Shown: positions 1-40,635 of the stretch, piece by piece
Numbering within the stretch: the stretch's first letter is position 1
Layout: the number at the start of each line of letters is the position of its first letter
Source: Lachnospiraceae bacterium
GTDB taxonomy: Bacteria > Bacillota > Clostridia > Lachnospirales > Lachnospiraceae
Assembly (NCBI GenBank): GCA_017484135.1
Contig: JAFUTQ010000039.1
Span: 1-40,635 of the forward strand
DNA: 40,635 nt
Direction of reading: 5' to 3'
The notes under the pieces: generated by a model
The model's database searches: none
What the model saw: the letters and a program-made list of their open reading frames with translations, nothing else
Told to the model about the DNA's origin: nothing
Program-made: the position numbers and the translations under genes

Positions 1-298
1 GATCACGCAACTTATCGGCGTAATCCTTGCGGATAAACTGCATAAGCACCAACATATCCGAAGTCTGAAGCCTTTGATCGCATAGGGACTTACCACACAA
101 CACAGAATCCTATAGATACCTTGTATCAGTGCGCCCATTTTTCCTCCGGTTCTAATCCAAGCAGAACACAGCCTGTATTCTCATCCAGTAAATCCTGTAT
201 GACAGGATTTCCACCTTATTGGAATCAGAATTGCGAACTTGTTTCGCAATTACCTATATAATATAAGTACAAAGTCTCTGTTCGGGTGTGCCGACATA
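1..298 (-). other. Left edge without a clear gene; short open frames on the minus strand
   Basis: No convincing gene is visible. On the minus strand one frame opens at an ATG (136-138) four bases after a GGAGG (143-147) and stays open to the edge, reading MGALIQGIYR and onward, but its composition is odd. A second frame is open from a stop at 110-112 to the edge, ending in IRKDYADKLRD, with possible starts GTG 101-103 or ATG 53-55. A third, with no start codon, ends in LEPEEKWAH and its stop overlaps the first frame's start. These could be the 5' end of a gene lying to the left, or remnants. I cannot name a family for any of them. Confidence 0.25.
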
Positions 299-1501
299 TT
301 AAATCGGCAGATAAACGCGGGTAGTCACAAGCGTTCCCGTCTGCTCTTGCTCAAAGCTTCCGTCATATCGTTCGCAAACCTCCCGGATCTTGCCCAAGCC
401 ATAGCCGTGATTCCGGTTTTGCGCGGGACCAAAGGGAAGCTTTTTTTGCAGCGTTTGCTGCGGCTTTGCAGAGTTGCGAACGGTAATGGCAAAATAGCTG
501 TTTCCGCCTTCAAAGCCGATGGAAAGCTCAGCGTTCGGGAGGTGTGCGCTTTGTATGGCTTTGCGTGCATTGGACAATATGTTGGAAAACAGCGTACACA
601 GATCCATGGAGGTCACGGTATGGATCTCCGGCAGTGAGCCCGTAACTGTGATTTGCAGATGATCGTCTGCATCACTGGTCAGCTCGCAATTCATAATGGA
701 ATCAATAATCATATTTCCGGAGAAATAAAACTTTTTTTGAAATGAAAAAGAGGTACGCAGATCATGAAAATAGGATTCCAGCTCGTCGTAATTTTGTTCG
801 TCAAGCAAATATTGGATGCAGAGAAAGTGATTGTTGATATCGTGGCGGAATGATCGGAGTTCTCTGTCCAGAATGTCCATACGCTGGTAATTTTCCAATT
901 GCTTTTCGAGCAAAAACGCGTTCTCGTATTCGTCCATCTGAGCCTGTATCAAAAAGTGTTGTACAAAATAAGTAAGAAAAATCATGGAGACGGAAGCCAG
1001 AAAAAGGATCACAATGTGAAAAATCAGCGGTTCCAATCCGGCATCAGCAGGCTGCCAGAATTTGTCGGGACGGCTGGTGAATGCAATTGCAAGAAACAGC
1101 CAATAACCGATCACATGCACAAGCATAAGCTTCACATCCAGATAAAAGACAGCAATAATCAGAAACAGGAAGGTACAGCTCCACACGTGATCCGAAGGAA
1201 AGATCCAGAATACAAGATTATATTGAAAAAAGAGGGAGATCGTAACAAATAGTTTGATTTGTCTGAAGTGGGTGGGAAAAAATGAGGAATCAAGATGATT
1301 TTTGATAATCAGATAGACAGACACAGCCAGATAAAGAAACTGAGTTCCGTCAAAAAAGAAAATCATGTTCCAGGATACCTCCGGGTAAAGGTGACAAAGC
1401 TTACAACAGGTATAAAAAATGCCTGCACTGAGGCAATTTCCATAGGTAAGCAGCAATGTATACATGTGAACATTTTCCCAATATTTTTTGATCAGATTCA
1501 T
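299..1501 (-). CDS. GHKL-type sensor histidine kinase with six-helix membrane sensor
   Basis: This is a membrane sensor kinase of the AgrC-like GHKL class, about 400 residues long. About six hydrophobic segments fill residues 10-185. A linker follows, then a phosphoacceptor motif FRHDINNH (His about 220), an N-box SNILSNARKAI and a G-box HGYGLGKIREV, as expected for HPK10-type kinases that phosphorylate LytTR response regulators. The frame opens at 1567, but ATG 1501 is preferred because GAGG lies about nine bases upstream. No response regulator is adjacent. Its membrane half resembles that of the divergent chemoreceptor: YPEVSW against YPTVSW, and in both a QYN motif followed by an IP/FP turn and a LD-KL motif. 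The ligand is unknown. The kinase assignment is firm; the pathway is not. Confidence 0.88.
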   Translation of the reverse strand: MNLIKKYWENVHMYTLLLTYGNCLSAGIFYTCCKLCHLYPEVSWNMIFFFDGTQFLYLAVSVYLIIKNHLDSSFFPTHFRQIKLFVTISLFFQYNLVFWIFPSDHVWSCTFLFLIIAVFYLDVKLMLVHVIGYWLFLAIAFTSRPDKFWQPADAGLEPLIFHIVILFLASVSMIFLTYFVQHFLIQAQMDEYENAFLLEKQLENYQRMDILDRELRSFRHDINNHFLCIQYLLDEQNYDELESYFHDLRTSFSFQKKFYFSGNMIIDSIMNCELTSDADDHLQITVTGSLPEIHTVTSMDLCTLFSNILSNARKAIQSAHLPNAELSIGFEGGNSYFAITVRNSAKPQQTLQKKLPFGPAQNRNHGYGLGKIREVCERYDGSFEQEQTGTLVTTRVYLPI

Positions 1502-1651
1502 GATGTGGATACCTCGTCCGTGGATCGTTTTTCGTGAGTAATTCTGCAACAGCTTGCATGACTGCATGTAATCGTTGTCACAAATCTATTTTATCAGTTT
1601 TCCCTGCTGTTTCAAGACAGGAAATGAAAAGAAATCCCCTTCTGGATTTCA

Positions 1652-1681
1652 GAAAAGACCGATAAATGACGAAAAATGACC
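1652..1681. promoter_or_regulatory. Three tandem GTC(A)TTT repeats between divergent genes
   Basis: Read on the minus strand, GGTCATTTTT, CGTCATTTAT and CGGTCTTTTC follow each other with a period of about 10 bases. They lie between the divergent kinase and chemoreceptor genes. Helical-turn spacing suits an operator bound by a LytTR-like or other regulator. This is inferred from spacing only; there is no match to a named consensus. Confidence 0.3.
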
Positions 1682-1784
1682 GTTTGATGTTTTTGCAGCG
1701 TACAGGGCTGGAAACTTTGATACAATCAGAGAGAAGCAGACAGGGAAACCGTGTTCGGCAACAGATCAAACAGGGGGTTATTTC

Positions 1785-3326
1785 ATGAATACAAATGTGA
1801 TTGAGGAGTACATGAATACAGTGTATGCCGTGGTGCTTTTGACCATTACCGGAGCATGTATGTGTGCGGGCACGGTATTTTCGATTATGAAGCTGATCGG
1901 ATTTTATCCAACGGTTTCCTGGCCTGTGCTTTTGATTTTTGTGGGAACCTGCGTGCTTTATCTTTTGGTGGGAATCTGGTTTATCCGGCATGGGTATTAC
2001 CGGAATGAGAATGGGGATAAGCGGCTTATTCCGCACATGTTCAGAAATACGAAAATCTTTGTTCTTGTCATTATGACCATTCAGTATAATTTTCTGGCTT
2101 ATATGATCCCTACCAGGCAGCTATGGGCATATGAGTTTTTCTTTATCATATTGGCGTCTCTTTTGCTTGACTTGAAATTGACAGTTGCTGCGTCCATTTC
2201 CATTTTGACATCGCTTGGCATCTCCCATGCAATCCGGGCCTCCGTTATGCTTCCCGTGGTCGGTGCAGATTTTGTTTCGGAATTGATTCTGCAGATTATA
2301 GCATTGTTTCTTTCCACCGGTGCAATTATCATGGTAAATTATCTGATTTCCCATTACCTGATTCATGTAAAGCAGGATGAAATGAATGCGAATTATAACA
2401 GGGTGCAGCAGGTACTTACGGCGGCAACAACCATTGTCGGGGATCTGGGCAGAACCAGTGAGCAGCTGGCAGAGATTTCCCAGAATGAGAGCGCGTCCAC
2501 AGAGGAGCTGTCCGCAACCAGCGAAAATCTGTTAAATGAGAGCAACAGCGTATTTGAAGCAACGCAAAGGAGCAGGGAGAATATGGATTCTCTGGAGCAG
2601 TGCTCCGAGGAGCTTAGCACGAATATTTCCGAGGTCGATCAGATTTCCCGTAATCTGCTGCGTGCATCCGAACAGAACGAGAGTCTGCTCAAGGAGCTTC
2701 AGACAAGAAACAGTGAGGTTGTGACAGCTTCCGATCAGACCAAACAGTTGTCGCAGGAGCTGTTAAAATGTGTGGATGAGATCGGGATTGCCCTGGAGGT
2801 CATCAACAATATCTCGTCACAGACGGCATTGCTTGCCCTGAATGCTTCGATTGAAGCGGCCAGAGCAGGGGAGGCCGGAAAAGGGTTTGCCGTGGTTGCG
2901 GAATCGGTAGGAGGTCTGGCAAGCAATACCAAGGAATCTCTCGGAGAGATACAGGCAGTCATTACCAATCTGCAGTTAAATGTGGAGCGGATGGAGCACT
3001 CGATCCTTCAAAGTGCGGACAGTCTGGAAAAGCAGGAAGAGGTGTTTGAACAAACCTTCGGCAGTGTCAGCGAAATGATCGGAGTAATCCGTACAGCACT
3101 TGCGGCGATTTCTGCCATGCAGGAGGTTCACGACAGGCAAAATGAGATTATTGCAACAACGGTATCCGTAAACGAGCAGATTCTGGAGGCAGTGCAGTCC
3201 GAGAACCGGCAGTTTACCAACATTGCCGAACTGATTGAGCATAATTCGCTGGATGTGATGAAGATTACGCAGCAGGCGGAAGAATTGGATGGAATGGTAG
3301 GAAAGCTGCGGCAGACGCTTCAGTAA
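1785..3326 (+). CDS. Methyl-accepting chemotaxis protein with six-helix membrane sensor
   Basis: This is a 513-residue chemoreceptor. Residues 1-195 form about six hydrophobic helices with no extracellular domain. From about 200 on it is a long coiled coil. The signalling hairpin lies at about 335-385 and contains [20 protein letters not shown], the conserved tip that contacts CheA and CheW. After the tip it reads [12 protein letters not shown], which departs from the usual ADEVRKLAE pattern. No HAMP domain is obvious. The ATG at 1785 follows AGGGGG. The membrane part is homologous by eye to that of the divergent kinase at 299-1501, so both may sense the same signal. No other chemotaxis genes are in the window, so it presumably works with a core array encoded elsewhere. 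Confidence 0.9.
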
Positions 3327-3354
3327 GGGGCGTGTGTATCTTTGATTACCGGTA

Positions 3355-4383
3355 TCATGTGATCAGGTCTTCCCCCCACGTTTCCTGCATCATAGAATCC
3401 AATTTTAACCCGTTGCCGGTGGCAAGCCATAGCTTGCAGTACTGTGCGATAACAGAGGATACCGGAAGGACGGCAAGTCCCAGTGCGCGGTACTGTGCCG
3501 AAGTCTCATAGGCGTTTTCGGATGGATTGAATCCCGATAAATAAATCGGGATTTTTTTGCGTGATGCCTCCGTGACAAAATCCGTAAGAGCGGCGTGGAT
3601 CCCGATGGTTCCGGAGTGAAAGCTTTCGTGAAGGATTGCTCTTGTGCCGGAAGGAATTTCGGGATACACCATGCCCGGATAGGGGCGGATACGCAGAATA
3701 CATCCGGAATCGTCGGTCAGCGAAACCTGCTTTGGGGAAACGGAAAAGGTATCGGGGGTACTCAGATACCGGGGGTTGAGTTCCCAGCGGGAATCTGTCA
3801 GCTTCGCAAACCACTGGTTCATGCAGCTGTGCACCTCATCGGTAAAGGGCAGGGAGGGCAGCAGGCGGGTGGCGCGGTGTATGAGGGCGGGCTGCCCGGT
3901 GTTCTGATAGCTGACAAACACGCCGGTTCTGCGACGCTCCGGCAGACCCCATTGGCACGACAAGTATGACAAAAAAGAAATGGCATGGGAAAAGTTTGAA
4001 AGTCCGTTGGCGCGCGCATCCTGCAGCACATAATTGCTGGAGACCAGAATAATCGGCACAGAGGCAGTGGAAAAGACATAGCCCAAAATGGCAGCGGTAT
4101 ACTGCAGCGTATCTGTGCCGTGGGTCACGATGATGCCGTCCGGATCGGCCGTTGACAAAACATTGGTGATTTCCCGAATCAGGGTGATGAGGTTTTGTGC
4201 GCGAATATTTTCACTCAAAATATAATAGGGCTCTGATGTGAGAAACTGCACAGGCAGATGGTCGGGCTGTGACTCATAGGCCGCCAAAAGCTCATAAGCT
4301 GCTGTGTTGTCGGTGGATATCACATGCTCGGAAGTCAGTTTGCTTCCGATGGTGCCGCCGGTAAATATGACAGAAACCCTCAT
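3355..4383 (-). CDS. Asparaginase/glutaminase-family protein, divergent
   Basis: This 342-residue protein belongs to the L-asparaginase (type I/II) fold family, which hydrolyses asparagine to aspartate and ammonia. The first threonine motif is TGGTIGS (Thr about 11). The second is THGTDTL, giving the Thr90-Asp91 pair. The region where family members carry a catalytic lysine after a threonine reads IHRATR here, so Arg173 may replace it; this is an alignment by eye. There is no signal peptide, so a cytoplasmic location is likely. The start at 4383 follows AGGAGG. It lies 25 bases downstream of the S1-domain gene and is probably co-transcribed with it. Substrate identity is uncertain. Confidence 0.82.
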   Translation of the reverse strand: MRVSVIFTGGTIGSKLTSEHVISTDNTAAYELLAAYESQPDHLPVQFLTSEPYYILSENIRAQNLITLIREITNVLSTADPDGIIVTHGTDTLQYTAAILGYVFSTASVPIILVSSNYVLQDARANGLSNFSHAISFLSYLSCQWGLPERRRTGVFVSYQNTGQPALIHRATRLLPSLPFTDEVHSCMNQWFAKLTDSRWELNPRYLSTPDTFSVSPKQVSLTDDSGCILRIRPYPGMVYPEIPSGTRAILHESFHSGTIGIHAALTDFVTEASRKKIPIYLSGFNPSENAYETSAQYRALGLAVLPVSSVIAQYCKLWLATGNGLKLDSMMQETWGEDLIT

Positions 4384-4408
4384 GATAAATACCTCCTTCC
4401 TGTGATTC

Positions 4409-5338
4409 TTACAGCTTCAGCCCGGACAGCAGGGAGCCCAGACTGGTAGAAAGATTTTCACTGCTGCGATATGCAGACAGATCTGCGGCTTCCTCAGAGG
4501 GTGTGGTGTCTACCATCTCCTCCTCTAAGGCACGCATGCTCAGGCTGATCTTGCCATCGTTGGTGTTTAGAATTTTCGCCTTTACCCGCTGCCCTTCTTT
4601 CAATACCTCGGATGGTTTCTTGATTCGGCGTTCGCAGATCTGGGAGATATGAACCAGACCGGAAAGACCGTTTCCGAGGTTTACAAATGCACCATAGGGC
4701 TGCAGGCTTTCTACGGTTCCCTCCACGACGCTTCCGGGCACGAGCATGGCAACCTTGTGGTTGTGTTCCTCCGTCTCTTTTTCCGCTGCCACAGATTTGC
4801 CGGAGAGCACCAGACGGTTTGCGTCCTCGTCAACGGTAATCACGCGCACCTCAATGGTTTTTCCCACATAGCTTGCGGTGTCCTCCACATATGCAGTCGT
4901 AATCTGTGAGGCGGGAATAAAGCCGCGGATGCCCTCCAAATAGGCGATGACGCCGCCGTTTACGCTCTCAGAAATCTTGACAGAAAGAATCGTATCCTGC
5001 TCCAGATACTCCTGCAGCTTGTCCCATGCCAAAACCTCGTTCGCTTCCTTCATGGACAGCAGAATATTTCCCGCTCCGTCATCTCTGCGGATCACAGTTG
5101 CCTCCAGCACGTCGCCGACATGAATGCTTTCTGTAACCGAAAAGTTGGGATCGTTGCTCCATTCCTCCGCCTTTATGATTCCCGGGGCGTAATATTTCAA
5201 ATCCAGAGTAATCTCATCCTCCGAAACATCAATCACCGTTCCTTTGAGCACATCCCCTTCATTGATGCGCCGAAAAGACGCTTCCAGCTCATCGGCAAAG
5301 TCGTCCATTGTCTGTTTATTATTGATATTTTCGCTCAT
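4409..5338 (-). CDS. S1 RNA-binding domain protein (three S1 repeats)
   Basis: This 309-residue protein has three S1 OB-fold repeats at about residues 28-97, 115-184 and 200-272, followed by an acidic, serine-rich tail. Typical S1 signatures are visible, such as GTVESLQPYGAFVNL and GLVHISQI in the third repeat. It resembles a short ribosomal protein S1 of Firmicutes and probably binds mRNA on the ribosome or in decay complexes. It has fewer repeats than the six of proteobacterial RpsA. The start follows GGAGG with a seven-base spacer. It is the first gene of a two-gene unit with the asparaginase. An rpsA label would be plausible, but clostridia often also have an IspH-S1 fusion, so I leave it unnamed. 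Confidence 0.85.
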   Translation of the reverse strand: MSENINNKQTMDDFADELEASFRRINEGDVLKGTVIDVSEDEITLDLKYYAPGIIKAEEWSNDPNFSVTESIHVGDVLEATVIRRDDGAGNILLSMKEANEVLAWDKLQEYLEQDTILSVKISESVNGGVIAYLEGIRGFIPASQITTAYVEDTASYVGKTIEVRVITVDEDANRLVLSGKSVAAEKETEEHNHKVAMLVPGSVVEGTVESLQPYGAFVNLGNGLSGLVHISQICERRIKKPSEVLKEGQRVKAKILNTNDGKISLSMRALEEEMVDTTPSEEAADLSAYRSSENLSTSLGSLLSGLKL

Positions 5339-5380
5339 AGTTATTCCTCCATGTATAAAATTAGTTGATAATTTGTAAAT

Positions 5381-5409
5381 AAAGTATCATAATTTGAATA
5401 GAAGGTCAA
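5381..5409 (-). promoter_or_regulatory. Candidate promoter for the S1-asparaginase unit
   Basis: On the minus strand TTGACC (5404-5409) is followed after 17 bases by TACTTT (5381-5386). This is a fair -35 and a weak -10, about 45 bases upstream of the S1 gene start. It sits in AT-rich DNA with no competing gene. Confidence 0.35.
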
Positions 5410-5461
5410 TTTGTAACCGATGAGAATCATTCGTACAGAGCCGTTCCATTATAGAAGACAT

Positions 5462-5610
5462 GGTTCGAAGACCAAAAGTCACGATTCACAGCCGATATAG
5501 AATCGCGCTTTGCTTCGTCATGCTTGCATGTAAGAAGCAAAGTGTGATTCTATATCACGCCAGCGAAGCGGGGGGAAGGGCTGAGAATCGTGGCTTTTGG
5601 TCTTCGAAAC
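5462..5610. repeat. Long imperfect palindrome with nested stems upstream of mutY
   Basis: An outer stem pairs 5462-5487 with 5585-5610 over 26 bases with two differences, one of them a G-U wobble on the plus strand. It continues through cagcc/ggctg. Inside, 5494-5516 pairs with 5534-5556 over 23 bases with two wobbles, closed by a 17-base loop. The 3' side also carries the mini-hairpin GCGAAGC (5563-5569). Together this folds as a multi-branched RNA or a DNA cruciform. Wobbles that keep pairing only in plus-strand RNA suggest a transcribed element. It occupies most of the gap between the divergent S1 gene and mutY and may be a MITE-like or intergenic palindromic repeat. Confidence 0.85.
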
Positions 5611-5636
5611 GAGCCATATACACAAAGAGGTGCCCC

Positions 5637-6701
5637 ATGCCCGACACATTCGATCTGCAAAAAATTGTTTCTCCTCTGCTGGACTGGTTCCCGAACCATG
5701 CCCGCAACTTGCCCTGGCGTCAGGATCCCACGCCATACAGAGTATGTGTATCAGAAATCATGCTTCAGCAGACCAGAGTAGAGGCAGTCAAACCGTATTT
5801 CCACCGTTTCATGGAGGAACTGCCCGACATCAAAGCACTGGCAGAGTGTCCGGAGGAGAAACTGTTAAAGCTGTGGGAGGGACTCGGCTATTATAACCGG
5901 GTACGAAATCTTCAGACCGCGGCACAGACGGTCATGGCAGAATATCAGGGCGAGCTTCCGGCAGACTATGAAAAGCTGCTGAAGCTGAAAGGAATCGGAC
6001 ATTACACCGCCGGAGCCATCGCCTCCATCGCCTTTGGGATTCCCGTTCCGGCGGTGGACGGAAATGTACTCCGGGTCATCTCAAGGGTTACCGCAGATGC
6101 TTCCGATATCATGAAACCCTCTGTGCGGACCGCCATGGAGAAGCGGCTATTGGATATTATGCCAAAAGAGGCGGCAGGAACCTTTAATCAGGCACTGATG
6201 GAGCTGGGCGCTACCGTCTGCGTGCCAAATGGCGCTCCGTTCTGCGAGCAGTGTCCATGGCAGGCAATCTGTCAGGCAAAGAGAAGGGGACTGATTGAAA
6301 CATTGCCTGTAAAGAGCAAGGCAAAGGCGCGACGGATCGAGCTTCGCACGGTTTTTGTCATCAAAGCGGAGGAGAAAACCCTGCTGCACAAACGGATGGA
6401 TGAGGGACTTTTGGCAGGACTTTACGAGCTTCCGAACACACAAGGACATCTGAGCGAGGATGAGGCAATTGCGTACATAAAAGAAATGGGATTGCTGCCG
6501 CTTCGCATACGGAAGCTGCAGAACGCCAAACACATTTTTTCACATATCGAATGGCATATGATCGGATATGCAATCAGTATCGACGAGACAGAAACGGGCT
6601 ATGAGGATATGCTGTTTGTGGATGCCGCTGAGACGAGGGAGCGTTATCCCATTCCGGCGGCCTTTTCCCGCTATGCTTCTTATATTGGACGAGTCTTATA
6701 A
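5637..6701 (+). CDS. mutY: A/G-specific adenine DNA glycosylase MutY
   Basis: This is a base-excision repair enzyme that removes adenine mispaired with 8-oxoguanine. The HhH-GPD fold spans about residues 10-200, with PWRQDPTPYRVCVSEIMLQQ carrying the catalytic glutamate and a later VDGNVLRV carrying the catalytic aspartate. The [4Fe-4S] loop reads C-x7-C-x2-C-x5-C, one residue longer in the first gap than the textbook x6. A NUDIX-like C-terminal domain follows and ends near 354, the normal length. The frame is open from 5460, but that stretch is the palindrome; ATG 5637 after AGAGG gives the standard N-terminus. It precedes dnaE by 39 bases. Confidence 0.95.
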   Translation: MPDTFDLQKIVSPLLDWFPNHARNLPWRQDPTPYRVCVSEIMLQQTRVEAVKPYFHRFMEELPDIKALAECPEEKLLKLWEGLGYYNRVRNLQTAAQTVMAEYQGELPADYEKLLKLKGIGHYTAGAIASIAFGIPVPAVDGNVLRVISRVTADASDIMKPSVRTAMEKRLLDIMPKEAAGTFNQALMELGATVCVPNGAPFCEQCPWQAICQAKRRGLIETLPVKSKAKARRIELRTVFVIKAEEKTLLHKRMDEGLLAGLYELPNTQGHLSEDEAIAYIKEMGLLPLRIRKLQNAKHIFSHIEWHMIGYAISIDETETGYEDMLFVDAAETRERYPIPAAFSRYASYIGRVL

Positions 6702-6740
6702 AATCGTTCCGCTTCGAAAAAATATCAGGAGGAAACAATT

Positions 6741-9700
6741 ATGGCATTTGCTCATTTACATGTTCATACAGAGTACAGTCTGCTGGACGGTTCGAATAAG
6801 ATCAGTGAATATGTGGCCAGAGTGAAGGAACTGGGCATGACCTCGGCAGCAATTACCGATCATGGTGTGATGTTCGGTGTGATTGAATTTTATAAGGCCG
6901 CTAAGGCGGCAGGAATCAATCCGGTTTTGGGCTGCGAGGTGTATGTGGCGCCAAATTCCCGTTTTGACCGGGAGACGGTTCACGGGGAGGATCGCTATTA
7001 CCATCTGATCCTGCTGGCAGAAAACAATCAGGGATACAGCAATCTGATGAAGATTGTTTCCAAAGGCTTTGTGGATGGATATTATTACAAGCCCAGAGTG
7101 GATATGGAGGTGCTCGAGACCTATCATGAGGGAATCATCGCGCTGAGTGCCTGTCTGGCAGGAGAGGTACAGCGATACATTGCCAGAGGAATGTATGAGC
7201 AGGCAAAGGAGGTGGCGCTCAGATATGAACGATGCTTTGGGAAAAACAATTTCTTTCTGGAGCTGCAGGATCACGGTATCCCGGAGCAAAAGACGGTCAA
7301 CCAGCAGCTTCTGCGCATGAGTCAGGAGACTGGGATCGAACTGGTGGTGACCAATGATGTGCATTATACCTATGCGGAGGACGCGGAGCCTCATGATGTG
7401 CTGCTCTGCCTTCAGACTGGAAAAAAGCTGGCGGATGAGGACCGTATGCGGTATGTGGGCGGTCAGTATTATGTAAAATCCGAGGAAGAGATGCGGGCGC
7501 TGTTTCCCTACGCACTGCAGGGGGTGGAAAATACCCAGAAGATTGCAGACCGCTGTCAGGTGGAAATTGAGTTTGGGCACACCAAGCTGCCCCATTATGA
7601 GGTGCCGGAGGGGTATGATTCCTGGACGTATCTGAATAAGCTGTGCCATGAGGGACTGATCGACCGCTACGGAGAGCGGGCGGATGAGCTGAGAGAAAAG
7701 CTGGATACAGAGCTTGAAGTCATCCGGAATATGGGATATGTGGATTATTTTCTGATTGTCTGGGACTTTATTCACTATGCAAGAGAGCATGACATCATGG
7801 TGGGCCCGGGAAGGGGCAGCGCCGCCGGAAGTCTGGTATCCTATACCACTGGGATTACCAATATTGATCCCATCCGGTACAATCTGATTTTCGAGCGGTT
7901 CTTAAACCCTGAGCGCGTGTCCATGCCGGATATCGATGTGGATTTCTGCTATGAGCGCAGGCAGGAGGTCATCGATTATGTGGTGGAGAAATACGGCAAG
8001 GACTGCGTGACCCAGATCGTGACATTCGGAACACTTGCCGCTCGCGAGGTGATCCGTGATGTGGGACGGGTGATGGATCTGCCCTACAATTTTGTGGACA
8101 ACATTGCAAAAAATATCCCAAAGGAACTTGGAATCACGATAGAAAAAGCATTGAATATGAATCCGGAGCTGAAGCGGATGTATGACACAGACGAGGACGT
8201 ACATAAGCTAATTGATCTGGCGAAGCGCTTAGAGGGATTGCCGAGACATACCTCCATGCACGCGGCAGGTGTCGTAATCAGTCAGGAGCCTATGGACGAA
8301 TATGTTCCCCTGTCCAGAGCATCGGATGGCACGATCGTCACACAGTTTACGATGACGACGATTGAGGAGCTGGGACTGTTAAAGATGGACTTTCTGGGAC
8401 TGCGCACTCTGACCGTGATTCGGGATGCGGTGCGCATGGCGGAGAAAAAGACCGGCACATCCATCGACATTGATCACATTGACTTTAACGACAAGGCGGT
8501 GCTTGCTTCCCTTGGCAGCGGAAGGACGGACGGGGTGTTCCAGCTGGAAAGTGCCGGCATGAAAAACTTTATGAACGAGCTTCAGCCACAGAGCTTAGAG
8601 GATATTATCGCGGGGATTTCCCTGTACCGTCCGGGACCGATGGATTTTATCCCTTCCTATATCAAAGGAAAGAATCAGACCTCGGAAATTACCTACGACT
8701 GCCCAGAGCTGGAGCCCATTCTAAAGCCGACCTACGGATGTATTGTCTATCAGGAACAGGTCATGCAGATCGTGCGCGAGCTGGCAGGCTACACATGGGG
8801 ACGGAGTGATCTGGTGCGTCGCGCCATGTCAAAGAAAAAAGGAAAGGTAATGGAGCAGGAGCGCCAGAATTTTGTATACGGCAATGAGGAAGAGCACGTT
8901 CCGGGCTGCATCGCCAGAGGAATTGATGAGAAGGTGGCAAACCGGATTTACGACAACATGATTGACTTCGCGAAATATGCCTTTAATAAGTCCCATGCGG
9001 CTGCTTATGCGGTGGTATCTTATCAGACTGCGTATTTGAAATATTATTATCCACGGGAATTTATGGCGGCGCTCATGACCTCTGTTTTGGACAAATCCAC
9101 CAAGGTGGCAGAGTATATCTATTCCTGTCGGCAGATGGGAATTGCCATACTGCCGCCGGACATCAATGAGGGAGAAAGCGGATTTTCGGTATCCGGAGAG
9201 GGGATCCGTTACGGACTTTCCGCCATCAAGAGCGTGGGCAGACCGGTCATTGAAGCCCTGATCAAAGAGCGAAGCGAGAGAGGGGCATTTCAGTCCTTAA
9301 AGGATTTCATCACACGCATGGCCGGAGGGGATATCAACAAACGTGCCATAGAGAATTTTATCAAGGCAGGAGCGCTGGACTGTGTGGACGGAAACCGACA
9401 CCAGAAGATGGTGCTCTATGGAACACTTTTAGACCAGCTCAATCAGGAAAAGAAAAGCTCCATGGCAGGTCAGATGACTCTGTTTGATATCGCGCCGGAG
9501 GAATCCAAGGCGGATTATGAAATACGGATGCCGAATCTGGCGGAATATGATAAGGAGGTTCTGTTAGGCTTTGAGAAAGAGGTGCTGGGAATCTATATCA
9601 GCGGACATCCGCTGGAGGACTATGTGGACAAGCTGAAAAAAAATACCAACGCGGTGACCGCGGATTTTCTTCTGGATGAAGAAACCGGAGAGGTAAAGGT

Positions 9701-10226
9701 GAGGGATCACCAGTCCGTCATGATCGGGGGAATGGTGACGGATAAGGTAATTAAGTACACAAAAAATAATCAGGCCATGGCATTTGTCACGGTGGAGGAT
9801 CTGGTGGGAACGGTGGAAATCATTATTTTCCCAAGGGATTATGAGAAATATGCCCGCTATCTGGAGAAGGAGGAGAAAATCTTCGTTCAGGGAAGAGCCA
9901 GTGTGGAGGAGGACAAAGACGGCAAGCTCATCTGCGAGCGCGTTTACCGCTTTGACGATGCCAGACGTGAACTTTGGCTGCAGTTCCCGGACAAAGAGAG
10001 CTTTGAAAAACAGGAGGAGGAGCTTTACCGGCAGCTTGCAGCGTCCGACGGCGCAGATCAGGTGGTGGTTTATCTGGCGGATCAAAAGCAGATGAAACGC
10101 CTGCCCGACAGCCGGAATATTGCAATTGACCGGGAGCTTTTGGACAAACTGGAAGATTTTTTGGGGAAAAATAATGTAAAAGTTGTAGAAAAGTCACTTC
10201 AAAGCATTGCAAATCGGAGCTATTAG
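6741..10226 (+). CDS. dnaE: DNA polymerase III subunit alpha
   Basis: This is the replicative polymerase alpha subunit of the DnaE type, 1161 residues, full length. The N-terminal PHP domain begins HLHVHTEYSLLDG and continues with ITDHGVMFG. The polymerase core has GRGSAAGS at about 355-362 and the catalytic MPDIDVDF at about 395-402, whose aspartates bind the metals. Then come the helix-hairpin-helix region and a C-terminal OB fold (VMIGGMVTDKV, IFVQGRASVEEDKDGK). The start follows AGGAGG. In Firmicutes that also have PolC, DnaE usually extends primers; no polC is in this window. The dnaE-pfkA order is typical of clostridia. Confidence 0.97.
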   Translation: MAFAHLHVHTEYSLLDGSNKISEYVARVKELGMTSAAITDHGVMFGVIEFYKAAKAAGINPVLGCEVYVAPNSRFDRETVHGEDRYYHLILLAENNQGYSNLMKIVSKGFVDGYYYKPRVDMEVLETYHEGIIALSACLAGEVQRYIARGMYEQAKEVALRYERCFGKNNFFLELQDHGIPEQKTVNQQLLRMSQETGIELVVTNDVHYTYAEDAEPHDVLLCLQTGKKLADEDRMRYVGGQYYVKSEEEMRALFPYALQGVENTQKIADRCQVEIEFGHTKLPHYEVPEGYDSWTYLNKLCHEGLIDRYGERADELREKLDTELEVIRNMGYVDYFLIVWDFIHYAREHDIMVGPGRGSAAGSLVSYTTGITNIDPIRYNLIFERFLNPERVSMPDIDVDFCYERRQEVIDYVVEKYGKDCVTQIVTFGTLAAREVIRDVGRVMDLPYNFVDNIAKNIPKELGITIEKALNMNPELKRMYDTDEDVHKLIDLAKRLEGLPRHTSMHAAGVVISQEPMDEYVPLSRASDGTIVTQFTMTTIEELGLLKMDFLGLRTLTVIRDAVRMAEKKTGTSIDIDHIDFNDKAVLASLGSGRTDGVFQLESAGMKNFMNELQPQSLEDIIAGISLYRPGPMDFIPSYIKGKNQTSEITYDCPELEPILKPTYGCIVYQEQVMQIVRELAGYTWGRSDLVRRAMSKKKGKVMEQERQNFVYGNEEEHVPGCIARGIDEKVANRIYDNMIDFAKYAFNKSHAAAYAVVSYQTAYLKYYYPREFMAALMTSVLDKSTKVAEYIYSCRQMGIAILPPDINEGESGFSVSGEGIRYGLSAIKSVGRPVIEALIKERSERGAFQSLKDFITRMAGGDINKRAIENFIKAGALDCVDGNRHQKMVLYGTLLDQLNQEKKSSMAGQMTLFDIAPEESKADYEIRMPNLAEYDKEVLLGFEKEVLGIYISGHPLEDYVDKLKKNTNAVTADFLLDEETGEVKVRDHQSVMIGGMVTDKVIKYTKNNQAMAFVTVEDLVGTVEIIIFPRDYEKYARYLEKEEKIFVQGRASVEEDKDGKLICERVYRFDDARRELWLQFPDKESFEKQEEELYRQLAASDGADQVVVYLADQKQMKRLPDSRNIAIDRELLDKLEDFLGKNNVKVVEKSLQSIANRSY

Positions 10227-10288
10227 GATTAAAATAGAAACAATTGGACAAAAACACGAAACGTTTACATATAGGAGGGAACCTGATA

Positions 10289-11263
10289 ATGGCAAAAGAA
10301 ATCAACACAATCGGAGTTTTGACAAGCGGCGGTGATGCACCGGGAATGAATGCGGCAATCCGCGCGGTGGTGCGCGAGGCGATCGCAAAGGGCAAGAAGG
10401 TAAAGGGCATCAAGAGAGGCTATGCGGGACTTCTTCAGGAAGAGATTATAGATATGGAGACCAAGGATGTCGCCGACATCATCCAGCGCGGCGGTACGAT
10501 TTTACAGACCGCACGTTGTCTTGAATTTGTGACGCCGGAAGGGCAGCAGAAGGGTGCGGAAATCTGCAGAAAGCACAATATCGACGGTGTGATCGTAATC
10601 GGCGGAGACGGTTCCTTTAAGGGGGCGCAGAAGCTGGCGTCGCTTGGCATCAACACCATCGGAATTCCGGGAACGATTGATCTGGATATCACCTGTACCG
10701 AGTACACGATTGGTTTTGATACGGCAGTCAATACCGCCATGGAGGCGATTGATAAGGTTCGCGACACCTCCACCTCTCATGAGCGGTGCAGCATTATTGA
10801 GGTTATGGGACGCGGTGCGGGCTACATTGCACTGTGGTGCGGCATTGCAAACGGAGCGGAAGACATTCTTCTTCCGGAGAAATACGATTACGATGAGCAG
10901 AAGCTGATTGACAACATTATTGCGGGAAGGAAAAAGGGCAAGCAGCATCACATTATCATCAATGCGGAAGGAATCGGCCATTCCGCCAGTATGGCAAAAC
11001 GAATCGAAGCGGCTACCGGCGTAGAGACAAGGGCTACGATTCTGGGACATATGCAGCGGGGCGGAAGTCCGACCTGTAAGGATCGTGTCTATGCGTCTAC
11101 CATGGGCTGTCTGGCAGTGGATCTTTTGTGTGAGGGCAAATCCAATCGGCTGGTGGCATATAAGCATGGGGATTATGTAGATTTTGACATCGATGAGGCG
11201 CTTGCCATGACAAAGACCATTCCGGAGTACCAGTATGAGATCTGCAGGAATCTGTCTCGTTAG
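10289..11263 (+). CDS. pfkA: ATP-dependent 6-phosphofructokinase
   Basis: This enzyme phosphorylates fructose 6-phosphate to fructose 1,6-bisphosphate in glycolysis. It has 324 residues. Motifs are TSGGDAPGMNAAIRAVV at the nucleotide site, VIVIGGDGSF with the glycine that favours ATP over pyrophosphate, and the catalytic loop PGTIDLDI, where the commoner form is PGTIDND. The catalytic aspartates are retained; a leucine at this position is, as I recall, common in clostridial enzymes. MGRGAGYIALWCG is the substrate site. ATG 10289 is chosen over 10244 because AGGAGGG precedes it and the protein then starts like family members. It lies 62 bases after dnaE and five bases before the RNA methyltransferase gene. 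Confidence 0.96.
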   Translation: MAKEINTIGVLTSGGDAPGMNAAIRAVVREAIAKGKKVKGIKRGYAGLLQEEIIDMETKDVADIIQRGGTILQTARCLEFVTPEGQQKGAEICRKHNIDGVIVIGGDGSFKGAQKLASLGINTIGIPGTIDLDITCTEYTIGFDTAVNTAMEAIDKVRDTSTSHERCSIIEVMGRGAGYIALWCGIANGAEDILLPEKYDYDEQKLIDNIIAGRKKGKQHHIIINAEGIGHSASMAKRIEAATGVETRATILGHMQRGGSPTCKDRVYASTMGCLAVDLLCEGKSNRLVAYKHGDYVDFDIDEALAMTKTIPEYQYEICRNLSR

Positions 11264-11268
11264 TATGT

Positions 11269-12042
11269 ATGATAACCGCAAGTAAAAACTCACAGGTTAA
11301 AAATTTAACACAACTGATCAAAAAAGCCAAAGCTCGCAATGAGCAAAGGCTTTTTGTTGTAGAGGGAATCAAAATGTTTGCCGAGGCTCCGAGGGAGTGG
11401 ATGGAGAAGGTGTATCTCTCGGAGAGCTTTGAACGGGAGGAATCTCATCGGAAGCTGACGGAAGGCATTTCCTACGAGGTGCTTTCGGATTCCGTATATC
11501 AGAGCATTTCGGACACGCAGACGCCGCAGGGAATTCTGGCGCTTTTACGTCAGCCGGAATATCGGCTGGAAGACCTTTTGACGCCCGATTGCCGTCTGCT
11601 GATTCTGGAGGATATCCAGGATCCCGGCAATCTGGGAACCATGCTCCGCAGTGCCGAGGCTGCCGGAGTGGACGGCGTGATTTTAAGTAAAAACACTGCA
11701 GACATTTTTAACCCGAAGGTAATCCGCTCTACGATGGGCAGTATTTTTCGCGTGAAATTCGTGAGTGTGGATGATTTCACGGGAACGCTGGATATTCTCA
11801 AACGGTATGGTGTCCGGCTGTTTGCCGCAGATCTGGCGGGATCGGCGCTTTATCATGAGGCGGATTACAGGGGGAAAACCGGATTTTTAATTGGCAATGA
11901 AGGAAACGGACTCAGCCCGGAGACCTTGAAACGGGCCGATACCCGCATACGGATTCCCATGGAGGGACAGGTGGAGTCCTTGAATGCAGCGATTGCAGCC
12001 ACATTGCTCATGTATGAAGCGGTAAGACAGAGAGTTTTGTGA
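11269..12042 (+). CDS. TrmH/SpoU-family RNA 2'-O-methyltransferase
   Basis: This 257-residue SPOUT-class enzyme methylates ribose 2'-OH in rRNA or tRNA using S-adenosylmethionine. A substrate-binding N-terminal part (about 1-95) resembles the L30e-like domain of RlmB-type enzymes. The knot domain has motif 1 DPGNLGTMLRSAEAAG, motif 2 IGNEGNGLS, and motif 3 IPMEGQVESLNAAIAATLL. The exact target base cannot be read from the sequence, so I do not assign rlmB or trmH. It starts five bases after pfkA, so the two are probably co-transcribed. No strong terminator is obvious after it. Confidence 0.92.
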   Translation: MITASKNSQVKNLTQLIKKAKARNEQRLFVVEGIKMFAEAPREWMEKVYLSESFEREESHRKLTEGISYEVLSDSVYQSISDTQTPQGILALLRQPEYRLEDLLTPDCRLLILEDIQDPGNLGTMLRSAEAAGVDGVILSKNTADIFNPKVIRSTMGSIFRVKFVSVDDFTGTLDILKRYGVRLFAADLAGSALYHEADYRGKTGFLIGNEGNGLSPETLKRADTRIRIPMEGQVESLNAAIAATLLMYEAVRQRVL

Positions 12043-12186
12043 TAAAACGTCTCATAAAATGTGATTTTTTTATGGAAAATTTGTGCAAAAAGTGTATAAA
12101 TTTGCTTGTCACAAAAGACGGGATGACATCATTTTATTAATTTTTTGTAAATTTTTAGAATTTATACAGCATTTTTACCAAAACTG

Positions 12187-12205
12187 TGTTATAATATGTT
12201 ATAAT
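12187..12205 (+). promoter_or_regulatory. Tandem extended -10 boxes upstream of the alarmone synthetase
   Basis: Two TG-n-TATAAT extended -10 elements lie ten bases apart (TATAAT at 12190-12195 and 12200-12205). No good -35 is spaced 17 bases away, which is common for extended -10 promoters. Transcription would run through the palindromic element at 12244-12382 and into the gene at 12472, giving a leader of about 260 bases. Confidence 0.5.
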
Positions 12206-12243
12206 TCAAGAATCAGAGGCAATCAGAAGGATTCCGAAGATTT

Positions 12244-12382
12244 TGCAGGATGAAAAGGTTTACATTGCGAAGCGATGTAAACGCTTTACACAAGAAATCA
12301 TATTGGAAAGCTCGCTTTCCAATATGGTTTCTCGTGTGAAGCGTCTATGCCGACTACGTCGGCATAGACCTTTTGAGGTGCA
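12244..12382 (+). repeat. Four-way-junction palindromic element (possible structured RNA leader)
   Basis: Three hairpins abut with no spacer. Arm 1 is 12258-12282, 11 pairs closed by GAA and containing GCGAAGC. Arm 2 is 12283-12342, with 29 facing positions of which two are wobbles and one is a mismatch. Arm 3 is 12343-12369, 12 perfect pairs around TAC. A closing stem pairs 12253-12257 with 12370-12374, and flanking TGCA pairs with TGCA at 12244-12247 and 12379-12382. The wobbles hold only in plus-strand RNA. The element sits between the tandem -10 boxes and the alarmone synthetase gene. It could be a mobile palindromic repeat or a cis-regulatory RNA. The rest of the gap 12043-12462 is AT-rich with nothing else recognisable. 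Confidence 0.85.
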
Positions 12383-12471
12383 GGGGCGCATTGCGCGATA
12401 AATTTTTTTGTCATATATATGACCTATGATGCATAAGATATACAGTTGCAGTTATTTGGGGGGTGTGTAAA

Positions 12472-13143
12472 GTGGAATCACCAATGGAATTACCGGAAGA
12501 TGCAGACGGTTGGGACACAATTATATTTCTTTATAATTCAGCACTGAAAGAAGTCGGAACCAGAATCGAAATCTTAAGTGATGAATTTCAGCATGTGCAT
12601 CACTACAATCCGATTGAGTATGTGAAAAAACGCATTAAGTCACCGGAAAGTATTGTAAAGAAACTCAAAAAGAATGGTTATGAGAGTACGATTGATAACA
12701 TGGTAATGTATGTGAAGGATATCGCGGGAATCCGTATTGTGTGCTCCTTTACCTCAGATATTTACCGGATTGCGGAGATGCTGGGAAAACAGAATGACAT
12801 TACGGTTATCTCTGTCAAGGATTACATAAGAAATCCAAAGGAAAGCGGATATAAAAGCTATCACATGCTGGTGTCAATTCCGATTTTTTTGTCAGACCGC
12901 GTGGTGGACACCAGAGTGGAAATTCAGATCCGTACCATTGCCATGGATTTCTGGGCGAGTCTGGAGCACAAGATTTATTACAAATTTGAGGGAAATGCAC
13001 CGGCATATATCAGCCGGGATCTTCAGGAGTGCGCCGGGATTGTATCACAGCTGGATGCCAAGATGCTTTCCTTAAATGAAGCAGTGCTGGAGGCAAAGGC
13101 CGCGCAGGAGGCCGAGTATCACCGGCTGCATCCGACGGGGTAA
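12472..13143 (+). CDS. Small alarmone synthetase (RelA/SpoT-domain GTP pyrophosphokinase)
   Basis: This single-domain (p)ppGpp synthetase of the RelQ/YjbM type has about 223 residues. It transfers pyrophosphate from ATP to GDP or GTP. Motifs are KDIAGIRIVCSF with the metal-binding aspartate, ESGYKSYHM at the nucleotide site, and VEIQIRT with the catalytic glutamate. No hydrolase, TGS or ACT domain is present. The frame allows GTG 12463, GTG 12472 or ATG 12484. I prefer GTG 12472 because a GGGGGG run lies seven or so bases before it. It is 50 bases ahead of the MNT/HEPN pair and downstream of the structured element, so it may share their transcript. Control by the leader is inference. Confidence 0.88.
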   Translation: MESPMELPEDADGWDTIIFLYNSALKEVGTRIEILSDEFQHVHHYNPIEYVKKRIKSPESIVKKLKKNGYESTIDNMVMYVKDIAGIRIVCSFTSDIYRIAEMLGKQNDITVISVKDYIRNPKESGYKSYHMLVSIPIFLSDRVVDTRVEIQIRTIAMDFWASLEHKIYYKFEGNAPAYISRDLQECAGIVSQLDAKMLSLNEAVLEAKAAQEAEYHRLHPTG

Positions 13144-13193
13144 ATGATTTTTATAACACGTACTGACTATTTTAACGAAGAGGATGTACCGAA

Positions 13194-13565
13194 ATGAAGG
13201 TAGAAAACAGAAAAGGGAAGTCTTTGCCAAAGCGGATTGATAATATACTGCAGCAATTCGTAGAGCAGAGCGTTAAATCATACAAGCCGCATATCAGAAA
13301 AATTATTCTATTTGGCTCCTATGCACGCGGGGATTTTAGGAGTGATTCCGACATAGATCTCATGGTGCTGGTAGATTATCCTAGGGAGGAAGTTGGAGAT
13401 CATATGTCAGAACTTTCTGACATATCCTTCAATATAAGCATGGTTAATGACTTCATTGAGATAAATCCTGTGATGCAGAATGCGGAATTTTTTGATAAAT
13501 GGGTAAGAGCTTACCCGTTTTACAACAATGTGATCAATGAGGGGGTACCGCTCTATGAGTGTTGA
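13194..13565 (+). CDS. Minimal nucleotidyltransferase (MNT), likely antitoxin
   Basis: This 123-residue protein has the polymerase-beta-fold minimal nucleotidyltransferase signature. GS at 41-42 followed by ten residues and D-I-D at 53-55 gives GSx10DxD, within IILFGSYARGD and SDSDIDLMVLVD. Family members such as MntA transfer AMP to a partner HEPN protein and so neutralise it. The ATG at 13194 follows AGAGGATG. Its last 11 bases overlap the start of the HEPN gene, which implies translational coupling and a two-gene toxin-antitoxin-like unit. It may instead modify other targets, since not all MNT/HEPN pairs have been shown to be toxin systems. Confidence 0.85.
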   Translation: MKVENRKGKSLPKRIDNILQQFVEQSVKSYKPHIRKIILFGSYARGDFRSDSDIDLMVLVDYPREEVGDHMSELSDISFNISMVNDFIEINPVMQNAEFFDKWVRAYPFYNNVINEGVPLYEC

Positions 13566-13980
13566 AATGGATGATAGGGGCGGAGCCAAAGAACTTGCAA
13601 AGTACCGTATTGATGTAGCTAAGGAAGATCTGGCATCTGCTGTGAAAAACTTGAAATTCGGCGATTACAGAACGGCAAATAATCGCGCATATTATGCAAT
13701 CTATCACGCTGTTTCCGCTTGCCTTGCGCTGGAGCATAGGGCATTTAGAACACATGCACAAAGCATTGGAGCATTCAACAAGGATTACATCCATACCGGT
13801 ATTTTCCCTGCGGAATACGGAAGAAGGATCAAGGAAGCGCAGGATGTACGGCACAGCAGCGACTATGATGATTTTTATATGGTATCCATTGAGCGGACGA
13901 ATGCTCAGGTGGAAAATGCCAAGGAAGTCGTGGCTGCGATTGATGAGTATGTTCAGGCTCAGATCAACGCAGATATGTAA
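13555..13980 (+). CDS. HEPN-domain protein, partner of the nucleotidyltransferase
   Basis: This is a 141-residue all-alpha HEPN protein (PF05168-like). NRAYYAIYHAVSA carries R44 and H51, spaced as Rx6H, within the Rx4-6H motif used by many HEPN ribonucleases. A second conserved patch RTHAQSIGAF and a later RHSSDYDDFY fit the family. The frame opens at 13537, but ATG 13555 has GAGGGGG nine bases upstream and gives the 11-base overlap with the MNT gene. Likely role: RNase toxin or nucleotide-binding partner controlled by the MNT. The HxY of the HepT class is absent (H-A-V here), so the modification site known from MntA/HepT may not apply. Confidence 0.83.
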   Translation: MSVEMDDRGGAKELAKYRIDVAKEDLASAVKNLKFGDYRTANNRAYYAIYHAVSACLALEHRAFRTHAQSIGAFNKDYIHTGIFPAEYGRRIKEAQDVRHSSDYDDFYMVSIERTNAQVENAKEVVAAIDEYVQAQINADM

Positions 13981-14031
13981 GGAGGATGTCTTCTTCCTGC
14001 AACAGACAATCCGGAAAAGAGATCCGGATAG

Positions 14032-15774
14032 TTACAACGATTCAAAAACCGCAGTTTTGAAGTGCTCTAAGGCATGGCGAAGCTGCGGATTTTTTATGAC
14101 AAAATGAATCGCAGGGCTGTTGCTTTTGGAGATGATCACATGCTCGCCTTCGTGAATGCGTATCTGAATGTTGCGGAAGGCAGGCTGTTCCATAAAGGAG
14201 ATGTGATAAGAAGAGGGGGATACCTCGTCGATCATATGTTTGGTTTCTTCCAAATGCTGCCGGTATTCTTCGTAGCGGTAAGTGATATTACGGGTCAGAA
14301 AAAGATCGGGCAAGTGCAGCAGCATGGGCCGGGTTTGAAATTCCTCCTCGGTATACACCGGGAGCTCGTCGTATACTTCGTTCTGCTTCAGAGTCATGCG
14401 AAATTGCGCTCTCTGCTTCCCACAGTAGTCCCTGATCATAAGGCGTTCCGGTTCGCTGAGCTCATTGTGCGAGAGAATCTGTTCCAGCAGCGCTTCCGAG
14501 AGCGTATATACCGGAATAGATGACCAAATATTGTGTCGTGTGCCTTTAGTTGTCTCATGAAGGCTTAGGAAAGCCTCATATTGGGAGCGGGAATCGCTGC
14601 GATAGATGTCCATCAGGGGAGCGGCCTTGCCCATCAGGTGTGTCGTTTTTTTGCGGTAAAAATCAAGCTCTTTTTTGTGACGTGTCAGATGGTAGCGTGT
14701 ATCCTCGTGATATCCGGTAATACTTTCGCCTGTCATAGCGGTGCTGCCGGAAAAATAATTTAAGTGGCCGAACACCTGATTGTGTACGCCCTTCAGGTAA
14801 TAAGGGTGCACTTGTCCCGTCATATAGAGCGGGATCCAGTTTTCAAGCCCCAGCATCATTTCTGCAAAGGGACGGTTGATATTGTGAATGAAGTGAATGT
14901 CCAAGCCCTTTTTCAGCACCATTGCAAGCCCAAACATCCATTTTTTCGAAAAATCCAGATCCTCTGCCATATCTTCCATCGGAAGGTCGCAATACATATA
15001 CACTGGTTCGGTACAGTTCGAAAGAACTGTGGATTTCAAAAAATCTACTTCTCCCTCGCGCAATTGCTCCAGTCCATAGTAATCCTTGGAGGTGGAAAAC
15101 TGAAAGGGCAGTGTCGGAACCTTCAGCTCATCAAAATGAATGGCCCGGATATATTCGTCCAGGTCAAATTCATCGATTTTTTTCAGAAAGCCCAGAAGCT
15201 CAGAGGAGGAATCCGGGGCATTCTGATAAAGCCACTGGCTCAATGCGTGGAAATAATCTTCCTTTTGTGATAATTGGGTGGTATCCGCTTGAATCAGGTG
15301 CGCAACGGCCTCTTTTTGCGCCGGCTCGGAGTAATGGGCCACGACATAGCGGCATACCTTGTCTGAAAATGTCTGCAGATCGGCGGGCTGTCTCTGTCCG
15401 GAGCGGATTCTGGAGAGGTAGGAGGCATCAAAATTCATGGAGCGGGACAGCTCTGTCAGATTGATTTCCAGCAGGTTGACTAACAGGTTAAAATTGGCAA
15501 TGAGTGGTGCGGCGTTGGGGCGGTCATCCGATAAGGACTCCTGCAGCTTGAACAGGATGTCCGGTTCGCTGAGTCCGTCCAGATTGCGTTGACGTGCCAG
15601 AAACGCAATGCCGGATGCGAGTCCCACAAGCTGTTCGCTGTCCCGCTCCGGCGTGCGCGCGCCGGAACGATAGCGGCTTAAGGCTGCCTCGGACAGCTCG
15701 GCAGCCTTTGCCAGATCCTTGGCAGAGCATTGGATCAAATCAATATAGGATTGCAGTTGTTCTTGAAATGTCAT
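14032..15774 (-). CDS. Large regulator with two helix-turn-helix segments
   Basis: This 580-residue protein is of unknown specificity. Residues 5-60 look like an XRE-type helix-turn-helix (KDLAKAAELSEAALSRYRSG). A second similar unit lies at about 90-145 (TELSRSMNFDASYLSRIRSG), so the N-terminus has two DNA-binding-like segments in tandem. The remaining 430 residues have no family I recognise. They are soluble, rich in tyrosine, histidine and leucine, and could bind a ligand or partner. The start follows AGGAG with a five-base gap. The gene is divergent from the secreted wall-binding protein and may regulate it. The 51 bases between it and the convergent HEPN gene hold only a short ATCCGG/CCGGAT hairpin. 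Confidence 0.75.
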   Translation of the reverse strand: MTFQEQLQSYIDLIQCSAKDLAKAAELSEAALSRYRSGARTPERDSEQLVGLASGIAFLARQRNLDGLSEPDILFKLQESLSDDRPNAAPLIANFNLLVNLLEINLTELSRSMNFDASYLSRIRSGQRQPADLQTFSDKVCRYVVAHYSEPAQKEAVAHLIQADTTQLSQKEDYFHALSQWLYQNAPDSSSELLGFLKKIDEFDLDEYIRAIHFDELKVPTLPFQFSTSKDYYGLEQLREGEVDFLKSTVLSNCTEPVYMYCDLPMEDMAEDLDFSKKWMFGLAMVLKKGLDIHFIHNINRPFAEMMLGLENWIPLYMTGQVHPYYLKGVHNQVFGHLNYFSGSTAMTGESITGYHEDTRYHLTRHKKELDFYRKKTTHLMGKAAPLMDIYRSDSRSQYEAFLSLHETTKGTRHNIWSSIPVYTLSEALLEQILSHNELSEPERLMIRDYCGKQRAQFRMTLKQNEVYDELPVYTEEEFQTRPMLLHLPDLFLTRNITYRYEEYRQHLEETKHMIDEVSPSSYHISFMEQPAFRNIQIRIHEGEHVIISKSNSPAIHFVIKNPQLRHALEHFKTAVFESL

Positions 15775-15808
15775 GGGGGCTCCTTTTTTTATTGTGGACG
15801 GTCAAAGA

Positions 15809-15835
15809 GTTCCTGCCGACGGGGGCGGCAGGAAC
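15809..15835. promoter_or_regulatory. Perfect 10-bp hairpin in the divergent intergenic region
   Basis: GTTCCTGCCG (15809-15818) pairs exactly with CGGCAGGAAC (15826-15835) around a seven-base loop. It lies 35 bases upstream of the 580-residue regulator's start, in its likely 5' leader or operator. A candidate TATAAT (15958-15963) for the rightward gene lies further on with a poor -35. The hairpin could be an autoregulatory site or an attenuator; neither is shown. Confidence 0.45.
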
Positions 15836-16042
15836 CGTTTGCCCTGGGTTTCAAAATGGACAATTTTCAAGGGAGTGTGGCAATTCTTACCATACAAATT
15901 ACCGGAAAAGTCAATGACTGTTTCGGCAATCATCTGTCTCAAATTGTCGATTTCTTCTATAATGATCATGTCGTGTGGTAGTTCTCATTGTACCATACGA
16001 AGCAAGAAAAAGGAAACAAAATAAAATGAAGGAGGATGGACA

Positions 16043-18667
16043 ATGGGAAATGTTAAACAGAGGGAGTGGAGGAGACTGCTTGCACTGGTGCTGTCGATGT
16101 GCATGATTTTTGCACTGCTGCCGGCGACGACGGTTCTGGCGGATGGAAACCGGACACTGGAGGTAAAATTTCAAGTCACCCCGGAGCATGGACATGTAGA
16201 GTATTCCAATGACGGGACGAATTGGACAACGGTATCAGCAGATACAGCGAATATCACAGTAAACGATAGCTTTGCTGTCAAAATCGTTCCGGATGGAGGT
16301 TATGAGGTAGATCCAACGGCCTTGCAATATCGGGTTGGTTCGGACAGTCCGATTGGTGCGTCGGCTCTCCTTAATGCTTTGACCGGACCTTCAGGTCTGC
16401 GTATCAGAACTTCAGATGCTGAGCCAGACGCGGATTTGGTTGTTGCCAGTGGAGTGGCTTTTGCGCTCGAAGGTGTAGAGTTTCGCTCATCCGGCGGAGG
16501 CGGAAACAATAATGGCGGCAACAATAACGGCGGCGACTACACGATTGCCTTTGACGGAACGGTAAATGGATCTGTCGTTTCCTATACGGTTAATCAGACA
16601 CCGGTTACCGTAACGGTAAGCGGCGCGGCAATTACCGGTGGAGCAATTACTGTACCGGCAAATGCTATGGATAGCGTTACCTTCAAGCTGAGTGATAACT
16701 TTGACCCGGACACCATGGAAGTTGCGGTAGTGGCGGATGACGGATTCAGTACGACCCTGGCCGTAGAAGACGGCGTTACCTCTCTTGCGAAGAAGACAAA
16801 TGATGGTGGATTACCGACTTCCCTGCATCTGGTTGTGGATGTCAAAGGAAATCATAATGGCGGAGGCGGCGGAGAACCCGGCGGAGGATCTACCAGACCG
16901 GCTTCGTCCTATACCGGAGAGACAAAGAGATCCACATGGACACTCGATGGCGAAGGAGATATTTTTGTGAACGGTGTTCAGCTCAAGACGAGCGAGGACG
17001 ACGGAGAAGGGCACCAAACCCCGCTCAACAGTGGAGAGGTAGAGTTCAATCTGGACGAAGATGTTGAGACAGTAGACTTTGAGTTTACCTGCTTTTTTAA
17101 TATGAGATACACGAGTATTAAGATCAATGGCGAGGATTACTCTGACTGCCTTCCGCAAACGCAGGCGGATCTGTTGGATGCATTGGATGCCAACGGAAAC
17201 AGCCAGATTACATCTGTGATTCTTCCGCCGATTGCCTATGCAGATTCCTATGAGATTGAGGCGACGTGGAAGGTTTGTGACGCAGAGGACGCGGAGTATG
17301 TACCGGTCGGAAACTTCCTGTGGTCGTATCTGGATGAGGATGCGGGAGGTGATGATTATCTGGATCATGGAAGGCTGAACTTTGTCAGCCTGACCTATGG
17401 CGGCAATACTTATAATAGCTTAGAGGAACTGAAAGCGGAAGACAAAGCCTATCTTGAATTCGGCGAATTTCATAATGGTCAGGAGGGCGGCGCGACCCTG
17501 CCTTACGGCGCGGAGCTTACCGTCGAGCTGATTCCGGAGTATGGCTATCAGCTGGTATCGTTTGGACCGAATGGCGGCACCTTTGAAACCGGAGAGGAAG
17601 TCGGCGTTTATACCTTTACGATTGCAAGGAATAATTTCCATCTGGGCGCTCACTTTGAGCCGGTGTCAGATGCGGTACAGGCAACCGCTTCACAGGAGAT
17701 TGCAGGCGGAAGCATCCAGCTTGGCGCAAATGAAATCGGTATGGGCTCCGCGGTTCTGACGATTGCGGACACATCGACCACTGCGGCAGAGAATACAGCG
17801 TTTGCAAATGCGGCAAGCGGATATACCGTAGATTCTTATTTGGAGTTGAATCTGAATCAGGTCATCTATAAGGGAAGCAGAACGGATTACTGGTCAAACG
17901 GGCTGTCCTCGCTGAGCAATGACGCAACGATTTCCCTGACGCTGAGTGACACCTTGTCGAGCAGTGATGTGGAGATTGTTCATCAGAAGCATGACGGAAC
18001 CTATGAGGTGATTCCGGCAACCTACAACGCTTCATCCAAAACGGTGACCTTCAAGACTGACAGCTTCTCAAAATATGCAATTGCCTATAAGGCTGCTGCA
18101 ACACAGACGCAGACCCAGACTCAGGAAGAAGATCACTGGGTACAGAACGCTGACGGAACCTGGTCCTACATCTCGAATGGAGAGGAGGCAACCGGCTGGC
18201 AGGAAGTAAACGGTACCTGGTACTATCTGGACGAGGAAGGTACGATGGAGACTGGCTGGGTAGAAGTAAACGGTACCTGGTACTACACAGATAACAGCGG
18301 CGCAATGCAGACCGGCTGGCAGGAAGTAAACGGCACCTGGTACTACATGGACAACAGCGGCGCAATGGAGACCGGCTGGGTAAGTGTAAACGGTACCTGG
18401 TACTACACCAGCGGAAGCGGTGCAATGTTGACCGGATGGCAGCTCGTGAGCGGAAAATGGTATTATCTGACCGCAAGCGGTGCAATGCAGACCGGATGGC
18501 TCAGGAATGCCAATAACTGGTATTATCTGGATGCCAGCGGAGCAATGAAGACCGGTTGGTATACCACAAACGGAAAGTGGTATTACAGCTATGACTCCGG
18601 TGCGTTGGCAACGAATACGCGGATCGGCAGCTATCGTGTCAATGCAGACGGAGAATGGGTCAGATAG
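16043..18667 (+). CDS. Secreted protein with C-terminal cell-wall-binding repeats
   Basis: This is an 874-residue surface protein. A signal peptide is clear: basic MGNVKQREWRR, a hydrophobic core, and probable cleavage after VLA (about residue 33). Residues 35-145 form a first domain, followed by a Gly/Asn linker. A second domain lies at about 165-275, then a Gly-rich linker. Residues 290-690 hold further beta-rich domains I cannot name. From about 696 to the end are about eight 20-residue repeats of the form GW-x4-NGTWYY-x4-SGAM-xT, the choline/glucan-binding (CW_binding_1) type that holds proteins to teichoic acid or polysaccharide. No catalytic domain is evident, so an adhesin or structural wall role is likely. 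ATG follows AAGGAGG, and a terminator follows the gene. Confidence 0.88.
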   Translation: MGNVKQREWRRLLALVLSMCMIFALLPATTVLADGNRTLEVKFQVTPEHGHVEYSNDGTNWTTVSADTANITVNDSFAVKIVPDGGYEVDPTALQYRVGSDSPIGASALLNALTGPSGLRIRTSDAEPDADLVVASGVAFALEGVEFRSSGGGGNNNGGNNNGGDYTIAFDGTVNGSVVSYTVNQTPVTVTVSGAAITGGAITVPANAMDSVTFKLSDNFDPDTMEVAVVADDGFSTTLAVEDGVTSLAKKTNDGGLPTSLHLVVDVKGNHNGGGGGEPGGGSTRPASSYTGETKRSTWTLDGEGDIFVNGVQLKTSEDDGEGHQTPLNSGEVEFNLDEDVETVDFEFTCFFNMRYTSIKINGEDYSDCLPQTQADLLDALDANGNSQITSVILPPIAYADSYEIEATWKVCDAEDAEYVPVGNFLWSYLDEDAGGDDYLDHGRLNFVSLTYGGNTYNSLEELKAEDKAYLEFGEFHNGQEGGATLPYGAELTVELIPEYGYQLVSFGPNGGTFETGEEVGVYTFTIARNNFHLGAHFEPVSDAVQATASQEIAGGSIQLGANEIGMGSAVLTIADTSTTAAENTAFANAASGYTVDSYLELNLNQVIYKGSRTDYWSNGLSSLSNDATISLTLSDTLSSSDVEIVHQKHDGTYEVIPATYNASSKTVTFKTDSFSKYAIAYKAAATQTQTQTQEEDHWVQNADGTWSYISNGEEATGWQEVNGTWYYLDEEGTMETGWVEVNGTWYYTDNSGAMQTGWQEVNGTWYYMDNSGAMETGWVSVNGTWYYTSGSGAMLTGWQLVSGKWYYLTASGAMQTGWLRNANNWYYLDASGAMKTGWYTTNGKWYYSYDSGALATNTRIGSYRVNADGEWVR
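18191..18610 (+). repeat. Near-identical 60-bp coding repeats
   Basis: About seven tandem units of roughly 60 bases encode the wall-binding repeats. The first four share long identical stretches (for example GAAGTAAACGG and ACCTGGTACTAC), while later units diverge. Such DNA-level identity suggests recent duplication and possible length variation by recombination. This is a protein-coding repeat, not a CRISPR array. Confidence 0.85.
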
Positions 18668-18692
18668 ACCGCATAACAGATAGTAACTGATG

Positions 18693-18730
18693 AGCCGGCA
18701 AGCCCGAAACGGACTTGCCGGCTTTCGTTA
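18693..18730 (+). terminator. Rho-independent terminator after the wall-binding protein
   Basis: AGCCGGCAAG (18693-18702) pairs perfectly with CTTGCCGGCT (18714-18723), followed by a moderately T-rich stretch. It is placed 25 bases after the stop codon and before the promoter of the next gene. Confidence 0.8.
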
Positions 18731-18778
18731 TTGCAGACGTGAATCTTTTGTTTTATAATGTGATATCGATATGACCTT

Positions 18779-18807
18779 TTGACATTCAAATCATAATATG
18801 ATATGAT
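18779..18807 (+). promoter_or_regulatory. Strong sigma-A-type promoter for the topoisomerase genes
   Basis: TTGACA (18779-18784), a 17-base spacer and TATGAT (18802-18807) match the housekeeping consensus at 11 of 12 positions. It lies 56 bases upstream of the parE-like start and directly after the preceding terminator. It could drive the topoisomerase pair and the fol genes through to 27354. Confidence 0.8.
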
Positions 18808-18863
18808 GATCAGAACAAATGTTCGCAATCAAAATAGAGGGAACGAAAAAGAGAGGAAGAACA

Positions 18864-20786
18864 ATGGCGAAACAGGAAGAATATGGCGCGGGCAGTATCG
18901 CGGTTCTGGAGGGATTGGAGGCAGTCCGTAAAAGGCCGGGCATGTATATCGGCAGCGTATCCAGAAAGGGGTTAAACCATCTGATCTATGAGATCGTGGA
19001 CAATTCGGTGGACGAGCATCTGGCCGGAGAGTGTGACACGATCTATGTGACATTGGAAAAGGACGGCTCCTGCACAGTGGAGGACGACGGACGGGGCATC
19101 CCGGTGGGAATGCACAAAAAGGGAGTTTCCGCAGCCAGAGTGGTATTTTCTACCTTGCATGCCGGAGGAAAATTTGACAATGCGGCATACAAGACCAGCG
19201 GAGGTCTGCATGGGGTAGGCTCCTCGGTGGTAAACGCCTTGTCTTCGTATCTGGATGTGGAGATCAGCCGGGAGGGCTATGTGCATCACGACCGCTATGA
19301 GCGCGGGGTGCCTGTCGTGGAATTGGAAAACGGTCTGCTGCCGAAGCTTGGCAAGACGAAAAAGCGTGGGACGAAGATCAATTTCCTCCCGGACCCGGAA
19401 ATTTTTGAGAAGACGCGTTTTAAGGAGGATGAGGTCAAGAGCCGCCTGCATGAGACGGCCTATCTGAACCCGGCGCTCACAATCATATATGAGGACAAAC
19501 GGGGTGAGGATACCGAGCACATTGAGTTTCATGAGCCGGATGGTATCGTGGGCTTTGTGAAGGAGTTGAACCGAAATTCGGAGACGCTGCATGAGGTCAT
19601 CTATTTCAAGGGGGAGTCTGAGAACATTGCAGTGGAGGTGGCATTTCAGTATGTCAATGAATTCCATGAAAATGTGCTGGGCTTTTGCAATAACATCTAC
19701 AATGCGGAGGGAGGCACCCATCTGACCGGGTTTAAGACCACCTTTACCCAGGTGATCAATTCCTATGCCAGAGAATTGGGCATCTTAAAGGAGAAGGATG
19801 CCAATTTTACCGGTACGGATGTAAGGAACGGCATGACGGCGGTGGTATCTGTCAAGCACCCCGATCCCAGATTTGAGGGGCAGACGAAGACCAAGCTGGA
19901 CAATCAGGACGCGTCCCGTATTACCGGAAAGATTACCAATGATGAGATACAGCTTTATTTTGACCGCAATCTGGAGACCTTAAAAACTGTAATCGGCTGT
20001 GCGGAACGGGCGGCCAAAATCCGAAAGACGGAGGAGAAGGCAAAGACCAATCTTTTGACCAAACAGAAGTTTTCCTTTGATTCCAACGGAAAGCTGGCAA
20101 ACTGCGAGAGCCGCGACCCGTCCCAATGCGAGATTTTTATTGTGGAGGGAGATTCCGCCGGAGGCTCCGCAAAGACTGCCAGAAACCGGATGTATCAGGC
20201 GATTCTTCCGATTCGCGGAAAGATTTTGAATGTGGAGAAGGCCAGCATCGACAAGGTGTTGGCGAATGCGGAGATCAAGACGATGATCTACGCCTTTGGC
20301 TGCGGATTTTCCGAGGGCTATGGAAACGATTTTGATATCAGCAAGCTGCGCTATGACAAGATCATTATCATGGCGGACGCGGACGTGGACGGGGCGCACA
20401 TTTCCACTCTGCTTTTGACGCTGTTTTATCGGTTTATGCCGGAGCTGATTTTTGAGGGGCATGTTTATATCGCCATGCCGCCGCTTTACAAGGCGATGCC
20501 TGCGAAGGGCAAGGAGGAGTATTTGTACGATGATGCGGCGCTGGAGAAATACCGCAGGACGCACAAGGGCTCCTTTACCCTGCAAAGGTATAAGGGACTG
20601 GGCGAGATGGACGCGGAGCAGCTGTGGGAGACGACGCTGGATCCTGCCACAAGGATGTTAAAGAAGGTGGAGATCGAGGATGCCCGCATGGCGTCGGATG
20701 TGACGGAGATGCTGATGGGAACGGATGTGCCGCCCCGCAGACAGTTTATCTATGAGAATGCCAAAGAGGCAGAGCTGGATGTATAA
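18864..20786 (+). CDS. parE: Type IIA topoisomerase subunit B (ParE-like)
   Basis: This is the ATPase subunit of a type IIA topoisomerase, 640 residues. The GHKL ATPase has EIVDNSVDEHLAG, VEDDGRGIPVG and GGLHGVGSSVVNALS. The transducer has FEGQTKTKLDNQDAS, where gyrases usually read KLGN. The TOPRIM domain has IVEGDSAGGSAK and IIMADADVDGAHI, and the C-terminus has LQRYKGLGEMDAEQLW. The frame opens at 18819, but ATG 18864 follows GAGAGGAAG and gives the usual N-terminus. It is followed 25 bases later by subunit A. It is probably topoisomerase IV, because the partner lacks a GyrA box and no dnaA-recF context is seen, but a second gyrase is possible. Confidence 0.88.
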   Translation: MAKQEEYGAGSIAVLEGLEAVRKRPGMYIGSVSRKGLNHLIYEIVDNSVDEHLAGECDTIYVTLEKDGSCTVEDDGRGIPVGMHKKGVSAARVVFSTLHAGGKFDNAAYKTSGGLHGVGSSVVNALSSYLDVEISREGYVHHDRYERGVPVVELENGLLPKLGKTKKRGTKINFLPDPEIFEKTRFKEDEVKSRLHETAYLNPALTIIYEDKRGEDTEHIEFHEPDGIVGFVKELNRNSETLHEVIYFKGESENIAVEVAFQYVNEFHENVLGFCNNIYNAEGGTHLTGFKTTFTQVINSYARELGILKEKDANFTGTDVRNGMTAVVSVKHPDPRFEGQTKTKLDNQDASRITGKITNDEIQLYFDRNLETLKTVIGCAERAAKIRKTEEKAKTNLLTKQKFSFDSNGKLANCESRDPSQCEIFIVEGDSAGGSAKTARNRMYQAILPIRGKILNVEKASIDKVLANAEIKTMIYAFGCGFSEGYGNDFDISKLRYDKIIIMADADVDGAHISTLLLTLFYRFMPELIFEGHVYIAMPPLYKAMPAKGKEEYLYDDAALEKYRRTHKGSFTLQRYKGLGEMDAEQLWETTLDPATRMLKKVEIEDARMASDVTEMLMGTDVPPRRQFIYENAKEAELDV

Positions 20787-20811
20787 TGCGGATCAAAGGA
20801 GATAGAGGATC

Positions 20812-23052
20812 ATGATGGAGACAAGGGAACAGATTATACGCACAGAATATTCGGAGGTCATGCAGAAGTCCTATATTGACTATGCCATGAGCGTGATCAT
20901 TGCCCGGGCACTGCCGGATGTACGGGACGGCTTAAAACCCGTTCAAAGAAGAACCCTGTACGATATGCACGAGCTGGGAATCCGCTACGACAAGCCCTTC
21001 CGGAAATGCGCCCGCATCGTGGGAGATACCATGGGTAAATATCATCCGCATGGGGACAGTTCGATTTACGGTGCGCTGGTGGTGATGGCGCAGGATTTCA
21101 AAAACGGGATGTCTCTGATTGACGGGCACGGAAATTTCGGTTCCATCGAGGGAGACGGCGCGGCGGCGATGCGTTATACGGAGGCACGCCTGCACAAGAT
21201 CACACAGGAGGCCTATCTTGCCGATCTGGACAAGGATGTGGTGGACTTTGTGCCGAACTTTGACGAGACGGAGAAGGAGCCGGAGGTATTGCCGGTTCGG
21301 GTGCCGAATCTGCTGATCAACGGCTCGGAGGGAATCGCGGTCGGTATGGCGACCAGTATTCCGCCTCACAATCTGGGAGAGGTGATCGACGGCGTAAAGG
21401 CGTATATGAAGAATCCCGACATCACGACAGCAGAGCTGATGAAATATATCAAGGGGCCGGATTTTCCCACCGGGGGCATTATTACCAATCAGGATGAGCT
21501 GCTGAACATCTATGAGACCGGAGCCGGAAAGATCAAGCTCCGCGGCAAGGTAGAGATCGAGCAGGTCAAGGGCGGGAAGGAACGCATTGTGATCACGGAG
21601 ATTCCCTACACCATGATCGGGGCCAATATCGGCAAGTTTCTGAATGATGTCTATGCGCTGGTGGAGAGCAAAAAGACGAATGATATCATCGATATTTCCA
21701 ACCAATCCTCGAAAGAGGGAATCCGCATTGTCATTGATCTGCGAAAAGGAGCGGACGCGCAGAACCTGTGCAATCTGCTTTATAAAAAAACAAAGCTGGA
21801 GGATACCTTCGGGGTAAACATGCTGGCGGTGGCGGACGGAAGACCGGAGACTCTGGGTATGCGCGCCGTCATCCGACACCACGTAAAGTTCCAGTATGAG
21901 CTTGCCACCAGAAAATACAGAACCCTGCTGGCAAAGGAGCTGGACAAAAAGGAGATACAGGAAGGGCTCATCCGCGCTTGTGACGTGATCGATCTGATCA
22001 TCGAGATTCTCCGGGGAAGTAAGAATATTGCAGATGCAAAGGCGTGTCTGATTCATGGCGAAACCTCCGGTATCCGTTTTAAGACAAAGGAATCCGAGCG
22101 GGCGGCAGCACGTCTCCGGTTTACGGAGCGGCAGGCATCTGCAATTTTAGAAATGCGTCTGTATAAGCTGATCGGTCTGGAGATCGAAGCATTGATGGCG
22201 GAGCACGATACCACGCTGAAACACATTGCAGAATATGAGGATATCCTTACGAACCGTTCCACGATGGCAAAGGTCATCATGAAGGAGCTGGACGGATACA
22301 AGAAATCATACGCCAGAGAGAGACGGACGGTGATTGACAATGTGGAGGCGGCTGTCTATGAGGAAAAGAAGATCGAGGAGATGGAGGTAATGTTCCTCAT
22401 GGATCGCTTCGGCTATGCAAAGACCATTGATTTGCAGACCTACGAGCGGAACAAGGAGGCGGCAGACGCGGAAAACCGCTATATTTTTCCGTGTATGAAT
22501 ACGGGAAAGATCTGTGTATTTACCAATACCGGACAGCTGCACCTGATCAAGGTACAGGATCTGCCCTTCGGAAAATTCCGGGACAAGGGACAGCCCATTG
22601 ACAATGTCAGCAAATATGACAGCGCAAAGGAGCACTTTGTCTATATTGCGAATCTGGCGGAGCTGTGCACAAAGCAGTTGATTTTCGGAACAAAGACTGC
22701 GATGTTTAAGCTGGTGGCGGGCGCAGAGTTTGACGTGGCAAAACGCACCACTGCGGCGACGAAGCTCTCAGACGGGGATGAGCTGCTTCTGGTGGCGGAG
22801 TATGCGGAACATGACACGCTCATCATGCAGTCGGAAAAGGATATGTTTCTGCGCATTCAGGCTTCGGATATCCCGGAGAAGAAAAAGGGCGCGGTTGGCG
22901 TGATCGGGATGAAACTGTCGCCGGGTGATTTTCTTTCGAATATCTATGTGCTCCACGACGGAGATACCGGGACTGTCACGGTAAAGGACAAAGAGGTGGC
23001 ACTGCATCGGCTGCACATCGGAAACCGTGCGACAAAAGGGGTAAAAAAATAA
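20812..23052 (+). CDS. parC: Type IIA topoisomerase subunit A (ParC-like)
   Basis: This is the DNA-cleaving subunit, 746 residues. It has [20 protein letters not shown], the quinolone region [17 protein letters not shown], and the active-site tyrosine in [11 protein letters not shown]. The coiled-coil gate spans about residues 350-480. The C-terminal blades from about 515 lack a clear QRRGGKG GyrA box, which supports ParC over GyrA. The residue equivalent to E. coli GyrA Asp87 or ParC Glu84 is glycine. ATG 20812 and 20815 are both possible after AAAGGAG. The stop is directly followed by the GTG of folC. It pairs with the ParE-like subunit to decatenate or relax DNA. Confidence 0.88.
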
Positions 23053-24354
23053 GTGACGTATGAGCAGGCTTTGGCCTTCCTGGAACAGACAAAAGCATAT
23101 GGAAGTGTCCCCGGACTGGACAGCATCCGAAATCTGATGCATGAGTTGCAGGATGTACAGGAGCAGCTTGCGATTGTCCACATTGCCGGAACCAATGGCA
23201 AGGGCTCGGTGGGCGCGATGGTGGAGCGTGTACTCCGGGAAGCGGGATACCGGACCGGGCGTTTCGTCTCCCCGGCTGTGTTTTCTTATCGGGAGATCAT
23301 ACAGTGCAATGGCGAGCCGATCAGCGAGCAGGATTTTGCGGAACTGACAGGGCGGGTACAGGCTGTCTGCGAGCACCTGACCAAGCGGGGCTTGCCGCAC
23401 CCGACCGCCTTTGAGGTGGAGACCGCCATTGCCTTTTTGTATTTTGTGCAGTCCGACTGTGAGCTGGTATTGCTCGAGGTAGGGATGGGGGGCAGACTGG
23501 ACGCCACCAATCTGATCCAAAGCCCGGTCTGCAGTGTGATTACCACGATCAGCATGGATCACATGGCGTTTCTGGGAGACAATCTTGCGGCGATTGCGGC
23601 CGAGAAGGCAGGCATTATCAAGGCACATTGTCCGGTGGTCAGCGCCTGTCAGAAGGCGGAGGCGGCAGAGGTGCTCGGTAAGCGGGCAAAGAGCCTTCAT
23701 GCTAAGCTTTTTTTTGCGCGGGAGGAGCAGATGACGGAGGTTTCTTATGATTGCAGAGGGCTGTCATTTTTGTGGAGGGGGACGGCAAAGCTGTGGATTC
23801 CGCTGACCGGTGCGGCGCAGCTTCACAATGCGGCCTGCGCACTGGAAGCGCTGGAGGTGTTGTCACGACACTGTGGATACAGGCGCATAAGTGAGGAGAT
23901 TGTGGCTGCCGGTCTTCGAAAGGTTCGCTGGGAGGGTCGGTTTGAGCTGATTTCAGAAGAGCCGACGGTCATTCTGGACGGAGCGCACAATGAGGATGCG
24001 GCGCTTGCACTTCGCCAAACTCTGGAAAATTGTTTTACAAATCGCAGAATTCTATATATAATAGGGGTACTTGCAGATAAGGAGCATGAGAAGATCCTGC
24101 GGATCATGCTGCCTTTGGCAGACCGGGTCTACACGGTAACGCCGGACAGTGAGCGGGCGCTGCCTGCGGAAGCGCTGGCTGCGGAGGCAAAAAAGTATCA
24201 TTCCGGCGTACAGGCAATGGAGCAGGTTGCTGACGCGGTGCGTCGGGCACTGCAGGAGAGTGAGCCGGACGATGTGATACTTGCCTTTGGCTCGCTGTCC
24301 TATCTGAAAGAGGTAAAGGAAGCATTCCGGGATCTGCAACAGCATGAACACTGA
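23053..24354 (+). CDS. folC: Folylpolyglutamate / dihydrofolate synthase
   Basis: This Mur-ligase-family enzyme adds glutamates to folates and may also make dihydrofolate from dihydropteroate. It has 433 residues. The P-loop reads [20 protein letters not shown], the folate-binding loop [11 protein letters not shown], and the metal/ATP region [15 protein letters not shown]. The C-terminal domain begins near [14 protein letters not shown]. The start is GTG at 23053, immediately after the stop of the topoisomerase gene. A weak AGGGG lies about 11 bases upstream, so translation is probably coupled. It begins a folate gene run with folE 17 bases downstream. Confidence 0.95.
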
Positions 24355-24371
24355 AAACGAGGCACAGTGAT

Positions 24372-24923
24372 ATGGATAGAGAAAAGATAGAAGCCGGCGT
24401 AAGATTGCTATTAGAGGGAATCGGCGAGGATGTAAACCGCGAGGGACTGCGCGAGACGCCGCAGCGGATCGCGCGCATGTATGAGGAAATTTACGGCGGA
24501 CTTTCGATGGATGCGGCAGAGCCGTTGTCGAAGCGTTTTCATGCGCAGAACAATGAGATGATTGTGGAGAAGGATATCACCTTTTATTCCACCTGTGAGC
24601 ATCATCTGATGCCATTTTACGGAAAAGCGCATGTGGCATATATCCCCGACGGGGAGGTGGTGGGACTCAGCAAGCTCGCCCGAACCGTGGAGGTGTTTGC
24701 CAGAAGACCCCAGATACAGGAGCAGCTGACTGCGCAGATTGCGGACGCACTGATGGAACATTTGCAACCAAAGGGCGCGATGGTTATGATCGAGGCGGAG
24801 CATATGTGCATGACGATGCGCGGGGTCAAAAAGCCCGGGAGCAAAACGGTGACGTATGTGACCAGGGGAGTCTTTGCAGATGATCAGAAGCTTGCGGATA
24901 GATTTTTTTCTATAGTAAAATAG
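24372..24923 (+). CDS. folE: GTP cyclohydrolase I
   Basis: This enzyme converts GTP to 7,8-dihydroneopterin triphosphate, the first step of folate synthesis. It has 183 residues. Zinc ligands are visible in [16 protein letters not shown] and in [32 protein letters not shown] and [13 protein letters not shown] complete the family core. It is a type IA enzyme, not the FolE2 form. The ATG follows GAGG at about ten bases. A tetrahydrofolate riboswitch is often found before folE in Firmicutes, but the 17-base gap here leaves no room for one. Confidence 0.96.
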
Positions 24924-24945
24924 TAAAATAAACAGGATGGGAAAC

Positions 24946-25806
24946 ATGGAAACGGTCAAAATCGGAAAACGGACATTTGATACAGCAGCGCATACTTATA
25001 TTATGGGAATCCTGAATGTGACACCGGATTCCTTTTCCGATGGGGGAAAATGGAATCGGCTCGATGAGGCACTGCGCCACACGGAGGAGATGATCGCGGA
25101 GGGGGCAGACATCATTGACGTGGGAGGAGAATCCACCCGTCCCGGGTATACGCAGATTAGCGAACAGGAGGAGATTGAGCGGATTGTTCCTGTGATCGAG
25201 GGAATCAGGGAACGATTCGATATCCCGGTATCACTGGATACTTACAAGGTCGACGTGGCGGAGGCGGGACTGACTGCGGGAGCAGATCTTTTGAATGATA
25301 TCTGGGGATTAAAATATGGCTGGAACAGGGAAGAAGGCTGGCACTCTAGGCTTGCTGCCGTGATTGCCGCGCACAACGCCGCCTGCTGTCTCATGCACAA
25401 CCGGGCGCAGGAGGGATATCAGGATCTGATGCAGGAGATGAAACAGGATCTGCAGGAGAGCATCCGGTTGGCGGAGGAAGCAGGAATCCGAAAGGATGGG
25501 ATTGTGCTGGATCCGGGCGTCGGCTTTGGAAAGTCCTATGAGAATAATCTGGAGGCAATTCGAAGAGCCGGGGAGCTGCAGGAACTGGGGTATCCGCTTC
25601 TGCTCGGAACCTCGCGAAAATCCGTGATCGGGCTGACCTTAGACCTTCCGGCTTCGGAGCGGTTGGAGGGAACCCTTGCGACTACCGTATATGCGGTGGC
25701 GCAACACTGCGGCTTTGTCCGGGTACACGATGTGAAGGAAAATGCCCGCATCATCCGGATGGCAGAGGCGATTCGTGACGGTGGCAAGACATTTGGTAAC
25801 GATTGA
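24946..25806 (+). CDS. folP: Dihydropteroate synthase
   Basis: This enzyme condenses p-aminobenzoate with hydroxymethyl-dihydropterin diphosphate and is the sulfonamide target. Motifs are MGILNVTPDSFSDGGKW, DVGGESTRPGYTQIS and the later DPGVGFGKSYENN, LLLGTSRKSVIG and VRVHDVKENARI. The length is 286 residues from ATG 24946, which has AGGATGGG just upstream; ATG 24937 lies in frame but has no site. It is third in the fol run, 22 bases after folE. Resistance-associated positions cannot be judged by eye. Confidence 0.95.
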   Translation: METVKIGKRTFDTAAHTYIMGILNVTPDSFSDGGKWNRLDEALRHTEEMIAEGADIIDVGGESTRPGYTQISEQEEIERIVPVIEGIRERFDIPVSLDTYKVDVAEAGLTAGADLLNDIWGLKYGWNREEGWHSRLAAVIAAHNAACCLMHNRAQEGYQDLMQEMKQDLQESIRLAEEAGIRKDGIVLDPGVGFGKSYENNLEAIRRAGELQELGYPLLLGTSRKSVIGLTLDLPASERLEGTLATTVYAVAQHCGFVRVHDVKENARIIRMAEAIRDGGKTFGND

Positions 25807-25870
25807 GCCGCAGCCGCGAACAGGAATACAGGGGAATCGTGGAGAGTGATGCAGGAAGGACTGGCTGGAT

Positions 25871-26713
25871 ATGGACAAGATGGATAAAATCCGGATAAAC
25901 AAGCTGGAGGTGTTTGCCAGACACGGCGTGTTTGAGGAAGAAAAAAAGCTGGGACAGAAATTTCTGGTGGACGCGGTCTTTTACTTAGACAGCAGAAAGG
26001 CAGGAAAAAGCGACTGTCTGGAGGACTCTGTGGATTACGGAAAAGCCTGCCATTTTATTACCGAATATCTGACGAAAAATACCTATCAGCTGATCGAGAC
26101 AGCGGCAGAGCAGGTGACGCGTGCATTGCTGCTCAGGTTTCCACAGATAGAAAAAATCAATCTGTCTTTGCACAAGCCGTGGGCACCCATCGGTCTGCCG
26201 GTGGAGGATGTGGCGGTGGAGATCACCCGCGGCTGGCACACGGCATATATCGGGCTGGGCTCTAATCTGGGGGACAAGGCTGCCTATCTTGCGCAGGGAA
26301 TCCGGGAGCTGGAGGAACTGGAGGACTGCAGGGTGGAAAGGTCTTCCTCGCTGATTACCACAGAGCCCTACGGAATGACGGAGCAGGATGAGTTCTTAAA
26401 CGGAGTATTGGAATTACAGACCTTATATACGCCCCACGAACTGCTGGCGCAGCTGCATGTGATCGAGGCGCATGCGAACCGGGAGCGAAAGATCCACTGG
26501 GGACCGAGAACCCTGGATCTGGATATTCTTTTTTATGACGATTTGGTAATGGCCGATGATACGCTTGTGATTCCGCACCCCGATATGGCGAATCGGGAAT
26601 TTGTTTTGGCGCCTATGGCGGAACTGGTACCATATTACAGGCATCCCGTACTGCAGCGGACCATACAGGAGCTTTGGCAGATATGCAGAGAGAAGGAGAA
26701 GACGCAGAGATGA
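25871..26713 (+). CDS. folK: Fused dihydroneopterin aldolase and pyrophosphokinase (FolB-FolK)
   Basis: This 280-residue bifunctional enzyme covers two consecutive folate steps. Residues 1-118 are dihydroneopterin aldolase: INKLEVFARHGVFEEEKKLG, YLTKNTYQLIETAAEQV and INLSLHKPWAPIGLPVEDVA. Residues about 122-275 are the HPPK kinase: AYIGLGSNLGDKAAYLAQGI, EFLNGVLEL and GPRTLDLDILFYDD. No internal stop separates them. The ATG at 25871 follows AGGAAGGA at about ten bases. The stop overlaps the start of the HAD gene as ATGA. Dihydrofolate reductase and aminobenzoate genes are not in the window. Confidence 0.95.
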   Translation: MDKMDKIRINKLEVFARHGVFEEEKKLGQKFLVDAVFYLDSRKAGKSDCLEDSVDYGKACHFITEYLTKNTYQLIETAAEQVTRALLLRFPQIEKINLSLHKPWAPIGLPVEDVAVEITRGWHTAYIGLGSNLGDKAAYLAQGIRELEELEDCRVERSSSLITTEPYGMTEQDEFLNGVLELQTLYTPHELLAQLHVIEAHANRERKIHWGPRTLDLDILFYDDLVMADDTLVIPHPDMANREFVLAPMAELVPYYRHPVLQRTIQELWQICREKEKTQR

Positions 26714-27354
26714 AGACGGTATTATTTGATTTAGACGGAACAATTTCGGATTCAAAGGAGGGCATCACGAAATGTGCGCAGTATGCTCTGCGACATTTTG
26801 GGATCGAGGAGCCGGATCCGGACAAGCTGGAGTTTTTTATCGGGCCGCCTCTTCGCTATACCTTTCAGAAATACTACGGAATGGATGAAAAGACGGCGGA
26901 GGCAGCGACCGAAAAATACCGGGAACGCTATCATACCACGGGAATCTATGAGTGTCGGATGTATGAGGGAGTGCCGGAGCTGCTGCGCAGCTTAAAGGAA
27001 CAGGGGTATCAGATCGGGCTGGCATCCTCCAAGCCGGAGGAGTCCTGCAGAATCATTCTGGAACATTTTGGTATCGCAGAGTATTTTGATGAAGTTGTGG
27101 GCGCTACGATGGACGGAAGAATCGACAGCAAGAAAGAGGTGCTGCAGGAGGCGCTGCGACGACTTGAGATCGCGGATGTATCTCAGGCGGTACTGGTGGG
27201 AGATACCCACTTTGATGTAGAGGGCGCTGCCGAGGTGGGGATGTCCTGTATCGGGATTACCTACGGATTCGGCACCAGAGAGGAGCTGGAAAAGAGCGGT
27301 GCGGCGGAGGTGCTTGACAGTCCTTTGGAATTGAAAAAATATTTTGAAAAATAA
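26710..27354 (+). CDS. HAD-family phosphatase, phosphoglycolate-phosphatase-like
   Basis: This is a 214-residue haloacid-dehalogenase phosphatase. The nucleophile motif is VLFDLDGTISDSKEG. The cap region runs at about 15-80, motif II is LASSKP, and the metal aspartates are in AVLVGDTHFDVEGAAEVG. It resembles Gph/PpaX-like enzymes, but the substrate is open. Its place directly behind the fol genes could mean dephosphorylation of a pterin intermediate, such as dihydroneopterin phosphate; that is inference. The frame opens earlier at 26674, but ATG 26710 gives the ATGA overlap with folK and a standard N-terminus. A strong terminator follows. Confidence 0.88.
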   Translation: MKTVLFDLDGTISDSKEGITKCAQYALRHFGIEEPDPDKLEFFIGPPLRYTFQKYYGMDEKTAEAATEKYRERYHTTGIYECRMYEGVPELLRSLKEQGYQIGLASSKPEESCRIILEHFGIAEYFDEVVGATMDGRIDSKKEVLQEALRRLEIADVSQAVLVGDTHFDVEGAAEVGMSCIGITYGFGTREELEKSGAAEVLDSPLELKKYFEK

Positions 27355-27369
27355 AAACAATTATGTATT

Positions 27370-27394
27370 GAGCCCGTGACGGGCTCTTTTTTTT
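27370..27394 (+). terminator. Rho-independent terminator closing the fol run
   Basis: GAGCCCG (27370-27376) and CGGGCTC (27380-27386) form a perfect seven-pair stem with a TGA loop, followed by eight T residues. It begins 15 bases after the HAD stop codon. Confidence 0.92.
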
Positions 27395-27497
27395 GAAAAA
27401 AAATTTTCAAAAATAGTGCCTGTGAATTGTTTCTAAATATAGTAAAAACAAATAAAATAAAAACAACTTCAAAACAATATCGTACAAATTAGCAAAT

Positions 27498-27514
27498 TGT
27501 CAAATAATCAGACA
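27498..27514. promoter_or_regulatory. GlnR/TnrA-like operator upstream of gltB
   Basis: TGTCA, seven bases and AGACA form an imperfect palindrome with one departure from the TGTNA-N7-TNACA consensus of Bacillus GlnR/TnrA. It lies 18 bases upstream of the candidate -35 of gltB, a gene under nitrogen control in Bacillus. A second palindrome-like ACAA..TTGT lies just before it (27484-27500). The regulator itself is not in the window. Confidence 0.35.
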
Positions 27515-27532
27515 AATAAGCAAAAAAAGCTA

Positions 27533-27562
27533 TTTACAAACTGCTTTTTCATGGTGTAAACT
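27533..27562 (+). promoter_or_regulatory. Candidate gltB promoter
   Basis: TTTACA (27533-27538) is followed by TGTAAA after 16 bases or TAAACT after 18 bases (27557-27562). It is 35 or so bases upstream of gltB in very AT-rich DNA, after the fol terminator. Confidence 0.45.
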
Positions 27563-27596
27563 AAGATCAGACAAAAACAGGAAAGGATAAGATGCA

Positions 27597-30500
27597 ATGG
27601 AAAGACAGTGGAATGAGAGTACAGCAGTGGCTCAGGGAATGTATGACCCCGGCTTTGAACATGACAACTGCGGAATTGGTGCCGTTGTGAACATCAAAGG
27701 CATCAAATCCCATGAGACAGTGGAAAATGCCTTAAAGATTGTGGAGAATCTGAAGCACAGGGCAGGTAAGGATGCAGACGGGAAGACCGGAGACGGTGTG
27801 GGCATCCTGCTGCAGATTTCCCACAAATTTTTTGCGAAGGCCGCAAAAGAGTCGGGCATTGAAATCGGCGGAGAGAGGGACTACGGAGTGGGAATGTTTT
27901 TCTTTCCACAGGATGAATTTAAGCGCAATCAGGCAAAGAAAATGTTTGAGGTGATTGTCCGAAAGGAGGGCATGAAGTTTCTGGGCTGGCGCGAGGTGCC
28001 TACCGATCCCACCAAGCTGGGACAAAAGGCGGTGGACTGTATGCCCTACATCATGCAGTGCTTTGTAGAGCGCCCGAAGGATGTGGAAAAGGGACTGGAC
28101 TTTGACCGCAAGCTCTATATTCTGCGGCGTGTTTTTGAGCAGTCCAACGATGACACCTATGTGGTTTCCCTGTCCAGCAGAACGATCGTATACAAGGGAA
28201 TGTTCCTGGTAAATGAGCTGCGGCTGTTCTTTGGAGACCTGCAGGATCCGGATTATGAATCTGCCATCGCAACGGTTCACTCCCGGTTCTCGACCAATAC
28301 CAATCCAAGCTGGCAGAGGGCGCATCCGAACCGCTTTATCGTACATAACGGCGAGATCAATACCATCAAGGGAAATGCGGACAAGATGCTGGCCAGAGAG
28401 GAGACAATGGATCATGGAGCGCTGAAGGGCGAACTGCAGAAGGTGCTTCCGGTAATCAATTCCGAGGGCTCCGATTCTGCGATGCTTGACAATACGCTGG
28501 AGTTTTTGGTAATGAGTGGCATGGAACTGCCTCTGGCAGTCATGATTCTTATTCCGGAGCCTTGGGCGAACAATCATACCATGTCTCAGAAGAAAAAGGA
28601 TTTTTACCAGTATTATGCCACGATGATGGAGCCCTGGGACGGGCCGGCATCCATCCTGTTTTCGGACGGAGATGTGATGGGAGCAGTGCTGGACCGGAAC
28701 GGGCTGCGCCCTTCCCGCTATTATATTACCGATGACGATCAGCTGATTTTGTCCTCTGAGGTGGGAGTTTTGGAGATTGATCCTACCAAAATTGTGGCAA
28801 AGGAGAGACTCCGTCCCGGTAAGATGCTTTTGGTTGATACCATACAGGGACGGGTAATCGCAGACGATGAATTGAAGGAGCACTATGCCAACAAGCAGCC
28901 GTACGGTGAGTGGCTCGACCGCAATATGATCAATCTGGAGGATCTAAAGATTCCGAATCAGCGTGTGCCGGAGTACACCAAGGAGGAACGCCAGAGGATG
29001 CAGAAGGCTTTCGGATATACCTATGAGTCCTTAAAAGAGGCGATTCTTCCGATGGCATTGAATGCAGGGGAGGCAACCTCCGCTATGGGAATCGATACCC
29101 CGCTTGCCGCGTTTGCCGGAGATCATCAGCCGCTGTTCAACTACTTCAAGCAGCTGTTTGCACAGGTGACGAACCCGCCCATTGACTCTATTCGTGAGAG
29201 GATTGTCACGTCTACTACGGTATACATTGGAGAGGACGGCAATCTGCTGCAGGAGGATGCGGTAAACTGTGAGGTTCTGAAGGCAAAGAGTCCGATTCTG
29301 ACCAATACCGATCTGATGAAGATTAAAAACATGAAGGTGGATGGCTACAAGGTCGTGGTTCTGCCGATTACCTACTATAAAAACACAAGTCTGGAAAAGG
29401 CGCTGGATCACTTATTTGTGGAGGCAGACCGGGCATACCGGGATGGCGCGAATATCCTGATTCTATCCGACCGGGGGGTGGATGAGAACCACGTGCCCAT
29501 TCCGTCTCTGCTGGCGGTGTCGGGACTGCAGCAGCATCTGGTTCGCACGAAAAAGAGAACGGCTCTGGCGCTGATTCTGGAATCCGGAGAGCCGAGGGAG
29601 GTACATCACTTTGCTACCCTGCTGGGCTATGGCGCCAGTGCCATCAATCCGTACCTGGCACAGGATACGGTAAAGCAGCTCGTGGATGAGCACATGTTAG
29701 ACAAGGATTATTATGCGGCCATCAACGACTACAATGAGGCGATTGTCAGCGGCATTGTCAAGATCGCGTCGAAGATGGGAATTTCCACCATCCAGTCCTA
29801 TGAGGGTTCCAAAATGTTTGAGGCGATTGGCATCGATTCCGGTCTGATCAACAAATATTTTACCAATACGGTAAGCCGGATTGACGGAATCACGCTTAAG
29901 GATATCGAGAAGGATGTGGATGCGCTGCACTCCGCAGCCTATGACCCGCTGGGCCTTGAGACAGACCTTACCTTAGACAGCAGAGGACGCCACAAGATGA
30001 GGAGCGGGGCGGATTCGCATTTGTACAATCCGGCAACCATCCATCTTTTGCAGGAATCCACGAAACGCGGGGATTATCAGCTGTTCAAGCAGTATACCGA
30101 GCTGGTAAATCAGGAGGAGAAATCCTCAAACATCCGCGGGCTGATGGATTTCAACTTCCCGAAAAAGGGCATACCGCTGGAGGAAGTGGAAAGCGTAGAT
30201 AAAATCGTTACCAGATTTAAGACCGGAGCGATGTCCTATGGCTCTATTTCGCAGGAGGCGCATGAAACGCTGGCGATTGCTATGAACCGGCTGCATGGAA
30301 AGTCCAACACCGGGGAAGGCGGAGAGGATCCGGAGCGTATTGCCAGCAAGCACAGCGGAGTAAACCGCTGCTCTGCGATCAAGCAGGTGGCTTCCGGTCG
30401 ATTCGGCGTGACCAGCCGCTATCTGGTAAGTGCGGAGGAGATTCAGATCAAGATGGCGCAGGGCGCAAAACCCGGCGAGGGCGGACATCTTCCGGGCAAG

Positions 30501-32150
30501 AAGGTCTATCCATGGATTGCAAAGACCAGACTTTCCACTCCGGGCGTGTCTTTGATTTCGCCGCCGCCTCATCACGATATTTATTCCATAGAGGATTTGG
30601 AGCAGTTGATTTATGATCTGAAAAATTCCAACCGGGATGCCAGAATTTCGGTAAAGCTGGTATCTGAGGCCGGCGTGGGAACCGTAGCAGCCGGCGTTGC
30701 CAAGGCGGGAGCACAGGTCATTCTGATTTCCGGCTATGACGGAGGTACCGGTGCAGCGCCCAAAAGTTCCATTCACAATGCGGGACTTCCCTGGGAACTG
30801 GGACTGGCAGAGACACATCAGACGCTGATCATGAACGGACTCCGCAATAAGGTACGGATCGAGACAGACGGAAAGCTGATGAGTGGAAGGGATGTTGCGA
30901 TTGCGGCACTGCTCGGCGCGGAGGAGTTCGGCTTTGCCACCACACCGCTTGTGACCATGGGCTGTGTCATGATGCGTGTGTGTAATCTGGATACCTGCCC
31001 GGCAGGTATCGCGACGCAGAATCCGGAGCTTCGCAAACGCTTTGCAGGAAAACCGGAATATGTGGAGAATTTCATGCGCTTCATCGCAGAGGATTTAAGG
31101 GAGCTTATGGCAAAGCTGGGCTGTAGGACCATTGATGAGATGGTGGGACGCAGCGATCTTTTGACTGTGCGCAGTGATCTGACAGAGCGCGAGAAGGAGA
31201 TGAACCTTTCCCGCATTTTGAACAATCCGTTCGCCGGACCGAAGGATAAGGTAACCTTTGATCCCAAGCATGTGTATGATTTTGAACTGGAAAAGACAAA
31301 GGATCAGACAGTGCTGTTAAAACAGCTTGCCTCCGCCCTGGAGAAAAAGCAAAAGAGAGGCATTGATGTGGAGGTAACCAACACAGACCGCTCCTTCGGC
31401 ACCATGTTTGGCGCAGAGATCACAAAAAAATACGACGATACGCTGGAGGAGGATACCTTCATCGTGAAGTGTAACGGGGCAGGCGGACAGAGTTTTGGCG
31501 CGTTTATCCCGAAGGGACTTACGCTGGAGCTGATCGGGGATTCCAACGATTACTTCGGAAAAGGGCTTTCCGGCGGAAAGCTGGTGGTGTATCCGCCGGC
31601 AGGTGTGAAGTATAAAAAGGATGAAAATATCATCATCGGAAATGTGGCTCTTTACGGTGCAACCAGCGGAAAGGCGTTTATCAACGGAGTGGCGGGAGAA
31701 CGCTTTTGCGTGCGCAATTCCGGCGCTTCCGCAGTGGTCGAGGGAGTCGGAGACCATGGCTGCGAGTATATGACTGGCGGACGTGTGGTAATCCTCGGCA
31801 AAACAGGCAAAAACTTTGCAGCCGGCATGAGCGGCGGAATCGCCTATGTCTTAGACGAGGACAACGATCTGTATACGAGACTGAACAAGGAAATGGTATT
31901 TTCCGAGGAACTTACCAACAAATATGATGTCATGGAACTGAAGGAGATGATCAAGGAGCACGTATCTTTGACCAATTCCGAGAAGGGCAAGGAGGTATTG
32001 GACAATTTCAGCGAATACCTTCCGAAGTTCAAGCGGGTCGTTCCGTATGATTACAACCGCATGCTGATTGCAATCGCACAGATGGAGGAGAAGGGTCTTT
32101 CCTCCGAGCAGGCACAGATTGAAGCATTTTATGCAAATACAAGAGGTTAA
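27597..32150 (+). CDS. gltB: Glutamate synthase large subunit
   Basis: With the small subunit this enzyme makes two glutamates from glutamine and 2-oxoglutarate. It has 1517 residues, normal for the large subunit. A 24-residue propeptide precedes Cys25 of DNCGIGAVVN, the glutaminase nucleophile. The central domain is followed by the FMN synthase domain with GAMSYGSISQEAHETLAIAM and ISGYDGGTGAAPKSS. The [3Fe-4S] cluster cysteines are in MGCVMMRVCNLDTCPAGIA, spaced C-x5-C-x4-C. The C-terminal GXGXG beta-helix domain is visible (GGAGGQSFGAF-like and GGRVVILGKTGKNFAAGMSG). gltD follows 14 bases later, forming an operon. Confidence 0.97.
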   Translation: MERQWNESTAVAQGMYDPGFEHDNCGIGAVVNIKGIKSHETVENALKIVENLKHRAGKDADGKTGDGVGILLQISHKFFAKAAKESGIEIGGERDYGVGMFFFPQDEFKRNQAKKMFEVIVRKEGMKFLGWREVPTDPTKLGQKAVDCMPYIMQCFVERPKDVEKGLDFDRKLYILRRVFEQSNDDTYVVSLSSRTIVYKGMFLVNELRLFFGDLQDPDYESAIATVHSRFSTNTNPSWQRAHPNRFIVHNGEINTIKGNADKMLAREETMDHGALKGELQKVLPVINSEGSDSAMLDNTLEFLVMSGMELPLAVMILIPEPWANNHTMSQKKKDFYQYYATMMEPWDGPASILFSDGDVMGAVLDRNGLRPSRYYITDDDQLILSSEVGVLEIDPTKIVAKERLRPGKMLLVDTIQGRVIADDELKEHYANKQPYGEWLDRNMINLEDLKIPNQRVPEYTKEERQRMQKAFGYTYESLKEAILPMALNAGEATSAMGIDTPLAAFAGDHQPLFNYFKQLFAQVTNPPIDSIRERIVTSTTVYIGEDGNLLQEDAVNCEVLKAKSPILTNTDLMKIKNMKVDGYKVVVLPITYYKNTSLEKALDHLFVEADRAYRDGANILILSDRGVDENHVPIPSLLAVSGLQQHLVRTKKRTALALILESGEPREVHHFATLLGYGASAINPYLAQDTVKQLVDEHMLDKDYYAAINDYNEAIVSGIVKIASKMGISTIQSYEGSKMFEAIGIDSGLINKYFTNTVSRIDGITLKDIEKDVDALHSAAYDPLGLETDLTLDSRGRHKMRSGADSHLYNPATIHLLQESTKRGDYQLFKQYTELVNQEEKSSNIRGLMDFNFPKKGIPLEEVESVDKIVTRFKTGAMSYGSISQEAHETLAIAMNRLHGKSNTGEGGEDPERIASKHSGVNRCSAIKQVASGRFGVTSRYLVSAEEIQIKMAQGAKPGEGGHLPGKKVYPWIAKTRLSTPGVSLISPPPHHDIYSIEDLEQLIYDLKNSNRDARISVKLVSEAGVGTVAAGVAKAGAQVILISGYDGGTGAAPKSSIHNAGLPWELGLAETHQTLIMNGLRNKVRIETDGKLMSGRDVAIAALLGAEEFGFATTPLVTMGCVMMRVCNLDTCPAGIATQNPELRKRFAGKPEYVENFMRFIAEDLRELMAKLGCRTIDEMVGRSDLLTVRSDLTEREKEMNLSRILNNPFAGPKDKVTFDPKHVYDFELEKTKDQTVLLKQLASALEKKQKRGIDVEVTNTDRSFGTMFGAEITKKYDDTLEEDTFIVKCNGAGGQSFGAFIPKGLTLELIGDSNDYFGKGLSGGKLVVYPPAGVKYKKDENIIIGNVALYGATSGKAFINGVAGERFCVRNSGASAVVEGVGDHGCEYMTGGRVVILGKTGKNFAAGMSGGIAYVLDEDNDLYTRLNKEMVFSEELTNKYDVMELKEMIKEHVSLTNSEKGKEVLDNFSEYLPKFKRVVPYDYNRMLIAIAQMEEKGLSSEQAQIEAFYANTRG

Positions 32151-32164
32151 GGAGGGGACGCGCA

Positions 32165-33658
32165 ATGGGAAAAGCAACAGGATTTTTGGAATATGACAGG
32201 GAGAATGCAACTGCAGTTGCACCAAAGGAGCGTATCAAAAACTATAACGAGTTTCACACCCCTCTGACGCAGGAAAAGCAGAGAATACAGGCGGCAAGAT
32301 GTATGAACTGCGGGGTGCCGTTCTGTCAGGCCGGCATGGATATCATGGGGATGACCAGTGGATGTCCGCTGCACAATCTTGTGCCGGAGTGGAACGATCT
32401 GCTGTACACCGGTAATCTGGAGCAGGCGTACCACCGTCTGAAGAAGACGAACAATTTCCCGGAATTTACCTCCAGAGTCTGTCCGGCTCTCTGCGAGGCG
32501 GCCTGTACCTGTGGAAACTGGGAGGATCCGGTTACCTGCAAGGCCAATGAGCATGGCATCATTGAGTATGCGTATGAGCAGGGCTATGCGAAAGCAAATC
32601 CGCCGAAGGTGCGCACCGGAAAACGCATCGCTGTGATCGGTTCCGGCCCGGCGGGACTGGCTGCGGCGGATCAGTTGAACAAGCGCGGTCATTCTGTGAC
32701 TGTCTATGAGCGGGAGGATCGGATCGGCGGACTTTTGATGTATGGCATTCCGAATATGAAGCTGGAGAAATGGGTAATTGACCGCAAGGTTGACATCATG
32801 AAAGAGGAAGGTGTAGAATTTATTACCGGTGCGAATGTGGGCAAGGATATCAAGGCGGCAAAGCTTTTAAAGGAGTATGACCGCGTGATTTTAGCCTGCG
32901 GCGCCAAGAATCCCAGAGACATCAAGGCAACGGGCAGGGATGCCAAGGGAATTTATTTTGCGGTAGATTTTCTGAAGGCAACGACAAAGAGTCTACTGGA
33001 TTCTGAATTGAAGGACGGCAAATATATTTCTGCAAAGGGCAAAAAGGTAGTCATCATCGGCGGTGGAGATACCGGAAACGATTGTGTGGGTACTGCCATC
33101 CGCCATGGTGCGGTCAGTGTGACACAGCTTGAGATGATGCCGAAGGCACCGGATCAAAGAGCGGAGAACAATCCCTGGCCGGAGTGGCCCAAGGTCTGCA
33201 AGACGGACTATGGTCAGGAGGAGGCCATCGCACAGTTTGGTCATGATCCCCGTATCTATCAGACTACGGTAAAAGAATTTCTGAAGGATAAAAACGGAAA
33301 TCTAAGCGGTCTGGTAACGGTGCAGCTGGAGAGTAAGAAGGATGAAAAGACGGGCCGCATGCAGATGGCAGAGGTGGCCGGTTCTGAGAAACGGATCGAT
33401 TGTGACATGGTGCTCATCGCAGCCGGATTTCTTGGGACAGAGGATTATGTGGCAAAGGCGTTCGGCGTGAAGCTGAATGAGCGAACCAATGTTGCCACAT
33501 CCGCCGGTTCATACAAGACGAATGTGGAAAATGTCTATGCGGCAGGGGATACCCGCAGGGGACAGTCACTGGTCGTGTGGGCAATCCGCGAAGGCCGGGA
33601 AGTGGCACGCGAGGTTGAGGAGAGTCTCATGGGATATTCCCTGCTGGTAACACAGTAA
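32165..33658 (+). CDS. gltD: Glutamate synthase small subunit
   Basis: This subunit passes electrons from NADPH through FAD and two [4Fe-4S] clusters to the large subunit. It has 497 residues. N-terminal cysteines lie in CMNCGVPFCQAGMDI, SGCPLHN and CPALCEAACTCGNW. The FAD-binding Rossmann motif is IAVIGSGPAGLAAADQLNKR, and the NADPH motif is VVIIGGGDTGNDCVGTAIRH. The second FAD contact near the end is NVYAAGDTRRGQSLVVWAI. The start follows AAGGAGGGG. It sits 14 bases after gltB and 35 before the tcdA-like gene. Confidence 0.97.
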   Translation: MGKATGFLEYDRENATAVAPKERIKNYNEFHTPLTQEKQRIQAARCMNCGVPFCQAGMDIMGMTSGCPLHNLVPEWNDLLYTGNLEQAYHRLKKTNNFPEFTSRVCPALCEAACTCGNWEDPVTCKANEHGIIEYAYEQGYAKANPPKVRTGKRIAVIGSGPAGLAAADQLNKRGHSVTVYEREDRIGGLLMYGIPNMKLEKWVIDRKVDIMKEEGVEFITGANVGKDIKAAKLLKEYDRVILACGAKNPRDIKATGRDAKGIYFAVDFLKATTKSLLDSELKDGKYISAKGKKVVIIGGGDTGNDCVGTAIRHGAVSVTQLEMMPKAPDQRAENNPWPEWPKVCKTDYGQEEAIAQFGHDPRIYQTTVKEFLKDKNGNLSGLVTVQLESKKDEKTGRMQMAEVAGSEKRIDCDMVLIAAGFLGTEDYVAKAFGVKLNERTNVATSAGSYKTNVENVYAAGDTRRGQSLVVWAIREGREVAREVEESLMGYSLLVTQ

Positions 33659-33693
33659 AACGGACGATCAGTTCGCGGACAGAGGAATCTTAC

Positions 33694-34461
33694 ATGTTAA
33701 ATCAATTTTCAAGAACGGAATTATTATTCGGCAAAGAGGCAATGGAAAAACTGCAACAGGCAACGGTTGCAGTTTTTGGCATTGGCGGGGTTGGCGGTTA
33801 TACCGTAGAGGCGCTGGCGCGGAGCGGGGTAGGACAGCTTGTGCTGGTGGATGACGATAAGGTCTGTCTCACGAATGTTAATAGGCAGATTATTGCCACC
33901 AGAGAAACCATCGGAAAATATAAGGTTGAGGTAATGCGGGATCGCGTGCTAAGCATCAATCCAAGGGCAGTGGTGGAGGCCAAGCGCTGTTTTTTCCTGC
34001 CGGAAACACAGGATGAATTTGATTTTTCCGCCTATGATTATGTGGTGGATGCGGTGGATACCGTAACGGCAAAGATTGAGCTGGTGCTCCAGGCACAGGC
34101 GGCAGGTACGCCCATCATCAGCAGCATGGGAGCGGGAAACAAGCTGGATCCTACAGCCTTTGAGGTGGCGGATCTTTATGAAACCTCGGTCTGCCCGTTG
34201 GCAAAGGTGATGCGCAGGGAATTAAAAAAACGGAATGTGAAGCAGCTGAAGGTGGTTTATTCTAAGGAAAAGCCGATCGCGCCCATAGAAGATATGGCGA
34301 TCAGCTGCAGAGAGCATTGTATCTGTCCCCCGGGAACGGAGCGCAAATGCACCGACCGGCGTGCCATACCGGGCAGCAATGCCTTTGTGCCCTCGGTGGC
34401 GGGGCTGATCATTGCCGGGGAGGTCATCAAGGATCTCACGGGAGTGAGAGGGGAGAGCTAG
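33694..34461 (+). CDS. tcdA: ThiF/E1-family enzyme, probable tRNA threonylcarbamoyladenosine dehydratase
   Basis: This 255-residue adenylating enzyme is of the E1-like ThiF/MoeB/TcdA family. The nucleotide-binding motif is VFGIGGVGGYTVEALARSGV. VLVDDDKVCLTNVNRQI and later DAVDTVTAKIEL are typical, and the C-terminal ICPPGTERKCTDRRAIPGSN matches the TcdA-like group, which dehydrates t6A to its cyclic form in tRNA. There is no separate sulfur-carrier gene nearby, which also disfavours ThiF or MoeB. ATG 33694 follows AGAGGAA. It may be read through from gltBD. The tcdA name is family-level confidence. Confidence 0.85.
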   Translation: MLNQFSRTELLFGKEAMEKLQQATVAVFGIGGVGGYTVEALARSGVGQLVLVDDDKVCLTNVNRQIIATRETIGKYKVEVMRDRVLSINPRAVVEAKRCFFLPETQDEFDFSAYDYVVDAVDTVTAKIELVLQAQAAGTPIISSMGAGNKLDPTAFEVADLYETSVCPLAKVMRRELKKRNVKQLKVVYSKEKPIAPIEDMAISCREHCICPPGTERKCTDRRAIPGSNAFVPSVAGLIIAGEVIKDLTGVRGES

Positions 34462-34485
34462 AAATTTGTGCGTCTCTGCGCATAA

Positions 34486-34514
34486 AGAAAGCAGGGCAGA
34501 TGATTCTGCCCCGC
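34486..34514 (-). terminator. Likely terminator for the substrate-binding protein gene
   Basis: GCAGGGCAGA (34491-34500) pairs with TCTGCCCCGC (34505-34514) with one mismatch around TGAT. On the minus strand the stem is followed by TTTCTTTAT, so it best serves the leftward gene. It may also slow transcription from tcdA. Confidence 0.5.
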
Positions 34515-34594
34515 TGGAACTTCGTATTAGCGTGTTTGTCTTTATAGATACATTATAAAGATTTTTTCTGAAGGTGTAAAGGCTTGGCATGGGA

Positions 34595-35599
34595 TTATTT
34601 TATCGCATTCTCGGCGAAGGTGGTGTCGACCAGCTGGTCATAGGGCACATCCACGTCCAGCACGCCTGCATCCTTCAGAATATCCACGATCAGATCAAAG
34701 CTCTGCTCGGTAAAGATGAGATCGCTTTTCCAAGTCTGCTGATCATAGTAGCGTGTGACGATGGTCGTGATGGTGTCCACATCCGTGTCCGGGAATTGGG
34801 GAGCAATTACCGTCGCAATCTCCTCAGGGGTATGCGTGCTGACATAGTCCATTCCCTTTTGCAGCGCGTTGGTGAAATGCTGGATGAGCTCCGGATTGGC
34901 ATCGATATAGCTTTGTCTTGCAGAAAAGGCGGTGTATGGGACATAGCCGGAATCCACGCCGAGGGAGGCCACTACATAGCCTTCGCCGGATGACTCCAAG
35001 GCCGTTGCGGAGGGCTCAAATTCTACGGTGAAATCCCCCTGTCCGCCGGAGAAGGCTGCGGCAGTCGCACCAAAATCGATGCTCTGGTCGATGTTGATTT
35101 CAGAGGGCGAAATCCCCTGTTTTTTCAGGATGTATTCAAATACCATTTCCGGCGTTCCGCCTGCCCTGCCTCCTAAAACATCTTTTCCGATCAGGTCAGA
35201 GTAGGAAAAATTATCCATCGGTTCCCTTGATACCAGAAAGTTTCCGGCGCGCTGGGTAAGCTGGGCAAAGTTGCAGAAATTGTCGCTCGATCCCTCCGCA
35301 TAGGCATAGATGCTGGATTCCGTACCCATAAATCCCACATCGGCATCGCCGGATATGACGGCGGCCATGACCTTATCCGCACCAAAGCCTGTGGTCAGCT
35401 CCAGATCAATTCCCTCCTCCTCAAAATATCCGTTTTCAATCGCGACATACATCGGCGCATAGAAAATAGAATGGGCAACCTCGTTTAACTTTACGGTTGT
35501 CAGTTCTTTTTCGGATTGCTTCGAACAGGCGCACAGTGAGACAATCATGACAACGGCAAGCGCACAGGATATGATCCTGCGTAACAGATTCTTTTTCAT
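34595..35599 (-). CDS. NMT1/SsuA-like ABC substrate-binding lipoprotein, orphan
   Basis: This is a 334-residue exported lipoprotein that binds a small solute for ABC import. The signal peptide MKKNLLRRIISCALAVVMIV ends in a lipobox LCAC. The binding domain begins VAHSIFYAPMYVAIENGYFE, the hallmark of the NitT/TauT/thiamine-precursor class, followed by ISGDADVGFMGTESSIYAYA and a GGRAGGTPEMVFEY motif. Ligands in this class include nitrate, sulfonates and pyrimidine precursors; which applies is not readable. No permease or ATPase gene lies nearby, so it must share a transporter encoded elsewhere. The start at 35599 has GGAGG three bases or so before it; the longer frame to 35671 lacks a site. 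Confidence 0.88.
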   Translation of the reverse strand: MKKNLLRRIISCALAVVMIVSLCACSKQSEKELTTVKLNEVAHSIFYAPMYVAIENGYFEEEGIDLELTTGFGADKVMAAVISGDADVGFMGTESSIYAYAEGSSDNFCNFAQLTQRAGNFLVSREPMDNFSYSDLIGKDVLGGRAGGTPEMVFEYILKKQGISPSEINIDQSIDFGATAAAFSGGQGDFTVEFEPSATALESSGEGYVVASLGVDSGYVPYTAFSARQSYIDANPELIQHFTNALQKGMDYVSTHTPEEIATVIAPQFPDTDVDTITTIVTRYYDQQTWKSDLIFTEQSFDLIVDILKDAGVLDVDVPYDQLVDTTFAENAIK

Positions 35600-35730
35600 A
35601 GTACCTCCAAAAAATTTTCTTATATACCATGATATGTGCATTTGAAAAATGTGTGATAATATGAGGGTCAAGATGTCCTGCTTGCCATGTCGTTTTTAAT
35701 ACTATATAATGTGGATTGAGGTGATTTATT

Positions 35731-36384
35731 ATGACGATAGATGAGAAGGATTTATTAAACAGCATACTGGAAGGTCTGGCACGGATTGATTATATTAAGC
35801 CGGACACCATTCCGAATATCGATTTGTATATGGATCAGATTACGACCTTTATGGACACACAGCTTGCTGCCAGCCGACGGTATCCCGATGACAAAATTCT
35901 GACAAAAACCATGATTAACAATTACGCCAAAAATAATCTGCTGCCGCCTCCGGTAAAGAAGAAATACTCCAAGGAGCATGTGCTGACGCTGATTTTTATT
36001 TATTATTTCAAAAATATTCTCAGCATCGGAGACATTCAGGAGATTTTGAATCCGCTGACAGAACGCTTTTTTGCGCAGGGCGAAGAGTTCAACCTGACCA
36101 ATATCTATGAAGAGGTGTTCAGCCTGGAAAAGGGCGAAGTGAATAATCTGATGAAGGATATCACGAAAAAATACAACAACAGCCGAAACACCTTTGATGA
36201 GGTTGCGGGAGAGGACAAGGAGTTTTTGCAGAATTTTGCGTTCATCTGCATGCTCAGCTTTGATGTCTTTGTCAAGAAAATGCTGATTGAGAAATTGATT
36301 GATGCAAACAAGGCGAAGCGGGAGGAGACTGTTCCTGCATCTGAAAAGGAAAAGAAAGAGGGGAAGAAGGATAAGAAGGCGTAA
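35731..36384 (+). CDS. DUF1836 domain protein
   Basis: This 217-residue protein belongs to the DUF1836 family of Firmicutes. The N-terminal half holds family-like segments such as NLLPPPVKKKYSKEHVLTLI and FKNILSIGDIQEIL, whose layout resembles a MerR-like winged helix that could bind DNA. Residues about 195-217 form a Lys/Glu-rich tail. No enzyme motif is visible and the function is not known. ATG 35731 follows GAGGTG. It is divergent from the lipoprotein gene, with 131 bases between them. It is the last gene before the AT-rich right-hand region. Confidence 0.8.
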   Translation: MTIDEKDLLNSILEGLARIDYIKPDTIPNIDLYMDQITTFMDTQLAASRRYPDDKILTKTMINNYAKNNLLPPPVKKKYSKEHVLTLIFIYYFKNILSIGDIQEILNPLTERFFAQGEEFNLTNIYEEVFSLEKGEVNNLMKDITKKYNNSRNTFDEVAGEDKEFLQNFAFICMLSFDVFVKKMLIEKLIDANKAKREETVPASEKEKKEGKKDKKA

Positions 36385-36409
36385 ATGGAGAGAATATTTT
36401 TACTAAAAT

Positions 36410-36463
36410 CGCTTTGGAAAGCGTCAATGTCAACTATGTCGGTATGCTCTTTTGACTCTCACG
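36410..36463 (+). repeat. Degenerate relative of the 12.3-kb palindromic element
   Basis: 36421-36445 matches 12341-12365 at 20 of 25 bases, and a TTTTGA follows in both after a one-base length difference. Just before it, CGCTTT (36410-36415) and AAAGCG (36418-36423) form a small palindrome like the tip of arm 2. Most changes are C to T or G to A. Pairing is only partly kept, so it looks like a decayed copy. A 30-codon frame (36385-36477) crosses it but looks incidental. Confidence 0.45.
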
Positions 36464-36546
36464 TCATAAAAATCTGAATTTCATGTGACCATTTTACCAA
36501 AGGCGGTGTCTTTGTTAGTAGAGGCAGCGAAAGGAGGATCAATATT

Positions 36547-37113
36547 TTGAATGACAATGAGATAATCGAGTTATATAACAAGCGTTCAGAGAACGCAATT
36601 CAAGAGACAAAGAAAAAATATGAGACCTATCTGATGCAGATTGCAGATCATATTTTGCAGAATCGATTGGATGATGAAGAATGTGTAAACGATACTTATC
36701 TAAAGACATGGAATTCTATTCCTCCTACTGTTCCCAAATGCTTTCGGGCTTTTATCGGAAAAATAACAAGAAACGGTGCCCTGAATCGTGTGCGTGATGA
36801 AATGAGAGATAAGAGGTTGTCCAACAGCCTTAGTACAGTGTTAGAAGAATTAGAGGACATTGTCTCATCTGATACAAATATTGAAAATGAGATAGAAAAA
36901 AGGTTGATCATCGAAACAATCGACTCATATTTGGAACAATTAAGCGATAAGAAGCGGGTTATTTTTGTAAGAAGATACTGGTATTTCGACTCGGTAAGAG
37001 AAATTGCGGCCCGTATGGGGCTGTCTGAGAGCAATGTGAAGATGACACTCAAAAGACAGAGGGAGCAGCTAAAGGAAATACTCAAAAAGGAGGGATTTTA
37101 TGACTACGCTTGA
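36547..37113 (+). CDS. ECF-type RNA polymerase sigma factor
   Basis: This is a 188-residue sigma-70 family protein with regions 2 and 4 only. Region 2 spans about residues 20-90 (DDEECVNDTYLKTWNSIPP, FRAFIGKITRN). Region 4 is near the C-terminus with a helix-turn-helix SVREIAARMGLSESNVKMTL. It redirects RNA polymerase to a small set of promoters, usually for envelope or stress genes. The only in-frame start is TTG 36547, nine bases after AGGAGG. Its end overlaps the next gene by 14 bases, the usual arrangement of a sigma factor with its anti-sigma partner. The region is more AT-rich than the DNA to the left. Confidence 0.9.
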   Translation: MNDNEIIELYNKRSENAIQETKKKYETYLMQIADHILQNRLDDEECVNDTYLKTWNSIPPTVPKCFRAFIGKITRNGALNRVRDEMRDKRLSNSLSTVLEELEDIVSSDTNIENEIEKRLIIETIDSYLEQLSDKKRVIFVRRYWYFDSVREIAARMGLSESNVKMTLKRQREQLKEILKKEGFYDYA

Positions 37114-37828
37114 TTTTGCAATTACGATGACAAATATAAGGGATGAGTATGTGGAGCAGGCTGAAGAATGGAAAACTCCAAAATTCGGACGTAGCATGAT
37201 TTATGTGAAGGTGGCAAGTATATTTCTCATGGTTGGATTATTAGGAGCATTGCTATTCAGAGGAAAAAACCAGGATGGACTCATGGGCCCGCTGTCAGTC
37301 AGCGCTGAGGAGCTTGGCATGGAGGAATATACATTTGGAGTAGCCTTGCCTAAAGTTATTTACGGGGATGACAACATTGTTATTATGTACGACTTCCGCG
37401 GGATCTTCGTATATGATTTATCCGAGGAAAAGCTCGTTGGATATGCCGATTTCAGACCGATCAATATGACTATGATACAGGGAGATGATCCGACTTTTGT
37501 AGAAGCATCTGTGGATGGAAAATATGTAAAATTCTACAACAGCAATCAGAGATATTTATACAATGTAAGCTTAAATGAATTGGAATCGGTTGATGATTAT
37601 ACTGAGATTGACGATGTTTTCATCCCTTGCAGCATTGATACAGTTTCATATAATGATCCAAATTCCCTGTCGATGGATTATGAGACGTATCAAGTAAATG
37701 ATGGTTCTTTTGTGGCAGTAATTTTAGATTATGATTTTGCGGCTGGTGCAGAGATGATACGATATAAAAATATGCATCTGATAAGGGAATCAGAAGATGG
37801 AAAGCAGGAGTATATCATATTTCAATAA
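37100..37828 (+). CDS. Single-pass membrane protein, candidate anti-sigma factor
   Basis: This 242-residue protein has a short cytoplasmic N-terminus, one membrane helix at about 34-52 (IYVKVASIFLMVGLLGALLF) and an extracellular domain of about 185 residues with no family I can name. The N-terminus has the pattern TNIRDEYVEQAEE. Similar short stretches, I(R/D)DxYVEEA-like, occur in membrane partners of clostridial ECF sigma factors, where they bind the sigma. The 14-base overlap with the sigma gene supports this. The outer part would sense the signal. There is no zinc-binding anti-sigma motif. The anti-sigma role is inference from context. Confidence 0.65.
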   Translation: MTTLDFAITMTNIRDEYVEQAEEWKTPKFGRSMIYVKVASIFLMVGLLGALLFRGKNQDGLMGPLSVSAEELGMEEYTFGVALPKVIYGDDNIVIMYDFRGIFVYDLSEEKLVGYADFRPINMTMIQGDDPTFVEASVDGKYVKFYNSNQRYLYNVSLNELESVDDYTEIDDVFIPCSIDTVSYNDPNSLSMDYETYQVNDGSFVAVILDYDFAAGAEMIRYKNMHLIRESEDGKQEYIIFQ

Positions 37829-37881
37829 TGATTGACTTTGTTATACGGTTATGTGCTTTAACCAATTACAAGGAGGTGAGT

Positions 37882-37944
37882 TTGATAAAATATAACAAAA
37901 TTAGCAGCTATGTAAAAAATAAAAAAGGAGGAATTGTAAAATGA
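37882..37944 (+). CDS. Twenty-codon leader peptide coupled to the secreted amidase gene
   Basis: AAGGAGGTGA is followed after two bases by TTG (37882), which opens a 20-codon frame reading MIKYNKISSYVKNKKGGIVK. Its TGA overlaps the ATG of the next gene as ATGA. The peptide is basic and has no membrane segment. The second ribosome binding site, for the amidase gene, lies inside it. It may serve translational coupling or regulation rather than encode a functional peptide. Confidence 0.45.
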   Translation: MIKYNKISSYVKNKKGGIVK

Positions 37945-39078
37945 AATTTTTAAAAAGGATGATTGCTGTTGCGACGGTAGCGATGATGATGGTACCCGGA
38001 CTGTCTGTCCGCGCAGAGGGAGTAGGAAACACATTGGTTGCTGAACCTGATGAGAAGGTAATTGCCCAAAAGGTGGAGGAGTTTATGGAGATTTTTGAAG
38101 AGATTGATATGGACTCGACTGAGAAAATTGATAAGATACGTAGTATGAGTTCAGCGGCAGCTATTGAGAATGAGGCCAGTTATCTTAATACTATTATGCT
38201 GTTACTTGAAAGAGGGGATATTGTATTAGCTTATTCCGAAAACGACATAACTGAGTATGGTAAGGTAATCAATTGCGAATTTGCCGATTTTGAAAGAGAT
38301 GAAACGGGAGCCGCTATAGATGTAACGGTTACAAAAACTTGGAATTATGCTTTTTCTGACATTGAATCTGGAGCTATGGATCATTATAAATTTGAGTTTA
38401 TTTATGATTTAGACGATCATGATTGGAAGATAGAAAATATTCAGGGCATTTCATTCATTGTAACCGATTATCGCTTGCAGGAGTTAGGAGATCAGATTAC
38501 AGTTGAAGAAAAGGAACAGTATCTAGGCGAATTTGAGGAAGAAATAAAAGCCGATGAAATCATTGTAGAGCCCGATGATCCTGATCCAGTAGATCCATCT
38601 GAATTATACGGCATCAAATGCTACATCCTATGCACTTCAATATGCATTGACTCCTAATAGCAGTTATGCTGATTTCACAAACTATGGAGGAGACTGCACA
38701 AACTTTATCTCTCAGTGTCTGTATGCTGGTGGAAAAAGTATGCATTATGGAACGGCGTATAGTGGAAACTGCTGGTATTATACTACGAGCACAAACAGAT
38801 CCTCAACATGGACAGGCGCATCTCAATTCCGAAACTATGTGCTTAGTTCTAACTCGCAGTTGAATATGAGCACAAGCAGTTGGTCGAGCGTTGTAAATGG
38901 AGACATTATTCAATTACTCAGCTCCGGCTCTGCTTATCATTCGCTTATAATTACAGGCATTGCGTACGGTACATACGTAAGAAGTGATTTACTTGTTTGC
39001 GCTCATACAACCAACAGAAGACATGTATCCCTACAAGCGTATTATTCAGGGACAAAAGCGTACTATCATGTAAATTAA
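37941..39078 (+). pseudogene. Secreted amidase-domain protein broken by a frameshift
   Basis: The first frame (37941-38657) has a signal peptide, MKFLKRMIAVATVAMMMVPG and cleavage near RA-EG, then about 190 residues of a stalk-like domain and DDPDPVDPSELY before running into a stop. The next frame (up to 39078) carries an Amidase_6-like domain, YTASNATSYALQYALTPNSS followed by GGDCTNFISQCLYAGG, with the catalytic-type Cys, and a later YHSLIITGI with the His. The frames join only if the shift lies between 38593 (after the last stop of the second frame) and about 38610. A TTG at 38647 would truncate the domain, so a separate gene is unlikely. It may be a real mutation, a sequencing error or recoding. 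Confidence 0.8.
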
Positions 39079-39149
39079 GGGTTATTTCACAAGAAAAATG
39101 CATTGACCCGAAAAAACATTCAAATTTATTTTTGGAAGGAGAAAACCAT

Positions 39150-39743
39150 ATGATTAGTGGAGTAGATGCGTATAGTAGTCTCGCGAACATCGCAAGCACT
39201 TTGTACTCTCAGGGATATCGATTTGCGGCGCGATATTATTGCTCGAATGGTAGTGCAAAGCTTATGTCGACATCGGAGAGTGCAACGCTGGCAAGTGCCG
39301 GACATAAGAGGGTTGTTGTTTTTCAAAATACTAATAATAGTTATTCGTATTTTTCTTCAGCTCAGGGACAAGCAGATGCTTCCTATGCAGTAAGTCTTGC
39401 AACTGCAAGAGGACAGACAAGTGGGAGTGCCATATATTTTGCGGTTGATTTTGATGCAACGGAGGCGCAGATAAACGCAAATATTATGTTGTATTTTTCT
39501 GCGGTTTCATCGGTAATTACTGCGGCTGGTTATTATGTTGGGGTATACGGATCGGGCATGACTTGCAGAAAAATCAGAAACGCTGGATATGCCAGTTATT
39601 CTTGGCTGGCGATGCCTACAGGTTGGGCAGAATATAGTACCTATACATCATGGAATATAAAACAGACTTGCTCAACTACGATAAGTGGTGTCAGTGTGGA
39701 TATAGACAGTGCCAATAGCGTTAACTCAATAGGGGGATGGTAA
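39150..39743 (+). CDS. DUF1906 glycoside-hydrolase-like protein
   Basis: This 197-residue protein looks like the Rv2525c/DUF1906 family, a TIM-barrel related to wall hydrolases. ISGVDAYSSLANIASTLYSQ, GYRFAARYYC, AIYFAVDFDATEAQI, YYVGVYGSGMTCRKI and a C-terminal VSVDIDSANS fit the expected layout of barrel strands with acidic residues. ATG 39150 follows GGAAGGAG. The frame upstream of it has no hydrophobic leader, so no signal peptide is present, which is unusual for a wall-acting enzyme. It follows the broken amidase by 71 bases and is six bases from the lipoprotein start. Its substrate is unknown. Confidence 0.78.
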   Translation: MISGVDAYSSLANIASTLYSQGYRFAARYYCSNGSAKLMSTSESATLASAGHKRVVVFQNTNNSYSYFSSAQGQADASYAVSLATARGQTSGSAIYFAVDFDATEAQINANIMLYFSAVSSVITAAGYYVGVYGSGMTCRKIRNAGYASYSWLAMPTGWAEYSTYTSWNIKQTCSTTISGVSVDIDSANSVNSIGGW

Positions 39744-39748
39744 GGATC

Positions 39749-40378
39749 ATGATGTTGGAATTTCGTAAGATGCATATATTTTGGCTATTAATTGTGATGT
39801 TGCTGGTAACCGGCTGCGGACATGCGGCAGTAGAAAATGTGACAGACGATATGCAAGAATCTGAAGCTTCCGATACCAAAAACCCGGATGAAGAGACAGA
39901 ACCAATAGGAGGTGTTGAGACAATGGAATACTATACATACTATACATCAGTGTTATCGAAAGACTTGGAATATAGGCTGGCTTGTTCTGATCCTGCCGCC
40001 GGAATGATGTCAAAACAGCTGGAAATTTCAAAAGATGACGGAGAAAGCTGGGAGACCGTAGAAGATCTTTCCGATACAATTCATAATTATCCTTGCGATA
40101 TGTGTTTTGTTACCGAGAAAGAGGGAATTGTTCTGACAGATTATCATTCTGTCAGAGAGTACGTTTATTATACAGATGATGGAGGAAAAAGCTGGACAGG
40201 CATGTATCCGGGAGAGGATGATGATATATACTCCAATGGGGTAAGCGTTACATATGATGCCGAAAAAGACATCGTAACTATCCGCTCCACAGCAAAGATT
40301 TCGGAAGACGATGTTTTTGAAGAGAGAGAATATGAGTCCATGGATCATGGGAAAACCTGGGAGAGAAGAGCATTGTAG
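39749..40378 (+). CDS. Lipoprotein with BNR-like repeats
   Basis: This is a protein of about 209 residues. A lipoprotein signal ends in LLVTGCGHA, so Cys is probably lipidated. A Glu/Asp-rich linker follows (about residues 28-55). The mature part has sialidase-type BNR-like motifs: SKDDGESWETV, TDDGGKSWTGM and a final MDHGKTWERR. Three such repeats suggest a partial beta-propeller that binds something rather than an enzyme. ATG 39749 is preferred over 39737, which overlaps the previous stop and lacks a properly spaced site. It is the last complete gene of the AT-rich cluster. Its function is unknown. Confidence 0.75.
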   Translation: MMLEFRKMHIFWLLIVMLLVTGCGHAAVENVTDDMQESEASDTKNPDEETEPIGGVETMEYYTYYTSVLSKDLEYRLACSDPAAGMMSKQLEISKDDGESWETVEDLSDTIHNYPCDMCFVTEKEGIVLTDYHSVREYVYYTDDGGKSWTGMYPGEDDDIYSNGVSVTYDAEKDIVTIRSTAKISEDDVFEEREYESMDHGKTWERRAL

Positions 40379-40556
40379 AATGGTGGGAGCATCGTGAGAT
40401 GATGCGATCCAATCGGCACAATCAAGCTATATTTTCAAAACATTTTACTCGTTTCGGATGAATCTTTCCTTGACAATTTGTTTCTGGAGCAATTCTAGGG
40501 AAACGCTGATTAATTGACCTAATTCTCTGCATTATCCCTGTTTGTCAAGTTTTTAT

Positions 40557-40603
40557 AAAAAGCAAGAGGTATGTACCACATATACATGCTCTCCACCTCT
40601 GCT
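40557..40603 (-). terminator. Terminator for a minus-strand gene entering from the right
   Basis: On the minus strand AGCAGAGGT pairs with ACCTCTTGCT (with one bulge), with a further ATGTA/TACAT inner pairing, followed by TTTTTAT. The stem begins directly at the stop codon of the partial gene at the right edge. The bases 40379-40556 before it show nothing coding. Confidence 0.65.
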
Positions 40604-40634
40604 ATTTATACTTTTTTGAGGATATTTCCTCATA
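40602..40634 (-). CDS. C-terminal end of an unidentified minus-strand gene (partial)
   Basis: The last ten codons before a TAG read YEEISSKKYK, a composition typical of a protein C-terminus. A terminator hairpin overlaps and follows the stop. The gene body is outside the window, so no family can be given. Confidence 0.45.
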   Translation of the reverse strand, partial: YEEISSKKYK

Positions 40635-40635
40635 A

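Follow-up and report, generated by a model that had tools for sequence, protein, structure and literature searches.

The window, by which we mean the entire 40,635-nucleotide stretch of Lachnospiraceae DNA that was analyzed, carries near its beginning two divergently oriented genes that encode a sensor histidine kinase and a chemoreceptor. Both genes are present where a first-pass annotation of this DNA had placed them. The features of the locus are as follows.

1..257 (no strand assigned): terminal part of a repeat present in several copies (a probable mobile element), located at the contig edge some 41 bp beyond the kinase stop codon
299..1501 (−): GHKL sensor histidine kinase, 400 amino acids; HATPase domain at about 305-610; start methionine shared with relatives
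902..1501 (−): membrane sensor domain of the kinase, predicted to have six helices, residues 1-200, from alignment and profile
1658..1687 (+): predicted LytTR tandem site, with 9-bp repeats at 1658-1666 and 1679-1687 that are 21 bp apart and face the chemoreceptor gene
1721..1726 (+): predicted −10 box of the chemoreceptor gene, TACAAT, 33 bp past the tandem site and without a good −35 box
1785..3326 (+): methyl-accepting chemoreceptor, 513 amino acids; signaling domain at about 2700-3155; no HAMP match
1785..2399 (+): membrane sensor domain of the chemoreceptor, predicted to have six helices, residues 1-205, from alignment, profile, and AlphaFold2 model

The open reading frame of the kinase extends to position 1567. 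The methionine encoded at 1501 was chosen as the start because the seven related clusters (P0013-P0019) begin there. Relatives of the two proteins are of similar length, at 392-401 amino acids for the kinases and 513-518 for the chemoreceptors. Pfam assigns residues 298-399 of the kinase to HATPase_c_5/GHKL (E = 4e-14) and residues 306-457 of the chemoreceptor to MCPsignal (E = 3e-26), and the hairpin tip region of the latter is conserved in an alignment of relatives. The same genome encodes CheW domains, and flagellar and che genes were recognized by eye on its contig C1.

The N-terminal parts of the two proteins resemble each other. Residues 2-191 of the kinase align by BLASTP with residues 4-199 of the chemoreceptor at 32% identity and 51% similarity (E = 2e-28), with 6 gap positions in 196. 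This bears out the proposal in the annotation that about 195 N-terminal residues are nearly collinear, and all the motifs it had listed (YPxVSW, FR..K(I/L)FV, QYN, P, W, LD(V/L)KL, and QDE/MDE) fall inside the alignment. The annotation had also called for a profile comparison. A single sensor profile, of which both proteins are rows, matches them with E values of 6e-76 and 4e-73. Judged by sequence, the kinase and the neighboring chemoreceptor share a homologous membrane domain, and the idea of one multi-helix sensor attached to both a GHKL kinase and a chemoreceptor is supported by alignment, profile, and the Pfam output domains alike.

No Pfam model matches either N-terminus above the cut-off, and neither protein has an NCBIfam match over the cut-offs of that library, where a weak AgrC match over kinase residues 27-247 (E = 5.6e-5) reaches 22.5 bits versus a cut-off of 500. 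The N-terminal domain is therefore without a name in the Pfam and NCBIfam libraries. To this extent the suggestion of an undescribed sensor module holds, but the fold that is predicted for it is already known from membrane domains of the adenylate cyclase/CqsS type.

An AlphaFold2 model of the chemoreceptor sensor (pLDDT 87.8) has main helices at residues 5-37, 46-69, 83-107, 113-125, 130-150, and 163-204. The predicted domain is nearly all membrane-embedded, with six helices joined by short loops and with helix 6 continuing into the output portion of the protein. A Foldseek search of the PDB with this model gave no match at E ≤ 0.001, and no PDB chain matched the sensor profile by sequence up to E = 10. 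A second look with VIA-align, and only this look, ranked adenylyl cyclase membrane domains first among the rows it covered. The sensor is thus predicted to have the six-helix membrane fold of class III adenylate cyclases, for which a resemblance to CqsS, a receptor in quorum sensing, has been reported.

The distribution of this domain was surveyed with a 22-row sensor profile (A4) that includes the two sensors of the window. It matches 29 of 397 family genomes; the matches in G031 and G339 are weak. In a phylum-wide sample, three of 398 genomes match: that of the window, G752 from another family of the same class (E = 1e-23), and, weakly, G653 (E = 5e-4). Most matches in family genomes sit in frames of chemoreceptor length, but A4-type sensors are also found on proteins with GGDEF (L057 and L060) or GGDEF-EAL (L057) outputs and on HisKA-HATPase-REC proteins with Hpt (L063) or without it (L068). 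A sensor protein at another locus (L118) is likewise sensor-GGDEF by Pfam. The sensor is a portable module that is not confined to kinases and chemoreceptors.

The kinase version of the sensor is rare. A kinase alignment search found seven full-length genes in five of the 397 family genomes (G000, G074, G151, and two genes each in G131 and G147); this search scored no more than four candidates per genome, and the sensor search gave the same seven. Among plasmids, 22 records match the kinase, all at <60% identity and none covering 80% of the query, and in the best 8 of these 22 the alignment begins no earlier than residue 103. In the tree built from 80 sensor domains, one side of a branch with 100/100 support and a length of 1.57 consists of the 14 GHKL kinase rows, near-copies among them. 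The GGDEF and HisKA versions group together and chemoreceptors make up the remainder, although deep placements are unsure because long branches meet in this tree.

The annotation had further proposed that one signal drives both proteins. This was not borne out by the divergence of the sensors to roughly 30% identity (about 25-34% between the kinase sensors and the chemoreceptor sensor of the window), nor by the long branch that the kinase sensors have to themselves, apart from their paired chemoreceptors. The same two observations favor an explanation in which the sensors share ancestry only. They would now bind different ligands, and the kinase would still control the chemoreceptor gene, with one cue gating the response to another. 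We consider this explanation unlikely because the arrangement of the genes has been retained. A survey of the divergent pairing, which the annotation had recommended, shows that a chemoreceptor with the same sensor adjoins the kinase at all six kinase loci (the window, L039, L041, L042, L043, and L044), each of which also keeps the tandem site described below. At L039 one chemoreceptor is flanked by two kinases, and at L044 the contig covers no more than the initial residues of the divergent chemoreceptor (81% identity over 16 amino acids, E = 2e-7).

Also against shared ancestry only, the combination of a kinase and a chemoreceptor with a common sensor recurs in G031 with a second sensor family. 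In that genome a response regulator (by eye), a GHKL kinase (by Pfam), and a chemoreceptor are encoded in a row, and the N-termini of the latter two are 33% identical (E = 8e-23). The second family matches 17 of 385 family genomes, five of the 17 more weakly than 1e-4, and only in G031 is there a strong match in a kinase-length frame. Comparison of A4 with the A7/A8-type sensor family by hhalign was not significant (probability 0.4), and a looser setting gave P = 0.0064 with a probability of 5.9. The A4 profile matches the G031 kinase weakly (E = 3.5e-6); otherwise the A4 and A7/A8-type families agree in predicted fold only.

No recognizable response regulator is present downstream from the kinase in the window (positions 1-298). 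Each of the six kinases outside the window is followed, after 17-150 bp, by a gene for a response regulator of about 240 amino acids. The four regulators that were run against Pfam all have Response_reg and LytTR domains, and the remaining two are 44-64% identical to the others. The annotation had advised a search for the missing LytTR response regulator, and its orthologue was located elsewhere in the draft genome. Among eight LytTR matches there, an open reading frame on contig C20 (14984-15766, minus strand) is 64% identical to the L039 regulator, compared with 32% for the next best. This frame begins 109 bp from the contig end. The final 141 bp of C20 is, for the most part, repeated at five other places, and parts of the repeat in the window (47-257, 105-257, and 116-256) are found again, at 98-99%, where contigs C48, C115, and C80 begin. 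On both sides, the assembly thus seems to have been interrupted by multicopy repeats, which are probably mobile elements. The end of C20 and the start of the window share no stretch of 12 bases or more, and both are repeats, so that the adjacency of kinase and C20 regulator in this genome is one that we infer.

With a HATPase_c_5 domain and a LytTR response regulator partner, known from the regulators of its relatives and from its own orthologue on C20, the kinase has the composition of the AgrC-type GHKL/LytTR class. This composition, together with the weak AgrC match noted above, is what would be expected of an Agr-like pheromone system in which a processed peptide is the signal for the pair, as it is for AgrC. 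Such a system is highly improbable here. Inspection by eye of the neighboring reading frames listed for six kinase loci revealed no agrB-like gene, the predicted fold matches cyclase membrane anchors instead, and related domains occur on chemoreceptors beside a ketosynthase-like gene.

The region between the two genes carries a predicted binding site for the regulator. In all six intergenic regions, two 9-bp repeats of the form ACC... lie exactly 21 bp apart and are oriented toward the chemoreceptor gene; those of the window are ACCGATAAA at 1658 and ACCGTTTGA at 1679. For LytTR regulators of the HdrRM/BrsRM type, PMC6193735 describes sites made up of direct 9-bp ACC... repeats (for example, ACCTCTTAG-12 bp-ACCACTTAA), usually with 12 bp between them, and these sites show a marked preference for a position 10 bp upstream from the −35 element. 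The tandem site therefore has the published LytTR repeat geometry at six of six loci, by a pattern chosen post hoc, but here it fronts a chemoreceptor gene rather than a bacteriocin gene or an autoregulated operon. A regular expression for the classical LytTR consensus matched little.

The pattern ACC..[TA]-N15-ACC..T is found toward the chemoreceptor in 6/6 regions and in the opposite direction in 0/6, but it was read from these same regions, so that 6/6 is not an independent test. It occurs in 3 of 372 control stretch-strands, some of whose loci overlap, and in none of 29 regions upstream of ketosynthase operons. When 9-bp direct repeats at 21-22 bp were counted, they were present in five of the six pair regions versus 7 of 61 control intergenic stretches. 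A −10 box (TA.AAT) follows the tandem site by 33 or 34 bp in all six regions, a control-free step for which the spacing was examined only after the tandem pattern had been set.

The full pattern, in its 33-bp version, has one match in the genome of the window, which is the site itself. Over eight whole genomes it recovers the pair loci of G131 (contig C56), G151, and G074, whereas its fixed distance cannot recover the sites at L039 and L041. Five other matches lie elsewhere in three genomes (one in G147, three in G151, and one in G031), and a reversed control pattern gave four matches over the same eight genomes. No match is present in G056 and G366, which are of the same genus and have no full-length kinase. 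The single match in the genome of the window and the absence of any in these two suggest that the chemoreceptor gene is a main target of the regulator. Since the regulator gene follows the kinase gene in relatives and the tandem site faces the chemoreceptor gene, the kinase probably switches on that gene.

These data are best explained by a circuit in which homologous sensors are carried by the kinase and the chemoreceptor, and the kinase, acting through the LytTR regulator, switches on the chemoreceptor gene. We favor this reading as the probable one. Its basis is the homology of the sensors, the recurring pairing, the orthologue of the regulator, and the conserved tandem site; binding, the direction of control, the ligand class, and a common ligand are steps that we infer. 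According to this scheme, the sensor domain would capture its ligand, a small lipophilic molecule, inside the membrane, and the kinase would report the molecule to the LytTR regulator, which would raise synthesis of the chemoreceptor. The HAMP-less chemoreceptor would then relay this signal, or one related to it, to the CheA array, and the cell would swim with respect to the cue only after the cue had been met. The putative maker of the cue in relatives is a ketosynthase-III-like enzyme encoded beside such chemoreceptors.

In relatives, away from the kinase, the gene that precedes a sensor-chemoreceptor gene often encodes ACP_syn_III and ACP_syn_III_C domains (Pfam). In G147, this pair is on a different contig from the kinase. 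A profile built from seven of these enzymes sets apart 14 genes, spread over 12 of 397 family genomes, at 283-579 bits; ordinary ketosynthases, such as FabH in the fab operons at L085 and L086 (by eye), score 173 bits and below. The six best enzymes, all in the profile, each adjoin a sensor-chemoreceptor. Five of the eight enzymes outside the profile adjoin a chemoreceptor with a hydrophobic N-terminus that A4 does not match (L077, L078, L079, L080, and L084, the last with a small reading frame in between), and two of these chemoreceptors, at L078 and L080, are members of the second sensor family. Two others adjoin an AMP-binding ligase (L082 by Pfam and L083 by eye), and the one at L081 adjoins neither. 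Thirteen genomes that were counted have 12-42 chemoreceptor matches each, and the likelihood of a chance neighborhood is therefore estimated at about 1-2%. An enzyme gene is likewise present beside the diverged sensor-chemoreceptor gene of G752 (L073). As for other neighbors, an alpha/beta hydrolase gene precedes the enzyme gene at L045, L078, and L080 (by Pfam for L045 and L078), and an acyl-ACP thioesterase gene adjoins one copy (L049).

A scan of GTDB species genomes with five enzymes yielded 33 loci, although seeding with sensor-linked enzymes favors such loci. A sensor reading frame lies directly downstream in 30 of them, of which 28 are intact chemoreceptors (L105 was counted by hand) and two are broken (L111 and L116). 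At L118 the sensor-GGDEF gene follows a degenerate remnant of the enzyme, which brings the loci with a sensor beside the enzyme to 31 of 33. The other two loci (L099 and L117), which are similar to each other, have no adjoining sensor, and a chemoreceptor of the second family is encoded about 3.7 kb away. The ketosynthase-chemoreceptor operon is present in Lachnospiraceae bacterium 10-1 (L100) and Eubacterium sp. MSJ-13 (L101), two strains without a MAG label in their records.

The active site sets this enzyme apart from FabH. Among 42 distinct members, a count that leaves out two L118 fragments, the active-site Cys is always kept. The position of the FabH His is occupied by Ser in 39, Thr in two, and a gap in one, and that of the FabH Asn by Tyr in 41 and a gap in one; the FabH controls from L085 and L086 read Cys-His-Asn. 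The enzyme thus does not have the Cys-His-Asn active site of FabH.

Enzyme and receptor do not always occur together. Protein and profile searches of the window's genome, which is 83% complete, found no ketosynthase III match of any kind, and above 280 bits the enzyme is absent from three of the four other kinase-bearing genomes, G147 alone having it. Of the 27 genomes in which an A4 sensor was matched confidently, seven have the enzyme. The enzyme mostly has a chemoreceptor or sensor gene beside it, whereas the receptor often occurs without the enzyme. Receptors in enzyme-free genomes would fit listening to others, or other ligands.

An alternative reading is that the sensor reports a property of the membrane, such as lipid composition, fluidity, potential, or redox state, with the ketosynthase-like enzyme adjusting membrane lipids. 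A domain that is predicted to be almost wholly within the membrane would suit this role, as would a neighbor from the fold family of fatty-acid ketosynthase III and the thioesterase at L049. We nevertheless judge it quite improbable. The catalytic His and Asn of FabH are missing from 41 of 42 rows, those with letters at these positions; at least five of the 12 enzyme genomes (G144, G218, G276, G278, and G349) have a further match, distinct from the enzyme, to an ordinary ketosynthase III at 118-135 bits; and lipid homeostasis needs no chemoreceptor.

The neighborhood of enzyme and sensor genes, together with the occurrence of the sensor on diguanylate cyclases and hybrid kinases, suggests a lipid-type signal between cells, although the failure to find the enzyme in the draft genome of the window and in three of four other kinase genomes argues against this. 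We tentatively propose, as a possibility that falls short of being probable, a new lipid-type system of cell-cell signaling in Lachnospiraceae. The Cys-Ser-Tyr enzyme would make a lipophilic autoinducer, which a receptor with the adenylate cyclase/CqsS fold would read into chemotaxis, c-di-GMP signaling, and two-component transcription; the kinase of the synthase-less window lineage would listen in and turn on the chemoreceptor. A search of open-license papers found no description of a chemoreceptor-ketosynthase or shared-sensor system. If the proposal is true, these bacteria would sense one another by a means that has yet to be described.

Several known systems share parts of this arrangement. 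The likeness to class III adenylate cyclase membrane domains (Rv1625c/Cya, AC5, and AC9) and to CqsS/LqsS lies in the predicted six-helix fold, and this comparison is by structure only. The locus would provide a bacterial case for what adenylate cyclase membrane domains sense. Fusion of a sensor to the Rv1625c catalytic domain has been reported for CqsS. It differs from CqsS/LqsS in that the outputs are a GHKL/LytTR kinase and a chemoreceptor and in that the enzyme beside the sensor in relatives is ketosynthase-III-like and not CqsA. The Pseudomonas aeruginosa diguanylate cyclase ImcA (8wcn) is 9% identical to the sensor and differs in being, as its source describes it, part of an iron-linked c-di-GMP module in Pseudomonas. 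With FabH and the KSIII-like acyltransferases PqsD, CerJ, and ChlB3, the enzyme shares ACP_syn_III and ACP_syn_III_C domains and a conserved active-site Cys. The His and Asn of FabH are Ser/Thr and Tyr in the enzyme here, and ChlB3 and CerJ are described as using Cys-His-Asp (PMC9573744).

Multi-helix membrane domains are described as common on the chemoreceptors of gut Clostridia; in the set of PMC12415202, 4HB and MASE-type domains are given as the remaining two thirds of transmembrane chemoreceptors, and the ligand screen of this 2025 PNAS study is stated to have left out the MASE-type (multi-helix) sensors. Such chemoreceptors resemble the one in the window in having several membrane helices and no clear outer domain. 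In contrast, the present sensor is matched by no Pfam MASE model and is associated with a kinase and a promoter site as well as, in relatives, with the gene for an enzyme. The locus suggests that a kinase bearing a related receptor gates the synthesis of the chemoreceptor. It links a multi-helix sensor to a predicted fold, to an apparently dedicated promoter site, and, through relatives, to the gene for a candidate ligand-making enzyme, and the question of what a chemoreceptor of this kind binds therefore becomes directly testable.

The second sensor family, a sensor domain distinct in sequence that is found in relatives, is also present in the genome of the window, on a protein of chemoreceptor length (G000:C80:25204-25764; E 1.9e-77). 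At positions 1-257 of the window, the edge of a multicopy element lies immediately past the stop codon of the kinase gene, and partial copies of this element begin contigs C48, C115 and C80.

Five loci of relatives carry a split or truncated sensor-chemoreceptor gene:
L058, 8073-9627, with the break close to the junction of sensor and output
L062, 7896-9512
L065, 7943-9530
L111, 6011-7560
L116, 6018-6302
These interruptions may reflect decay, phase variation or assembly error, which are indistinguishable here.

Further LytTR-type tandem sites are predicted in relatives. One, accompanied by a good −10 box, lies apart from the kinase/chemoreceptor pair (L125; G151:C65:1054-1122). Locus L039 has a second predicted tandem site (7322-7621) with the same arrangement of repeats, ACCGATAAA-N12-ACCGTTCCA. 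This site is located 5′ of the other kinase of its genome, G147, on the opposite strand.

An alpha/beta hydrolase gene is found 5′ of the ketosynthase-like gene at three loci:
L045, 8680-9462
L078, 6407-7192
L080, 6335-7108
The hydrolase might release or break down the product of the ketosynthase-like enzyme. At another locus, an acyl-ACP thioesterase gene (L049, 5912-6652; PF01643, E 1e-26) is directly 3′ of the sensor-chemoreceptor gene, and the same genome (G315) has a ketosynthase-chemoreceptor pair elsewhere (L050). Finally, a degenerate ketosynthase remnant directly precedes a sensor-GGDEF gene (L118, 1012-3001). This arrangement indicates that the link between enzyme and sensor extends to an output other than a chemoreceptor.
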